Shown here in pieces: positions 1-55,513 of a DNA stretch of 55,513 nucleotides. Positions within the stretch are counted from its first letter, which is position 1, and each line of letters opens with the position of its first letter. The notes under the pieces are model-generated. The model searched no databases, had not been told where the DNA came from, and worked only from the letters and a program-made list of their open reading frames with translations. Position numbers and translations under genes: made by a program. Source of the stretch: Lacrimispora saccharolytica (GTDB lineage Bacteria; Bacillota; Clostridia; Lachnospirales; Lachnospiraceae); assembly GCA_016899975.1 (NCBI GenBank), contig JACJJN010000023.1, positions 1 to 55,513 of the forward strand. The letters are read 5' to 3'.

Positions 1-168
1 AAAGTAATCTTCCGGATCCAGGGCGGCCAGAGATTCCGGAAGCGTTATGCCGGGCTGTCCATGGCAGAACTGCTCAAGGCGGTCTGGAACATTGACCTGT
101 CCATCTGTCCGGAATGCGGCTGTGCTTCCATGCATCAGCTGGGGAGGAGTTATGCTCCTTTCCCATAA
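1..168 (+). CDS. C-terminal fragment of an IS91-like transposase (cut by the window edge)
   Basis: Reading frame 1 is open from the first base to a TAA at 166-168 and gives about 55 residues. The segment contains LLKAVWNIDLSICPECG, a leucine/aromatic stretch followed by a CPxCG knuckle. This resembles the extreme C-terminus of IS91/IS801-type (Y2) transposases, where a similar segment precedes the stop. The catalytic part lies outside the window. The contig probably ends here because the element is repeated in the genome. The family call rests on this short tail only; another zinc-ribbon protein is possible. Confidence 0.5.
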   Translation, partial: KVIFRIQGGQRFRKRYAGLSMAELLKAVWNIDLSICPECGCASMHQLGRSYAPFP

Positions 169-379
169 CACATGGTCCTTTCCATACCGATTTTTTTAGG
201 CCTCCCATTGGAAGGTCCGCGAAGCATGCCCGAAAAATGGTCTACCGGAAGAAAAGCTGCGGGATCTTTCTGTTTTTATATGGATCACAGCGATTTTAAG
301 GCATCCCGGAAAGATACAAATCCCATAGTTCTGTGGCTGACCGTCCGCGAATTGGTACAATTGGAAAGAATCACATTCA

Positions 380-416
380 GAGCAGTTCGTTTTTACTTAG
401 GGCTGCTCTTTTTCTC
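380..416 (+). terminator. Possible terminator downstream of the transposase fragment
   Basis: GAGCAG (380-385) pairs with CTGCTC (403-408) and is followed by TTTTTCTC. The stem is short (6 bp) with a long loop, so it is only a plausible rho-independent terminator for plus-strand transcripts from the left. Confidence 0.4.
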
Positions 417-533
417 GCTCTGAATCTGATACTTTCCTAAAGAATTTTACCACAGAAGCTTTTCTTTTTGCAATCCGCCAAAATTTATTTGCATTTTTTC
501 GTCCTATATTCACATTTCCTTGTCATTCTGCAC

Positions 534-589
534 AAAAACGCTCTGTACAGACAGACTATTTTATACATCTGTCCACACAGAGCGTTTTT
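534..589 (-). terminator. Terminator of the malQ-malR-glgP operon (probably bidirectional)
   Basis: AAAAACGCTCTGT (534-546) and ACAGAGCGTTTTT (577-589) form a perfect 13-bp stem. On either strand the arm ends in a run of T. It lies 36 bp beyond the glgP stop and is well placed to end that operon. Confidence 0.85.
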
Positions 590-625
590 CTATATGATTT
601 TATACCCTCTCTTTTTCTGATGTCA

Positions 626-2908
626 TTATCCTAAATGCCAGATATCTTCATTGTACTGTTCAATCGTACGGTCTGAAGAGAAGAATCCCGCATTTGCGAT
701 ATTGATCAGGCACTTTTTGTTCCATGCGCTGCGGTTCTCATAATCTTTGTATACTTTCTCCTTCACCTGGATGTATTCTTTCAGGTCAAGCAGGGTCATG
801 AACCAGTCTTTGTTCAGGATCTCCTTGTACAGGCGCTCCAGGTTCAGACGGTCGCCGATTGCCAGCAGCTCGTCACTGACGATAAAGTCCACCAGTTTTG
901 CGATCTGAGGATCTTTGTCATAGATTGCCTTGGAGTTGTATCCTGCCTGCGGATCTTTTTTCTTTTCATCGTACAGATCGATGACATCCTGCGGTTTCTT
1001 TCCGAAGATATAGATGTTGTCGTCGCCTACCAGATCATGGATCTCCACATTCGCGCCGTCCTCGGTTCCCAGAGTCACTGCGCCGTTCAGCATAAATTTC
1101 ATGTTTCCGGTTCCGGACGCTTCCTTGGAAGCCAGGGAGATCTGCTCAGAGATATCCGCTGCCGGAATCACTTTCGCTGCCTTGGATACATTGTAGTTCT
1201 CCAGCATGATCACCTGGAAATACGGGCTTACCTCCGGATCGGAAGCGATCAGTTCCTGCAGGCAGAGGATCAGGTGGATGATATCCTTGGCGATCGTATA
1301 TGCCGGAGCTGCCTTTGCGCCGAAGATCATGGTGATCGGAGTTTTCGGTTTGTTTCCTGCCTTGATGTCCATGTATTTGTAGATTGCATACAAGGCATTC
1401 ATCTGCTGGCGTTTGTACTCGTGAAGACGTTTTACCTGTACGTCGAAGATTGCGTTCTCATCTACCGTCAGATTCTGGGTCTCATAGAGATATTTCTTCA
1501 GGGCTTTCTTGTTGTTCTTCTTGATCTCTTCCAGCTTTTTCAGCACTTTCGCGTCATTTTTGTATTTCAGAAGTTTTTCCAGCTCCATCGCGTTCTTCTT
1601 ATATCCGCTTCCGATCAGGCTCTCGATGTAATCCGCCAGCTCATGATTGCAGTGGATCAGCCAGCGGCGGAACGTAATACCGTTGGTCTTATTGTTGAAC
1701 TTCTCCGGATAGATATCATAGAACGGTTTCAGCTCGGAGTTTTTCAGGATCTCTGTGTGCAGCGCCGCCACACCATTGACAGAGAAACCGTAATGGATAT
1801 CCATATGTGCCATATGCACACGTCTGTCCTTGTCGATGATGGCAACTTCTTCCCCTTTATATTTGGCTTTCGCCCGGGCATCCAGCTCAAAGATGATCGG
1901 AAGCAGATGCGGAACCACCTCTTCCAGATAATCGATCGGCCATTTTTCCAGTGCTTCCGCAAGGATCGTATGGTTAGTGTACGCACAGGTCTTGCTGACT
2001 ACATGGATTGCCTCATCCAGAGTAAATCCTCTCTGCTGAAGCAGACGGATCAGTTCCGGGATTACCATGGACGGATGGGTATCGTTGATCTGGATCACCA
2101 CATGCTCATCCAGGTGATGCAGGTCATAGCCTTTCTCATCGCACTCCTTCAGGATCAGCTGTGCGCCGTTGCTGACCATGAAATACTGCTGGTAGATACG
2201 CAGAAGCTGTCCGGCGCGGTCACTGTCGTCCGGATACAGGAACAGGGTCAGGTTTTTCTGGATCTGATGCTTGTCAAAACCGATGCTGTCGCTCGGCACG
2301 ATCCCCTCATCCACCGTATCTACATCAAACAGATGCAGACGGTTGCATCCGGAATCATAACCCGGTACATCAATGTCATACAGCACAGAGTGCATCGTAA
2401 AATTCTTAAACGGCACCTGGAAGGATACCGGCTGCTTCACCAGCCAGCTCTCTGCGGTAAGCCATGGATTCTTCACCTCTTTCTGCTTGTTGTCCACAAA
2501 CATCTGGCGGAATAGTCCGAAATGGTAGTTCAGGCCGATACCGTCGCCCGGAAGTCCCAGGGTCGCAATGGAATCCAGAAAACATGCCGCCAGACGTCCC
2601 AGTCCGCCGTTGCCCAGAGACGGTTCCAACTCCATTTCCTCAATCTCTGTCAGATCTCTTCCGTGTTTTTTCAGCGCGTCCGCCACTTCATCGTACATGC
2701 CGAGATTGATCAGGTTGTTGGACAGCAGCTTTCCGATCAGGAACTCTGCGGAAATGTAATACAGTTTTTTCTTTCCTTCATTTCTCCTGCGGGAAGCCAT
2801 CTCCTGCTTGGTCAATACCATCAGCACTTCAAAGATCTCGCTCTTTGTGCAGTTGTCAATATCTCTTCCAAAACGTTCTTTTAAAAGGTTCTGAATTCTT
2901 TCTTCCAT
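626..2908 (-). CDS. glgP: Glycogen/alpha-glucan phosphorylase
   Basis: A 760-residue GT35 phosphorylase that releases glucose-1-phosphate from the non-reducing end of alpha-1,4-glucans, in the cytoplasm. Family landmarks include [15 protein letters not shown] near residue 100, and [15 protein letters not shown] near 600, whose lysine binds pyridoxal phosphate. The length is at the short end of the family. ATG follows a GGAGAAG ribosome site. It is the last gene of malQ-malR-glgP, 87 bp after malR. Together with MalQ it would degrade maltodextrins or glycogen. Glycogen and maltodextrin specificity cannot be separated from sequence alone. Confidence 0.95.
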
Positions 2909-2995
2909 CTCTTCTTCTCCTTTTCAGACTTTTTTGTTCAGCAATGGTCTTATAATAGTCTTATTCGTTAACAGTTCCGTTTTCTGATATTTTTG

Positions 2996-4024
2996 TTACT
3001 CTTTCGGCTTTCCGGTGGATTCCCGGATGACCAGTTCTCCGTCAAACACCTGCGCCGACGGTTCTTCCTTCCGGTCGATCATCGCAAACAGTTTTCTGGC
3101 GGACTCTGTCGCCATCGCTTCCACCGGCTGGCGGATGGTCGTGATGCTGGGAATATAATACTCCCCAACGTCAATTCCGTCAAATCCTGCCACGGAAATA
3201 TCTTCCGGCACACGTTTTCCCGCCTCCTTCAACGCCCGGCACGCGCCGATAGCAAGGGTATCCGATGTCGTATACAGAGCGGTAAAGTCAATGCCTTCCT
3301 CCAGCAGCTCCCGGGTCAGCTTGTATCCTGTCCCGAACGAATAATTGTCCTGGCGGGTCATATGGCGGACCAACAACGGGTCAAAGGGAATCTGCCGGTC
3401 CTCCAGTACCTTCCGGTACGCATCCAGCCTCAGGCGGCCGATACTGATATCGTCTTCACATGCCGCCAGGATCGCTATTTTTCTGTGTCCGCAGGAACAC
3501 AGGTAATCCACCATCTTATAACTTTCCCTGTAATCATCCACCGATACGCTGGCACAGGGAAGTTCTTCATTCTCCCGGATCCCGACGGTGGTGATCACAT
3601 AGGGCACCGGGATCTGCTCCAGTTTTTCTTTCGGATGGATGAAATTTCCGCCGAGAAAGATAATGCCCCGGAGCCGTTTTTCCTTGACGATCTCAATGGC
3701 CGCATCCACCTCGCTCGCCTTTTCCTCCACCCGCTCAATGATGCAGGAATACTTTTTCTTTCTTGCTTTCTCTTCCAGAATACTGATCATATTGTTGAAG
3801 AACATATTGTCCATACCTTTGACCAGCACCGCGATCGCCTTGGCATCGGAACGCTTCAGGTTGCGGGCGCTGTTGTTGGGCACGTAATTATATTCCGACA
3901 TGACCTTCAGGATCATTTCTTTTGTCTCCGGATTGATGTCCGGATGATTGTTCAGCGCGCGGGAAACGGTGCTTACCCCGACGCCGCATTTCTTTGCTAT
4001 ATCCCGGATCGTTATCTGCTCCAT
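2996..4024 (-). CDS. malR: LacI-family repressor, probable MalR
   Basis: A 342-residue LacI/GalR regulator. The N-terminal helix-turn-helix (TIRDIAKKCGVGVSTVSRAL, residues 5-24) is followed by the hinge helix and a periplasmic-binding-protein-like effector domain to the end. It sits between malQ and glgP with a 17-bp gap to malQ, so it very likely senses a maltodextrin-type sugar and represses its own operon. The palindromic operator array at the malQ promoter (5544-5579) is the obvious target. The family is certain; the ligand is inferred from neighbours. Confidence 0.85.
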   Translation of the reverse strand: MEQITIRDIAKKCGVGVSTVSRALNNHPDINPETKEMILKVMSEYNYVPNNSARNLKRSDAKAIAVLVKGMDNMFFNNMISILEEKARKKKYSCIIERVEEKASEVDAAIEIVKEKRLRGIIFLGGNFIHPKEKLEQIPVPYVITTVGIRENEELPCASVSVDDYRESYKMVDYLCSCGHRKIAILAACEDDISIGRLRLDAYRKVLEDRQIPFDPLLVRHMTRQDNYSFGTGYKLTRELLEEGIDFTALYTTSDTLAIGACRALKEAGKRVPEDISVAGFDGIDVGEYYIPSITTIRQPVEAMATESARKLFAMIDRKEEPSAQVFDGELVIRESTGKPKE

Positions 4025-4041
4025 TTCCTCACCTCATTTTT

Positions 4042-5523
4042 TTACTGCACACATCTCGCATACAGCTTGGTCACTCTTCGTATCTTTTCTGCCAGCTCAT
4101 CGGTGAAGGCATCTTTTTTCATCCGCCACTTCCAGTTATTTCCCAGAGTGGACGGATAATTGATCCTCGCCTCACTTCCAAGCCCCAGGTAATCCTGCAT
4201 CGGAATGATGCACAGATCGGCAACGCTTCCCATTGCAAGACGGATGAAATCCCACGGAAGCTCTTCCTTGGTACTCTTGTAATTATTCATGTACTCTTTG
4301 GAAAATTCCCTGTCCTGCTCAGCCATCACATCGTACCATCCAAGGATCGTATCGTTGTCATGGGTTCCCGTGTATACCACGCAGTTGTGTTCGTAATTGT
4401 GCGGCAGATAGTCGCTCTCTTCTCTGGAGTCGAAGGCAAACTGCAGCACCTTCATTCCCGGGTATCCGCTCTCTTTCACCATCTGGATCACACTCTCAGT
4501 CAGATAACCGAGGTCTTCCGCGATGACTTTCACATCTCCCAGTTTTTCTTTCACTGTGTGGAAGAGTTCGATGCCCGGTCCCTTTTCCCAATGACCGTTC
4601 TGAGCAGTCTCATCGCCGTAGGGAATCGAATAATATTCATCGAATCCCCGGAAGTGGTCGATCCGGACCACATCGTACAGCGTTGTGACGTATTTCAGGC
4701 GCTGCATCCACCACGCATATCCGGTGCTCTTGTGATAGTCCCAGCGGTACAGAGGATTGCCCCAGAGCTGTCCGGTCGCCGAAAAGGCATCCGGCGGACA
4801 GCCGGCAACCGCCAACGGCTGATTCTCCTCGTCAAACTGGAACAGCTCCGGATGCGCCCAGGTATCCGCGCTGTCAAACGCCACATAGATCGGAATATCT
4901 CCGATGATCTCAATTCCCTGTTCGTTGGCATATGCCTTCAGTTTTTTCCACTGCACGGCAAACAAATACTGCAGGAAGCGATAAAATTCGATTTCCTTTT
5001 TCAGCTCTTCTTTCTTCGCCTCCAGAACTTCCGGCACACGATCCTTCAGTTCTTTCGGCCATTCGCTCCAGCTCACATCCTTCTGCTGCTTTTTCACCGC
5101 CATATACAGGCAGTAATCATCCAGCCAGTAGCTGTTTTCTTCTATAAAACCAGCGTAATCTTCATCCGGCACAAAGCGTTCAAACGCTTTCTCCAGGATC
5201 AGGAAACGGCTCTTGTAGATCTTCTCATAATCCACATATTCCGGATGATCTCCAAAATCGCAGGCCGTGCACTCTTCCTCTTTCAGAAGTCCTTCCTGCT
5301 CCAGCGTCTTCAGATCGATAAAATACGGATTGCCCGCATAAGTAGAAAAAGATTGGTACGGGGAATCTCCGTATCCGGTCGGTCCCAGAGGAAGGATCTG
5401 CCAGTATTTCTGGCCTGCTGCCTTCAGGGAATCCACAAATTCATATGCTTCTTTCGAAAAACATCCGATTCCGTATTCCGACGGGAGGGATGTGACGGGA
5501 AGTAAAATTCCACTGGCTCTCAT
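4042..5523 (-). CDS. malQ: 4-alpha-glucanotransferase (amylomaltase)
   Basis: A GH77 enzyme of 493 residues that transfers alpha-1,4-glucan segments between maltodextrins and releases glucose. It begins with the typical RASGILLPVTSLPSEYGIG. The catalytic blocks are visible: VRIDHFRGF (nucleophile Asp, about residue 285), AEDLG (acid/base Glu, about 333) and THDND (about 386). I take the ATG at 5523, 10 nt after AGGAG; an ATG three codons upstream is too close to that site. It is the first gene of the operon, directly after the promoter and operator. Confidence 0.95.
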   Translation of the reverse strand: MRASGILLPVTSLPSEYGIGCFSKEAYEFVDSLKAAGQKYWQILPLGPTGYGDSPYQSFSTYAGNPYFIDLKTLEQEGLLKEEECTACDFGDHPEYVDYEKIYKSRFLILEKAFERFVPDEDYAGFIEENSYWLDDYCLYMAVKKQQKDVSWSEWPKELKDRVPEVLEAKKEELKKEIEFYRFLQYLFAVQWKKLKAYANEQGIEIIGDIPIYVAFDSADTWAHPELFQFDEENQPLAVAGCPPDAFSATGQLWGNPLYRWDYHKSTGYAWWMQRLKYVTTLYDVVRIDHFRGFDEYYSIPYGDETAQNGHWEKGPGIELFHTVKEKLGDVKVIAEDLGYLTESVIQMVKESGYPGMKVLQFAFDSREESDYLPHNYEHNCVVYTGTHDNDTILGWYDVMAEQDREFSKEYMNNYKSTKEELPWDFIRLAMGSVADLCIIPMQDYLGLGSEARINYPSTLGNNWKWRMKKDAFTDELAEKIRRVTKLYARCVQ

Positions 5524-5543
5524 GGTAATCATTCTCCTTTCTT

Positions 5544-5579
5544 TCCGGAAACGATATCGGTAACGTTTCCGGAACCGTT
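5544..5579 (-). promoter_or_regulatory. LacI-type operator array at the malQ start
   Basis: TCCGGAAACG (5544-5553) and CGTTTCCGGA (5564-5573) form a perfect 10-bp inverted repeat around a 10-nt spacer. Overlapping it, AACGTTTCC/GGAACCGTT (5562-5579) is a near-perfect palindrome centred on CCGG with one mismatch. Such AAACG/CGTTT half-sites are typical of LacI/GalR regulators and of CcpA. The array lies just downstream of the malQ -10 box, over the expected transcription start, which suits repression by MalR. Confidence 0.7.
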
Positions 5580-5582
5580 TTC

Positions 5583-5611
5583 AGAATACCACAGACAGAT
5601 AAAAAAAGCAA
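5583..5611 (-). promoter_or_regulatory. Promoter of malQ-malR-glgP
   Basis: On the minus strand, -35 TTGCTT (5606-5611) and -10 TATTCT (5583-5588) are separated by 17 bp. The operator array follows immediately downstream. Confidence 0.65.
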
Positions 5612-5617
5612 GAAAAA

Positions 5618-5675
5618 GCGCCTTGTCACTTTTCACATTTTATCATTCTGCATTTTGTGAAAAACGACAAGGCGC
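5618..5675 (-). terminator. Hairpin with T-tract upstream of the malQ promoter
   Basis: GCGCCTTGTC (5618-5627) pairs with GACAAGGCGC (5666-5675), and the arms extend inward through CTTTTCACA/TGTGAAAAA. Read on the minus strand it is followed by a T-rich tract that also supplies the malQ -35 box. It would stop transcription entering from the right and isolate the malQ promoter. Confidence 0.6.
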
Positions 5676-5689
5676 CGATTTCTGTGTGA

Positions 5690-5718
5690 TTGTAAAGAAA
5701 ATTTCTGCGTGTTATAAT
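5690..5718 (+). promoter_or_regulatory. Promoter of the GNAT gene
   Basis: TTGTAA (5690-5695) and TATAAT (5713-5718) with a 17-bp spacer, about 80 bp before the ATG at 5799. Confidence 0.75.
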
Positions 5719-5798
5719 GGGATTACTGTTCTGAGTATAAGCTGCGATAAATAACCTTAACTCAGGAACAGAATACTCAGAAAAAATGGAGGTACTCT

Positions 5799-6299
5799 AT
5801 GCCGATTCCAGGAATCCAACAACCAGACTTAATAACGATTTCTCCTTCTCTGCGCCTCAGAAGCTATGACCTCGTTCATGACTTTGCGCTGCCCTGGTAC
5901 CAGGATCACGAAACCCTGATGCTGGTGGACGGAAAGGATGTCCCATACACTCCGGAACGCCTTGCACGGATGTACCAATATCTCAACGACCATGGAGAGC
6001 TGTATTTTATAGAAATTCTGCGTGACTCTGTATGGGTTCCCATCGGAGACGTGACCTTCTGGCAGTACGATATGCCAATCGTGATCGGGGATCATTCTCT
6101 CCGTGGCAAAGGGATCGGACGTCAGACCGTGGCTGCGCTGATCCGGCGCGCCAGAGAACTGAAGTATCCGGTGATCTATGTGGATACCATCTATGACTAC
6201 AATACCGGATCACGGAAAATGTTTGAAGCCTGCGGATTTGAAGCCTTTGAAACGACCGATAAGGGGCACCGTTACCGGCTGGTACTAGAAAATATTTAA
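5799..6299 (+). CDS. GNAT-family N-acetyltransferase
   Basis: A 166-residue acetyl-CoA-dependent acetyltransferase. The acetyl-CoA binding motif is seen as GDHSLRGKGIGRQTVAALI (about residues 96-114, R/Q-x-x-G-x-G/A form). It is followed by the family's C-terminal block NTGSRKMFEACGFEAFE. ATG follows TGGAGG. It is transcribed alone from its own promoter and points away from the mal operon. The substrate cannot be read from the sequence. Confidence 0.85.
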   Translation: MPIPGIQQPDLITISPSLRLRSYDLVHDFALPWYQDHETLMLVDGKDVPYTPERLARMYQYLNDHGELYFIEILRDSVWVPIGDVTFWQYDMPIVIGDHSLRGKGIGRQTVAALIRRARELKYPVIYVDTIYDYNTGSRKMFEACGFEAFETTDKGHRYRLVLENI

Positions 6300-6341
6300 A
6301 CATTCATTTCCGCAATCTGAACGACCCACTTTGCAGGGGAG

Positions 6342-8063
6342 TTATTCTTCATTCTGCGGTATCCGTATTTCTACGATTGCTCCATAATTTTCGCCCATAT
6401 TCTGGATCGTCATGGAAGCCCGTTCCCCATATAAAAGCATAAGCCTGCGCTTAATGTTCTGAAGGCCTACATGCTTTCTGCCGTTGTATACGATCGGCAG
6501 GTCTTTCTCGATGGCCTCCATGATTTCCGGCGAAAAGCCCTTGCCGGTATCCGAGACGCAGAGATAGAGATATTTCCCGTCTTCGTATACTTCGCTGGTG
6601 ATGTAAACCGAAATCTCTACCATCCGGTCCAGATTTACCGCGTGGACCACGGAATTTTCTACCAGGGTCTGGAGGACCAGCGATGGAATATGGCTTTCTC
6701 CTACCTGCGCATCTTCAATTACCTCAAACCGAAACGCATCTTCCCCATATCTCAGCTTTTGAAGTTCCACATATTTTTTTACATGTTCCAGTTCTTCCTG
6801 AAGATTTCTCTCCTTGTCCGAATCTCTATAATTATATCGAATATACTCAGAAAGCACACGGGTAATATACGTGATTTTTTCCTCCCCCTGTGCATCTGCA
6901 ATGCCGTGAATCAAACTCAGACAATTCAAAAAGAAATGCGGACGAATTTGCTCCTGCATATATTCCAGCTCTGCCTTTTTCTCATTCAACTCCTTCTCAT
7001 AAATTGCGATTTTCAGAGACTGAATCTTCCGAAGCAAACCGCGAAATCTGTCACTGACAACTTCCAGTTCCAGAATATTATTGTTTCCATTTTCATTCAG
7101 CTGCTGCTCCTCTTCCAGATCTGTAATCCCCTGCACAAAGCTCTGCAGCGGCCGCATCAGACTGTGATAATAACGAAATACCTGAACTGCACACAAAATC
7201 ATCAAAAAAGTGATTAAAATCACAAGAATGGCCTGCAATTCGAGGACATCCTCCATAATTCCTCCATCCGGAAGTATATAAACTGCAAGTTTCCCCAAAG
7301 TTCCCAGCTGGTATCGGTATATTCCATGATTCTCATTGATATCGTTACTGTCGAGTTCTGTCCCTTCCTCCTGGAAATTCTCCGGAAAAATTGTTGTTCC
7401 ATCCGGTTTTTCCATAAATGTCAGCACCTGATATCTTTGCGTCATCTCATGAATCATCGAAAAAACTGTGTCCATTTCTATCACACATCCAAGTACTTTT
7501 TCGTTTCTGGAATACCAACCGATGATATAAGTGTTCCCTTCTGCATAGAGATAATCCCACTTTGCCGTTCCGTAATCTTTCTGGCAAACTTCTCTTGAAA
7601 AATCTCTCAATTCCTTTAAAAATCCATCCACTTTACTCTCGGAAAAAACCGTTCCATTGTCTCCGATCAGCACGTCCGGAATACCTGCATACACAAAAAA
7701 GCTCTGTACTTCCTTATACCGAATTTTCATCAAACGATTTTCATTCTGAATATCGCCGAGTAATTCATAGTATTCACTTTGTGCCGACTGAATTTTCTCC
7801 GGAATCTGTGAAACATTTTTGTCATTATTCAGCATCTGAATCAATTCTGCATTGATTTGATGAATATCCTGATTTACCCGCTCCACATAAAGTCCGGCGG
7901 TATCTGTTATATACTGTTCCGCCAGAGCTCTTGTTTCTTTCAGCCCCACAAAAAGGCAAAGCAGGAGCCCGACCAGCGCAAGAAACACCGGCAAAAGAAC
8001 CTTTATCCCTATGCCCTGTAGTGTTTGAACCTTTGCTTTTCTCGTTCTCCTGCTGTCTCTCAT
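6342..8063 (-). CDS. YesM/LytS-type sensor histidine kinase
   Basis: A membrane histidine kinase of about 573 residues. It has an N-terminal membrane helix (about 18-40), an extracytoplasmic sensor region of roughly 230 residues, a second membrane helix, a HAMP-like linker, and a HisKA_4 box QIRPHFFLNCLSLI with the phospho-accepting His. An HATPase_c domain with DTGKGF follows. I chose ATG 8063 because AGGAGGG precedes it; an upstream in-frame ATG has no site. It lies 39 bp after the GH31 gene, and its partner is probably the AraC-type regulator at 14153-15742. Together they would sense an extracellular glycan or sugar. Confidence 0.9.
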   Translation of the reverse strand: MRDSRRTRKAKVQTLQGIGIKVLLPVFLALVGLLLCLFVGLKETRALAEQYITDTAGLYVERVNQDIHQINAELIQMLNNDKNVSQIPEKIQSAQSEYYELLGDIQNENRLMKIRYKEVQSFFVYAGIPDVLIGDNGTVFSESKVDGFLKELRDFSREVCQKDYGTAKWDYLYAEGNTYIIGWYSRNEKVLGCVIEMDTVFSMIHEMTQRYQVLTFMEKPDGTTIFPENFQEEGTELDSNDINENHGIYRYQLGTLGKLAVYILPDGGIMEDVLELQAILVILITFLMILCAVQVFRYYHSLMRPLQSFVQGITDLEEEQQLNENGNNNILELEVVSDRFRGLLRKIQSLKIAIYEKELNEKKAELEYMQEQIRPHFFLNCLSLIHGIADAQGEEKITYITRVLSEYIRYNYRDSDKERNLQEELEHVKKYVELQKLRYGEDAFRFEVIEDAQVGESHIPSLVLQTLVENSVVHAVNLDRMVEISVYITSEVYEDGKYLYLCVSDTGKGFSPEIMEAIEKDLPIVYNGRKHVGLQNIKRRLMLLYGERASMTIQNMGENYGAIVEIRIPQNEE

Positions 8064-8102
8064 ATCCGTCCCTCCTGTCGTACAACTATCATTGCACAAT
8101 CC

Positions 8103-10142
8103 TTATGCTTCGTCAAATAAATCTGCATACATACTGGAAGTTTTCACAAACACAGGAATCTGCTCCAGCGGAGCCGCAACGTTTACTGTCTGACCACCGT
8201 TAAAGCACTCACCAGTCCATATATTCTTCCATACTTCTTTTCCCGGAAGATAAACCTGGCGTTCTCTCGCTCCTGCTTCCATAACAGGGGCTGCCAGAAA
8301 ATCAGATCCAAAACAGTATGCATCGTCAATTTCCCAAGCCTGCGCATCCTGTGGATAATCATAAAAATACGGGCGCATCACCGGAGTACCCTTCTCATGT
8401 GCTTTCTTCATTTGTTCCCGCACATAAGGACGAAGTTTTTCCCGCATCGCAATATATTTTTTTGAAATCTCAAAGATTTCCTCGCCAAAGCTCCAGATTT
8501 CATTGGGACTTCCGGATCCAATCGTCTCATGGCCAAAATCCATCTGTGGATTTCGGTTTCCATGAAGTCTCATGACAGGGCAGAAACAACCATATGCAAA
8601 CCACCGGGCAAACAATTCACGAAAAGCCGGATCATCGCCGTTTGCTCCATGAAATCCTCCGATATCCGTTGTCCACCACGGAATTCCCGCAATTGCCATG
8701 GACAGACCGGCGCGCACCTGACGATTGAAACACTCGAAATTGCTGACGATATCTCCTGACCATACCAGCGCCCCGTATTTCGCACTTCCCGCCCAGGCGG
8801 AACGTACCAGATTCACCGGCTGATCGTCTCCTTCTGCTGTCATTCCTTCATAAAATCCCTTGGTATATTCTTTCGGATAACAATTTCCAACTTCCAAAGT
8901 GGTTCCGAGCCAATAACGGTAATTGTCAAACTCATAAGTTGTGTACTCCGGCTCCGCCACATCCAGCCAATACAGACGAGCACCCTGATCCCAGTAGTTT
9001 TCTTTGATTTTTTCCCATACAAATGCCCGTGCATTGGGATTTGTAGCATCAAAAAATACCTCATTGCCTCCGCAGAGCATGGAAATCCGTACACCGCGCT
9101 CGCACTGGACCAGATACCCTTTTTCTTTCATTTCGCGGAAATTTTCAGAACGGTAATCCACCGTCGGCCACACGGAAACCATCAGCTTCATGCCCAACTC
9201 TTCCAGCCTGCGGCACATTCCCGGAACATCCGGCCAGTATTTTGGATCAAACCGAAAATCCCCTTCCTGCGTCCAGTGAAAGAAATCCGCAATGATCACA
9301 TCCACAGGAATTCCCAGTTCATGGTATTTTTCTGCTACTGCCAAAAGCTCCTCCTGCGTGCGATAGCGAAGTTTGCACTGCCAGAATCCCATACCATACT
9401 CTGGCATCATCGGAGGTTTTCCTGTCAGGCTCATATAGTTTTCTTCAATTTCTGCAGGCGTATCCCCGGCGATTATCAAATAGTCAATCTGTTTCGTGGA
9501 TTTTGCTTTCCACTCTGTACCATTCATCGCAAAAGTTACACTTCCAACTGCAGGATTATTCCACAAAAATCCATAGCCAAGACTGGACATATAAAATGGT
9601 ACACTGACCTGTGAATTTCTTTGCGCAAGTTCCAGCATACATCCCTTCATATTCATCTGATGCTGCTGATACTGCCCCATTCCAAAGATTTTTTCCTTGT
9701 CATTTGCCAGAAACCTGACCGTCGTTTCATAATTTTCTCCGTCTCCCGGCCGATATTCCCTTCCGAAAATATTCAGCGGAGCACTGATCTCATCCTGAAG
9801 CCTTCTCCAATTTTCTTTCAGCAACAGCGTTCCATCCGCTTTCTCAAAGGACAACACTCCGTCCGCATTGATCACTGCCCGGATTTTTCCATTGCAGATT
9901 CTTCCATAGGAGGTATCTTTTCCGGTGTACATGTTCGCATAAGCCATCCCATCTGCGCTGGCATCTTCGAAGATCTCCACAGTTCCATGATGCTCTGCCG
10001 GTTCCTCCAGGGCCCAATCCTGTTCCGTAAAAGCGCGATTTCTGGATGCGCGCACTCTCAGTGCATTTTCACCCCACGGTTCTATACAAACCATTTCCCC
10101 GTCATTACAGTAATAGAGTCTTTCCTTTTCGTTTTTGAACAT
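8103..10142 (-). CDS. GH31-family glycosidase (alpha-xylosidase/alpha-glucosidase-like)
   Basis: A 679-residue GH31 enzyme without a signal peptide, hence cytoplasmic, acting on an imported oligosaccharide. YWLDVAEPEY carries the catalytic nucleophile Asp, and LVWSGDI carries the acid/base Asp. IIADFFHWTQEGDF resembles the YicI-type alpha-xylosidase subgroup. ATG 10142 follows GGGAGG; an in-frame ATG eight codons upstream is less well placed. It follows the sugar-binding protein gene after a hairpin with a T-tract (10193-10234), so its expression may be lower than the transporter's. Alpha-glucosidase or alpha-galactosidase activity is also possible. Confidence 0.85.
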   Translation of the reverse strand: MFKNEKERLYYCNDGEMVCIEPWGENALRVRASRNRAFTEQDWALEEPAEHHGTVEIFEDASADGMAYANMYTGKDTSYGRICNGKIRAVINADGVLSFEKADGTLLLKENWRRLQDEISAPLNIFGREYRPGDGENYETTVRFLANDKEKIFGMGQYQQHQMNMKGCMLELAQRNSQVSVPFYMSSLGYGFLWNNPAVGSVTFAMNGTEWKAKSTKQIDYLIIAGDTPAEIEENYMSLTGKPPMMPEYGMGFWQCKLRYRTQEELLAVAEKYHELGIPVDVIIADFFHWTQEGDFRFDPKYWPDVPGMCRRLEELGMKLMVSVWPTVDYRSENFREMKEKGYLVQCERGVRISMLCGGNEVFFDATNPNARAFVWEKIKENYWDQGARLYWLDVAEPEYTTYEFDNYRYWLGTTLEVGNCYPKEYTKGFYEGMTAEGDDQPVNLVRSAWAGSAKYGALVWSGDIVSNFECFNRQVRAGLSMAIAGIPWWTTDIGGFHGANGDDPAFRELFARWFAYGCFCPVMRLHGNRNPQMDFGHETIGSGSPNEIWSFGEEIFEISKKYIAMREKLRPYVREQMKKAHEKGTPVMRPYFYDYPQDAQAWEIDDAYCFGSDFLAAPVMEAGARERQVYLPGKEVWKNIWTGECFNGGQTVNVAAPLEQIPVFVKTSSMYADLFDEA

Positions 10143-10192
10143 TTTTTGCCTCCCTGTCTCATTCATCAGAATTCTCTTTGTAGTGAAAGAAA

Positions 10193-10234
10193 AAGCTGCC
10201 GCAAAACTTTTTCATTATGTGTCTGCGGCAGCTT
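10193..10234 (-). terminator. Terminator-like hairpin between the binding-protein and GH31 genes
   Basis: AAGCTGCCGCA (10193-10203) and TGCGGCAGCTT (10224-10234) form an 11-bp stem followed on the minus strand by TTTTTCTTT. It probably gives partial termination within the operon, or protects the upstream message from decay. Confidence 0.65.
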
Positions 10235-10284
10235 CTCTGCTTTTATCTGCTCAATCACCGGTCTTTTCCGACCGCTATTCTTTT

Positions 10285-11931
10285 TTATGACTCGGACATC
10301 GCTGCCTGGTATGCTGCGAATGCATCTTCCTGAATCTGAACCAGCTCTTCCAATCCCATTGCGTTCAGCTGTTCAATATAGGAATCCCATTCCTCCTCAA
10401 TACCGCCGTCTACTACCCAGTGTGCATACTGAGCTTCGCAGTATTTATAGATATCGGTTCCAAGAGTTGTCAGACGGCTCAGCTCTTCGTCGGTATACTG
10501 TACCATCGGGAAGCCGACATTCTTGTCGTCCGATACGTACTTAGCGTTGATTTCATCCTCTTTCAGCTTGATTCCGTCACCCTGATCTTCCGGCAGAGAT
10601 ACTTTGTCATAGAAATCCGGATTCATGTATTTCGGTCCGAAATCTCTCAGAGAATTTGACCATGCGGAAGTATCCAGTGAACTTCCGTCTTCCGGCTCAT
10701 TGACTGTATAGGTTCCGTCTCCATTATCTGTTACGCAGCCATCTGAAATTGAACCGTACATCGTCTGCAAAGATACCAGATCGTCATAGAAATCATCCGC
10801 CCATGCCAGAAGTTTCTCAGGATTTTCACAATTCTTATTGATTACCAGTTCTCTGTCCGCAATATCCAGATAATTGGATGCATTTTCCACATAATGATTT
10901 CCATCCGGTCCTTCTACTGCTTCCAGCGGAACGAACTGATCCGCGTTTGCTCCTGCTTCTGCATCTGCCGTCCATCCGTGAATCAGACCAACTTTGGAAC
11001 CGCCCTCAGCCTGCTTTTTCGATGTGAACATGGAAGAATCCTGTGTGAAATATTCCGGATCCAGGATACCTTTCTCCCAGAGTTCATGCATCCACTGTAC
11101 TGCTTCTTTATAGTTTTCCTGCGCCGGCATAAATACAGGTTTTCCTTCCCCATTCAGTCCCATATAGTTATTTGCACGGCTTACCATTGTGCCAAACGGA
11201 GAAAGAATGGTTCTGAGATCGCCATCCATCACTGCAGTACCTGCAGCGTTTGAGAATCCAATCTCATTGGTAGGATCTCCATCGCCGTCAGCATCCTCTG
11301 TCACAAACTTCTCGAGAACATCTTCCAGTTCCTTATACGTGGTTGGTACCTGTAAGCCCAGGTTATCCAGCCATTCTTTGTTAATATAAAGGATGTTTCC
11401 ACATACTTCCGGTCTCAGCGGCAGCTTTTTCGGAAGACTGTAGATTTTTCCGTCACGATCCGTGCAGACTGCCTTCATTTCCGGGTCTTCCTCAAATACA
11501 CGCGTCAGATTCGGCATCGTTTCCTCATTGATCAAATCGGTCAGATCCAGAAAGCTTGCTTTATTCTGCGCCATATCGGATGCATTCAGCGTAATGGATC
11601 CAAGGAATGCGTCCGGGAGATCTCCTGATGCAAGAAGCAGTGATTTCTGCTCTGCCCAGTCAGAATTATAATAAATCTGCCATTCAATATTGATCCCGTG
11701 TTTTTCCTCCAGTTCCTTCATAATTCCGCTTTCCAGGAAATCGGTCGGCCAGGTATCTGTCCATCTTACCGTTGCTATGGTATAGGTCGGCACATCGCCT
11801 TCTCCTGAAGCAGAAGAGGTAGATGCAGAATTAGAGGTATTTCCGCCGCCTCCGCATCCTGCCAGCAGACTCGCTGCCATCACTGCGGTCAGTGCAAGAC
11901 TGACACCTTTTTTGAAATTTTTCTTTCTCAT
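10285..11931 (-). CDS. ABC-transporter sugar-binding lipoprotein (LplA-type)
   Basis: A 548-residue family 1 extracellular solute-binding protein. The signal peptide ends in the lipobox LLAGCGGGG, with the lipidated Cys near residue 26, and is followed by a Ser/Thr/Asn-rich linker. The mature part has the alpha/beta pattern of large oligosaccharide-binding proteins (YtcQ/LplA type), including a Ca-site-like DADGDGDPTNE segment. It is anchored outside the membrane and should deliver the sugar to the two permeases encoded just upstream. The ligand is unknown; the GH31 neighbour suggests an alpha-linked or xyloglucan-type oligosaccharide. Confidence 0.9.
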   Translation of the reverse strand: MRKKNFKKGVSLALTAVMAASLLAGCGGGGNTSNSASTSSASGEGDVPTYTIATVRWTDTWPTDFLESGIMKELEEKHGINIEWQIYYNSDWAEQKSLLLASGDLPDAFLGSITLNASDMAQNKASFLDLTDLINEETMPNLTRVFEEDPEMKAVCTDRDGKIYSLPKKLPLRPEVCGNILYINKEWLDNLGLQVPTTYKELEDVLEKFVTEDADGDGDPTNEIGFSNAAGTAVMDGDLRTILSPFGTMVSRANNYMGLNGEGKPVFMPAQENYKEAVQWMHELWEKGILDPEYFTQDSSMFTSKKQAEGGSKVGLIHGWTADAEAGANADQFVPLEAVEGPDGNHYVENASNYLDIADRELVINKNCENPEKLLAWADDFYDDLVSLQTMYGSISDGCVTDNGDGTYTVNEPEDGSSLDTSAWSNSLRDFGPKYMNPDFYDKVSLPEDQGDGIKLKEDEINAKYVSDDKNVGFPMVQYTDEELSRLTTLGTDIYKYCEAQYAHWVVDGGIEEEWDSYIEQLNAMGLEELVQIQEDAFAAYQAAMSES

Positions 11932-12051
11932 GTTTCTTCTCCTTTCTTTTTTTAGGATTTCAGGCGTTTGCCCAATGGCAAAGACCTGTTTACTGAGGAA
12001 AGCCTTCAGGAATCATTGCCTGTTTACCGCTCTCCTCCATGCCGGTTCCCG

Positions 12052-12966
12052 TCATCCTTTCAGAGAGCCGAGCATAACACCCTGATTGAAATACTTCTGT
12101 ACCAGAGGATACATACACATAATCGGTGCAGAGGACACAACAATGATCGCATATTTGATCAAATCCGCCATCTGCTGAGCTTCTGTTGCCGCCGCGCCTG
12201 TAAGCATGGAACTCATCGTCTGATTGTTGATCAGAATATTTCTCAGCGCAATCTGCAGCGGCTGAAGTTCCGGATCTCTCAAATAAATCAATGCGTTAAA
12301 ATACCCATTCCACTGTCCTACTGCCGCCCACAGAGCGATTACCGCAATTACCGCCTTTGAGAGCGGAAGTACAATACGGAAGAAGAAGCCCAGATACCCG
12401 CATCCGTCAAGCTGTGCCGCTTCCCAAAGATCATCCGGAATACTGCTTGAAAAGAAGGTTCTTCCGACAATGATATAATAGGTAACTACAGAAAACGGAA
12501 GTACCATAACCCAGAAAGTATCCAGCAGTTGAAACTGCTGTACCGCCAGATACGTCGGAATCAAACCACCGGTAAAAAACATCGGAATAAGATAAAACGC
12601 GGTAAACAGTTTTCTTCCGTACAGACGTTTTCTGGAAAGCGCATAGGACGCCGGAATATTTACCACCAACGTGATCACTGTTCCAACAATTACGTACAAG
12701 ATCGTATTCTTGTATCCGGTCCAGATCTGCGGATAATTTTTCAGCTGTTCATACGCTTTAAAATTCACACCCTTCGGGAGAAACATGATCTCACCGGAAG
12801 ATACCAGATTCGGATCACTGATCGATGCAATGACGATAAAATACATAGGATAAAGCGTGATCAGAATCAAAAGCACCGCAATTCCGTAGACAATAAAATC
12901 AAATATTTTATCTTCTTTTGACTTTTTCAATTTTGTGCCCTTTTTCAGGGCTTTTGCCTGACTCAT
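12052..12966 (-). CDS. Carbohydrate ABC permease (LplC/YtcP-type)
   Basis: A 304-residue inner-membrane permease with about six helices. The EAA loop is seen as EAAQLDGCGYLGFFFRIVLPLSKAVIAV (near 195), the contact with the ATPase. It follows the first permease after a 14-bp gap. No ATP-binding subunit is encoded in this operon; such systems commonly borrow a shared MsmK/MsmX-type ATPase. The C-terminal MLGSLKG is typical of the LplC subgroup. Confidence 0.9.
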   Translation of the reverse strand: MSQAKALKKGTKLKKSKEDKIFDFIVYGIAVLLILITLYPMYFIVIASISDPNLVSSGEIMFLPKGVNFKAYEQLKNYPQIWTGYKNTILYVIVGTVITLVVNIPASYALSRKRLYGRKLFTAFYLIPMFFTGGLIPTYLAVQQFQLLDTFWVMVLPFSVVTYYIIVGRTFFSSSIPDDLWEAAQLDGCGYLGFFFRIVLPLSKAVIAVIALWAAVGQWNGYFNALIYLRDPELQPLQIALRNILINNQTMSSMLTGAAATEAQQMADLIKYAIIVVSSAPIMCMYPLVQKYFNQGVMLGSLKG

Positions 12967-12980
12967 GTTTTTCCTCCCTC

Positions 12981-13916
12981 CTAAATCAATGAAGTATCAC
13001 TGAGTTTCTTCGAAATCTGATTAACCATCAGCAGCAGAGCGAGGTTGATCACATTATTAAACAGACCGATGGCTGCCGAGAGACTGTACTGATTACTGAT
13101 CAGACCCATCTTGTAAACGTAAGTGGAGATGATCTCACTGGTACTGCTGTTCAACGTATTCTGCAGCAGATAAATCTTTTCAAATCCAACACTCATGACA
13201 CTTCCCATACGCAGGATAAACATAATCGTTGCCGTCGGAAGAAGCGCCGGAATATCGATATGGAGCATTTTTTTCCATTTGCTCGCTCCATCCATCGTTG
13301 CCGCTTCATACAAAGTCGGATCAACCGCAGACAAGGTAGCTATATAAAGGATACTGTCCCATCCTACATGCTGCCATGCCTCGGACCATACATAGATGCT
13401 TGGGAACGCCTCTGCACTTCCCATCAGATTCGGCAGTTCAAATCCCAAAAGCCCGACAAGCTTTGCGATGATTCCTGTACTGGGAGACAGAAACAGAATC
13501 AACATACCACACATAACTACGGTCGAAATGAAATGCGGAAGGTATGTAGATACCTGAAAAAACTTTTTAAACCATTTGGATCGAATCTGATTGCACATCA
13601 AAGCCAGCGCAATCGGAAGCGGAAAAGTGACCAGAATCGTGTAAAGACTGATCACAATGGTGTTGCGGATCGTCAGCCCAAACTGATAGGAATTAAAGTA
13701 CTGGATAAAATGCTTGAATCCTACCCATTCGCTTCCCATAATTCCTTCCGTCGGAACAAAATCTTTAAATGCGATAATAACTCCGTACATCGGATAGTAG
13801 GTAAACAACAGAAAAATAATGATGGACGGAAGCATCAGCAGATACAACGCCCTGCTCTCTTTCACACCTGCCAGAAAACTTTGTTTGTGTTTTGGTGCTG
13901 CACTTTTCTTTTTCAC
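12981..13916 (-). CDS. Carbohydrate ABC permease (LplB/YteP-type)
   Basis: A 311-residue permease with a hydrophobic N-terminal segment MLPSIIIFLLFTYYPMYGVIIAF characteristic of LplB/YteP. Its EAA loop is EAATMDGASKWKKMLHIDIPAL (near 205). Translation starts with GTG, preceded by AAGGGATG; an ATG is not available there. It is the first gene of the transporter operon and pairs with the LplC-type permease. Confidence 0.9.
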   Translation of the reverse strand: MKKKSAAPKHKQSFLAGVKESRALYLLMLPSIIIFLLFTYYPMYGVIIAFKDFVPTEGIMGSEWVGFKHFIQYFNSYQFGLTIRNTIVISLYTILVTFPLPIALALMCNQIRSKWFKKFFQVSTYLPHFISTVVMCGMLILFLSPSTGIIAKLVGLLGFELPNLMGSAEAFPSIYVWSEAWQHVGWDSILYIATLSAVDPTLYEAATMDGASKWKKMLHIDIPALLPTATIMFILRMGSVMSVGFEKIYLLQNTLNSSTSEIISTYVYKMGLISNQYSLSAAIGLFNNVINLALLLMVNQISKKLSDTSLI

Positions 13917-14002
13917 ATATCATCCCTTCTTTCCCATTTTTTCATTTCCACTCCTCATCCTTTTGTGCATTTCGACTGCACTCACGAACAATTTGTATTT
14001 AT

Positions 14003-14008
14003 ATTATA
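14003..14008 (-). promoter_or_regulatory. -10 box of the transporter operon
   Basis: On the minus strand a TATAAT lies about 90 bp before the first permease gene. The hexamer 17 bp upstream (AAGAGG) is a poor -35 box, as expected of a promoter that needs an activator. The AraC-type response regulator encoded upstream is the likely activator. Confidence 0.5.
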
Positions 14009-14052
14009 CATAAAATTTACATTATCCTCTTTCAGTTTTATGCAATTCGCAT

Positions 14053-14091
14053 ATCAAAAAAGAGACATTTTTATAATGTCTCTTTTTTGAT
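14053..14091 (-). terminator. Strong bidirectional terminator after the response-regulator gene
   Basis: A perfect 17-bp stem: ATCAAAAAAGAGACATT (14053-14069) and AATGTCTCTTTTTTGAT (14075-14091), with a 5-nt loop and T-rich arms. It separates the regulator gene from the transporter operon, so the latter needs its own promoter. Confidence 0.85.
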
Positions 14092-14152
14092 AATGTTCGT
14101 TTTTTTGTTATTCACAGAACAGATTTTTAACATTTCTGTTTTCCTGTCGGCA

Positions 14153-15742
14153 TCATTTACTTTCCTTTGACACCTGATTCCTGTATTCATTGGGCGTCAT
14201 GCCTGTCAGATCACGGAATGACTTGCTGAAATAAGAAAAATTACTGTATCCTACCTCCAGTGCAATCTGGCTGACCGGAAGACCGGAATGAGCCAGATAA
14301 TCTTTGGCTTTTTCAATTCGTCGTGCAGCGATATAGCTGGGAATACTCATCCCTGTCGTCGCTTTGAATAGCTTGGAAACATAATCCTCGGAAAGATAGA
14401 CTTTCTTTGCCAGCAGACTGCGGGACAGTTCCTCGCCCAAATGATTTTCAATATATTCTTTGACTCTGCCGACTACATCTTCCTGGTCTTGTCCATACTG
14501 GCTGCTCCCCGTCAATGTCTCAAAAACCCATTCCACAAAAGCCAGCGTTGCATTCAGAGAATTGAACGCTTCCTTCTCTTTTCGATCAAACACACGGCTG
14601 TCAAACATTTGAGAAAAATTGATCTGCCGTTCGCCAAGATAACAGTACAGCATCTGCTCCAATTCCCGCAAAAATCGTTCAAGATTTTCAATCGTCAGTA
14701 CATGCTGTTCAAACATCTGGCTCAAAAACTGACAGACATCCTGGCTGGTATCCTTAATATTTTTCGGAGTATTCAAAGATTTTTGCCATACTTCCCATGG
14801 AGGTGTTTCGTAACAATCTCTATTTGAGGAAGATCCCTTCTCTTCCGGAAGATCACTTTCCCGAACAATTCCGTCTTGACCAGGCAAAATTGTTTTTTCC
14901 ATAAGTTCAATACGCTTCCATCCCACAGCAGTCTCGCTCACCGGACGTCCTTCTCCAATATACATACAGGATCTTTGAGGTAAAATTTTATTCAAATGCT
15001 TCTTCAGTTCTTTGGATGCTTCCAAAAACAGCTTTCCTTCTCCGGATTTTCGAAAAACCAACGCCCATTCATAATCACTGACTGGAACTACCGCATCCAG
15101 TTTCAATTCTTTTTCTGTAAAAAATTCCACCGTAATATTCCGGATCACAAAATTAAACAAGGACAAATCCTTTTTATAATTGATATCCTTGTGATCAGCA
15201 AAAATCCGAATCGTTTCCAGAAAAAGAATATCCTCCCTCCGGTACTTCTGTTCCTGGATTGCCCGATGCAGCATCTGTTCCTGTTCCGAAGCCGACATGA
15301 AAAATTCTTGCCAAAATTCCTCTCTGCTCCGTCTCCTGCTCTCACCATTGCGCCTGATGGCCTTTTCCTGCATCGCCTTGACGATTTTTCCCAGCACCGC
15401 TTCCAGGTCCTGATTAGAGATTGGCTTTAACAAATATTCCCGCGTGGAAAGCCGCAGCGCCTTCTGCGCATAGGCAAAATTTGCATAACTGCTCAGAAAA
15501 ACGCATTCCACATCCATCTGCTCGCTCCTCACCCACTCCAGGAGCTCCAGCCCACTACCCTGAGGCATATCAATATCACACAGTAATAGCTGAATCGGGA
15601 ACTCTTCCAACAGCTTCTGAGCCTGTCGGATATTGTAAGCAGTAAATACCATCGAAATTCCAATCTTTTCCCATTGCACGGTTTCTTCCAGCTTTTCAAC
15701 CAGAATCTTGTCATCGTCTACAATCAGAATACTGATCTCCAT
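14153..15742 (-). CDS. YesN-type AraC response regulator
   Basis: A 529-residue regulator. It has an N-terminal receiver domain with DDDK near residue 10 and phospho-acceptor LLLCDIDMP near 55, a long middle segment, and a C-terminal AraC/XylS DNA-binding domain with two helix-turn-helix units (about 430-529; SRSLLAKKVYLSEDYVSKLF and VSQIALEVGYSNFSYFSKSF). It probably receives phosphate from the kinase at 6342-8063, and its gene bounds the other side of the same sugar operon. ATG follows GGGGGAAA. Confidence 0.92.
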   Translation of the reverse strand: MEISILIVDDDKILVEKLEETVQWEKIGISMVFTAYNIRQAQKLLEEFPIQLLLCDIDMPQGSGLELLEWVRSEQMDVECVFLSSYANFAYAQKALRLSTREYLLKPISNQDLEAVLGKIVKAMQEKAIRRNGESRRRSREEFWQEFFMSASEQEQMLHRAIQEQKYRREDILFLETIRIFADHKDINYKKDLSLFNFVIRNITVEFFTEKELKLDAVVPVSDYEWALVFRKSGEGKLFLEASKELKKHLNKILPQRSCMYIGEGRPVSETAVGWKRIELMEKTILPGQDGIVRESDLPEEKGSSSNRDCYETPPWEVWQKSLNTPKNIKDTSQDVCQFLSQMFEQHVLTIENLERFLRELEQMLYCYLGERQINFSQMFDSRVFDRKEKEAFNSLNATLAFVEWVFETLTGSSQYGQDQEDVVGRVKEYIENHLGEELSRSLLAKKVYLSEDYVSKLFKATTGMSIPSYIAARRIEKAKDYLAHSGLPVSQIALEVGYSNFSYFSKSFRDLTGMTPNEYRNQVSKESK

Positions 15743-15796
15743 TGTAAATTTCCCCCATTCTTCTTACGTCGTTCCAGAATTCAACAAAAGCCGTTA

Positions 15797-16684
15797 TCAA
15801 GCGTTCGTTTTTTCTTTTTTGTATACCTTCTCCTGGGTAAACCCTCTTCCCTTCACCTCATTGACATTGCCGACGATCATAAACGCCTGCGGGTCCGTCT
15901 CCATCACCAGGCGATTCAGGACCCCCAGTTCACGGTTGGAGATCACCGTCATCACCATAGGCTGCTCCTTTTTCATAAATCCCGTCGTTGCGTGGATCAA
16001 CGTAGAACCGCGGTCCAGCTCATGGATAATTTTTTCGTTCAGTTCCATATATTTTTTGCTGACGATTTTGACCTGCGTCTGGGATGTACCAATCAGGAGC
16101 ACCTTGTCCAGAACCACCGTATAGATCATAACCAGCAGGATTCCATAGAGGATTTCTTCCTTATCGGAAAACAGCATCTGCAGAATCAGGATGGTCACGT
16201 CAAAGACGTACAGCATCACGGAAACAGGAAGACCGAATTTCTTTTTCAGGATCAGCGGCGGAATATCCATTCCTCCGGTGGACGCTCCCGCCCGGATCAC
16301 GATCCCGATCCCGAATCCGATCATCAGTCCTCCAAATACCGTCGCAAGCATCGGGTCTTTTGTGATATCAGACAGCACTGGAATCTTCTGCAGGACTCCG
16401 AGGATCAGCGGATAATAAAAAGAACTCACCAGCGTAGTCAGCGCGAATTTCATTCCCAGGACCGCCGCTCCCAGCAGAAACATACAAAGATTCATAAGAA
16501 ACACAAAGACCGAGACCGGAATATGCAGAAAGTATTCTGCCGTCAGGGCAAGTCCCGTGGTTCCTCCCGTGATCAGGCCCGTCGGCAGAACAAACATAAC
16601 GATTCCCAGCGCGTAAACCGTATTTCCCAACAGGATCAACGGCAGCGTTTTTAAGAAATGGATTCCTCCAGAGTTTTCTTTCAT
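15797..16684 (-). CDS. YitT-family membrane protein
   Basis: A 295-residue protein with about five or six membrane helices in the first 190 residues and a C-terminal cytosolic DUF2179 domain (about 215-295; TTGFMKKEQPMVMTVISNREL). The biochemical role of YitT proteins is not settled. A second, distinct member is encoded at 53811-54665. AGGAGG precedes the ATG. The gene has its own promoter and a leader hairpin. Confidence 0.9.
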   Translation of the reverse strand: MKENSGGIHFLKTLPLILLGNTVYALGIVMFVLPTGLITGGTTGLALTAEYFLHIPVSVFVFLMNLCMFLLGAAVLGMKFALTTLVSSFYYPLILGVLQKIPVLSDITKDPMLATVFGGLMIGFGIGIVIRAGASTGGMDIPPLILKKKFGLPVSVMLYVFDVTILILQMLFSDKEEILYGILLVMIYTVVLDKVLLIGTSQTQVKIVSKKYMELNEKIIHELDRGSTLIHATTGFMKKEQPMVMTVISNRELGVLNRLVMETDPQAFMIVGNVNEVKGRGFTQEKVYKKEKTNA

Positions 16685-16707
16685 ATTTTTCCTCCTAATT
16701 GTATCCC

Positions 16708-16764
16708 AAAAGTATAGGGCTGCCGTACCAATAGAGAACCGCAGGCCGACAACCCTACTTTTTT
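16708..16764 (-). promoter_or_regulatory. Leader hairpin in the 5' UTR of the YitT gene
   Basis: AAAAGTATAGGGCTG pairs imperfectly with CAACCCTACTTTT across a ~27-nt loop. It lies directly downstream of the -10 box and upstream of the ribosome site. It may stabilise the message or control translation; I do not recognise a known riboswitch. Confidence 0.4.
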
Positions 16765-16792
16765 ATTATACACGAAATATTTTTTTTGAAAA
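16765..16792 (-). promoter_or_regulatory. Promoter of the YitT gene
   Basis: On the minus strand, TTTTCA (16787-16792) and TATAAT (16765-16770) with a 16-bp spacer. Confidence 0.55.
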
Positions 16793-16849
16793 GATGGAGA
16801 ATCACGTATCTTCAAAACTGCCTTGTGCAATTTGCACGCTCTTCTCCTC

Positions 16850-18031
16850 TCAGCCGCGCGGCATCGGAATCCTCCGACACCAGTACCCGAAGTTCGGCTG
16901 TGCTGCGCCCTCCGCCGTGGGTTTCGCGGGACGAAACGCATGATATCCGAACATTCCTGCCATAAACTGTTCATTGGTATTGAACATTCCCGGCACGCAC
17001 ACAAAAAATACATCGGGACGGGAGGCATCCCTGCACAGAAGAAGATGCCCGTAATGATTCAGCCCATGATTCTGGAACTGGTTGCTGTCCAGCTGCCAGC
17101 CGAGTTTACGAAGCTGAGGAAGTTCCTGCCGGGTCACCTTTACACAGTCCGTCATCAGATCGTCATGAAATGGCTGGCAGTGCGCGCAGGTCTTCTGCAC
17201 CTGCTCCCACCGATGAAATTCCGGGGAAGGTCTGTTCTGCATCTGCGGACAACCGGGAGATTTGCAGCGGGTTGTGTCCGGGTTTCTGTCAGAGTTTCTG
17301 CTGAGATTGCTCGCAGCCATCACCGGTATCTCAGCCTCTCTCTGTTCTGTTTTCTCCCGCTCTGTCTCTTCTGATATCTTCCGCTCTTCCCCTGTATTTT
17401 CCTGACTGCCCTTCTCCTGGAAATCCATGTTCTGCCGGGCGGCCGGATTTCCTGATTCCCTGTGTTTCTGTTTTTCACTGTTTTCTGTTCCAGTTTGCTG
17501 CCGGCGATCCATTTTTATTTCCGCTGTGTTTTTCGGCTCGCGGTTTTCTCTTCTTTCCGGCTCCCGCCTTTCCTTTTCCTCTGTTTCTTCCCTATCTGCT
17601 TCTTCTGTCATCTTCTGTTCCGCGTCCGCCTCCTGTTTCTGCCACCATTCTTCAAACCATTCCAGTCGGAGCGGCTCGTCGTCCCACTGGGTCGCAAACC
17701 GCCTTCCGCCGGCGGTGCAAAGAAGCAGCCCGCCCAGCTGATCCATCCGGTAAGGACTGCCGCCTACCTGCCGTTCCGGGAAATTCACCTGCCCCCGTAC
17801 GCCTCCAGGACAGGAAAGCAACTCCCCTACAGAAACACCCAACAGACGGGCCTTTTCTCTGATCAGCCCAAAAACCTGAATTCTGCTTTTTTCCGGCAGA
17901 TCACCAATCTTCAGCCAGAATCCCATCTGACAGATCCCATTCTTCGTCTCCACCCGGACGAATCCCCGGTTTTCGTCTTTCTTTCCTCCGGAATATTCAT
18001 AAATATAAGATACAAAACGCTGGTATGCCAT
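16850..18031 (-). CDS. Protein of unknown function, Lachnospiraceae type (DUF6128-like)
   Basis: A 393-residue protein in three parts. The N-terminal domain (1-130, AYQRFVSYIYEYSGGKK...) resembles a family I recall as DUF6128 from Clostridia. The middle is an extremely charged Glu/Arg/Lys segment (about 140-255), probably disordered or coiled. The C-terminal domain (about 275-393) is rich in aromatic residues and contains KTCAHCQPFHDD and YGHLLLC. No signal peptide or membrane helix is seen. ATG 18031 follows AAAGGGGG; an upstream in-frame ATG has no site. The family name is from memory and the function is unknown. Confidence 0.65.
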   Translation of the reverse strand: MAYQRFVSYIYEYSGGKKDENRGFVRVETKNGICQMGFWLKIGDLPEKSRIQVFGLIREKARLLGVSVGELLSCPGGVRGQVNFPERQVGGSPYRMDQLGGLLLCTAGGRRFATQWDDEPLRLEWFEEWWQKQEADAEQKMTEEADREETEEKERREPERRENREPKNTAEIKMDRRQQTGTENSEKQKHRESGNPAARQNMDFQEKGSQENTGEERKISEETEREKTEQREAEIPVMAASNLSRNSDRNPDTTRCKSPGCPQMQNRPSPEFHRWEQVQKTCAHCQPFHDDLMTDCVKVTRQELPQLRKLGWQLDSNQFQNHGLNHYGHLLLCRDASRPDVFFVCVPGMFNTNEQFMAGMFGYHAFRPAKPTAEGAAQPNFGYWCRRIPMPRG

Positions 18032-18103
18032 TTTTCTGCCCCCTTTGACTACTTGCAGCGCCTTTCGTGTTTCAAAGCACGAAAAGAACTTTTCGAACAC
18101 ACT

Positions 18104-18268
18104 CTAGTATATGTCACGATAAATACCTTATTGTTTCGGTGAGGATGCTTTTTCGAGAGTACAGTTGTAAAAACGCAGGCGTAGCGGGCTACGCTGAGGC
18201 TTTTACAACTGTGCTATCGAGAAAGCAGACCAGCGAAACATGAGGTTATTTATCGTGACTTATACTAG
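18104..18268. repeat. 165-bp palindromic (MITE-like) element
   Basis: The element starts with CTAGTATATGTCACG and ends with the inverted CGTGACTTATACTAG. The outer 22-bp arms match at 21 positions, and the arms continue inward. The centre has ACAGTTGTAAAA/TTTTACAACTGT around a perfect GCGTAGC-GG-GCTACGC hairpin. It has no coding capacity. It lies between the head of the unknown gene at 16850-18031 and tadA. Such symmetry suggests a non-autonomous mobile palindrome or a long structured RNA. Confidence 0.75.
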
Positions 18269-18387
18269 CTTATGACCTGTACCTAAGGAATATGCGGGGC
18301 CTGTACTGTGACAGTTTCTCCGGCAGAATAGAGCCTGATACCAGAGAATTCTTGCGACTGATCCCTGCGGAATTGCGGAACCCCTGT

Positions 18388-18416
18388 TTGCATCTTCTCA
18401 CCCCATATGGTAGAAT
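18388..18416 (+). promoter_or_regulatory. Promoter of tadA
   Basis: TTGCAT (18388-18393) and TAGAAT (18411-18416) with a 17-bp spacer, about 75 bp before the chosen ATG. It supports the shorter start of tadA, because the longer frame would begin upstream of this promoter. Confidence 0.7.
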
Positions 18417-18489
18417 AAAGAATACAGTTCATCCGGCCGCTGAACGGACAAGCGGTCGGCTGCTGTTCAGAGAAAAGGAGCTGCAAGCT

Positions 18490-18999
18490 ATGACCAGAGA
18501 AGAACATTACATGCGTGAAGCCATCAAACAGGCAAAGAAGGCCGCCGCCCTCAAAGAAGTCCCCATCGGATGCGTCATCGTCTATGAGGACAAGATCATT
18601 GCCCGCGGCTACAACCGCCGCAACACGAACAAAAACACCCTCTCCCACGCCGAACTGAATGCCATCCGCAAGGCGAGCAAAAAACTGGGAGACTGGCGTC
18701 TGGAAGGCTGTACCCTTTACGTTACGCTGGAACCATGCCAGATGTGTGCCGGCGCCATCGTTCAGGCGCGCGTCAGTGAAGTTGTGATCGGCTGTATGAA
18801 TCCAAAAGCCGGATGCGCAGGCTCTATCCTGAATCTTCTGGAAATGGCGCAGTTCAACCACCAGGTCAAGGTGACCCGCAATGTGCTGCAGGAAGAATGC
18901 AGCGAAATGCTGAAAGACTTTTTCCGCCAGCTCCGTGTATGGAAAAAAGAGGAGAAAGAGCGAAAAAAGGCGCTGCTTTCTGAACACACAGAAGCATGA
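18490..18999 (+). CDS. tadA: tRNA-specific adenosine deaminase
   Basis: A 169-residue zinc deaminase that converts A34 to inosine in tRNA-Arg(ACG). The motif HAELNAI (zinc His and catalytic Glu) and PCQMCAGAIV (two zinc Cys) are intact. KNTLSHAE and MNPKAGCAGS are typical of TadA rather than cytidine deaminase. The frame stays open 66 codons upstream, but AAAGGAG precedes the ATG at 18490 and the promoter lies inside the longer frame. A basic KEEKERKKALL tail ends the protein. Confidence 0.95.
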   Translation: MTREEHYMREAIKQAKKAAALKEVPIGCVIVYEDKIIARGYNRRNTNKNTLSHAELNAIRKASKKLGDWRLEGCTLYVTLEPCQMCAGAIVQARVSEVVIGCMNPKAGCAGSILNLLEMAQFNHQVKVTRNVLQEECSEMLKDFFRQLRVWKKEEKERKKALLSEHTEA

Positions 19000-19065
19000 G
19001 AAACAAAAGCATGCATCCATTCAGCCAACGGAACTGATGCGAAGGCAGAAAAATAAAAATTTCGG

Positions 19066-19094
19066 TTGACGGATACACCGGAAAGATTTATAAT
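19066..19094 (+). promoter_or_regulatory. Promoter of tRNA-Ser
   Basis: TTGACG (19066-19071) and TATAAT (19089-19094) with a 17-bp spacer, close to consensus, 60 bp before the mature tRNA. Confidence 0.85.
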
Positions 19095-19153
19095 TAATTA
19101 CTGTCTGGTAATTCTGACAGGACAGCCTGCTGTCCGGAATACCGTTCAACTAT

Positions 19154-19239
19154 GGAGACGTATCGAAGCGGTCATAACGGGGCGCACTCGAAATGCGTTT
19201 GCCCTCCGGGGCACGAGGGTTCGAATCCCTCCGTCTCCG
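19154..19239 (+). tRNA. tRNA-Ser (anticodon CGA)
   Basis: The acceptor stem is GGAGACG (19154-19160) with CGTCTCC (19232-19238) and discriminator G. The anticodon stem GCGCA/TGCGT holds loop CTCGAAA, giving anticodon CGA for UCG codons. The long variable arm TGCCC-TCC-GGGGCA is typical of serine tRNA. The T arm is GAGGG-TTCGAAT-CCCTC. The 3' CCA is not encoded. Confidence 0.95.
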
Positions 19240-19252
19240 TCACTTACAGAAA

Positions 19253-19285
19253 ATCCGGCAGTCTGAGGACTGCCGGATCATTCTT
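19253..19285 (+). terminator. Terminator of tRNA-Ser
   Basis: ATCCGGCAGTC (19253-19263) and GACTGCCGGAT (19268-19278) form an 11-bp stem with loop TGAG, followed by a pyrimidine tract (CATTCTTT). Confidence 0.8.
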
Positions 19286-19329
19286 TCTCTGAAAATTTTC
19301 AAACACGCTCGAAAGGAGCCTGCGATACT

Positions 19330-19359
19330 ATGAACGAATACTTTTCCAGTCCCATTTGA
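19330..19359 (+). CDS. Possible 9-codon leader peptide
   Basis: ATG at 19330 follows AAAGGAG with 10 nt between, and encodes MNEYFSSPI before TGA (19357-19359). The frame remains open for a long way beyond the TGA. It lies between the tRNA terminator and the MFS gene. It could be a leader peptide or a chance frame. Confidence 0.25.
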   Translation: MNEYFSSPI

Positions 19360-19468
19360 TTTTTCTTCGGAACTTTGTTTGTCAGCGGACCACACCATTT
19401 GATTGTCCGTAAACGCAGACAGGGTTTCTTTCCGACGAAAAATTTAAGAATGGAAAGGAAAATGTATC

Positions 19469-20653
19469 ATGGAAGTATCCTGCAGAAAAAATCTCTTTCT
19501 CCTGTACGGAATTTCTTTTTTTCAGGGCATGGTGTTTTACGCCCCCATCGCCACTTTGTACCGCCAAAATTCAGGGCTTGATATTTTCCAGATTTCTCTG
19601 ATCGAGAGCATTTCTCTCGTCTTATGCGTGATCCTGGAATTTCCCTGGGGAGTTCTTGCTGACAGAATCGGCTACCGAAAGACGATGATCTTTTGCACCG
19701 CCGTCTTTTTCCTGTCAAAAATTATTTTCTGGCAAGCCGATGATTTCACCGGATTTCTGGTGGAACGGATTTTTCTGAGCGTTGCCGTCGCCGGGTTGTC
19801 CGGGGTAGATACGAGTTTTCTGTATCTCTCGGTTCCCGACGGACAATTTCAGAAAGCCTGTGGAATTTATGAAAGTATGGGAACGGCAGGTCTGCTGTTT
19901 TCATCTCTTGTTTTTACTTTATTTCTGAAGGACAATTATCGCGGAGCCGGATTTTTCACTGTGCTTACCTATGGCGCTGCCTTTGTGCTGTCCCTCTTTC
20001 TTTCCCGGCTGCCCGGCAATCCATCTGCCCGGCCGGAAAAACACAGAAACAAGCCGATATGCTTCCGACAATCGTTGGATCTCCTGAAAAATTTTTTTGC
20101 CAGCCGCAGACTGCTCCTCTTTCTTGCAGGAACAGCCCTGCTCTTGGAAACACGGCAAAATATCACGGTGTTTTTCAATCAACTTCAATACATTCGCTGC
20201 GGACTCTCCGAGTCTGCCATCGGGATTCTTTTCCTTTTGACTTCCGTCGCAGGGCTTGCCGGAGCCGCTTCGTCTGCGGTCACCCGGAAAATCGGTGAAT
20301 TCGCTTTGTCGTCTGCCTGCTTTCTCTTTCCGGCTTTCTTCTGCTTCCTGCTGAGCTGGACGGAAAACCCGTTCCTTTCAGCAGTATGTATCATCGGCAT
20401 ACAGCTTGCCGTTTCTCTTTTCTATCCGCTGCAAAGCCGGTTTCAAAATGAAGAGATCCACGTTTCCAACCGTGCCTCTGCCCTGAGTCTTCAGGCGGTA
20501 TTTCTCGAATGTACCGGCGCAGTTGTCAGTCCGGTATATGGCTGTCTGGCGGATATCAGCCTTCCGATAAGTTTTCTCGCCGCCTCCGCAGCCTGCCTGG
20601 CGGGATATCTGCTGTTTCTTTTCTGGTATAAAAAGCGCAGCGCGGGATCGTAA
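19469..20653 (+). CDS. MFS transporter
   Basis: A 394-residue protein with a twelve-helix hydrophobicity pattern. The conserved loop between helices 2 and 3 is seen as GVLADRIGYRKTM (about residues 61-73), a typical MFS signature, and CLADISLP mirrors it in the second half. It probably exports or imports a small solute by ion coupling; the substrate is unknown. ATG follows AAAGGAAA. It stands alone downstream of the tRNA. Confidence 0.85.
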   Translation: MEVSCRKNLFLLYGISFFQGMVFYAPIATLYRQNSGLDIFQISLIESISLVLCVILEFPWGVLADRIGYRKTMIFCTAVFFLSKIIFWQADDFTGFLVERIFLSVAVAGLSGVDTSFLYLSVPDGQFQKACGIYESMGTAGLLFSSLVFTLFLKDNYRGAGFFTVLTYGAAFVLSLFLSRLPGNPSARPEKHRNKPICFRQSLDLLKNFFASRRLLLFLAGTALLLETRQNITVFFNQLQYIRCGLSESAIGILFLLTSVAGLAGAASSAVTRKIGEFALSSACFLFPAFFCFLLSWTENPFLSAVCIIGIQLAVSLFYPLQSRFQNEEIHVSNRASALSLQAVFLECTGAVVSPVYGCLADISLPISFLAASAACLAGYLLFLFWYKKRSAGS

Positions 20654-20665
20654 TTCCCGCGCTGC
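20637..20665. terminator. Hairpin between the convergent MFS and GH2 genes
   Basis: GCAGCGCGGGA (20637-20647) and TCCCGCGCTGC (20655-20665) form an 11-bp GC-rich stem spanning the MFS stop codon. No long T-tract follows on either strand, so termination is possible but not certain. Confidence 0.45.
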
Positions 20666-20720
20666 CATTGCAGACCATACACCCATGTAACCACTATTTT
20701 ATGCAGGTGTATCCAACCTT

Positions 20721-22466
20721 TTATGAATCAAACATCTGCGCCCCGAAAATCTCCTTCAGTTTCTCCACAGATACCTTCGGCGTCCGGTCTTCATGCAGCA
20801 GGCCGTTCACTTCCTGCATCACATCCGTAAGCTGGGTATAGCAGAATCCGCTAAATTTTCCGCTTCGGATCAGGAACTCTGTGATCGGCTGCAGGCGCTG
20901 GATAAATTCCTCCTCATTTCTTACCTTCCGGTAATAGCCCCAGCCTTCTTCCTCTTTCTTTTCAAAAGCAATTCCGCCGTACTCGGTCAGGATCACAGGC
21001 TGCCCCTGGTATTCGTTATCTGCCGCGAACAACTGACGGCTCTCCGAATATCCGCTGCAGATTTCTTCCATGTCGTCGTATTTTTGAATGGTCTCCGGGA
21101 ACAGCGCATAATCATGGATCGCACAGATATCCGTTTCACTTACCTGCTCCCAGCCGTCATTGGAGCTGACCAGGCGCACAGGATCCAGGGACCGGATCAG
21201 ATAGGTGAGCATCCGGCAGTAATCCTGCTGCTGGGCATTGTCGAGAACTTCACGGACACCCCAGCTTTCATTGACCGGAACCCAGGTCACAATACAGGGA
21301 TGGTTGTAATCGCGCTCCACAAAACGCACCAGTTCCCTCGCCGATGCCTCCACCGCGTTGTCATTGAACTGATAAGCGCTCGGCAGCTCGCCCCAGACGA
21401 TCAGCCCAAGCCGGTCTGCCCAGTAATAATATCTCGGATCCTCGATCTTCTGATGCTTTCTCGCACCGTTGAATCCCATCTTCTTCGTCAAAAGGATATC
21501 TTTTTTGATCGCCTCATCGCTCGGCGGCGTCAGGATAGACTCCGGCCAGTATCCCTGATCCAGGATCAGCCGCTGATAAAAAACACTTCCGTTCAGAAGG
21601 ATTCGTCCGTTGACATATTCGATACTTCTCATACCAAAGTATGTCTCCACCTCATCCTCACAGACTTCCGCTCCGGAAGCATCTCCGGAAAATACTTTCA
21701 CACAGACATCGATCAGATTCGGCTCCTCCGGCGTCCACAAAAGTTCATTTCGGCGGATATCATAATCCGGAAGCGTCACCACCGCCTTGCCATAACCGTG
21801 ACGGCACAACAGTCTCTGGCTGCCAAGGAAAATGCTGTCCTTCTGTGTCCTGGCCGTCAGTTCCACCATCGTATCCTCCGTATCGGAGACAAACACTTCA
21901 CAAAGTACGCTCAGACTACTCACATCCGGCGTATACTTCACACGCTTCAGATGAACCTTTCCCACATATTCCAGCCAGACACTCTGCCAGATCCCGGTAC
22001 ACGGAGTATACCAGCATCCGAACTTCTCTCCGGTCCAGGATTGCTTTCCCCGCGGCTTGTCAGAATTGGTATCATCCGTCGCCTGTACTTTGATCTCATT
22101 TTCACCGCTGGTTACAAACGGTGTGATATCCATCTCAAAAGCGGAATATCCTCCCACATGTTCTCCCACGTACTGCCCGTTGACCCAGACTTTCGCTTCC
22201 GAATCCACCGCTCCGAACTTCAGAAGCAGCCGCTTCCCTGCCAGCTTTTCTTCTTTCAGCTCTACGGTTCTGCGGTACCATACGGTCTTGCAGTCTTTCG
22301 TTTCTCCTATCCCGCTCATACTGGACTGATAACAGAACGGTACCTGGATCTGCCGGTCAAAAACCGGTTCTTCAAAAGAAAACTCCCAGGTTCCGTTCAA
22401 TATCTCCCACTCATTTCTCACAAAGTCCGGACGTGGAAATTCCGGACAGGGTATTGTCTGCTCCAT
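20721..22466 (-). CDS. GH2-family glycosidase (beta-galactosidase/beta-glucuronidase-like)
   Basis: A 581-residue cytoplasmic retaining glycosidase. It has the GH2 order: jelly-roll sugar-binding domain (about 1-175), immunoglobulin-like domain (about 180-285) and TIM barrel (about 290-581). IVTWVPVNESWG carries the acid/base Glu and VILTEYGGIAF the nucleophile Glu. It is shorter than LacZ and nearer in size to beta-glucuronidases. I do not see enough to choose galactoside, glucuronide or mannoside. It is the last gene of a run that includes the aldo/keto reductase. Confidence 0.88.
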   Translation of the reverse strand: MEQTIPCPEFPRPDFVRNEWEILNGTWEFSFEEPVFDRQIQVPFCYQSSMSGIGETKDCKTVWYRRTVELKEEKLAGKRLLLKFGAVDSEAKVWVNGQYVGEHVGGYSAFEMDITPFVTSGENEIKVQATDDTNSDKPRGKQSWTGEKFGCWYTPCTGIWQSVWLEYVGKVHLKRVKYTPDVSSLSVLCEVFVSDTEDTMVELTARTQKDSIFLGSQRLLCRHGYGKAVVTLPDYDIRRNELLWTPEEPNLIDVCVKVFSGDASGAEVCEDEVETYFGMRSIEYVNGRILLNGSVFYQRLILDQGYWPESILTPPSDEAIKKDILLTKKMGFNGARKHQKIEDPRYYYWADRLGLIVWGELPSAYQFNDNAVEASARELVRFVERDYNHPCIVTWVPVNESWGVREVLDNAQQQDYCRMLTYLIRSLDPVRLVSSNDGWEQVSETDICAIHDYALFPETIQKYDDMEEICSGYSESRQLFAADNEYQGQPVILTEYGGIAFEKKEEEGWGYYRKVRNEEEFIQRLQPITEFLIRSGKFSGFCYTQLTDVMQEVNGLLHEDRTPKVSVEKLKEIFGAQMFDS

Positions 22467-22517
22467 AAATACCTTCTCCTTTCTGTACCCTCCATTTTCT
22501 GCACATATCCGGACATG

Positions 22518-23438
22518 CTACGGAATCATATTTCCCGCCGCCTGATACAGCCCATACCATTCCTGCCGTGTCAGCGGCAGTTCCGATCCTCTCGCCGCCT
22601 CCCGCACCCTGGATGGCTTCGTTGTTCCCAGAATCACCTGCATATCCGCCGGATGTCTGGTCAGCCATGCGACTGCGATCGCCGTGTTTGTCACACCATA
22701 TTTTTCCGCAAGTTCCTCTATTTTTTCATTCAGTTTCCCGTACTTCTCCCGGTCATTGAGAAAGACGCCCTCAAACATCCCTTTCTGGAACGGCGACCAC
22801 GCCTGAAGCGTGATTCCCTTCAGCCGGCTGTATTCCATAATGCTTCCCTCACGGCAGACTCCCTGCGGAATTGCCATATTGACCGCCATGCCGCTGTCGA
22901 TCGCCGGCGTATGGACAATACTCATCTGCAGCTGGTCGACGATCAGTTTCTGGCGCACGGTATGCTGCAGCAATTCCATCTGCATGGGATTCTGATTGGA
23001 AACGCCAAAATAGCGCACCTTTCCGGACTGTTCCAGACGATCGAATGCCTCCGCGACCTCCTCCGGCTCCATCAGCGCATCCGGCCGGTGCAGAAGCAGA
23101 ACATCCAGATACTCTGTGTTCAGCCTTTTCAATATTCCATCCACCGATTCCAGGATGTAATCCCTGGAAAAATCATAAAACCCCTGGCGAATGCCGCACT
23201 TACTCTGCAGATAAATCTGCCCGCGCAGTTCCGGCTTCTTTTTCAAAAGCTTTCCAAACGCAGTCTCACAGGCGCCGCCCCCGTAAATGTCCGCATGATC
23301 AAAAAAGTTGACGCCTTCGCTCAGATAGGTCTCGGTCAGTTCCTCCAGTTCCTTTTCCGAAAGTTCTCCGATCCTCATACACCCCATCACAAGATTGGAA
23401 ACTTCCAGATCCGTATGTTTGATCCTGATTTTCTTCAT
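22518..23438 (-). CDS. Aldo/keto reductase
   Basis: A 306-residue NAD(P)H-dependent oxidoreductase of the YdhF type. The catalytic Tyr region is seen as FFDHADIYGGGACE (about residues 49-62), and KSKCGIR contains the active-site Lys region. LLLHRPDALMEPEEVA and GVSNQNPMQMELL follow, as usual for the barrel. GGGGGAT precedes the ATG. It lies between the nitroreductase and GH2 genes. The substrate is unknown. Confidence 0.9.
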   Translation of the reverse strand: MKKIRIKHTDLEVSNLVMGCMRIGELSEKELEELTETYLSEGVNFFDHADIYGGGACETAFGKLLKKKPELRGQIYLQSKCGIRQGFYDFSRDYILESVDGILKRLNTEYLDVLLLHRPDALMEPEEVAEAFDRLEQSGKVRYFGVSNQNPMQMELLQHTVRQKLIVDQLQMSIVHTPAIDSGMAVNMAIPQGVCREGSIMEYSRLKGITLQAWSPFQKGMFEGVFLNDREKYGKLNEKIEELAEKYGVTNTAIAVAWLTRHPADMQVILGTTKPSRVREAARGSELPLTRQEWYGLYQAAGNMIP

Positions 23439-23456
23439 AATATCCCCCTTAATACA

Positions 23457-23954
23457 TCATTCCACAAAATGGATCCTGCTCTCATCGTACCGGTTTTGCT
23501 GCGGCCTGCTCTCCGCCGGATACCCAAGAGCAAACATGGAGAATACCTCCACATCCTCCGGCAAATCCAGCACCTGATGGACCGCATCCATACGCTTCCT
23601 GTCCGGAGCGATCCCAAACCATACGCCGCCAAGTCCCAGCGCATCCGTTTCCAGCCAGATATTCTCCTGAGCGATCGACAGATCAATCTGCGCATATTCC
23701 GGCGCGATCAGTCCATGCTTCCGGTATACCGGAACGATCACAACCGGAGCGCCCGCCGCGCAGCCGGAATAGGGACTTACCCCGGAAAGTTCCCGGATCT
23801 TCTCCCTGTCCGTCACCACATAAAATTCCCAGGGCTGCTGATTGCAGGCACTGGGAGCCTGCATACCGGCCTTCAGGATCTGAAGGATCTTCTCTTTCTC
23901 AACCATTTTGACTTCATACTTTCTTACACTGATTCTGTGAAAAATACTGTCCAT
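23457..23954 (-). CDS. Nitroreductase-family flavoprotein
   Basis: A 165-residue FMN-dependent oxidoreductase. FHRISVRKYE (residues 5-14) gives the FMN-phosphate Arg cluster, APSACNQQPWEFYVV (about 36-50) is the family signature, and GLGGVWFG (about 108-115) is the glycine-rich loop. I use ATG 23954 because AGGAGG lies just upstream; a longer frame begins 19 codons earlier without a site. It sits between eutH and the aldo/keto reductase, all in one direction with short gaps. Confidence 0.9.
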   Translation of the reverse strand: MDSIFHRISVRKYEVKMVEKEKILQILKAGMQAPSACNQQPWEFYVVTDREKIRELSGVSPYSGCAAGAPVVIVPVYRKHGLIAPEYAQIDLSIAQENIWLETDALGLGGVWFGIAPDRKRMDAVHQVLDLPEDVEVFSMFALGYPAESRPQQNRYDESRIHFVE

Positions 23955-24007
23955 ATTCAACTCCTCCTGTTCTGTCTTCTTCGCTCCGTTCCTGCAAATC
24001 CACGCTT

Positions 24008-25075
24008 TCATCCCTCACGCGTCACGAAAATCCCTGCTGCAATTCCTGCCGCTCCCCCGGCGCACTTTGCCGCCAGCAAAGCGCCAAGCAGCTGCGGAGC
24101 GGCGCTCACCGTAAAGCCAAGATGGGCGGACAGCATACTGGCAGCGCAGACCATACACGCAACATTGACCAGCTTTCCCCTCTGATCCATATCCTTCAGC
24201 ATCGTGATCGCAGGAACCACACTGACAAAGCTGACAAACAGCCCGGCAATACTGGCACTATTCATTCCCAGCCTGCCGCCCACACGTTCCAGCGGTTTTT
24301 TCAGCATTCTCTGCAGAAGTTCCGTCATGGGAAGGCTGCCCAGCATCACGATCCCGATGGAAGAAACCGTTGCCATCGCGTCCTCAATGGGTGTCATGGA
24401 AAGCGGCGGTTTTCTTCCCAGCATATAAGACACTGCCCCAACTGCCAGTCCAAGGATGGTCAGGATACGGATACCGGACGCAAAATACTGGAACCCCCGC
24501 ACCATTTTTTTCGGAAACATCCGAAGCCCGACAAGGATCAGTATCGCCAGCAAAAAGACCGGAAGGCTCTGCCACAGGACCTGGACCGGACCAAGCCCCG
24601 ACAGGAGACCGCCCACAAACAGCGCCGCCGGCATCACAATGATCCCTGTCATAATCCCGCGGGCAAACACTTCATGATCCTTTTCATGGATCAGCCCCAT
24701 ACCCATCGGTATCGTAAAGACAAGGGTACATCCAAACGTGGAAGCCACAACGATTCCCGCGTAGCCGCCGACCAACGCATCGTCCGCGAGCCCTTCCGCA
24801 AGCTGAAATCCTCCCATATCGATTGCCAGAAAACCTCCGAAAATCCCCGGATCCAGTCCCACAGCGCGGCAGACCGGAGCAACCACAGCCTGTAGGATTT
24901 CAGCCAAAACCGGCGCCAGACAGATGATCCCGACCATGGAAACCGCCGTAGGACCAAGGAGGAGAAATCCTTCCTCCATCTTTCTCCCATATCCTTTCCG
25001 GTTCCCGAAGATCCAGTCAACAGCGCCGATGACCACACCCACAGCCATGATTCCCATAATGACCTGGTTAATCAT
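24008..25075 (-). CDS. eutH: EutH-family ethanolamine transporter
   Basis: A 355-residue membrane protein with about ten helices that resembles EutH over its length. Matching blocks include FLAIDMGGFQLAEGL, GIVVASTFGCTLVFTIPMGMG, and the C-terminal HLGFTVSAAPQLLGALLAAKCAGG. EutH imports protonated ethanolamine. ATG 25075 overlaps the ybaK stop by 8 bp (ATGATTAA), indicating translational coupling, and GGAGG lies at normal distance. No other eut gene is in the window, so the use of ethanolamine here is uncertain. Confidence 0.85.
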   Translation of the reverse strand: MINQVIMGIMAVGVVIGAVDWIFGNRKGYGRKMEEGFLLLGPTAVSMVGIICLAPVLAEILQAVVAPVCRAVGLDPGIFGGFLAIDMGGFQLAEGLADDALVGGYAGIVVASTFGCTLVFTIPMGMGLIHEKDHEVFARGIMTGIIVMPAALFVGGLLSGLGPVQVLWQSLPVFLLAILILVGLRMFPKKMVRGFQYFASGIRILTILGLAVGAVSYMLGRKPPLSMTPIEDAMATVSSIGIVMLGSLPMTELLQRMLKKPLERVGGRLGMNSASIAGLFVSFVSVVPAITMLKDMDQRGKLVNVACMVCAASMLSAHLGFTVSAAPQLLGALLAAKCAGGAAGIAAGIFVTREG

Positions 25076-25553
25076 GAGCTGCTTCCTCCGGAATCCTGCA
25101 GACATCCACCCAGCCCAGCGCCATGGAAAACTCTTCCAGCTCCGGAAGCGTCACTTCAATGGCGCTGTTGCTGCTTCCACAGGCGGGAAAAACCGTTTCA
25201 AACCGTTTCAGGGACTCATCCAGATACACCCTGACACCCTCGTTCACCGCAAACGGACAGACACCGCCGACCGCATGCCCGGTCTTTTTCTCCACGTCAT
25301 CGAAAGAAAGCATCTTCGGTTTTTTCCCGAAACATGCTTTGAACTTTCCGTTGTTTACCTTTGCGTCTCCCGCCGCAACGATCAGAATGCATCCATCTTC
25401 CGCTTCGAAAGAAAGCGTTTTTGCAATCCTCTGTTCCTCACAGCCCAGCGCCTTCGCCGCCAGTTCCACCGTCGCGCTGGACAGGTCCAGCTCTCTCACA
25501 CGGTCCTGTGCGTCCCATCGCTCCAGCCATTTTTTTACTTTTTCAATCGCCAT
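25068..25553 (-). CDS. YbaK/EbsC-type aminoacyl-tRNA deacylase
   Basis: A 161-residue member of the YbaK/ProX editing family, which hydrolyses mischarged tRNAs such as Cys-tRNA-Pro. It shows KTLSFEAEDGCILIVAAGDAKVN (catalytic-Lys region) and HAVGGVCPFAVN, the GGVxPF loop of the active site. I take ATG 25553 (GGGGAAG upstream) over the frame's first ATG 14 codons earlier. Its stop codon overlaps the eutH start. Confidence 0.85.
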   Translation of the reverse strand: MAIEKVKKWLERWDAQDRVRELDLSSATVELAAKALGCEEQRIAKTLSFEAEDGCILIVAAGDAKVNNGKFKACFGKKPKMLSFDDVEKKTGHAVGGVCPFAVNEGVRVYLDESLKRFETVFPACGSSNSAIEVTLPELEEFSMALGWVDVCRIPEEAAHD

Positions 25554-25621
25554 CTTCTCTTCCCCGCTTGTCGTTTTCTTCTGTAACCGGAGCACATTCC
25601 AGACTCCGGCTGCTGCTCAAC

Positions 25622-25627
25622 ATTATA
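25622..25627 (-). promoter_or_regulatory. Extended -10 promoter of ybaK-eutH
   Basis: Minus-strand TGATATAAT (TATAAT at 25622-25627) is an extended -10 box. The -35 region is weak. A short leader hairpin (CCGGAG/CTCCGG) follows before the ybaK ribosome site. Confidence 0.5.
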
Positions 25628-25642
25628 TCACAACACGGGTGT

Positions 25643-26569
25643 TTACGCACGCTCTGGATTTTTTTTGATTTCGCATGCCGCCACGATGGATCCGCACACC
25701 GTCATGACACCAAAAACAACACTCTTCCAGTCCGGAATCGTATGGAGAAAAACCGCTCCAAAGATAAGCGCCCACGCGGAATAAGTGATATCCAGCGGCA
25801 TTGCCTTGGACGCTCCCAGCAGATGGATCGCCTTATAATAGCAGAGATAAGAAGCCGTTCCGAAAAATGCCGCCGCCAGGATGACAACCATCGGAGTGGA
25901 AACTGCCGCCGAAACCGCAAACTTCCAGCCGTTCAGCAGCGGCAGAAGCACCACGCCGTAAAAGACCGCCGAAGTCCCCTGCCGGATCATCAGCGCATGT
26001 TCGTTGGTCACTTCCGGATCCCGCATTCCGTAAGCACAGATCACTGCCTCCAGGGACCATCCAAGCACACAGACCGCCGCACAGACAAAGCCCAGCACAT
26101 AATTTTCCCCTGCTTCTCCCGGCGTATAGCCAAGTCCGATCACTCCAAGCAGGCTCACCGCCAGTCCGGCAATCTGATATCCCTGCATTTTTTCTTTCAG
26201 AAAAATGCTGGAAAACAGTGCGCCGAACGCCGGAAAAATGGAGGACACGATGGAGGTATATCCCGCGCCCATATAGTGGATCGCCGCCACATAGCCGGAC
26301 ATTCCCACAGGCCCGCCCAGCAGCGCCCCAAGCAGAATGAATTTTCCGCTTCGGGTCTTCAGCGCCCTTCTCACTCCCTGAAACTGTTTCCTGATCCCTG
26401 TATACAGAAGCATCCACAGCGCCGAACAAAAATCATGCAGAAACGTACTGACAAACGGCGCCAGAAAGACTGCTTCCTCTGTGGAGATAAATGGAGCCAT
26501 CGTCAGCGCGATTCCCAGAATCACCGTATCCGCTGCCCAAAACACACCTGCCATCAAGCCTGTAATCAT
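25643..26569 (-). CDS. EamA/DMT-family exporter
   Basis: A 308-residue protein with ten predicted helices arranged as two EamA repeats (about 1-145 and 155-300). Segments such as SSIFPAFGALFSSIFLKEKMQGYQIAGL and LGASKAMPLDITYSAWALIFG match the repeat ends. Family members export amino acids, nucleosides or drugs; nothing here shows the cargo. It has its own promoter with a palindrome just upstream of the -35 box. Confidence 0.88.
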   Translation of the reverse strand: MITGLMAGVFWAADTVILGIALTMAPFISTEEAVFLAPFVSTFLHDFCSALWMLLYTGIRKQFQGVRRALKTRSGKFILLGALLGGPVGMSGYVAAIHYMGAGYTSIVSSIFPAFGALFSSIFLKEKMQGYQIAGLAVSLLGVIGLGYTPGEAGENYVLGFVCAAVCVLGWSLEAVICAYGMRDPEVTNEHALMIRQGTSAVFYGVVLLPLLNGWKFAVSAAVSTPMVVILAAAFFGTASYLCYYKAIHLLGASKAMPLDITYSAWALIFGAVFLHTIPDWKSVVFGVMTVCGSIVAACEIKKNPERA

Positions 26570-26625
26570 ATGTAATCCCTCTCTTCTCTTTTCCGGTAGG
26601 AAAAATTTTTTTGTCTTATCTACAG

Positions 26626-26654
26626 ACTATAGCACATCGGTATCCTCCGCGCAA
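26626..26654 (-). promoter_or_regulatory. Promoter of the EamA gene
   Basis: On the minus strand TTGCGC (26649-26654) and TATAGT (26626-26631) with a 17-bp spacer. Confidence 0.65.
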
Positions 26655-26660
26655 CTGTTT

Positions 26661-26679
26661 TTGTTCATTTTATGAACAA
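26661..26679. promoter_or_regulatory. Palindromic operator candidate upstream of the EamA promoter
   Basis: TTGTTCAT-TTT-ATGAACAA is a perfect 8-bp inverted repeat, 6 bp upstream of the -35 box. It could bind a dimeric activator or a MarR-type repressor; no regulator gene is adjacent. Confidence 0.45.
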
Positions 26680-26799
26680 GTTTCGTTTATTTTTTATATT
26701 CCTTCTATTTTTTCCTGCGGCAAATTTCAAAATTGCTTTTGCAAACGTTAAAACACATCTCAGAAAAAGCCTCTTTCACGCATGGTCCAGTATCACAAA

Positions 26800-26833
26800 G
26801 GGCATCCTGAAAACACATGCTTTCAGAATGCCC
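26800..26833 (-). terminator. Terminator of trpS
   Basis: GGGCATCCTGAAA and TTTCAGAATGCCC pair over about 13 bp with one mismatch, just after the trpS stop codon. The following T-tract on the minus strand is short (TTTG). Confidence 0.6.
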
Positions 26834-26842
26834 ATTAAACTT

Positions 26843-27928
26843 TTATGCCTGATATTTCTCCGCCTGTTCACGGATCAGATCCAGATCATCAAAATAGTTG
26901 ATCTTCATCGCGTCTCTGACCTCCTGCAGCGTCTGTTCCGCCACCTCTCTCGCCTGTCTGCTTCCCTCTTTGAGTACGTCATAAACATACGGAATATCCT
27001 TCTGGAACTCTTTTCTTCTGTTTCGGATTGGCTCCAGCGTCTCCTGCAGCACTTCGTTCAGGAAACGTTTCACCTTCACATCGCCAAGGCCGCCTCTGCG
27101 ATAATGATCCTTCAGTTCATCCAGATTTGCGTATTCAGGAAGATAGCGCTCAAAATGCTCCGGACAGCTGAATGCATCCAGATAAGTGAACACGGTATTT
27201 CCCTCGATCTTTCCCGGATCCTGCACGCGGATATGATCCGGATCCGTGTACATGCTCATGACTTTCTTTTTGATATCCTCCGGTTCCTCGGACAGATAGA
27301 TACAGTTTCCAAGAGACTTGCTCATCTTCGCCTTTCCGTCGATGCCAGGAAGGCGCAGGCATGCCTCCTGCTCCGGCAGAAGAATCTTCGGATCTACCAG
27401 CGTCTCACCGTATACGGAGTTGAATTTATGCACAATCTCTTTCGTCTGCTCGATCATCGGCATCTGATCCTCGCCCACCGGAACCGTGGTAGCTTTGAAC
27501 GCCGTGATATCCGCCGCCTGGCTGATCGGATAGCAGAAAAATCCCACCGGAATGCTCGCCTCGAAATTCCTCATCTGGATCTCCGCCTTTACCGTTGGAT
27601 TTCTCTGAAGACGGGACACCGTCACCAGGTTCATATAATAAAAGGACAATTCACAGAGCTGCGGAATCTGAGACTGGATCAGCAGTGTGGATTTTGCCGG
27701 ATCCAGACCGCACGCCAGGTAATCCAGCGCAACCTCAATGACATTCTGGCGCACCTTTTCCGGATTATCCGCATTGTCCGTCAGCGCCTGCGCGTCCGCG
27801 ATCATAATAAATATTTTTTCGTATTCCCCTGAATTCTGAAGCTCCACCCTCCGTCTCAGAGACCCTACATAGTGTCCTACATGAAGTTTTCCTGTCGGTC
27901 TGTCACCGGTCAGAATAATCTTTCCCAT
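26843..27928 (-). CDS. trpS: Tryptophan--tRNA ligase
   Basis: A 361-residue class I aminoacyl-tRNA synthetase that charges tRNA-Trp. The HIGH-type motif appears in [17 protein letters not shown] (about residues 8-24), and KMSKSLGN (about 207-214) is the KMSKS loop. ATG follows AGGAGG. It is transcribed alone behind a T-box leader whose specifier is UGG, so it should be induced when uncharged tRNA-Trp accumulates. The untranslated leader is unusually long because a repeat-rich segment lies between the T-box and the gene. Confidence 0.97.
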
Positions 27929-27989
27929 CTTTTTTCCCTCCTGATCTTTTCATTTTCTCCGCTTCCATCGATACGAAACGCATATCACT

Positions 27990-28175
27990 GAAGCGTGTTT
28001 GAAAATTGCTTTCTGCAAGATATGCATGCAGGCATGACCGCCTGGCCTGCTGCCCGCAAATATGAAAAAGAATCCTGCTTTGCAGGATTCTCCGCCTGCG
28101 GCGGGTCGCACAAGCGACATCTTCCACTCCGCCGCAGTGCGATCCTCGCGGAGCGTTTTTATTTCTAGGAAAGCA
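27990..28175 (-). repeat. Repeat-rich insert between the T-box and trpS
   Basis: This segment holds several hairpins on the minus strand: CTGCGGCGG with CCGCCGCAG enclosing GTCGC-TTGT-GCGAC, then the terminator-like hairpin at 28065-28090, then CATGCCTGCATGCATA. The plus strand of 28026-28068 resembles 33717-33760. The end at 27993-28014 carries GCGTGTTTGAAAATTGC, a motif found again near 19295 and 29950. It looks like a mosaic of dispersed non-coding repeats inserted into the trpS leader. Confidence 0.6.
28065..28090 (-). terminator. Second terminator-like hairpin in the trpS leader
   Basis: On the minus strand GAATCCTGC-AAA-GCAGGATTC is a perfect 9-bp stem followed by TTTTTC. It lies about 110 nt downstream of the T-box terminator and still upstream of trpS, so it would reduce read-through even when the T-box is open. 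Confidence 0.65.
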
Positions 28176-28191
28176 ATTTCCTATGAAATAG

Positions 28192-28440
28192 AAAAAGCTC
28201 CCGTCCCCAAAGGAACAGAAGCCAAAATTCTGATTGCCACCTGTGTGGAATTTCACATACCTGCATATGCTCTCATCATAACGGTTAGAGTTTCCGTCAG
28301 CGCCTACTGTAAGGTTCGGGCTGCCCTCGTAAGTCCATTCACCCAGATCCGAAATACTGCCTTTCCACCTCCGGCAGCTCTCTGTCATTTCTTCCGTCTG
28401 CGCTACTACTCTTACTCATCGGTTTTTCTATCGGTTCTGT
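28192..28440 (-). promoter_or_regulatory. T-box riboswitch (tRNA-Trp sensing) for trpS
   Basis: The minus strand shows T-box landmarks in order. The distal stem I contains AGAGAGCTGCCGGAGGTGG. The specifier TGG (28335-28337) is followed by A. The antiterminator bulge contains TGGC (28236-28239), which can pair with a GCCA acceptor end, as expected for tRNA-Trp with discriminator G. The terminator GCTTCTGTTCC/GGGACGGGAGC (28197-28222) allows 11 pairs including G-T, with TTTTT after it. Uncharged tRNA-Trp would favour read-through. Confidence 0.9.
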
Positions 28441-28445
28441 TTCGT

Positions 28446-28475
28446 ATTATACACCGCGCAGCCGCCCAAAGTCAA
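28446..28475 (-). promoter_or_regulatory. Promoter of the trpS transcript
   Basis: On the minus strand TTGACT (28470-28475) and TATAAT (28446-28451) with an 18-bp spacer, immediately before the T-box. Confidence 0.8.
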
Positions 28476-28499
28476 GGAAAAACACAGCCGAAAACATCG

Positions 28500-29156
28500 T
28501 CAAAGCATTCCTTTTCGAAACGCTTCGGCGACTTCTGCCAGGGACTCCATTTTGGCGAACAGCAGATCATCCACGCAGGAGGAATCCGTCAGCAGATCCG
28601 GGATCATGATGACTTTCATTCCCGCCGCATATCCGGACCGGATGCCGTTGTAGGAATCTTCCAGCGCAAGCGCATGCTCCGGCAGGACGTTCAGTTTTTC
28701 ACAGGCTTTCTGATAAATATCCGGAGCCGGTTTGGAGTGCTCCACCATGTTTCCCGTCACAATTTCCTGAAAGTAACTGTACACCTTCGTCTCCTTCAGA
28801 AGTTCCACGGTATTCTCATAACTGGAGGATGTTGCGACTGCCAGCTTCATCTGCTTCTCTTTCAATACCTCCAGCAACTCATACAGACCTTTTTTGACCG
28901 GTGTCCCGTTCTCCCGGGTATCCCGCGCGACCTCCGCCCGGTAATTTTCCCGGAATTCCAGATAGGGAAAGTCTTCGCCGTAGGCGCTTTTAAAATACCT
29001 CTCCCTCTCCGCATTGTTCAGACCGAGGGTGTGATAAATATCTTTTCCCATTTTTCCAAATCCCATCTTCACGCCCACGACATCCCAGCTCCGCTGGATC
29101 ATCCGTTCGCTGTCAAACATCAGCCCGTCCATGTCAAAAACAACTGCCTGAAACAT
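28500..29156 (-). CDS. HAD-family phosphatase (beta-phosphoglucomutase-like)
   Basis: A 218-residue haloacid dehalogenase superfamily protein. FDMDGLMFDSE (about residues 7-17) has the nucleophile Asp and general-acid Asp. VATSSS provides motif II, EHSKPAPDIY motif III (Lys), and ALEDSYNGI motif IV. The helical cap lies between motifs I and II, as in beta-phosphoglucomutases and sugar phosphatases. The ATG is 2 bp after the yaaA stop, so both genes form one message. The substrate is probably a sugar phosphate but is not determined. Confidence 0.88.
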   Translation of the reverse strand: MFQAVVFDMDGLMFDSERMIQRSWDVVGVKMGFGKMGKDIYHTLGLNNAERERYFKSAYGEDFPYLEFRENYRAEVARDTRENGTPVKKGLYELLEVLKEKQMKLAVATSSSYENTVELLKETKVYSYFQEIVTGNMVEHSKPAPDIYQKACEKLNVLPEHALALEDSYNGIRSGYAAGMKVIMIPDLLTDSSCVDDLLFAKMESLAEVAEAFRKGML

Positions 29157-29158
29157 AA

Positions 29159-29923
29159 TTACTCCCTTTCTTTTTCCTCGTTGATCTTCAGGAACACATA
29201 GTTCTCCGGGGTGGAATGTTCTTCGCTGAACCGGTATCTCAAATGGTCAAATCCTTTCAGATCCTCCGGTTCCCTGGCTCCCGTCTGCGCCATGTAACGC
29301 ACCATCTCTCCCCGTGCCATTTTGGCAAGGGTGGCTTTCTGGCGTACCTTCCCGTCGGCAAACTCACCAAACACGCAGGTCACATACCGGTCTTCCGGCT
29401 GCAGATATTTTTCCACACATCTGGAGTATTCTTTCGAGGCAAGATTCACGATCACCCCGTCCTCTCCCCGCACCGCACGGTACAGCCGGTCTCCCCAGAA
29501 CCCATAGAGATCCTTCGTTCCCGCCACCGCCGCCTTCGCCTGCATTTCCAGACGATAAGGCACGATGCCGTCCAGAGGCTTCAGCGCACCGTAAAACCCG
29601 GAGAGAATGTACAGATGTTCCTGAATATAGGCAATCTCCCTGTCCTCAAACACCGAGGGAGCCATATACTGGTACTGGATTCCTTCGTAGGCGAGGATGG
29701 CAGGCGTCAGATTTTTTTCAAGATTCATCTTCTGAAACCTCTCATAATTCTGACGGGCAATAGCGTCATTGCATTTCCAGAGCTCCTTTGCTTCTTCATA
29801 GGTAAGCGCCCTGATCCACTCCGCCAATTCCGATGCCTCCGCAAGGAACTGCGGCACTTCCCTGTAAGGGTAGAGTTCCGGCTCAACGTTCATTTTCTTT
29901 GCCGGTGAGATAATAACTTTCAT
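29159..29923 (-). CDS. yaaA: Peroxide stress protein YaaA (DUF328)
   Basis: A 254-residue YaaA/UPF0246 protein, recognised from MKVIISPAKKMN at the start, AYEGIQYQY, LYGFWGDRL, VNLASKEYS and the FKGFDHLRYRF-type end (here LKGFDHLRYRF). In Escherichia coli YaaA limits free iron and DNA damage under peroxide stress. I take ATG 29923, directly after AAAGGAT; an upstream in-frame start has no site. It is followed by the HAD gene. Confidence 0.92.
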   Translation of the reverse strand: MKVIISPAKKMNVEPELYPYREVPQFLAEASELAEWIRALTYEEAKELWKCNDAIARQNYERFQKMNLEKNLTPAILAYEGIQYQYMAPSVFEDREIAYIQEHLYILSGFYGALKPLDGIVPYRLEMQAKAAVAGTKDLYGFWGDRLYRAVRGEDGVIVNLASKEYSRCVEKYLQPEDRYVTCVFGEFADGKVRQKATLAKMARGEMVRYMAQTGAREPEDLKGFDHLRYRFSEEHSTPENYVFLKINEEKERE

Positions 29924-30035
29924 AACCGATCCTTTCACTATTGCAAAGCAATTTTCAAACGCGCTCTAGGCGAATGCCCTTATCATTCCGCTAACAGAAC
30001 AGCTGCATCTGTCCTATTGTGAAACGCTGTACAAG

Positions 30036-30530
30036 TTACTTTTCAATATCCAGAACAAACACCGCTGCCGCTCCTTCTCCATAGGACTGTTTTTTCAGAA
30101 ACCGGAATCCACACTTCTCAGTATAGAATCTGTGATTCCTCGTGGAGTAGTCCGGGGTTTCCACATACCACCTTCTTGCCTCCGGAAATTTCCGCCGGAT
30201 GGCTTTCCAGGCGTCGGTTCCGATTCCATGGCTTTTTCTGTCCGGATCGATAAAAAGCAGTTCCAGCGTACAGACATCTCCGTCCGTTGAAACAGCAAAC
30301 CCTCCGATAATCTCTCCATGCCACAGAATTTTTCCCGTGGTACAATTTTCCTTTTCCTTCAGTCTTCTCAGCAGGGAGCCGTCTGCATAGCCGGAAGGTC
30401 CGTCCTCTTCCAGGGACGTATGCATCCGGGTATCGTCGTCAAACGCACGCTTCATGATATCCGCCAGTACGCTTACATCCGCTTCCGTGATCTCCTCCAA
30501 CTGTACCTCCTGAGACAATGGGTTTTCCAT
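30036..30530 (-). CDS. GNAT-family N-acetyltransferase
   Basis: A 164-residue acetyltransferase. FIDPDRKSHGIGTDAWKAI (about residues 94-112) is the acetyl-CoA loop, followed by ARRWYVETPDYSTRNHRFYTEKCGFR, typical of motif B. ATG 30530 lies after GGGAAG. An alternative ATG six codons upstream overlaps the ylmH stop. It probably belongs to the tex-ylmH message. The substrate is not evident. Confidence 0.85.
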   Translation of the reverse strand: MENPLSQEVQLEEITEADVSVLADIMKRAFDDDTRMHTSLEEDGPSGYADGSLLRRLKEKENCTTGKILWHGEIIGGFAVSTDGDVCTLELLFIDPDRKSHGIGTDAWKAIRRKFPEARRWYVETPDYSTRNHRFYTEKCGFRFLKKQSYGEGAAAVFVLDIEK

Positions 30531-30540
30531 TCTTTCTTCC

Positions 30541-31299
30541 CTACACATACCGATCCACCGTCACAAAGAGACGTCCCTTTCTCGTCTCACTCTTTACGCC
30601 CCGGTAGACAAACCGGCCCATATGGCGCACAGAGACGATCGCTCCTTCCGCCGGAACTTCCGACGCGGACATCACAAGCCGGCCGTTAACAAACACCTGA
30701 CCTGCCTCCAGGCAGGGCACCATCTTGCTCCGGGAGGTCTTGAACGCCAGCGCAAGCAGCGCGTCCAGTCTCACCGACGCAACACTTCCCTCGATCGTCT
30801 CAAACTCCGGCTGCAGCACTTCCGCCGGAACTTCTCCGATTTCCGCGTATACCCTTGTATGGCGCACCTGTCCCAGATTCTCACAGATATAATCCGCCAG
30901 ATCCGTCATACAGAACAGCCAGGCTCTCGTTCCATCCGTCACGATATCTCCGGTCTTATGGCGTTCAATCCCAAGATTCATCAGCGCGCCCAGATAGTCC
31001 CGGTGGCTGAGTTTGTCGGCAAACTTTTCGTTGAGCGGGAGGATATGGACGCAGGAAACCGGAAGCATGGATTCGTCTCCTTCCTCCAGATAAGAGGGCA
31101 GGAACATTCCAACTTTCCGCTCCGCCATAGGATATCCTCCCGCCAGCACGTAGCGTACCCCTTTCTGTTTCCGCATGGTGCGGTAAAAAATGTCCTGTTC
31201 ATTCAGATTGAGAAATTCCGTATGGGTCGGAATATCCCGCATCCTGCATTTCTCCGCAAGTTCCTCCACACGCTTTTCCAGCCACTGCTCCTCATTCAT
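30541..31299 (-). CDS. ylmH: YlmH-type S4-domain RNA-binding protein
   Basis: A 252-residue protein with an N-terminal region that includes YVLAGGYPMAERKVGMFLP, and a C-terminal S4 RNA-binding domain (about 175-245; SVRLDALLALAFKTSRSKMVPCLEAGQVFVNG). YlmH proteins have been linked to ribosome-associated quality control and cell division. It is usually encoded with ylmE-ylmF-ylmG and divIVA, but here it follows tex. ATG 31299 follows AAGGAAG; an in-frame start 14 codons upstream lacks a site. Confidence 0.88.
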   Translation of the reverse strand: MNEEQWLEKRVEELAEKCRMRDIPTHTEFLNLNEQDIFYRTMRKQKGVRYVLAGGYPMAERKVGMFLPSYLEEGDESMLPVSCVHILPLNEKFADKLSHRDYLGALMNLGIERHKTGDIVTDGTRAWLFCMTDLADYICENLGQVRHTRVYAEIGEVPAEVLQPEFETIEGSVASVRLDALLALAFKTSRSKMVPCLEAGQVFVNGRLVMSASEVPAEGAIVSVRHMGRFVYRGVKSETRKGRLFVTVDRYV

Positions 31300-31383
31300 T
31301 CCGTTCTTCCTTTCGTTTCTAACGTTTTCGAGCGTGTCCAAAACAGCACCCTGTTTTCAGACACGCCCGGATGTTTCTTCTTA

Positions 31384-33525
31384 TCACAGGATCATCGAAA
31401 GGGAAATTCTGTTCTTTTTCAGATCCACACCGATGACTTTCACCTCTACGATGTCACCCACATGAATGACATCCAGCGGATGTTTGATGAATTTTTTGTT
31501 GGTGATCTGGGAGATATGGACCAGTCCGTCCTGATGGACTCCGATATCCACAAACGCGCCGAAATCAATGACGTTGCGGACGGTACCTTTCAGTACCATT
31601 CCCTCTTTCAGATCTTTCATTTCCAGAACATCGGTACGAAGGATCGGTTTCGGCATTTCATCACGGGGATCTCGTCCCGGTTTTTTCAGTTCTTTTTCGA
31701 TATCTCTCAGCGTAATCTCTCCGATTCCCAGTTCTGCCGCCATCTTCTTATAATCCTGAATGAAGATGACTGCCGTTCCGTCCAGAATCTGTTCCGGCTT
31801 CATTCCCATTTTCTCCAGCAGCTTTCTCGCCGCCTCATAGCTTTCCGGGTGAACGCTGGTTGCATCCAGAGGGTCTTTTCCTCCGGTGATCCGCAGAAAT
31901 CCGGCACACTGTTCAAACGCCTTCGGTCCCAGCTTGGAAACCTTCATCAGTTCCTTTCTGCTCTGGAAACGTCCGTTTTCCTCCCGGTAAGCGACGATAT
32001 TTTTCGCGATTGCCTTTGAAATTCCGGAGATATATTCCAGCAGAGACGCGGAAGCTGTATTCAGGTCGACGCCGACTTTGTTGACCGAATCCTCCACGAC
32101 GCCTGTCAAAGCTTCGCCCAGTTTCTTCTGGTTCATATCATGCTGATACTGTCCCACACCGATGGACTTCGGATCGATCTTCACCAGTTCCGCCAGCGGA
32201 TCCTGCACTCTTCTTGCAATGGATGCCGCGCTTCTCTGTCCCACGTCAAAATTCGGAAATTCTTCCGTCGCCAGTTTGCTGGCGGAATAGACAGAAGCAC
32301 CCGCTTCATTGGTGATCACATAAGAAACCTTCTCCGGAATTTCTTTCAGGATCTCCACGATGATCTGTTCGGATTCCCGGCATGCGGTTCCATTTCCCAC
32401 AGAAATCAGCGTCACTCCGTAAGTATGGATCAGTTCTTTGACTTTGTCCTTTGCCGCCTGGATCTTCCTCTCATTGGTCGGAGCGGTCGGATATACGACA
32501 GCGGTATCCAACACCTTTCCGGTCTCATCCACAACCGCCAGCTTGCATCCCGTACGGAACGCCGGATCCCATCCAAGCACCACCTGCCCCGCAATCGGCG
32601 GCTGCAGAAGCAGCTGTTCCAGATTCTTTCCAAAGACGCGGATCGACGAATCCTCCGCCTTTTCCGTCAGCTCGCTTCGCACCTCACGCTCGATGGCAGG
32701 CGCGATCAGACGGTTATAGGCATCAGCGATCGTCGCCCTGAGCACTGGTGTGGTATACGGATTTTCCGTTTTGATGATCTGCTTTTCCAGATACCGGAGG
32801 ATCTCCTCCACCGGCGCTTCAATCTTGACCGTCAGGAATTTCTCCTTTTCCCCGCGGTTCAGAGCCAGGACACGGTGGGAAGCGATCTGTGAAACCGGCT
32901 CGGACGCATCGTAATATTTCTCGTAGACAGAGGAAGCATTTTCATCCCTCGCAGAGGATACGATCTGGCCTTTCTTCATCGTCCGCTTACGGATTTCCAT
33001 CCGGTAATCTGCTTCATCGGAAATCATTTCCGCCAGGATATCACAGGCTCCTGCCAGCGCTTCCTGCACCGTAGTAACCTCTTTTTCCTCGGAAAGATAC
33101 GGTTCCGCCAGTTTTTCCAGCGGCTCTTTTGCCTCCTGCGCCAGGATTGCCTGTGCCAGCGGTTCCAGTCCTTTCTCCTTCGCAATGGTAGCGCGGGTAC
33201 GCCGTTTCGGACGGTACGGGCGGTAAAGATCCTCAACGACCACAAGGGTCTGCGCAGCCTGAATCGACGCTTTCAGTTCTTCCGTCAGCTTGCCCTGATC
33301 TTCAATACTGGAAAGCACCTGTTTTTTCCGGTCTTCCAGATTACGCAGGTAAGTCAGACGTTCCGACAGCGCACGCAGCACTTCGTCGTTGAGCGATCCC
33401 GTCATTTCTTTCCGGTAACGGGCAATAAACGGAATGGTATTGCCCTCATCGATCAGTTTTACTGCAGCATCCACCTGTTCTTCACGAACGTTCAGCTCTT
33501 CTGCCAGTACCTTATTTATATTCAT
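31384..33525 (-). CDS. tex: Tex-type RNA-binding transcription accessory protein
   Basis: A 713-residue Tex protein. It has an N-terminal helical region, a YqgF-like RNase H fold domain (about 310-450; GWDPAFRTGCKLAVVDETG), helix-hairpin-helix repeats (about 490-560; LEYISGISKAIAKNIV), and a C-terminal S1 domain (about 635-710; GMVLKGTVRNVIDFGAFVDI). Tex acts in transcription or RNA metabolism. ATG 33525 is 10 nt after AGGAGG; the frame extends 21 codons further without a site. Confidence 0.96.
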   Translation of the reverse strand: MNINKVLAEELNVREEQVDAAVKLIDEGNTIPFIARYRKEMTGSLNDEVLRALSERLTYLRNLEDRKKQVLSSIEDQGKLTEELKASIQAAQTLVVVEDLYRPYRPKRRTRATIAKEKGLEPLAQAILAQEAKEPLEKLAEPYLSEEKEVTTVQEALAGACDILAEMISDEADYRMEIRKRTMKKGQIVSSARDENASSVYEKYYDASEPVSQIASHRVLALNRGEKEKFLTVKIEAPVEEILRYLEKQIIKTENPYTTPVLRATIADAYNRLIAPAIEREVRSELTEKAEDSSIRVFGKNLEQLLLQPPIAGQVVLGWDPAFRTGCKLAVVDETGKVLDTAVVYPTAPTNERKIQAAKDKVKELIHTYGVTLISVGNGTACRESEQIIVEILKEIPEKVSYVITNEAGASVYSASKLATEEFPNFDVGQRSAASIARRVQDPLAELVKIDPKSIGVGQYQHDMNQKKLGEALTGVVEDSVNKVGVDLNTASASLLEYISGISKAIAKNIVAYREENGRFQSRKELMKVSKLGPKAFEQCAGFLRITGGKDPLDATSVHPESYEAARKLLEKMGMKPEQILDGTAVIFIQDYKKMAAELGIGEITLRDIEKELKKPGRDPRDEMPKPILRTDVLEMKDLKEGMVLKGTVRNVIDFGAFVDIGVHQDGLVHISQITNKKFIKHPLDVIHVGDIVEVKVIGVDLKKNRISLSMIL

Positions 33526-33559
33526 GCTAATAATTCCTCCTTGGTTTTTGCCTGTTAAT

Positions 33560-33588
33560 ACCTTATCAAGAGCACTTGCTTTTGTCAA
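33560..33588 (-). promoter_or_regulatory. Promoter of tex
   Basis: On the minus strand TTGACA (33583-33588) and TAAGGT (33560-33565) with a 17-bp spacer, about 35 bp before the tex ATG. Confidence 0.6.
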
Positions 33589-33633
33589 CTGTGCATGATA
33601 AAATCATCTTAAAATCGCAAACCAGTCAAATCC

Positions 33634-33762
33634 CCCGCAGCAAGCTACGGGGCAGCAAGCTTGTAGCGCAGCAGAGCTGCGGGATATCTGACCCTCGCGG
33701 CAGTCGCCAAATGGACATGCAAGCATGTCCGCTTGGCTCGTTGCCCGCGGGAATGAGAAGGG
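33634..33762. repeat. Dispersed palindromic repeat element in a divergent intergenic region
   Basis: It contains nested inverted repeats: CCCGCAGC with GCTGCGGG enclosing GCAAGCT/AGCTTG arms, then GGACATGC-AA-GCATGTCC. The stretch 33717-33760 (ATGCAAGCATGTCCGCTTGG onward) matches 28029-28068 at most positions. No coding capacity is seen. It lies between the tex promoter and the gene at 33771. Confidence 0.6.
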
Positions 33763-33770
33763 AGACTTTT

Positions 33771-34331
33771 ATGAATCTATATCAGCAAAACCCACAGGAT
33801 CCGTATCAACAGGATCCTTATCAGCAGAATCCCTATCACCAGGATCCTTACGGGCAGAATCCGCAGGATCCCTATCAGCAGAACCCTTATCAGCAGCCGC
33901 AAAGGTACAAAGAACCCGGCTCCTCCGGAATGGCGGTAGCCTCTGTGATCCTCGGTGTCTGTTCCTTTATCTTTGTGATCAGCGGTCTTTCTCCGCTTCT
34001 CGGAAGCCTCGGTATCCTTCTTGCGCTGCTCAGCCGCGGTTCCGGAAAAATGAGTGTTACCGGAAGAGCCGGTTTGATCGCTTCCATCTTCGGCCTTGTG
34101 ATCGGCACAGGAATCCTGATCTTCCTGACCGCGTTTCTGCTCCAGAATACTACGATCGACCAGCAGTATGAGCAAATTGACCGGTATTACAGGGAATACA
34201 GCGATGATTACGATGACGATTACAATGATTTCCTGGATGAATTTGGTGATGGCTACGACGACTATTTTTCTCCTGGGGACGGCTGGTACCGTACCCCGGA
34301 CACTTCACCGGATAGCGGAACCATTATCTGA
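33771..34331 (+). CDS. DUF4190-like membrane protein with a Gln/Pro/Tyr repeat N-terminus
   Basis: A 186-residue protein. Residues 1-45 are low-complexity repeats of QNPYQ/QDPYQ type. Two membrane helices follow (about 55-78 and 95-122; MAVASVILGVCSFIFVISGL and GLIASIFGLVIGTGILIFL), a DUF4190-like pair. The tail is very acidic and rich in Asp/Tyr (YSDDYDDDYNDFLDEF). The ATG follows GGGAGAC; the frame continues upstream without a site. Its function is unknown, perhaps a membrane scaffold. It sits just upstream of a DUF975 gene. Confidence 0.75.
   Translation: MNLYQQNPQDPYQQDPYQQNPYHQDPYGQNPQDPYQQNPYQQPQRYKEPGSSGMAVASVILGVCSFIFVISGLSPLLGSLGILLALLSRGSGKMSVTGRAGLIASIFGLVIGTGILIFLTAFLLQNTTIDQQYEQIDRYYREYSDDYDDDYNDFLDEFGDGYDDYFSPGDGWYRTPDTSPDSGTII
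33785..33905 (+). repeat. Tandem 15-bp-type coding repeats
   Basis: Variants of CAGGATCCGTATCAA / CAGAATCCCTATCAG recur about eight times in frame and encode the QNPYQ/QDPYQ repeats. Some are interrupted by shorter QNPQD units. Such arrays can change length by slippage. Confidence 0.7.
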
Positions 34332-34359
34332 TCCGGCAGCTTGCTAACACTGCGTAACG

Positions 34360-34375
34360 GTTCAGCGGACTGAAC
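34360..34375. repeat. Dispersed GTTCAG palindrome, copy A
   Basis: GTTCAG-CGGA-CTGAAC, extended by partial GCGTAACG/CTGCTGCGTC flanks, between the genes at 33771 and 34412. The same core recurs near 36259, 45392 and 51679. Confidence 0.6.
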
Positions 34376-34411
34376 TGCTGCGTCAATGACAACATCAAAG
34401 GAGAATTTACC

Positions 34412-35155
34412 ATGTACGAAAAAAAGAAACGTTCTGCCGAACTGAAACAGCTGGCACGAGAAGCCCTGGTCGGCCGTTACGGCGTGATGGCAGGCGCCAC
34501 TGCACTGCTGACCGCACTGAATTTTCTTGCGATCCTGATCCCTCTGTGGATTTTTCCCGGAACTTCTGTTTTCAGCCAGATCTGCCAGTTTGCAGTCAGT
34601 ATTGTAACCTCGCTTCTGATCAGCCTGTTCGGAGCCGGTATGGCATGTCTTGCGCTGGATGTCACCCGCGGACAAAAACCTCCCTTTGGAAATATGCTCT
34701 ATCCTTTTTTCCATCACCCGGATCGGTTTCTGATCATGTCACTGGTACTTGTTGCAATCCAATCGGTGCTGCAGATTCCCGTTTATGTGCTCGACGATCT
34801 TTATTCCAGTACCTTCCTGACACATAATTACGGACTGGAAGAGGCAATTGGATACTTATATTTTTCCCTGCTGTGTTCTTCCATCTCCACGCTGATCTAC
34901 ACCATCATTGCCCTGCGTTTTGCCATGGCTTCCTATCTGCTGATAGAATATGAGGACCTCAGCGGAATCCAGGCGCTGAAAGAAAGCGCGCGGATGATGA
35001 AAGGACACAAAGCACGTTATTTCTATGTCTCCATCAGTTTCTTCGGCATGTTGCTGCTCGGTTCCGTAACCTGCGGGATTGGCATGCTCTGGATCACGCC
35101 TTATATGGAAACTACATTTGCTTACTTTTACCGCGACCTGAAAAACGAAATCTGA
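34412..35155 (+). CDS. DUF975-family membrane protein
   Basis: A 247-residue protein with about six membrane helices. The start RSAELKQLAREALVGRYGVM and the ending TYAYFY-like segment (TTFAYFYRDLKNE) are typical of DUF975. The block ESARMMKGHKARYFYVSISF (about 195-214) is the family's conserved loop. The function is unknown. ATG follows AAAGGAG. It lies 80 bp after the repeat-containing gene on the same strand, and a terminator overlaps its stop codon. Confidence 0.88.
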   Translation: MYEKKKRSAELKQLAREALVGRYGVMAGATALLTALNFLAILIPLWIFPGTSVFSQICQFAVSIVTSLLISLFGAGMACLALDVTRGQKPPFGNMLYPFFHHPDRFLIMSLVLVAIQSVLQIPVYVLDDLYSSTFLTHNYGLEEAIGYLYFSLLCSSISTLIYTIIALRFAMASYLLIEYEDLSGIQALKESARMMKGHKARYFYVSISFFGMLLLGSVTCGIGMLWITPYMETTFAYFYRDLKNEI

Positions 35156-35178
35156 GTTTTTCAGGTCGTTTTCTTTTA
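35134..35178 (+). terminator. Terminator overlapping the end of the DUF975 gene
   Basis: CGACCTGAAAAAC (35134-35146) and GTTTTTCAGGTCG (35156-35168) form a perfect 13-bp stem spanning the TGA, followed by TTTTCTTTTA. Confidence 0.9.
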
Positions 35179-36222
35179 GTCGCGTTCAATTTTCTGGCTG
35201 CCTGTAGACCAGACATGCGGTTCTTTTGCTGCTGCCGGTGTATTCTGAGCCATCACGCCCACCAGCTTATGGGGAACATACGCTTCCTCCAGATAGATGA
35301 GCTCTTCCGGTGTCAGTGCAAGGTTCACCGCCCTGGCTGCTCCCTCGATATGATGCAGTTTGGTGGCTCCTGTCACCGGGGCAGTAACCTTTGTCAGAAG
35401 CCATGCCAGAGAGATTTCCGTCATGGACACACCTCTCTTTTCAGCAAGCTCCGCCACACGATTGATGATTACCTGATCCTGTTTTGCTGTGGCGTCATAC
35501 TTGAATTTTGCATAGCTGTCTTCCTCCAGCCGTTTGGATGTTTCGCCGGGATGTTTGGAAAGCCTGCCTCCGGCAAGGGCGCTGTAAGGCGTCATGGCGA
35601 TGTTGTCCTCGGCACAGAGTCTTGCCATCTCCCGCTCTTCCTCACGAAAGATCAGATTATAATGCCCCTGGACGGAGACAAATTTCGCAAAGCCTTCTTT
35701 TTCCGCCAGAGCATTCGCCTTTGCCAGCTGATAGGCAAAACAGTTGGAAATTCCGATATACCGGGCTTTTCCCTCTTTCACAATACGGTTCAAGCCATCC
35801 ATAATATCATAAAGCGGCGTTTCGTAATCCCACATATGATAAATATAGAGATCCACATAATCCAGTCCAAGATTCTTCAGGCTGGTATTGATCATCTGCT
35901 CAATATGCTGCTGGCCGGTGATCCCGGCAGCGATCTCTTCCTGGGTGCGCGGCAGAAATTTGGTTGCGATCACCACATCATCCCGCTTTGCAAAGTCACG
36001 GACCGCCCGTCCTACATACTGCTCACTGGTGCCGCTCTGGTAACCGATGGCTGTGTCAAAAAAGTTGACGCCAAGCTCCAGCCCCCGTTTGATGATCTCC
36101 CGGGAATGTTCCTCATCCAGTGTCCATCCATGCTGTCCGTTCCGGGCGTCGCCAAATCCCATACATCCCATACAGATACGTGAAACCGTCAGATCTGAAT
36201 TTCCTAATTTTGTATATTGCAT
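35176..36222 (-). CDS. Aldo/keto reductase
   Basis: A 348-residue NADPH-dependent oxidoreductase. FFDTAIGYQSGTSEQYVGRA (about residues 52-71) has the catalytic Tyr, and VIATKFLPR the active-site Lys. SLAWLLTKVTAPVTGATKLHHIEGA is the cofactor end. It is longer than, and only distantly like, the reductase at 22518-23438. ATG 36222 follows AGGAGG; a longer frame lacks a site. It is transcribed alone. The substrate is unknown. Confidence 0.9.
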   Translation of the reverse strand: MQYTKLGNSDLTVSRICMGCMGFGDARNGQHGWTLDEEHSREIIKRGLELGVNFFDTAIGYQSGTSEQYVGRAVRDFAKRDDVVIATKFLPRTQEEIAAGITGQQHIEQMINTSLKNLGLDYVDLYIYHMWDYETPLYDIMDGLNRIVKEGKARYIGISNCFAYQLAKANALAEKEGFAKFVSVQGHYNLIFREEEREMARLCAEDNIAMTPYSALAGGRLSKHPGETSKRLEEDSYAKFKYDATAKQDQVIINRVAELAEKRGVSMTEISLAWLLTKVTAPVTGATKLHHIEGAARAVNLALTPEELIYLEEAYVPHKLVGVMAQNTPAAAKEPHVWSTGSQKIERD

Positions 36223-36258
36223 CCTGTGATTCCTCCTTCTTTCCATTCTGCAGCAACA

Positions 36259-36274
36259 GTTCAGCCAGCTGAAC
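36259..36274. repeat. Dispersed GTTCAGC palindrome, copy B
   Basis: GTTCAGC-CA-GCTGAAC with AACA/TGTT flanks, in the 5' UTR of the aldo/keto reductase gene. Confidence 0.6.
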
Positions 36275-36309
36275 TTGTTACATTCAGTATCAACTGCTTT
36301 TATGATTTT

Positions 36310-36338
36310 ATTATAAAAGCGCTCTCTTTCAATGTCTA
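36310..36338 (-). promoter_or_regulatory. Promoter of the aldo/keto reductase gene
   Basis: On the minus strand TAGACA (36333-36338) and TATAAT (36310-36315) with a 17-bp spacer. Confidence 0.75.
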
Positions 36339-36397
36339 ATACCTGTCAGATATCTTTTTCTATGCCTTTTGCGTATAATTTCCATTCCGCCATATAA

Positions 36398-36427
36398 AAA
36401 TCGCCACCTGCAATCAAGTGACGATTT
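36398..36427 (-). terminator. Terminator after the toxin remnant
   Basis: On the minus strand AAATCGTCAC and GTGGCGATTT form a 10-bp stem with one G-T pair, followed by TTTATATGG. It lies 20 bp beyond the stop of the toxin remnant and probably ends the upstream transcript. Confidence 0.65.
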
Positions 36428-36446
36428 CCCTTCTGATATTCTATTG

Positions 36447-36673
36447 TCAACGAATGAGCCAACTGTAATCCTGCCTGCAGTCCACCACATAATCCGCATA
36501 CACTATATGGTCTATGATTTGGAAGATGATCATATACTTTTTTTCAAACAAGATAAATCGGTAAGCCTTTCCGCTGCTTCTGTACTGACCTGTGCCAAAA
36601 ATGCGGCGTGAGAAACAAGCATCTGCGCCGCCCGTTCTGATACGATGACACGATATTTACTCTGATTTTCCAC
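36447..36673 (-). pseudogene. RelE/ParE-type toxin remnant with internal deletion
   Basis: From GTG 36673 the minus strand encodes VENQSKYRVIVSERAAQMLV and continues to AAERLT, the N-terminus of a RelE/ParE toxin. In the next frame it continues as RFILFEKKYMIIFQI ... DCRQDYSWLIR and stops at 36447-36449, the typical C-terminus. The central part of a normal toxin of roughly 100 residues is missing at the junction near 36555, and the frame shifts there. The GTG overlaps the antitoxin end by about 17 nt, the usual order for such pairs. It is very unlikely to be active. Confidence 0.75.
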
Positions 36674-36920
36674 AATCTGTCGCCTCCTTGATTGCGCCAC
36701 GCATCATAGCTGCGACTTCATCAACAGAGTATCCTTTACTCCCGTGCATCCTGTCTTCCTCAACTGCAAGAAGTTCTTCATGGAGTTTCAGCATCTTCTC
36801 CCTGCGGTTATATGTTTCAATATCCATAACAACTAAATCTCCCTCGCCATTTTTGGTAAGGAAAACCGGCTCTGCAGTCTTTCTGCACATTTCGGCAATC
36901 CCATCTTTTCCAGGACACAA
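36657..36920 (-). pseudogene. Phd/YefM-type antitoxin, probably truncated at the N-terminus
   Basis: An 87-codon frame with TAEPVFLTKNGEGDLVVMDIETYNRR, a block typical of Phd/YefM antitoxins that partner RelE/ParE toxins. Full-length relatives usually have about 15-20 further N-terminal residues that form the DNA-binding part. Here the frame opens only with TTG, 3 bp after the macrodomain gene stop, and its first residues look unlike the family. The toxin downstream is broken. A deletion that joined the macrodomain gene to the antitoxin interior would explain both. Confidence 0.6.
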
Positions 36921-36922
36921 TG

Positions 36923-37702
36923 TTATTCAATGAGCTCCCGATAAATATCATAATCCTCTTGTTTAAATATATTAAAGACCACCTTCTCAATGCGTATGTC
37001 CGTCTTCAGATAATCCCTGACTGTCCGTACCGCAATTTCAGCTGCTTTTTTCTGCGGGAAATGAAATTCTCCCGTAGAAATACAGCAGAACGCAATGCTT
37101 TTCAGTCCATTCTCTGCTGCAAGCTTCAGGCAGGATTGATAGCAGTCAGCAAGCTGTCTGCAATGTTTGTCCGTCAAGCGTCCTGACACGATTGGTCCGA
37201 CCGTATGAAGCACATATTCAGAAGGCAGATTATACGCAGGTGTGATTTTCGCCTTTCCCGTTGGCTCGTCGTATCCCTGCTCCTTCATAATCTTATCGCA
37301 AGCCAAACGGAGCTGTATCCCGCTTACGCTGTGAATGATGTTGTCCACGCAGGAATGGCAGGGTACGAAGCATCCCCGCAAAGCGCTGTTGGCTGCGTTT
37401 ACAATGGCATCAATCTTCAGCGTTGTAATATCTCCACGCCACAGTACCAGACGTCGATCAAGGGATGACACGGGCAGCGATGCACTGTCTGTGACTCCTT
37501 TTCTTGCAACTTCTTCCTTTAAATATTCATCCTGAATTTTCAGAAACTCATTGCTGATCGGGCGTGGAGGGCGAATATTCATCAGACTTCGGAGAAGCCT
37601 TTTTTGTTCCTCCTCATGGTCTGGTATCTCAATCTCACGATATCCCGGTTCTTCTGCCAACAGCTCCCGGATCAGATAGATCCTCTGTTCTTCGTGGGTC
37701 AT
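36923..37702 (-). CDS. Zinc-dependent macrodomain ADP-ribosyl hydrolase
   Basis: A 259-residue protein. A helical N-terminal part (1-85) precedes a macrodomain (about 90-259). IDAIVNAANSAL is the ADP-ribose loop, GCFVPCHSCVDNIIHS has the Cys/His/Cys zinc ligands of the zinc-macro subclass, and SIAFCCISTGEFHFP is the second ligand loop. Relatives remove ADP-ribose from proteins and in some Firmicutes accompany a SirTM ADP-ribosyltransferase, which is not seen here. Its ATG overlaps the apgM stop (ATGA), so it is co-translated with threonine-pathway genes. Confidence 0.88.
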   Translation of the reverse strand: MTHEEQRIYLIRELLAEEPGYREIEIPDHEEEQKRLLRSLMNIRPPRPISNEFLKIQDEYLKEEVARKGVTDSASLPVSSLDRRLVLWRGDITTLKIDAIVNAANSALRGCFVPCHSCVDNIIHSVSGIQLRLACDKIMKEQGYDEPTGKAKITPAYNLPSEYVLHTVGPIVSGRLTDKHCRQLADCYQSCLKLAAENGLKSIAFCCISTGEFHFPQKKAAEIAVRTVRDYLKTDIRIEKVVFNIFKQEDYDIYRELIE

Positions 37703-38910
37703 AGCCGTACCTGCTGCAGCAGAAGTTTCATCAGCTCACATCCGCGCTCCACAGCCGCTCCTGATAAAGCAGCTTCTCTTTCATTATAGTTCCAGGAATG
37801 AACACGCTTTTCCGTACTGTCGTACAGCAGATACGGTACCGGCTCCGCCACATGGGTGCGCAGACGCACCGGAGTAGGATGATCCGGCAGCACCAGCAGG
37901 CGGTACGGAGTTCCTGCATCATCCAGCTGGCGGGTCAATGGTCCCAGCACCCGCCGGTCAATGTTTTCGATTGCCTGGATCTTCCGCTCCGCGCTTCCCT
38001 GATGCCCCATCTCATCCGGCGCTTCAATATGAAGATACGCAAGATCATACCCGTCTTTCAGCAGCGCGTCCACCGCCGCCTGAGCCTTGCCCTCATAATT
38101 GGTATCCAGGCCTCCATTTGCTCCCGGAACCTCCGCGCAGTCCATCCCCGCGCCGATGGCAATTCCTTTGAGCAGATCCACCGCCGAGATCATGATGCCC
38201 CTCTTTCCGAAGGTTTTCCTGAAATCCGGAAGCGCCGGCCGTGTACCCGCGCCCCAGAACCAGAAACTGTTGGCTGGATTCTTTCCCTGCCGCTTCCGTT
38301 CAAGATTCAGCGGATGCTCCTTCAGGATCTCATAACTGCATTTCTGCATCTGCAGCAGCCGCGGATCAGAGGGAAGCCACGGTCCGATCTCCTGCTCCAG
38401 AATATCGTGGGGAGGAGTCAGTTCCCCGGGCATGCCGTTTTTCCATATCATACAGTGCCGGTAGCTGGTTCCCACATAAAACTTTCCATCTGGAACCTCC
38501 ATCCGGTCTAGAACTGCCTGGAGCAGAATCTTCGCATCTTCGGTACGGATCTCGTCGGAACTGTGATCCAGGATCGTCTGTTTCTCATAGGGCGCATCCT
38601 TCTCCGTCAATGTAACGAGATTACATCGGAAAGCAACGTCTCCCTCTTCCATTCCGGCTCCGATGCTCAGCGCTTCCAGCGGGGAACGTCCGGTATAATA
38701 CTTTTGCGGATCATAACCAAGGACTGAAAGATTCGCCGTGTCGCTGCCCGGCGCCATTCCCTCCGGGATCGTCACCGCCATGCCGATCTCCGACTGCGAT
38801 GCCAGCCGGTCCATCTGCGGGGTAGACGCATATTCCAGCGGCGTTTTTCCGCCCAACATTTCCAACGGTTCATCTGCCATTCCATCTCCAAGTACCACGA
38901 TATACTTCAT
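37699..38910 (-). CDS. ApgM-family alkaline-phosphatase-superfamily enzyme; probable homoserine kinase
   Basis: A 403-residue protein of the archaeal-type cofactor-independent phosphoglycerate mutase family. The N-terminal metal site is DGMADEPLEMLGGKTPLEYA (about 8-27), the middle part has GTSYRHCMIWK, and the C-terminal metal-binding blocks are EAPDEMGHQG and VLPDHPTPV. It follows the homoserine dehydrogenase gene, itself preceded by an ACT-protein gene. An ApgM-like homoserine kinase has been reported from Bacteroides, and the context argues for that role here, phosphorylating homoserine on the way to threonine. Glycolytic mutase activity remains possible. Confidence 0.8.
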   Translation of the reverse strand: MKYIVVLGDGMADEPLEMLGGKTPLEYASTPQMDRLASQSEIGMAVTIPEGMAPGSDTANLSVLGYDPQKYYTGRSPLEALSIGAGMEEGDVAFRCNLVTLTEKDAPYEKQTILDHSSDEIRTEDAKILLQAVLDRMEVPDGKFYVGTSYRHCMIWKNGMPGELTPPHDILEQEIGPWLPSDPRLLQMQKCSYEILKEHPLNLERKRQGKNPANSFWFWGAGTRPALPDFRKTFGKRGIMISAVDLLKGIAIGAGMDCAEVPGANGGLDTNYEGKAQAAVDALLKDGYDLAYLHIEAPDEMGHQGSAERKIQAIENIDRRVLGPLTRQLDDAGTPYRLLVLPDHPTPVRLRTHVAEPVPYLLYDSTEKRVHSWNYNEREAALSGAAVERGCELMKLLLQQVRL

Positions 38911-38945
38911 TTTGTTCCCTCCCTGCCGAAAACTCTGATATGTTT

Positions 38946-38974
38946 ATGGTCTGCGCAGCAATTGCGCAGACCAT
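38946..38974. repeat. Dispersed GGTCTGCGCA palindrome, copy 1
   Basis: ATGGTCTGCGCA (38946-38957) and TGCGCAGACCAT (38963-38974) form a perfect 12-bp stem with loop GCAAT, between hom and apgM. A second copy with loop GCATG is at 45485-45509. Confidence 0.7.
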
Positions 38975-39002
38975 TCCAACGGTTGCCTTTTTATAAGTTT
39001 TT

Positions 39003-40220
39003 TCAAATTCTCGCGCGGATCCTGCTGAGAATTCCATCCATTTTTTCGGCGCGTTCCCGGAACGAACGCTCTGTGATCATTCCGGTGACAAACGCAAATT
39101 CCTCCGTCAGACCCGGTACTGTGACAATATCCACCGGACCGAACAGGTTCTCCACCTCTTCTTTTCTCTGTGCCGGCGTTCCGCTGACACGCACGAAGAA
39201 ACGGCTTCTCACCTCATCGATGTTCATCAACTCCAGTTTTCTGTTGCTCCAGTTCACCATTATACTTCTGTGCAGATGTTTCGCGCAGTCCACCACATCG
39301 GAAACCACCGCGCTGGCAGTCGGAAGCTTTCCTGCTCCGCTTCCGTAGAACATCGCGTCTCCCAGGACATTTCCATGAATGAAGATCGCGTTGAACACTC
39401 CGTTGACGCTGTACAGCGGGCTCTTTTTGCTGATCATCACAGGGCTCACCATCGCGTAAAAGCCTTCCTCCATCTTTCTGCTGGTGGCAAGAAGCTTGAT
39501 GCTGGTTCCCATCGCGACAGCATATTTGATATCCGCCGCAGTGATCTTTGTAATTCCTTCCGTATAGATGTCTTCATAGCGCACATGATTTCCGTAAGCG
39601 AGAGAAGAAAGGATCGCGATCTTCCGGCAGGCATCGTAACCTTCCACATCCGCCTCCGGATTTCTCTCCGCATATCCGTAATTCTGTGCTTCCTTCAGCG
39701 CCTCCTCAAACTCGGAACCGTCGCTTGCCATTTTCGTCAGGATATAGTTTGTGGTTCCGTTGAGGATTCCTGTCACCTCGTCGATCTCATCGGCGGTCAG
39801 TGAAGAATTCAGCGGACGGATGATCGGAATTCCGCCGCCGCAACTCGCCTCAAACAGGTAATTAATGTTATTCTTTCTTGCAAGCTCCAGAAGTTCCACG
39901 CCGTGTTCCGCAACCAGTTCCTTATTGGAAGTGCAGACACTCTTTCCTGCTTCCAGCGCTCTTCTTGTGAAGGTATAGGCAGGTTCCAGACCGCCCATAA
40001 CTTCCACGATGATATCCACTTCCGGATCGTTGATGATCGTCTCAAAATCATGAACCAGAATTTCCTGTACCGGATCTCCCGGGAAATCTCTCAGATCCAG
40101 CACATATTTGATGTTGATCTCGTCCCCTGCTTTTCTGTTGATACTTTCATGGTTGGTATCTATTACCTCTACCACTCCTGAGCCTACGGTGCCGTAACCC
40201 AGAACTGCAATCTGAACCAT
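39003..40220 (-). CDS. hom: Homoserine dehydrogenase
   Basis: A 405-residue NAD(P)-dependent enzyme reducing aspartate semialdehyde to homoserine. GYGTVGSG (8-15) is the Rossmann loop. The catalytic domain has ASCGGGIPIIRPL, GILNGTTNYIL and ERNPEADVEGYDACRKI. A C-terminal ACT domain (about 325-405; FFVRVSGTPAQRKEEVE) suggests feedback by threonine. AGGAGG precedes the ATG. It lies between the ACT-protein gene and the ApgM-like gene in one operon for threonine synthesis. Confidence 0.96.
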   Translation of the reverse strand: MVQIAVLGYGTVGSGVVEVIDTNHESINRKAGDEINIKYVLDLRDFPGDPVQEILVHDFETIINDPEVDIIVEVMGGLEPAYTFTRRALEAGKSVCTSNKELVAEHGVELLELARKNNINYLFEASCGGGIPIIRPLNSSLTADEIDEVTGILNGTTNYILTKMASDGSEFEEALKEAQNYGYAERNPEADVEGYDACRKIAILSSLAYGNHVRYEDIYTEGITKITAADIKYAVAMGTSIKLLATSRKMEEGFYAMVSPVMISKKSPLYSVNGVFNAIFIHGNVLGDAMFYGSGAGKLPTASAVVSDVVDCAKHLHRSIMVNWSNRKLELMNIDEVRSRFFVRVSGTPAQRKEEVENLFGPVDIVTVPGLTEEFAFVTGMITERSFRERAEKMDGILSRIRARI

Positions 40221-40296
40221 TGTTCTTCTCCTCCTCTATTCCCAGACCGTTCACTTCCATGTGCTGTCTGTCTTTTCATGTCATTTCTGCAGAATA

Positions 40297-40746
40297 CTAC
40301 TGTGCCTGCTGTCCAAGAATTTTAAAATAATGTACGCCCGGCAGACTCTCAATCTTTTCCACCATTGCCGACGCGTCTCCCACATCTCTGGCAATATCCA
40401 CGCTGATCGTCAGCGACGCCACACCGTTCAGGGGGATGGACTGGTGGATCGTCAGTATATTTCCGTGGCATGCAGCAATCTGTTTCAGTACATCAGACAA
40501 AAGGCCCGGCGCATCATCCATCTGCAGCAGAAAGGTGATGGTCTTGCCTTTTGCATTGTCGTGAAACGGAAAGATATCATCTTTATATTTATAGAATGAG
40601 CTCCTGCTGATCCCTGCCCTCTCAGTCGCTTCCTGAACCGTGAGATGCCCGGTTTCCATGAGCTTCTTCGCCTCGATCACCTTCAGCAATACCTCAGGAA
40701 CCGCTTTCTCTTTCAGGACATAGTATTTTGTTTTTCCTGTATTCAT
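40297..40746 (-). CDS. ACT-domain regulatory protein (PheB/UPF0735 type)
   Basis: A 149-residue protein with an N-terminal helix-turn-helix-like segment (about 35-58; LTVQEATERAGISRSSFYKYKDDIF) and a C-terminal ACT domain (about 70-145; TITFLLQMDDAPGLLSDVLKQI). UPF0735 proteins often precede hom and probably sense an amino acid. Here it is the first gene of ACT-hom-apgM-macrodomain. It may regulate the operon or the dehydrogenase; the ligand is not known. GGGAGAG precedes the ATG. Confidence 0.88.
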   Translation of the reverse strand: MNTGKTKYYVLKEKAVPEVLLKVIEAKKLMETGHLTVQEATERAGISRSSFYKYKDDIFPFHDNAKGKTITFLLQMDDAPGLLSDVLKQIAACHGNILTIHQSIPLNGVASLTISVDIARDVGDASAMVEKIESLPGVHYFKILGQQAQ

Positions 40747-40832
40747 TGCTCTCTCCCGTTCATTATCGTATGTTTTCTATCTGTTTCCCCTGGAAATTCT
40801 CTCTGAGAAATACATTTGTTTTTACTAGAAAG

Positions 40833-40861
40833 ATAGTAGCATATTCTGAACGGATATTCAA
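40833..40861 (-). promoter_or_regulatory. Promoter of the ACT-hom-apgM operon
   Basis: On the minus strand TTGAAT (40856-40861) and TACTAT (40833-40838) with a 17-bp spacer. It abuts the stop codon of the upstream TPM gene. Confidence 0.7.
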
Positions 40862-40868
40862 GCAAAAC

Positions 40869-41696
40869 TTAAAAACTGCGTCCTCCGCCGCCATGACTTC
40901 TTCCGCTGGAGGAAGTATGAACGCTGCTTCCTCCTCCCGGACCGCCGGATCCCGGCGGCGGACCGGTGGGAATCCGGCGGGAAGTTACATGATGGCCGAT
41001 CAGCGTATCACGGTTCGTTTCCAGCCTGATACCGCTGACCCGCCCGTAACCTCTGACATCCGATTTCACCTTCTTCTGATAGGAATAACGGACACTGAAA
41101 AATACCAGGCAGAATACCATCACTCCGGCGATAGCCGCAAGCACAACCTCTACTGTCGTAATACTGCGGTATCGGATGATCTTTCCATTCTCGTCAATCA
41201 GATAATCTCCGCTTGACACTCCCCGGGCGATGACCGCTTCCACATCGTCTGCCACGTCCTGGAAAGCGCCGGAATAATCCTGCTGGCTGACTTCGTCATA
41301 CATATGATCCAGAAGTTCATCAATCTCCCGGTCGGACATATAGTACTGCATAATCCCCGCAGTGGAAATCCAAAGTTCCCTCTCTCCCATATCGATGAGA
41401 AACAGCGCGCCGTTTTCATCTTTCTCCTCCGGGTAAACGCTGTCATAGAAATCATCCGCGTATTCTTCCTGGGTCTTCCCTTCGGTGTCCTCTGTCGTCA
41501 CCATCAAAATATGTATCCGGTTCTGCGTCTCGATTTCCCGGCACCTCTGTTCCAGATCCGCAACTTCCTCAGCGGACAAAAGGCCGGCTTCATCATAAAC
41601 ATGCGTGGTCTCTGTCTCCTGTGCGGAAAGGGATATCGTTGGACAGAAAACCAACAAAACAAATGTCAGTATCAGAACAGCACTTCTTTTTATCAT
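40869..41696 (-). CDS. TPM-domain membrane protein (YdjH-like)
   Basis: A 275-residue protein. The signal peptide or membrane anchor (about 3-25) is followed by an extracytoplasmic TPM domain (about 30-165; VYDEAGLLSAEEVADLEQ and GALFLIDMGERELWISTAG). A membrane helix (about 187-210) and a basic, Gly/Ser-rich tail ending GRSHGGGGRSF complete it. TPM domains occur in thylakoid Psb32 and Psp-like envelope systems. ATG 41696 overlaps the stop of the zinc-ribbon gene (ATGA), so they are co-translated. Confidence 0.85.
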   Translation of the reverse strand: MIKRSAVLILTFVLLVFCPTISLSAQETETTHVYDEAGLLSAEEVADLEQRCREIETQNRIHILMVTTEDTEGKTQEEYADDFYDSVYPEEKDENGALFLIDMGERELWISTAGIMQYYMSDREIDELLDHMYDEVSQQDYSGAFQDVADDVEAVIARGVSSGDYLIDENGKIIRYRSITTVEVVLAAIAGVMVFCLVFFSVRYSYQKKVKSDVRGYGRVSGIRLETNRDTLIGHHVTSRRIPTGPPPGSGGPGGGSSVHTSSSGRSHGGGGRSF

Positions 41697-42733
41697 AAGA
41701 AATATCCTCCCAAAAGCGCCAGCAGAAAGACGGCGATCCCGCATACCGCTGAAACAAGAGACAGCTTTCCGTATGCAATGGGAAAATCTCCGCTGATCTT
41801 TCCGCTCTGTCCGTTCATCGCGTAGAAATAGATCTTCTGATCTTTTCCCTGATAAGTCACCGTCCAGACCGGCAGCATCACATAAGACCATTTCTCATCT
41901 TTCACACGAACGTCCAGGCTTTCACCTGTCATCGACACATATTCCCCGGCTGTCGAGCGCATTTCATTCTGTATCATCTGTTCCCTCTGATCCTTCGTCT
42001 CCCCGGCAAATACCTCCCATTCCATATCCCGCTTTTCCGCAAGAAATCCGGAAAGATATCCCATGGAGAACGGCTGCAGATCATCGATTCCATAAGGCTG
42101 CACGCTCTCCATCAGATCCCGGTTGGCTTTCTGCAGCGCATTATGGCCCAGTCCTTCCAGCGCAATGTCTCCTTTTCGCTCCACATCAAAAATGCTGGTT
42201 TCCGTATACTCCATCTCTCCGGCTCTCCAGGTCCGGACTTTCCTTCCCTTCGCTCTGTAATCCACATCGAAAGAGCCTCCGTACAGCCAGTACGGAAAAT
42301 AGATACCGGAAACCTTCTCAATCTGCGCTTTGGAAAAGAAATCCCTTGGAATAAAAAATTTCTTTCGCACGTCTTTCAGAAACCGGTCCACCGCTTCCTT
42401 GCGGTCAATGGCAAACGGCAGGATCCTGTCCGGCAGATACTTTCCGGAAACCCGTCCGGAAAGCACGACGGGACTGTGGCAGTAAAAACAGAAAGTAGCC
42501 GCCGTTGTCCCGTCGGTCAGTAGTTCCGCGCCGCAGTTGGGGCAGGTATAGACCACCGCTTCGGAGGGCTCTTCCTCCCTGGCATCAGTCCCGGCGGCTG
42601 CTTTTGGATTTGCCTGCTCCGCTTCCACATCTGTGAATTCCGAAAGGCAGTAACCGCATTTGTACTTTTGTGTTTCAGGGTCGAAGACCAGTTCGCCCCC
42701 GCAGTTGGGGCATTTGTAAGAAATCACCGCCAT
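41693..42733 (-). CDS. Zinc-ribbon membrane protein (YdjG-like)
   Basis: A 346-residue protein. Two zinc ribbons open the protein: YKCPNCGG...YKCGYC (about 6-30) and YTCPNCGAEL...FCFYC (about 63-90). A middle beta-rich region follows (about 95-300; RILPFAIDRKEAVDRFL and IYFPYWLYGG), then a C-terminal membrane helix (about 322-345). The layout matches Bacillus YdjG. I use ATG 42733; a GTG five codons upstream overlaps the previous gene. It is the middle gene of the SPFH / zinc-ribbon / TPM operon. Confidence 0.82.
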   Translation of the reverse strand: MAVISYKCPNCGGELVFDPETQKYKCGYCLSEFTDVEAEQANPKAAAGTDAREEEPSEAVVYTCPNCGAELLTDGTTAATFCFYCHSPVVLSGRVSGKYLPDRILPFAIDRKEAVDRFLKDVRKKFFIPRDFFSKAQIEKVSGIYFPYWLYGGSFDVDYRAKGRKVRTWRAGEMEYTETSIFDVERKGDIALEGLGHNALQKANRDLMESVQPYGIDDLQPFSMGYLSGFLAEKRDMEWEVFAGETKDQREQMIQNEMRSTAGEYVSMTGESLDVRVKDEKWSYVMLPVWTVTYQGKDQKIYFYAMNGQSGKISGDFPIAYGKLSLVSAVCGIAVFLLALLGGYFL

Positions 42734-42744
42734 ATTGCATTCCC

Positions 42745-44031
42745 TCACTGACGCGGCTTGCCGCAGTTAGAACAGAAATTTCCGGTGTTTGCCGTCCCGC
42801 AGCTGCAGATCCATGCCGCAGCGGGACGCGGTTTTCCACAGTTTGTACAGAAATTGCCTGTATTCTCCGCACCACAGCCGCAGGTCCAGACTCCGCTGCC
42901 GTTCTGCATAGGATCCGGCTGGTCTTGCGGCGCTGCCTGGTTCCAGCTCTGTCCCGGCTGACTCTGCGGCGCTGCCTGGCTCCAGCTCTGTCCCGGCTGA
43001 CCCTGCGGCGCTGCCTGATTCCAGTTCTGTCCCGGCTGGCTGTTCTGCATCTGCTGTGCATTGGCTGCGGACGCCGCATTCAGGATATTTCCTCCGCTCT
43101 GCATTCCCATGCCAAATCCCATAAACCCTGCCATGGATCCGTTGGGGTTGGAAGCTGCCGCCTCCATCGCGCGTCCCGCAGCACCCTGCAGGTATCCTTC
43201 GCGGATGACAGGATCCTGCAGCATTGCTCCCTGGTTTCTCATATGGATCAGTTTCTGAGATTCCTCATCGTAAGAGATGCTGGCGATCGCCACCGACTGT
43301 ACTTCCATTCCCCTGCGCGCCCGCCAGCTGTCATCCAACGCATCCGCCATATATCTGGAAAGCTCTGTGCTTTTTGACGCCACATAGGAGATCCGGATTC
43401 CGTCCGCTGACATCCGGTTGACCGCCACCTGAATTCCTTCCAGAAATTCATTGAGAAATTGTTCGTTGATGTCCTGAACCTCGACCCGCTCTGCATTTCT
43501 CGGAACTGCCTCCGCGTAAAACAGCAGCGGATCCACAATACGGATGGAATAGGTTCCATGAGCACGCAGAAACAGTTCCGCATTATAGAAACTGTCAAAA
43601 TAGTTGACAGGATTTCTTGTTCCGAAGCGGATTCCTGTGATCTCCTGCAGATTAATATAGTACACTTTCTGAGACTGAGGCGTTCCGCCGCCGAAGCGGA
43701 AACGGTTGAAAGTATCCTTCAGCGCCTCCCCGAACTGACCGCTGAACATGGACGGCTGAGCGAAATCCTCGATGGTATAGTATCCCGGCTCCGCCGTATA
43801 ATCGATGATCCTTCCCCCGTCCGTCAGGATCATAAACTGGTTCTCATCCACATGGATTACAGAACCATTGGAAAGAACATCCGGGCTTCCCTTCTTTTCA
43901 CGCCCTTTGCGCATGACAACACCTCTGGTACACACCGTCTGTGCGTCCATCTCGTAAGGTTCCACTACCTCCAGCCACTGATCCTCAAGACTTCCTTTTA
44001 CTGTCGATACTGCTGCTCTGATAATTCCCAT
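42745..44031 (-). CDS. SPFH-domain protein with C-terminal zinc ribbons (YdjI-like)
   Basis: A 428-residue protein. The SPFH/virion-core-like domain covers about 20-250 (VHVDENQFMILTDGG-like core, FRFGGGTPQSQKVYYINLQE). A helical region follows, then a low-complexity Gln/Pro/Ser linker with three 13-residue repeats (about 330-375), and two zinc ribbons ending the protein (CGCGAENTGNFCTNCG and CSCGTANTGNFCSNCG). Bacillus YdjI has this kind of SPFH domain and works with PspA. It is the first gene of the triad. GGAGG precedes the ATG. Confidence 0.87.
   Translation of the reverse strand: MGIIRAAVSTVKGSLEDQWLEVVEPYEMDAQTVCTRGVVMRKGREKKGSPDVLSNGSVIHVDENQFMILTDGGRIIDYTAEPGYYTIEDFAQPSMFSGQFGEALKDTFNRFRFGGGTPQSQKVYYINLQEITGIRFGTRNPVNYFDSFYNAELFLRAHGTYSIRIVDPLLFYAEAVPRNAERVEVQDINEQFLNEFLEGIQVAVNRMSADGIRISYVASKSTELSRYMADALDDSWRARRGMEVQSVAIASISYDEESQKLIHMRNQGAMLQDPVIREGYLQGAAGRAMEAAASNPNGSMAGFMGFGMGMQSGGNILNAASAANAQQMQNSQPGQNWNQAAPQGQPGQSWSQAAPQSQPGQSWNQAAPQDQPDPMQNGSGVWTCGCGAENTGNFCTNCGKPRPAAAWICSCGTANTGNFCSNCGKPRQ
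42928..43044 (-). repeat. Three tandem 39-bp coding repeats in the SPFH gene
   Basis: A 39-bp unit encoding variants of GQSWNQAAPQxQP occurs three times with few changes. It makes a flexible linker between the SPFH part and the zinc ribbons. Confidence 0.85.
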
Positions 44032-44071
44032 AATGACTACCTCCTATCCATACCGCAAAGCGTTGATAGAA

Positions 44072-44133
44072 AAAGACCGCCTGATGTCACGCTCCGCTGC
44101 ATGTTCGCAGTCCGCTGACACCAGACGGTCTTT
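44072..44133 (-). terminator. Terminator of prfB
   Basis: On the minus strand AAAGACCGTCTGGTGTCA and TGACATCAGGCGGTCTTT form an 18-bp stem with two mismatches around a 26-nt loop, followed by TTCTATC. The SPFH gene starts only about 40 bp further on. Confidence 0.8.
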
Positions 44134-44169
44134 CACTTTCACTACCCGGTCGTCCGCCCGGTCTGTAAT

Positions 44170-45298
44170 TTACTGTTCCTGTGCTTCTTTGTTTCCAAGT
44201 GCGATCCACTTCAGATACGCATTAATGAACAGGTCAATTCCACCATCCATCACCGCGTCCACATTTCCTGTCTCCGCATTGGTTCTGTGATCCTTGACCA
44301 TAGTATACGGCTGCATAACGTAAGAACGGATCTGGTTTCCCCAGCCAATCTCCGTCACTTCGCCGCGGATTCCCGAAAGCTTTTCCTCCTGCTCCTGCAG
44401 TTTCAGCATATACAGCTTGGCGCGGAGCATCTGCATCGCCTTATCCTTGTTCTGGAACTGGGAACGCTCATTCTGACACGTTACCACGATTCCGGTAGGA
44501 AGGTGGGTGATACGGATTGCTGAGGAAGTTTTGTTGATATGCTGTCCGCCGGCGCCGCTGGAACGATAGGTATCGATCCTCAGGTCCTCATCGCGGACCT
44601 CCACCTCGATCTCCTTGTCAATGTCCGGCATGACATCACAGGACACAAAGGAGGTCTGACGTTTTCCTGCCGCATTGAACGGAGAAATACGCACCAGACG
44701 GTGCACGCCTTTTTCCGATTTCAGATACCCGTAAGCATTCACTCCGTTGACCTGGAAGGTCACAGACTTCACGCCGGCTTCCTCACCCTCCAGAAAATCC
44801 AGCTCTTCCAGAGTAAAGCCTTTGCGCTCCGCCCAGCGGGTGTACATCCGGTACAGCATTCCGCACCAGTCGCAGGCTTCCGTTCCGCCCGCTCCCGCGT
44901 TCAGCTTGATAATCGCATTGTTGGTATCAAATTCTCCGGAAAGGAGTGTCTTGATACGGATTGCTTCGAAATCCTCTTTAAAACTATCCAGCATTTCCTG
45001 AATCTCCGGAATGACAGACGCGTCGTTTTCTTCGTAGCCCATCTCGATCAGCGTCTCCATATCCTCTTTCGCGGATACAAGTCTCTGATACGTGTCCCGG
45101 TCATCCTTCATGCTGCTTAACTGCTTCATTAACTCCTGAGCTTCCTCCGGACGGTCCCAGAAATCCGGTTCCTCCATGCGGCGCTCTAATTCTTCGATCC
45201 TGCGCTCTTTATTAGCGAGGTCAAAGTGAATCCCTCACTTCCACTAATGGTTCGTCAAATGTGTTCAATTCGCTCTTGAACTGGTCTAATTCAACCAT
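44170..45298 (-). CDS. prfB: Peptide chain release factor 2, with programmed +1 frameshift
   Basis: Translation starts at ATG 45298 (MVELDQFKSELNTFDEPLVE), reaches CTT at 45226-45224, and meets an in-frame UGA at 45223-45221. A +1 slip on CTTTGAC leads into LANKERRIEELERR and the rest of RF2. A purine-rich AGGGA sits at the usual distance upstream of CTT. The protein carries SPF (in VRISPFNAAG), which reads UGA/UAA stops, and GGQ (in SGAGGQHINKT), which triggers peptide release. The frameshift gives autoregulation by RF2 level. It lies downstream of secA, as in many Firmicutes. Confidence 0.97.
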
Positions 45299-45333
45299 TG
45301 CTTCACCTGCTTTCTTTTTTGTATTTCTTTTCC

Positions 45334-45362
45334 ATCATACCATCGGCATAGGAGTTATGCAA
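45334..45362 (-). promoter_or_regulatory. Promoter of prfB
   Basis: On the minus strand TTGCAT (45357-45362) and TATGAT (45334-45339) with a 17-bp spacer, about 35 bp before the ATG at 45298. Confidence 0.75.
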
Positions 45363-45391
45363 CCTTTTTCCTTATACCACTTTACGTCCGC

Positions 45392-45420
45392 GTAACAGTT
45401 CAGCTCTGCTGAACTGTTAC
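45392..45420. repeat. Dispersed GTTCAGC palindrome, copy C
   Basis: GTAACAGTTCAGC (45392-45404) and GCTGAACTGTTAC (45408-45420) form a perfect 13-bp stem with loop TCT. It is the longest copy of this family. Confidence 0.75.
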
Positions 45421-45422
45421 CT

Positions 45423-45464
45423 GCAAAATCCATTTAAAATCGCCTCCGGCGATGGGATTTTGCA
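45423..45464. repeat. Nested hairpin between secA and prfB
   Basis: TGCAAAATCC and GGGATTTTGCA form the outer stem, and ATCGCC-TCC-GGCGAT the inner stem. It lies directly between two other palindromes and could end the secA transcript, although no clear T-tract follows. Confidence 0.5.
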
Positions 45465-45484
45465 CTCATGAATCACATTCTTAC

Positions 45485-45509
45485 GGTCTGCGCAGCATGT
45501 GCGCAGACC
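45485..45509. repeat. Dispersed GGTCTGCGCA palindrome, copy 2
   Basis: GGTCTGCGCA (45485-45494) and TGCGCAGACC (45500-45509) with loop GCATG, directly after the secA stop. Its core is identical to the copy at 38946-38974. Confidence 0.7.
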
Positions 45510-45513
45510 TGAG

Positions 45514-48084
45514 TTAAACCCTAACACGTCCGCAGCATTGTTTGTATTTCTTTCCGCTTCCGCATGGGCATGGGTCGTTCGGATATATTTTCTTTTCGGC
45601 GCGCTGTACCGGTTTTTTCGGTCCTGTCTCGTCTTTGTTGGTTCCGGTTACTTTAGCCACCTGTTCACGCTCTACTTTCTGTTCGATGCGTACGTGATAC
45701 AGCAGACGCAGGGTATCCTGCTGGATGGATGCCAGCATCTCATTGAACATATCGTAGGCCGTCATCTTGTACTCTACTTTCGGGTTTCTCTGACCATAAG
45801 CCTGCAGGCCGATTCCTTCGCGGAGCTGATCCATATCGTCGATATGATCCATCCATTTCTGGTCGATGACTTTCAGCAGAAGCACACGTTCCAGTTCACG
45901 GATCTGCTCGATTTCCGGAAATTCTGCTTCTTTTTCTTCATACAGTTTCACAGCCTCTTCTTTCAGATGCTGTTTCAGCTGATTTTTGCTCATTTTCCGT
46001 ACATCTTCCCGCTGAATCACTTTCACCGGGATCACAGGGATCAGCACTTCGTTCAGCTCTGTCAGGTTCCAGTCTTCCGGATCTGCATTTTCGCCAATGC
46101 ACAGATCCACGACATTGTCGATGGTATCTGTGATCATCTTGAAGATGGAATCACGCATACTCTCTCCGTCGAGAACACGGCGGCGCTCTTTGTAAATAAT
46201 CTCACGCTGCTCGTTGTTTACCTGATCGTACTCCAGCAGGTTCTTACGGATTCCGTAGTTATTTCCCTCAATCTTTCTCTGTGCCTTTTCAATTGCGGAG
46301 GAAAGCATCTTATGCTCGATCTGTTCATTCTCCGGAACACCAAGAGACTTGAATACCGTCATCAGTTTTTCAGAACCGAACAGACGCATCAGATCGTCTT
46401 CCAGAGAGATATAGAAACGGGATTCACCCGGATCTCCCTGACGTCCGGAACGTCCGCGGAGCTGATTGTCAATACGGCGGGACTCATGACGCTCTGTACC
46501 GATGATCTTCAGACCGCCGGCTTCTTTCGCCACATCGTCCAGCTTGATATCGGTACCACGTCCTGCCATGTTGGTGGCAATGGTTACGGTGCCAGCCTCA
46601 CCCGCATGGGCAACGATCTCCGCCTCCAGCTCATGGAATTTCGCGTTCAGCACCTGATGCTTGATTCCCTCTTTCTTCAGCATCCGGCTGAGCAGTTCAG
46701 AGGTTTCGATGGTTACGGTACCTACCAGTACCGGCTGATTTTTCGCATGCGCTTCCTTGACCGCTTCCACAACCGCATGGAATTTCTCTTTCTGGGTCAT
46801 ATATACCGCGTCTTCCAGATCCTTACGGATCACCGGACGGTTGGTCGGGATCTCGATAACGTCCATTCCATAGATATCACGGAATTCCTGCTCTTCTGTC
46901 AGAGCGGTACCGGTCATACCTGCTTTCTTCTCATACTTATTGAAGAAGTTCTGGAACGTGATCGTCGCCAGCGTCTTGCTCTCCCGGCGTACCTTTACAT
47001 GCTCCTTCGCCTCGATCGCCTGATGCAATCCGTCGGAATAACGGCGTCCCGGCATGATACGTCCGGTAAACTCATCGACGATCAGAACCTCATCGTCTTT
47101 TACCACATAATCCTTATCCCGGAACATCAGGTAGTTGGCACGCAGCGCAAGAATGATATTGTGCTGGATCTCCATGTTCTCCGGATCGGAAAGGTTTTCA
47201 ATATGGAAGAATTCCTCTACTTTATGAACACCCTGTTCCGTCAGGGTTACAATCTTATCTTTTTCGTTGACAATAAAGTCTCCGGTCTCCACGATCTCTT
47301 CGCCCATGATCGCGGTCATCTTGGTCATCTCCGCGCTGGCCTCCCCGCGTTCCATCTGATGCGCCAGGATATCACAGGTCTCATAAAGTTTTGTGGATTT
47401 TCCGCTCTGTCCGGAAATGATCAGCGGCGTACGCGCCTCATCGATCAGGACAGAGTCGACCTCGTCAATGATACAGTAGCAAAGATCTCTCTGTACCAGC
47501 TGTTCTTTATAAATCACCATGTTGTCACGAAGGTAGTCAAAGCCCAGTTCGTTATTGGTGATATAAGTGATGTCGCAGGCATACTGCTTGCGGCGCTCAT
47601 CATTTTTCATATCATTCAGCACGACACCGACAGTAAGTCCCAGAAATTCATGGACTTTTCCCATCCATTCGGCATCTCGGTTAGCCAGATAATCATTGAC
47701 CGTAACGATATGAACGCCGCGTCCGGTCAGCGCATTCAGATATGCAGGCAGAGTGGATACCAGCGTCTTACCTTCACCAGTCTTCATCTCCGCGATACGT
47801 CCCTGGTGAAGAATAATTCCACCAATCAGCTGTACCCGGTAATGTTCCATCCCCAGCACACGCTTTGCTGCCTCGCGTACGGTGGCAAATGCTTCCGGAA
47901 GGAGGGAATCCAGCGTCTCACCTTTTTGATAACGTTCTTTGTATTCTTTTGTCTTTGCACGAAGCTCCTCATCTGAGAGTTTCTGCATCTCGGGGCGCAG
48001 CGCCTCGATCTTATCTACGATCGGCGTGATTCTCTTCAGCTCTCTGGAGCTGTGGGTGCCGAAAAGCTTTTCCGCTACTTTCAT
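45514..48084 (-). CDS. secA: Preprotein translocase ATPase SecA
   Basis: An 856-residue motor of the Sec pathway at the membrane. [20 protein letters not shown] (about residue 100) is Walker A, and [20 protein letters not shown] (about 205) is Walker [14 protein letters not shown] and [12 protein letters not shown] are helicase motifs of the second nucleotide domain. The C-terminus carries [17 protein letters not shown], the zinc motif that contacts ribosomes and SecB-like partners. GGAG precedes the ATG. It lies upstream of prfB, separated by three palindromes. Confidence 0.98.
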
Positions 48085-48133
48085 GTGTATACACTCCTAA
48101 ATCTTCTATGTTCCGTTTTTTACATGCCTTATT

Positions 48134-48162
48134 ATTTTACCACCTTTTAGCAAATTAAACAA
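48134..48162 (-). promoter_or_regulatory. Promoter of secA
   Basis: On the minus strand TTGTTT (48157-48162) and TAAAAT (48134-48139) with a 17-bp spacer, about 50 bp before the secA ATG. The structured element at 48216-48484 lies just upstream. Confidence 0.65.
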
Positions 48163-48215
48163 TGAATTTTTCGTGAATAAAGTATGTCGGCAGATCCGTT
48201 CCGTCTTTATTGGGT

Positions 48216-48484
48216 AAGCGGACGAAAAAATCCCTGCGCGGGTGGCATCCGTGGACGGGGCGGCTGAAAAGCGCCGGAAAATCTAACCGTCCCGGAACCG
48301 TCCGGACCGGGTACCGGAGCGATTCATCAGGAATTGTTTATCAATTCCCGGTTCAGCGCTCCTCAGGCTCAGTGCGAGAAGCACTTCGCCTGCCCCGGTC
48401 CGAACGGCTCCGGGACGCTAAGATTTTCTCGACGCTTTTCAGATGCCCCGTACACGGATGCCGCCCGCGCAGGGATTTTTTCTG
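48216..48484 (-). repeat. ~270-bp structured palindromic element, copy 1
   Basis: Read on the minus strand it runs from CAGAAAAAATCCCTGCGCGG to TTTTTTCGTCCGCTT and folds into one long interrupted hairpin. The basal arm is AATCCCTGCGCGGG with its complement, then AAAAGCGTCG/CGGCGCTTTT, then GTCCCGGA/TCCGGGAC. A side hairpin CAGGC-GA-AGTGC-TTCTC-GCACT-GA-GCCTG follows, then GGAGCG/CGCTCC, capped by GGGAATTG-ATAAA-CAATTCC. The second copy at 48604-48876 has the same architecture. No coding frame is convincing. It could be a mobile palindrome or a structured RNA. Confidence 0.8.
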
Positions 48485-48603
48485 TTTTCTGATACCGAAA
48501 AGTACGGAACGGATGTACCGGTTGTAAGGTGTGAAGCTCGGATATAATCGAATCCAACAACTACACCATCCCCTGCAGCTTATGACGCTCCGGAATTCAA
48601 GCC
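48485..48603. other. Spacer between the two structured elements
   Basis: 119 bp separating the divergently oriented copies. It contains a plus-strand TATAAT (48543-48548) with TTGTAA 15 bp upstream (48522-48527), a possible but sub-optimal promoter that would fire into copy 2. No gene is seen. Confidence 0.4.
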
Positions 48604-48876
48604 CAGAAAGCATCCAGGGTCAGGTGGTATGCGTGGACGGCGGGCATCTGAAAAGATGTGAGAAAATCTTGGCGTTCCGAAGCCCCGGAGGACGGGGCAG
48701 GCGAAGTGCTTCTCGCACTGAGCCTGAGGAGCGCTGAGTCGGGAAAGCATAAAGCTTTCCTGACGAATCGCTCCGGTACCCGTCCGAAGGGGCTTCGGAA
48801 CGGTTAGATTTTCCACATCTTTTCAGCCGCCCGCCGTCCACGCATACCACCTGGCCCTGGATGCTTTCGTCCGCTT
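48604..48876 (+). repeat. ~270-bp structured palindromic element, copy 2
   Basis: Opposite in orientation to copy 1, from CAGAAAGCATCCAGGG to GGATGCTTTCGTCCGCTT. The arms have different sequence but remain complementary: GGTGGTATGCGTGGACGG/CCGTCCACGCATACCACC, AAAAGATGTG/CACATCTTTT, GTTCCGAAGCCCC/GGGGCTTCGGAAC and GGGAAAGC-ATAAA-GCTTTCC. The core from GGGGCAGGCGAAGTGC to GAGGAGCGCTGA (44 nt, about 48694-48737) is identical to copy 1. The side hairpin has GA/GA opposed in an internal loop. The remainder to 48900 shows nothing else. Confidence 0.8.
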
Positions 48877-48902
48877 TGCCACCAAAACTCATAACTGCAT
48901 TC

Positions 48903-48928
48903 AAAAAACGGCTTTCCGAAGAAAGCCG
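48903..48928 (-). terminator. Terminator of the PAP2 gene
   Basis: On the minus strand CGGCTTTC-TTCG-GAAAGCCG is a perfect 8-bp stem with a stable UUCG loop, followed by TTTTTT. It lies about 20 bp beyond the PAP2 stop. Confidence 0.9.
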
Positions 48929-48948
48929 CTTGTGGTTTTTGTGATATT

Positions 48949-49623
48949 TTATGTTGGAATTTCCCGTTTCTTTTTTCTTGATGCCAGCGAAACACTTCTG
49001 ACTTTGTGAGGATGATACAACAGCATGTAGCTTCCAAGATTCATGATCAGCGCACAGCATACATCCGATACGGAATGCTGTTTCAGGAACATGGTGGCAA
49101 GTACGATGGACACTGCCAGCGCTACTGTGCTGTAGCGGATCACTGGGTGTTTCTGGAGGCGTTTGCAGGTCATGAACGCGATGCCTACCGCCACGGAATT
49201 GTATACGTGGATGCTTGGAAAGACGTTCGTCGGCGTATCGATGGAATACAGATACTGTACCATCTGCGTGAAGACATTGTCATTTGCAAAGGTCTCCGGC
49301 CGTAAATCCTGTCCGTTGGGGTAAATGTAGGAGATGATCAGAAACAGGGTCATCCCGATCCCGAGGTTAAAAATCAGCTGGTAATATTCTTTGAGATCTT
49401 TATTGAAAAATCCAAAATAAATCAGTGCAGCAGCGATAAACGCAAACCACAGGAAATATGGCACAATAAAGTATTCACAAAAAGGAATGATGTCGTCCAG
49501 CGGCATATGAATAATATGGTAATCATTGGTTACCTTATGCTCCAGCCAGAAGAAACCCAGCAGATAAAATACCGCGTATGCCGGAATGATCAATATATGC
49601 TTATATTTTTTCAGAAGTTTCAT
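48949..49623 (-). CDS. PAP2-superfamily membrane phosphatase (inositolphosphotransferase-like)
   Basis: A 224-residue protein with about six membrane helices. The PAP2 motifs are reduced but present: NVFPSIHVYNSVAVGIAF (about 132-149) has the PSxH histidine, and LKQHSVSDV (about 180-188) the final His and Asp. There is no classical KxxxxxxRP motif. It resembles PAP2-type lipid phosphatases or inositolphosphotransferases. ATG 49623 follows GAGGTGAGGCGG; a longer frame begins 24 codons earlier without a site. It is transcribed alone. Confidence 0.8.
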   Translation of the reverse strand: MKLLKKYKHILIIPAYAVFYLLGFFWLEHKVTNDYHIIHMPLDDIIPFCEYFIVPYFLWFAFIAAALIYFGFFNKDLKEYYQLIFNLGIGMTLFLIISYIYPNGQDLRPETFANDNVFTQMVQYLYSIDTPTNVFPSIHVYNSVAVGIAFMTCKRLQKHPVIRYSTVALAVSIVLATMFLKQHSVSDVCCALIMNLGSYMLLYHPHKVRSVSLASRKKKREIPT

Positions 49624-49812
49624 CTCCGCCTCACCTCGTTTTCCATGTCTGTCACTTTTCTTTGATGTTTTTCTTAACTGCTGTAAGTATAACACAACAA
49701 CATTTCAAGTCAATGACCTTTACCTCTTTTTAAGAAAACCTTCATTTAATTCATCATTCTTCTATACAAACTAAAAAATTCTTAAGAAAAAATGTGCAGT
49801 TCCACGAAACAG

Positions 49813-50658
49813 TTATGAAGCTTTTTTATATTCCTTCTCCGGCAGAAACCCGTCAAAGATCACTGTGTCAAATTTCCTGCAGCATTGCCTGCAGTCCGGC
49901 TGATTCTGTACGGTCCATGCAAACGTCGGTACGCGAAACAGTATTCTCTGCAGTCTCAATGCCAGTTTATTGGCATGGCGGTAATTATATGCAATAAAAT
50001 CCGGACGTCCGACCCAGTTGAGCATCAATCTCGCTGCCAGGAAACGCAGGATCAGATTCACCCCGTCAGATTTCCGGAAGCGGTCGGAAAGCTGTCCCCG
50101 TACGATTCCCGGACGATGACGTTTGAACCAGCGCAGCGCCAGACTGTTGAAGGATTCAATGCAGTACTTTCCATGATAATTTTTCAGCTCCCGGTTCAGG
50201 ATCATGCATGTCTTTGTATTATGTGTCGGAAGCTTGATTTCTATTAACAATGGTACCTTTCCATCGACAATTTCCAGAACTTCCCTGAATTCCGGGATTT
50301 TGAACTCGGTATCTTTCAGCTGCAGCTGTTTCAGTTCTTCCAGGGTATAGGTGCAGACCCTTCCCTCTTTCCGGCACATCCGGTTCAGCGTATCATCATG
50401 AAAGACTACCAGCCGGTTGTCTTTTGTGATCTGCACGTCCAGTTCAATGGCATAACCGGATTCCACAGCGCGCTGAAAAGCCGGCAGTGAATTTTCCGGA
50501 ATTTCCTTTTCTTCGCTCCACAAACCTCTGTGGGCATACATCCATCTGGTAAATTCCTCACAGTCCTTGCGTCTTGCCATGCGGGGAGCTGTCGAATAAA
50601 AGAATCCCAGGATATTAAGCACAACCAATACGGCCAGAATCAAGATTAATAATTTCAT
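49813..50658 (-). CDS. Membrane-anchored glycerophosphodiester phosphodiesterase
   Basis: A 281-residue GDPD protein. An N-terminal membrane helix (about 3-22) anchors it. The catalytic barrel has YAHRGLWSEEKEIPENSLPAF (about 41-61; His-Arg-Gly and the Glu-Asn pair) and ELDVQITKDNRLVVFHDDTL (about 70-89). It releases glycerol-3-phosphate from phospholipid or teichoic-acid head groups. ATG 50658 follows AGGAGAG. It is the gene after the diacylglycerol kinase, fitting a membrane-lipid recycling role. Confidence 0.9.
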   Translation of the reverse strand: MKLLILILAVLVVLNILGFFYSTAPRMARRKDCEEFTRWMYAHRGLWSEEKEIPENSLPAFQRAVESGYAIELDVQITKDNRLVVFHDDTLNRMCRKEGRVCTYTLEELKQLQLKDTEFKIPEFREVLEIVDGKVPLLIEIKLPTHNTKTCMILNRELKNYHGKYCIESFNSLALRWFKRHRPGIVRGQLSDRFRKSDGVNLILRFLAARLMLNWVGRPDFIAYNYRHANKLALRLQRILFRVPTFAWTVQNQPDCRQCCRKFDTVIFDGFLPEKEYKKAS

Positions 50659-50706
50659 ACGCTCATCTCTCCTGTCACGGTTTGTCAAATCCGTTTTTAC
50701 CTATGC

Positions 50707-51639
50707 TCAAATATGTGTTCCAGTAAGAACCCGGAGTTTTTCCGGTTCCACTGTAACCGTCAGGTAATCCTGCATACCTCCGGATTCCCCATCCAGATGC
50801 ACAGGAAGCTTTCTGTCCGTCTTAAGCGTTGCTGTCTTTACCTTACGGATATGTACTTCGTGAAATCCTGTATGTTTTCCAAGAACCGCCAGCGGAAACA
50901 CTGCCAGGCGTTTCCATTTTGCCAGGCCTTCCACTACGATCCAATCCATGACCCCGTCCGTACAGTCCGCTCCCGGGCAGAACTTTACGCCTCCGCCCTC
51001 ACATTTCATATTCATCGCGGCCGCAAACAGTACCTTGTCACAGGTCACTTTCCGTCTGTCCTCAGTGACAAATTCCATACGGAAATCCCGAAAGAAAAAT
51101 AATTGCCGCAGAGCGATCACCATGTACGTGAGTTTGCCAAGATGCATCCGGTTCAGTACGTTTTTGATCCTGGAAGAAAGGGCTTCATGGCAGATGGAGG
51201 CGTCAAAACCGATTCCGCTGCTGATGACAAACCGCCGTACCTTTCCTCCGACGTTCACCCGTCCTACATCGATGGATGTACAATATCCCTTCCTGAGAAT
51301 TTCCACTGCCTTTTCCACATCGGCAGGAATCTGAAGCCCTCGGGCAAAATCATTGCCGGAACCGCTTGGAATGTAACCCAGCGTCACTTTAGAAAGCTGC
51401 CGGATTCCTGACACCACCTCATTGACCGTTCCGTCGCCGCCGATGACGATCAGGACGTCTTCCTCTTTCCAGACGCCCGGCGCTGTAATGGAGGACGTGA
51501 TCTTTCTCGCATGTCCTCGGTAACAGGTGCGGTATTCCCTGAAATTTACATTTTCCGCAAGAAGCCTGCTCCTCAGTTTCAGCCAGATCCTGTTTCCGGC
51601 GCCGGAACGGGATCCCGGGTTGAAAATCACATGATACAT
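50707..51639 (-). CDS. Diacylglycerol/lipid kinase family protein
   Basis: A 310-residue YegS/DgkB-type lipid kinase. The nucleotide-binding region has VIGGDGTVNEVVSGI (about 65-79) and GYIPSGSGNDFARGL (about 88-102). NPGSRSGAG near the start is the N-terminal phosphate loop. GADCTDGVMDWIV is a conserved C-terminal block. The enzyme phosphorylates diacylglycerol or a related lipid on the cytoplasmic face. It lies between the alarmone synthetase and GDPD genes. Confidence 0.9.
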   Translation of the reverse strand: MYHVIFNPGSRSGAGNRIWLKLRSRLLAENVNFREYRTCYRGHARKITSSITAPGVWKEEDVLIVIGGDGTVNEVVSGIRQLSKVTLGYIPSGSGNDFARGLQIPADVEKAVEILRKGYCTSIDVGRVNVGGKVRRFVISSGIGFDASICHEALSSRIKNVLNRMHLGKLTYMVIALRQLFFFRDFRMEFVTEDRRKVTCDKVLFAAAMNMKCEGGGVKFCPGADCTDGVMDWIVVEGLAKWKRLAVFPLAVLGKHTGFHEVHIRKVKTATLKTDRKLPVHLDGESGGMQDYLTVTVEPEKLRVLTGTHI

Positions 51640-51678
51640 CCTGTCTCCTCCTCATTTCTCTGCTGCTCTCATTTTGCA

Positions 51679-51700
51679 GCAGTTCAGACGGCTGAACTGC
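51679..51700. repeat. Dispersed GTTCAG palindrome, copy D
   Basis: GCAGTTCAG-ACGG-CTGAACTGC, a perfect 9-bp stem between the alarmone synthetase and lipid kinase genes. Confidence 0.65.
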
Positions 51701-51746
51701 TATCCCTCATTTTAGCAGTTTCCGAAAAAAATGACAAGAGGTCTAT

Positions 51747-52445
51747 TTATTCCTCCTCCAGATTGGAAAACCGCTTTCTCTTCGGTTCGTCATCCCCTTC
51801 AATCTGGATCAGGATGTCCTGCATCTTTTCATCAATACCACTGATGGCATCCGCACATTCTTTCAGCTGAGCGGCGATCACTTCTCCGTTTTGAAGGTCC
51901 TTTTTGTACCGCAGCTTATGATCCAGGCTTGCCCAGAAATCCATTGCGATGGTGCGGAACTGGATCTCCACCTTCCGCAGCAGTTTGCCGCTGGAAAGGA
52001 AAACCGGCACCTCAACGATCAAGTGAAGGCTCCGGTAACCGTTTGGTTTTGGATTTTTTATGTAATCTTTTTTCTGGATCAGGCGGATATCGTCCTGTTC
52101 CAGCAAAAGATCTGCCAGCGTGTAGATATCCTCCTGAAAGGAACAGATCACCCGCACGCCGGCGATATCTGTAAGTTCCCGGCGCATATTGTCGATCGTT
52201 ACCGCAAAGCCCCTGCGCTTCATTTTTTCCAGAATGCTCGTCGGCCTTTTAAGCCTTGTCTTGATCGTCTCAAAAGGATTCCGGTTGTAGAGAAGCGCGA
52301 ATTCCTCATTTAGATTCTTGAGCTTCGTCGCAACCTCCTCCATCGCACACTGATATTCCATAAGCATCTGCATAAACGGCTGCGTAATATTCTGCAGCTC
52401 CTCCATCTGCTCCAGATCCGCCTGAAGCGGCTTCTTTTTTTCCAT
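51747..52445 (-). CDS. Small alarmone synthetase (RelQ/YjbM-type (p)ppGpp synthetase)
   Basis: A 232-residue RelA/SpoT synthetase-domain protein without a hydrolase or TGS/ACT domain. DIAGVRVICSFQEDIYTLADLL (about 90-111), IKNPKPNGYRSLHLIVEV (about 128-145, GTP site) and VEIQFRTIAMDFWASLDHKLRYK (about 158-180, catalytic Glu) are intact. It makes (p)ppGpp in response to cell-envelope or other stress. It starts 2 bp after a PAP2 gene, so it is probably co-transcribed with lipid phosphatase and metal-transport genes. Confidence 0.92.
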   Translation of the reverse strand: MEKKKPLQADLEQMEELQNITQPFMQMLMEYQCAMEEVATKLKNLNEEFALLYNRNPFETIKTRLKRPTSILEKMKRRGFAVTIDNMRRELTDIAGVRVICSFQEDIYTLADLLLEQDDIRLIQKKDYIKNPKPNGYRSLHLIVEVPVFLSSGKLLRKVEIQFRTIAMDFWASLDHKLRYKKDLQNGEVIAAQLKECADAISGIDEKMQDILIQIEGDDEPKRKRFSNLEEE

Positions 52446-52447
52446 AA

Positions 52448-52981
52448 TTATCCACGCCCTCTTTTCTTTTGTTTCTTTTTTTCCACAGCTCTGGTTAAAT
52501 AAAACGCCGCCGCTGCACAGAATATTCCGGTCAGGATTCCTCCCAGTACGTCCGTCGGAAAATGGACAAACAGATACAGCCTGGAAAACGCGATCAGCGC
52601 CGCCAGTACCAGCGCCGCGATTCCCTCGCGTTTATGAGAAAGAAAAATGGCTGCGGCAGCTGCAAAGGAAACCGACGAATGTCCCGACGGAAAGGAAAAA
52701 TCCTTCGGCACCGGTATCAGCAGCTCCACCGACGGGTCGATCCAGCAGGGTCTCTCCCTCGCCACCAGATTTTTGACCGCCACATTGCAGATCAGAAAAT
52801 TCAGGACCAGAGCCACCGCCATCGTGATCCCACAGCGGCGGTATTTCGGCAGACATAAAAACAGGACGGTCAGCGCAATCCAGAACCATCCCCCATTGCC
52901 CAGCGAAGTGATTCCCACCATCAGCCGGTCCAGCAGGGGCTGGTGCAGCCCCTGCAGAAAATACAGTATTTCAAATTCCAT
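52448..52981 (-). CDS. PAP2-family phosphatase (undecaprenyl-diphosphatase-like)
   Basis: A 177-residue membrane phosphatase with the full PAP2 signature: KNLVARERP (about 70-78, motif 1), FPSGHSSVSFAAA (about 96-108, motif 2 with catalytic His), and SRLYLFVHFPTDVLGG (about 133-148, motif 3). It probably dephosphorylates undecaprenyl diphosphate or phosphatidate at the outer membrane face. It lies between a ZIP transporter and the alarmone synthetase, with gaps of 15 and 2 bp. It is more canonical than the PAP2 protein at 48949-49623. Confidence 0.9.
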   Translation of the reverse strand: MEFEILYFLQGLHQPLLDRLMVGITSLGNGGWFWIALTVLFLCLPKYRRCGITMAVALVLNFLICNVAVKNLVARERPCWIDPSVELLIPVPKDFSFPSGHSSVSFAAAAAIFLSHKREGIAALVLAALIAFSRLYLFVHFPTDVLGGILTGIFCAAAAFYLTRAVEKKKQKKRGRG

Positions 52982-52996
52982 AAAATTCCTCTCTGT

Positions 52997-53773
52997 TTAT
53001 CCCAGCGCCACGTCCAGTACCATCATCAGCACAAATCCCACGGCAAAGGCGATCGTTCCGATATTGGAATGCTCTCCTTCCACCGCTTCCGGCACCAATT
53101 CCTCCACAACCACGTAGATCATCGCCCCGGCAGCAAATGCCAGCAGATACGGCAGGATTGGCAGCAGCCATGCCGCCAGCAGGATCGTAATAAACGCTCC
53201 TATCGGCTCCACCGCGCCGGAAAGCATACCATAGAGAAACGCTTTCCCCCGTTTTCCTCCGGCGCTTTTCAGCGGCATCGAAATGATTGCGCCCTCCGGG
53301 AAATTCTGGATAGCGATTCCGATGGACAGAGCAAGGGCTCCGGACAGGGTGATCTGCGCATTGTCCGTAATCATACCGGCAAATACGACTCCCACCGCCA
53401 TTCCTTCCGGAATGTTATGCAGCGTCACCGCCAGAACCAGCATCGTCGTCTTCTTCAGTGCGGCATGAACGCCCTCCGGCTTCTCCTCATTGACATGAAG
53501 ATGCGGGATCAATTCATCCAGCGCAAGCAGAAATCCGATTCCTGCCAGAAATCCCACAGCCGCCGGCACAAACGCCAGTTTCCCCATCGGTTCCGACATC
53601 TCCATCGCCGGAATCAGCAGCGACCATACCGATGCGGCAACCATAACGCCCGCCGCAAATCCCGAAAGAAACTTCTGCACACCTGCCTTCATTTCTTTTC
53701 TCATAAAAAATACCATTGCGGAACCGAGAGTCGTACCGAGAAACGGGATCATAAGCCCAATAAAAATATTCAT
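52997..53773 (-). CDS. ZIP-family metal transporter
   Basis: A 258-residue protein with about eight membrane helices. The metal path is visible in VTLHNIPEGMAVGVVFAG (about 143-160; HNxPEG) and IGIAIQNFPEGAIISMPL (about 180-197; QNFPEG). ZIP proteins of this GufA/ZupT type import zinc or other divalent metals. ATG 53773 follows AGGAGG; an in-frame ATG six codons upstream is less suitable. It is transcribed between YitT and PAP2. Confidence 0.93.
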   Translation of the reverse strand: MNIFIGLMIPFLGTTLGSAMVFFMRKEMKAGVQKFLSGFAAGVMVAASVWSLLIPAMEMSEPMGKLAFVPAAVGFLAGIGFLLALDELIPHLHVNEEKPEGVHAALKKTTMLVLAVTLHNIPEGMAVGVVFAGMITDNAQITLSGALALSIGIAIQNFPEGAIISMPLKSAGGKRGKAFLYGMLSGAVEPIGAFITILLAAWLLPILPYLLAFAAGAMIYVVVEELVPEAVEGEHSNIGTIAFAVGFVLMMVLDVALG

Positions 53774-53810
53774 TTTTTCCTCCTGATGCAATTAAAATTA
53801 TGTCCTTATG

Positions 53811-54665
53811 CTATGAATTAAATCCGCGGAAACCTTTTCCAATGATCTCACTGCTGTTGGTAATCATCAGAAAACTCTTCGGGGATTCCTTTTTGATAAA
53901 ATTTCTCAAAAGCACCGCCTGATGCCGGTTGACTACAGTCAGCACCACAAACTTTTTCTTTCCAGTATATGCGCCTTCCGCCGGAGTGATCGTCGCAGAA
54001 CGGTTCAGCTCGATCTGGATAAAGTCGCAGATCAGTTCCGGCGTATCCGTGATGATCGTAAAGAACTTGCAAAGATTGATATTTTCAATCACACCGTCGA
54101 TGACCAGAGACTTTGCCATCAGACCGCAGCAGGAATACAGACCGGTCTCCACGCCGAACACGAAGAACGCAGATACTGTCACCGCCAGGTCCACCACAAA
54201 CAGCCCGATGCCAATGTCCACGCTGCTGTATTTTCTCAGGATCATCGCCAGGATATCCGTACCGCCGCCGGATGCATCCATATTAAACAACACCGCGGAA
54301 GCAACGGCAGGCAGAAGGATCGCAAAGATCAGCTCCAGCATAGGCTGATCCGTCATCGGCCCGCTCATCGGGAAAAAGCGTTCCATCAGTGACAGTCCCA
54401 CCGATGACAGCACACTGACATACACCGTCTTAATACCGAATTTTCTTCCCAGAAACGCAAATCCCAGCAAGATCAGCACCATATTGATCACCAGGTTGCA
54501 TCCACTGGTGCTGACTCCGAACGCACTGCCCAGAACGACCGCCAGACCGCTGACTCCTCCGAAAGAAAAATTGTTCGGAAACTTAAAGACATAGATTCCC
54601 AGGTTCAGCACACAGGTGGCAAGCGTCAGCACCGTATACTCTTTCAATATCTTTCCAATTTTCAT
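53811..54665 (-). CDS. YitT-family membrane protein (second copy)
   Basis: A 284-residue protein with five or six membrane helices (about 10-185) and a C-terminal DUF2179 domain (about 200-284; ITPAEGAYTGKKKFVVLTVVNRHQAVLL). It shares domain order but little detailed sequence with the protein at 15797-16684, so the two are not recent duplicates. Its function is not established. It lies between the NAD(P)-binding protein and ZIP genes. Confidence 0.9.
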   Translation of the reverse strand: MKIGKILKEYTVLTLATCVLNLGIYVFKFPNNFSFGGVSGLAVVLGSAFGVSTSGCNLVINMVLILLGFAFLGRKFGIKTVYVSVLSSVGLSLMERFFPMSGPMTDQPMLELIFAILLPAVASAVLFNMDASGGGTDILAMILRKYSSVDIGIGLFVVDLAVTVSAFFVFGVETGLYSCCGLMAKSLVIDGVIENINLCKFFTIITDTPELICDFIQIELNRSATITPAEGAYTGKKKFVVLTVVNRHQAVLLRNFIKKESPKSFLMITNSSEIIGKGFRGFNS

Positions 54666-54690
54666 TTGTCCCCCTCAGCTCTCCTCTTTT

Positions 54691-55335
54691 TCAGTTTTTG
54701 TTATAAACGATCGGCATTTTCCGGCTGAACATCACCGGCTCCAGCGCCACATCGTACAGAAAATGGGCTGCGTTGCTGGGCGACACCCACATACCGCACC
54801 GGCTGCCGTCCAAAGAAACGCCGTAACCTTTTCCACTGTCTTTTGCCTGAAGATTCACCACACGCACAAGTGTCCAGTTCAGATGTGAACGCGTGACGAT
54901 CTGTCCGGTCTTGAGCAGGTCTCTGATCTTTTCCGCATACAGAATTGCCGCAAGTTTCGGGTGAAGCCGCTGCAGCAGCCCCTGCTGGTCTCCAAACGCG
55001 GGAATACAGATGCTTCCGAGCACTACCAGCCGTGTCTTTCCCAGCTGCTCCATCGCCGAGATGATCGTCGCGTTTGCGTCCGCCACCGGAGTTCCCGAAG
55101 ATTTTCTGCTCGTGCTTCCACAGGTCAGCGCACTGATGATAATATCCGCCTCCAGCATCGCCTCGATTACTTTTTCTTTATTGTTCATCATCCCCTGCAC
55201 CACCGTCAGGTTTTTTCTGGGCCATAAAATCCCTGCATCACAGATACAGGCAGTCACAAATGCGCCCTGGCTCAGAGCATAGCTGATCACCTTCTGTCCG
55301 ATCTCCCCCTCTGCTCCATATACCGTAATTTTCAT
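54691..55335 (-). CDS. NAD(P)-binding Rossmann-fold protein
   Basis: A 214-residue protein of the NAD(P)H-binding (YwnB/SDR-atypical) type. MKITVYGAEGEIGQKVISYALSQG (1-24) has the Gly-rich dinucleotide loop, and HLNWTLVRVVNLQAKDSGKG (about 151-170) is the typical block after the catalytic position. Such proteins are quinone or flavin reductases, or reductase-like regulators. It is the first gene of a run (NAD(P)-binding, YitT, ZIP, PAP2, alarmone synthetase) with gaps of 2 to 37 bp. Confidence 0.8.
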   Translation of the reverse strand: MKITVYGAEGEIGQKVISYALSQGAFVTACICDAGILWPRKNLTVVQGMMNNKEKVIEAMLEADIIISALTCGSTSRKSSGTPVADANATIISAMEQLGKTRLVVLGSICIPAFGDQQGLLQRLHPKLAAILYAEKIRDLLKTGQIVTRSHLNWTLVRVVNLQAKDSGKGYGVSLDGSRCGMWVSPSNAAHFLYDVALEPVMFSRKMPIVYNKN

Positions 55336-55361
55336 GGTCTTGTCACTCCGTCCTGTAGAAT

Positions 55362-55395
55362 CAGGGCTGTTCTGTTTCCTTCGAGCCCTGTTTTT
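55362..55395 (+). terminator. Plus-strand terminator-like hairpin
   Basis: CAGGGCT (55362-55368) and AGCCCTG (55384-55390) followed by TTTTT. It lies in the leader of the minus-strand operon, so it may serve a plus-strand transcript or just structure the leader. Confidence 0.4.
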
Positions 55396-55437
55396 AGATT
55401 TCCCTTCGGTTTTGAAGGTGAAACTATTTCTGCAACA

Positions 55438-55466
55438 ATTCTAACACAGATACTCAATAGTAACAA
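55438..55466 (-). promoter_or_regulatory. Promoter of the NAD(P)-binding protein operon
   Basis: On the minus strand TTGTTA (55461-55466) and TAGAAT (55438-55443) with a 17-bp spacer, about 100 bp before the ATG. Confidence 0.7.
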
Positions 55467-55494
55467 TGAAATAAGACTAAAAATTCTGTAAAGT

Positions 55495-55513
55495 CTGTCT
55501 CTTATACACATCT
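55495..55513. other. Residual Tn5/Nextera mosaic-end adapter at the contig end
   Basis: The final 19 bases, CTGTCTCTTATACACATCT, are identical to the transposase mosaic end used in tagmentation libraries. This is sequencing adapter, not genome. Confidence 0.95.

Follow-up and report, generated by a model that had tools for sequence, protein, structure and literature searches.

Inverted forked hairpins beside secA in Lacrimispora saccharolytica belong to a dispersed family of large palindromic repeats

Introduction

Next to secA in Lacrimispora saccharolytica lie two long, imperfect palindromes of shared architecture, and the locus raises the question of what keeps the arms of such structures complementary: selection on a folded RNA, or the correction of one arm against the other in a mobile palindrome. 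Both answers had been offered by a sequence-only reading of the window (here the whole stretch of DNA that was analysed, 55,513 nucleotides), which claimed two divergent structured copies at 48216–48876 with apparent base-pair covariation, and which held that a local inverted duplication would be left if there were no further copies, no covariation beyond simple palindrome correction and no transcript. Both further copies and covariation were found.

Results

Two hairpins form one unit

The two structured copies are present as hairpin 1 (48224–48482, minus strand, arm type AAATCCCTGCGCGGG) and hairpin 2 (48606–48868, plus strand, arm type GCATCCAGGGTCAGG), each a forked rod delimited by arm complementarity and fold. 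They are divergent and real, as had been claimed, but they turn out to be the (−,+) halves of a single unit (48188–48886, no strand assigned), defined by the repeats I1–I7 and by (−,+) twins in other genomes. Between the hairpins, whose left ends point inward, sequence and repeat search place a spacer (48483–48605, no strand assigned), and the unit closes in inverted outer ends, the left (48206–48258, including ..AAGCGGACGAAA..) being 75% complementary to the right (48834–48886, including ..TTTCGTCCGCTTT..) as repeat I4, neither with an assigned strand. Repeat searches further showed that the arms of hairpin 1 (48224–48281 and 48425–48482) are 88% complementary and those of hairpin 2 (48606–48665 and 48809–48868) 92%, and that the two hairpins make up a 191-nt inverted repeat (81%). 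The unit is flanked by secA (45514–48084, minus strand) and by a gene for a PAP2-like membrane protein (48949–49695, minus strand), both assigned with Pfam.

Folded as RNA, hairpin 1 reaches −204.9 kcal/mol (z −19.3) and hairpin 2 −220.2 kcal/mol (z −21.5), values that none of 200 shuffles equalled in either case, and each fold is one rod whose three-way junction bears a side and an apical hairpin. In hairpin 2 (plus strand) the side hairpin of the junction, with its tandem G·A mismatches, occupies 48698–48726, and the apical hairpin 48728–48774, with CTGA (48734–48737) facing GAAT (48765–48768) in an internal loop and ATAAA (48749–48753) at the tip; the apical hairpin is marked out by CT-GA and GAAT, nearly invariant in the 38 aligned copies described below. 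The side hairpin AGTGC-TTCTC-GCACT with opposed GA, described beforehand, was found in both window copies. So was their identical core, at 45 nt by our reading instead of 44, and the ATAAA loop is likewise kept in the window copies, other copies carrying mostly AT(A/C)A.

A dispersed family in Lachnospiraceae

Many copies in the window’s own genome (G000) were detected by BLAST. A covariance model, R1, was built from 33 copies of similar length from four genomes of the genus (G000, G001, G003 and G005), with both window hairpins among the building sequences; its conserved 152-nt region lies at 48277–48428 in hairpin 1 (minus strand; 158.5 bits, E 2.9e-33) and at 48662–48813 in hairpin 2 (plus strand; 173 bits, E 1.2e-36). 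The covariance-model search, which the sequence-only reading had proposed, returned 25 full-length own-genome copies of at least 100 bits and five partial or interrupted places, 23 of the 55 R1 rows in this genome being opposite-strand echoes. To control for specificity, R1 was run on 89,865 bases surrounding 30 transposase genes, where nothing matched at E 0.1.

Beyond the own genome, matches occurred in at least 15 of 299 sampled genomes of the family Lachnospiraceae, in 14 genera, with no more than 10 candidates scored in each. A search of 391 genomes of the class with the cross-genus covariance model R2 matched the own genome alone, and the other Lachnospiraceae genomes within that draw were also without a match, seven candidates having been scored in each, so that weak or rare copies may escape. 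Four near-complete single-contig genomes (G115, G261, G076 and G065) were used for closer counts and yielded 59 hits, the counts per genome being 28, 12, 5 and 14 hairpins. All eight stretches matching an exact head pattern in a named genome collection came from two Fusicatenibacter assemblies, by which the genus would probably be Fusicatenibacter. These family counts rest on capped first-look scoring, on draft assemblies possibly broken at hairpins and on one genome per species. One own-genome copy lies near a contig end (G000:C201:187).

Neither the 50,697 phage records nor the 72,556 plasmid records searched contained a match to the window unit, and viral contigs lacked all three of the exact head patterns tried; both searches worked at the DNA level and would miss copies with other stem sequences. 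In agreement with the earlier failure to recognise an RNA family, no Rfam family reached its gathering score in the region, and the lowest E value of a permissive search was 1.9, with scores far below gathering. No description of the family was found in the literature searched, which left subscription journals mostly outside, and we provisionally regard it as a large and apparently undescribed repeat family.

The fork is constant while the stems change

For 38 copies from 15 genomes we built an alignment (A4) fitted to the 58 pairs of R1; its rows are related, and its pair counts lean towards the R1 structure because of the fitting. Standard pairs filled 95.8% of the 2181 pair cells, compared with 39–47% when partners were slid and 54.9% in shuffles, and the covariation score was 1.035 against 0.227 in shuffles, none of 500 being as high. 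Changes on both sides were seen at 57 of the 58 pairs (35–41 when slid), a count that says less by itself since shuffles average 52.4, and 182 further pair types were present, a number reached by five of 500 shuffles. The base-pair covariation first suspected from two copies thus holds in 15 genomes and is not chance. The forked shape stays constant while almost every stem base is replaced, a pattern suggestive of a reader that recognises the fold.

Near-constant unpaired parts of A4 are GGT at the junction, CTGA opposite GAAT in the lowest part of the apical hairpin and a loop of the AT(A/C)A type; by reading, a T·T mismatch often lies ~28 nt below the fork, and the model length of ~150 nt persists across 14 genera. 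In 13 close own-genome copies the letters of GA/GA, CTGA/GAAT and GGT were 92–100% conserved (GA/GA 100%), the tandem GA of the side hairpin in this genus corresponding to ordinary pairs in several other genera. Over all columns of the same 13 copies, unpaired positions were no more conserved (0.892) than paired ones (0.885). Selection on the folded shape is indicated by the near-invariant unpaired motifs and the constant geometry, which are silent on whether RNA or DNA is read.

Outside the head the hairpins vary, from 263 nt in the own genome up to more than 400 nt in others. In five loci (L035, L039, L041, L014 at 2800–3211, and L084) the arms match far past the usual base, giving hairpins of at least 340 nt whose outer arm sequence is unlike that of other copies. 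Two hairpins of ~80–90 nt (G000:C133:14902–14978 and G000:C128:28058–28149) match the outer stem alone without the forked head, and are either deletion derivatives or a separate short repeat. A second palindrome of ~160 nt sits inside the side hairpin in L043 (G000:C33, ~73682–74106) and L048 (G000:C96, ~31946–32276), with ends TAGAGCGTG...CACGCTCTA and TA on both flanks; it presumably resembles an IS630-type miniature element, and a similar palindrome adjoins the hairpin in L082 (G177). Nested insertion as a general source of the differing outer arms was judged unlikely by reading, because the arms vary gradually, with compensation, between subfamilies.

Twin units tend to sit at the ends of genes

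Neighbouring hairpins in (−,+) order with left ends facing occur in the window, in loci of five other genera and in a sixth genus (G076). In the four near-complete genomes all 14 of the 14 neighbours less than 600 bp apart are (−,+): G115 accounts for nine of them, G076 for three, G261 for two and G065 for none. Solo hairpins are also common in these genomes and in the own genome. The G115 unit measures ~750–810 bp, with outer inverted repeats (~25–30 bp by reading) and two different hairpins, and the G065 unit ~440–480 bp, with a 19-bp inverted repeat; the terminal repeats of the two are wholly different, and the hairpin head is the conserved part. In the own genome GTCC immediately follows the TTTC-type stem end in 22 of 26 listed copies, counted by reading. 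Two loci have genes between the twin hairpins, like cargo, identified by reading as acetyltransferase-like (L014, 1720–2830) and P-loop kinase-like (L053, 1830–2650).

The position beside the secA promoter, noted earlier, holds for the window unit and is not general: among 57 loci, the right-hand gene turns its 3′ end towards the element in 42, made up of 11 of the 19 own-genome loci and 31 of the 38 in other genomes, as counted on long ORFs, not gene-caller models, with ORFs overlapping the core dropped beforehand. Open frames of at least 200 codons cross the core in four of 58 loci, as GC-rich hairpins can give. The fit is closest in G115, where the right gene’s stop codon lies 0–1 nt from the terminal repeat in seven of the eight units whose end was found and in four of six units the left gene’s stop reaches into the start of the repeat, neither end having been found by pattern in two of 10 loci. 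The flanks are ordinary, no Pfam family occurring in more than three of 110 flanking proteins, a result that ruled out the Rpn-like gene at some G065 unit ends as a shared flank. In three loci of G065 (L125, L129 at 2968, and L124) units directly adjoin the stop codon of a gene with the ending ..KKYW, by reading Rpn-family-nuclease-like.

The close fit to stop codons in G115 would suit giant transcription terminators acting in both directions, which spread together with ordinary terminators or take their place and are selected for termination, and in four of 20 own-genome copies the flanking inverted repeats indeed reach or exceed the 95th percentile of cross-copy controls; yet the other 16 have no strong flanking inverted repeat, a gene start, not a 3′ end, faces eight of the 19 right ends in the own genome, and neither a forked head nor constant spacing is required for termination, which makes this explanation very unlikely in our judgement. 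Insertion of the elements into terminator loops, an idea that the same four copies would fit, was set aside.

Both arms tend to change together

Pair-by-pair selection on a folded RNA is expected to favour G-U as an intermediate and to make double transitions dominate. We compared 21 own-genome copies, using a pairing map from one copy and copy pairs that are not independent. The nine closest pairs (8–12% apart) showed 75 double and 43 single paired changes; 48 of the doubles were transversions and 27 transitions, and the singles comprised 23 G·T, 13 A·C and seven others, a lean of G·T over A·C of about 2:1. The share of doubles was 66–71% at 12–22% divergence and 46–55% beyond 22%, where many other mismatches were present, and adjacent double changes were moderately clustered (141 versus 118 ± 6.6 expected). 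In the cross-genus core the ratio of G·T to A·C was 54:27 (2.5% and 1.2%), compared with 49:4 in 832 stem pairs (5.9% G·T) of 38 distinct tRNAs from the fetched loci, mismatched positions counted (Fisher p ~6e-4, with cells that are not independent). The outer arms of 66 hairpins gave 141:224, part of the A·C excess being one conserved AT/CC loop.

Since most arm changes are simultaneous and the G-U preference is weaker than in tRNAs, copying of hairpins at the DNA level fits better than stepwise RNA compensation, so far as sequence comparison can tell. Template switching has been reported to give rise to hairpins and to preserve them, RNA hairpin genes included (PMC8794818, in the part available to us); it would hide the G-U step in RNA genes too, so an RNA function is still compatible with these changes, and the ~2:1 lean towards G·T in singles and core remains evidence on the RNA side.

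If a structured RNA is under selection, it would be a transcribed forked hairpin, either a small RNA read from the spacer outward or part of a 3′ UTR, whose head binds protein or RNA. Such an RNA would explain the near-invariant CTGA/GAAT, AT.A loop and junction GGT, and would be in keeping with the fixed geometry of ~150 nt in 14 genera, the strong covariation of A4 and the preference for gene 3′ ends, whereas the mainly transversional double changes, close copies included, and outer arms free of G·T preference are not what it predicts. The G·T excess cuts both ways, being present in the core and in own-genome singles but falling well behind the tRNAs, and the strand symmetry of the twin and the lack of an Rfam match count against an RNA as well; we consider this explanation possible but doubtful.

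That the arms co-change as template switching predicts, a process reported to make and keep hairpins (PMC8794818, same part), would also suit a functionless local inverted duplication or mutational palindrome, perfect through template switching alone. However, correction alone would erase mismatches and would not conserve unpaired motifs and their spacing in 14 genera, and the term local duplication does not fit a family that is dispersed and has a presence/absence site. The functionless palindrome thus appears largely refuted, and we leave it a very faint chance.

One empty site and no partner enzyme found

The joined flanks of four G115 units were compared in four genomes of the G115 genus. 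At one site the genes are 751 bp apart in G115 and 20, 44 and 39 bp apart in three sister species, a difference which shows that the unit itself was gained or lost. The second site has a 76-nt remnant-like stretch in one species and an 829-bp palindromic region in another, and at the remaining two sites the three sister species carry palindromic DNA of 421–1118 bp that separates the same genes; these other sites would represent turnover of giant palindromes, their relation to the family being uncertain. The sister palindromes at two G115 sites could not be supported as family members, R2 giving no hits in 15 loci at E 0.1, and they may be old, decayed or different elements. They share blocks of 50–80 nt (77–87% identity) with G115 units, mostly with the left hairpin, and the giant ones (L224, L225, L226, L228, L229, L230 and L236, 421–1118 bp) are possibly a second family or derivatives without the apical hairpin. 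The runs of N within the palindromic regions of L225 and L228 (G706) would fit masking, or gaps in the assembly, where hairpins are long.

Target duplications, which the sequence-only reading had suggested looking for, were not visible at the ends read, with one clean empty site available. An empty site at the secA locus was sought in G003 and G005 and not found; the locus is uninformative because in both genomes secA and the PAP2 gene are separated by other genes. Among the 21 own-genome copies compared, even the closest differ by 8.7%, so there is no sign of recent movement in that genome.

As to a partner enzyme, Y1_Tnp was absent from five of 18 carrier genomes and present in nine of 16 others, and the hairpin was missing from all 30 Y1 loci fetched, 19 of which come from carriers; on these counts a Y1_Tnp/RAYT partner was rejected as a present-day requirement. 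A gene-bearing full-length element was sought through the terminal repeats of G065, and by reading the 7.4-kb span recovered holds ordinary sugar-metabolism genes, so that its ends probably belong to two separate elements.

A mobile element with terminal forked hairpins might instead be copied by hairpin priming, each round recopying one arm, by analogy with parvoviral rolling-hairpin ends. Two inverted forked hairpins per twin unit, simultaneous double changes, mismatches conserved within a long stem and the genes between hairpins in L014 and L053 would all follow from this, but no Rep-like gene was present in the few spacers read (L014, L053 and L080, with unrelated genes or no long ORF), the phage, plasmid and viral-contig searches described above found neither the window unit nor the exact head patterns, and solo hairpins are common. 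We consider copying of this kind quite unlikely.

Discussion

Between the two answers with which we started, a mobile palindrome with mutually corrected arms is the better supported, because the family is dispersed and multi-copy, a unit is present or absent at one orthologous site and double changes are mostly simultaneous; a structured RNA is not established by the evidence. Our preferred explanation, to which we give about an even chance, is that the window contains one unit of a family of giant, branched, non-autonomous mobile DNA elements resembling REP, BIME and REPIN, recognised as folded DNA by a putative enzyme acting in trans. It brings together the dispersed family, the (−,+) twin, the conserved fold and motifs, the gene 3′ end preference, the one empty site and the co-changing arms.

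Under this REP-like explanation the fold would form in single-stranded or cruciform DNA, where the putative enzyme, supplied in trans, would recognise it and spread the unit. Template-switch or hairpin-templated DNA synthesis would keep the arms complementary, and selection would shield the unpaired motifs from being lost to this correction of the arms. Transcription of the neighbouring genes probably also stops at the hairpins, as a by-product. A bolder proposal, which we think unlikely, is a new class of mobile element with inverted forked hairpins at its bounds, in which hairpin-primed copying would rewrite one arm per round, leaving the head as the recognition structure and the stem nearly free.

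The family offers an unusually clean case for asking whether hairpin pairing is kept by RNA selection or by DNA template switching, and it indicates that covariation alone, even as strong as here, is no proof of RNA. It implies a putative protein or machine that reads the fork, and it would extend extragenic palindromes, described as 20–40 bp, to giant branched forms in common gut anaerobes.

The REP, BIME and REPIN sequences (GTAG- and CGTC-tagged) are described, in the part of PMC3733652 available to us, as multi-copy extragenic palindromes of 20–40 bp, possibly mobile, with unpaired tails, which form opposite-orientation dimers and lie mostly downstream of genes or between convergent genes; in its main text, to the same extent, the words Firmicutes and Clostridi occur zero times. 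Compared with that description, the present hairpins, at 263 to more than 400 nt, are about ten times larger, and the tails of the own genus (CCA-like at the 5′ side, GTCC at the 3′ side) come in swapped order relative to CGTC...CCA. The likeness lies in a multi-copy family (25 full-length copies in the own genome) of gene-free hairpins with opposite-orientation dimers and a preference for gene 3′ ends, the window unit itself lying between secA and the PAP2-like gene, whereas the forked head and fixed geometry set the family apart, as does the failure to find a RAYT partner. No GTAG or CGTC tag marks the defined end of the hairpins, and those copies of G115 and G065 that were read showed no CCA-like or GTCC tails.

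Miniature elements (MITEs) derived from DDE transposons are short and gene-free and have terminal inverted repeats. Terminal inverted repeats are shared by the present family (19 bp in G065, ~25–30 bp in G115 and, in the own twin, ends that are 75% complementary), but no target duplication was visible at the ends read, no autonomous partner was found, and the terminal repeats differ between G065 and G115 while the internal head is conserved. Parvoviral terminal repeats fold into two T- or Y-shaped hairpins in inverted arrangement, each of which carries two small arms on a long stem whose mismatches are conserved. The family has each of these traits, an inverted pair of forked hairpins, a long stem, two small arms and conserved mismatches, but it lies on chromosomal contigs, with no Rep gene seen in the spacers read and no virus or plasmid match. 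Integron attC sites are recombination sites conserved as a folded single strand and not by sequence. Although the present hairpins are much larger and, in the loci read, do not lie in cassette arrays, they share with attC a shape that is conserved while the sequence of the stem is not.
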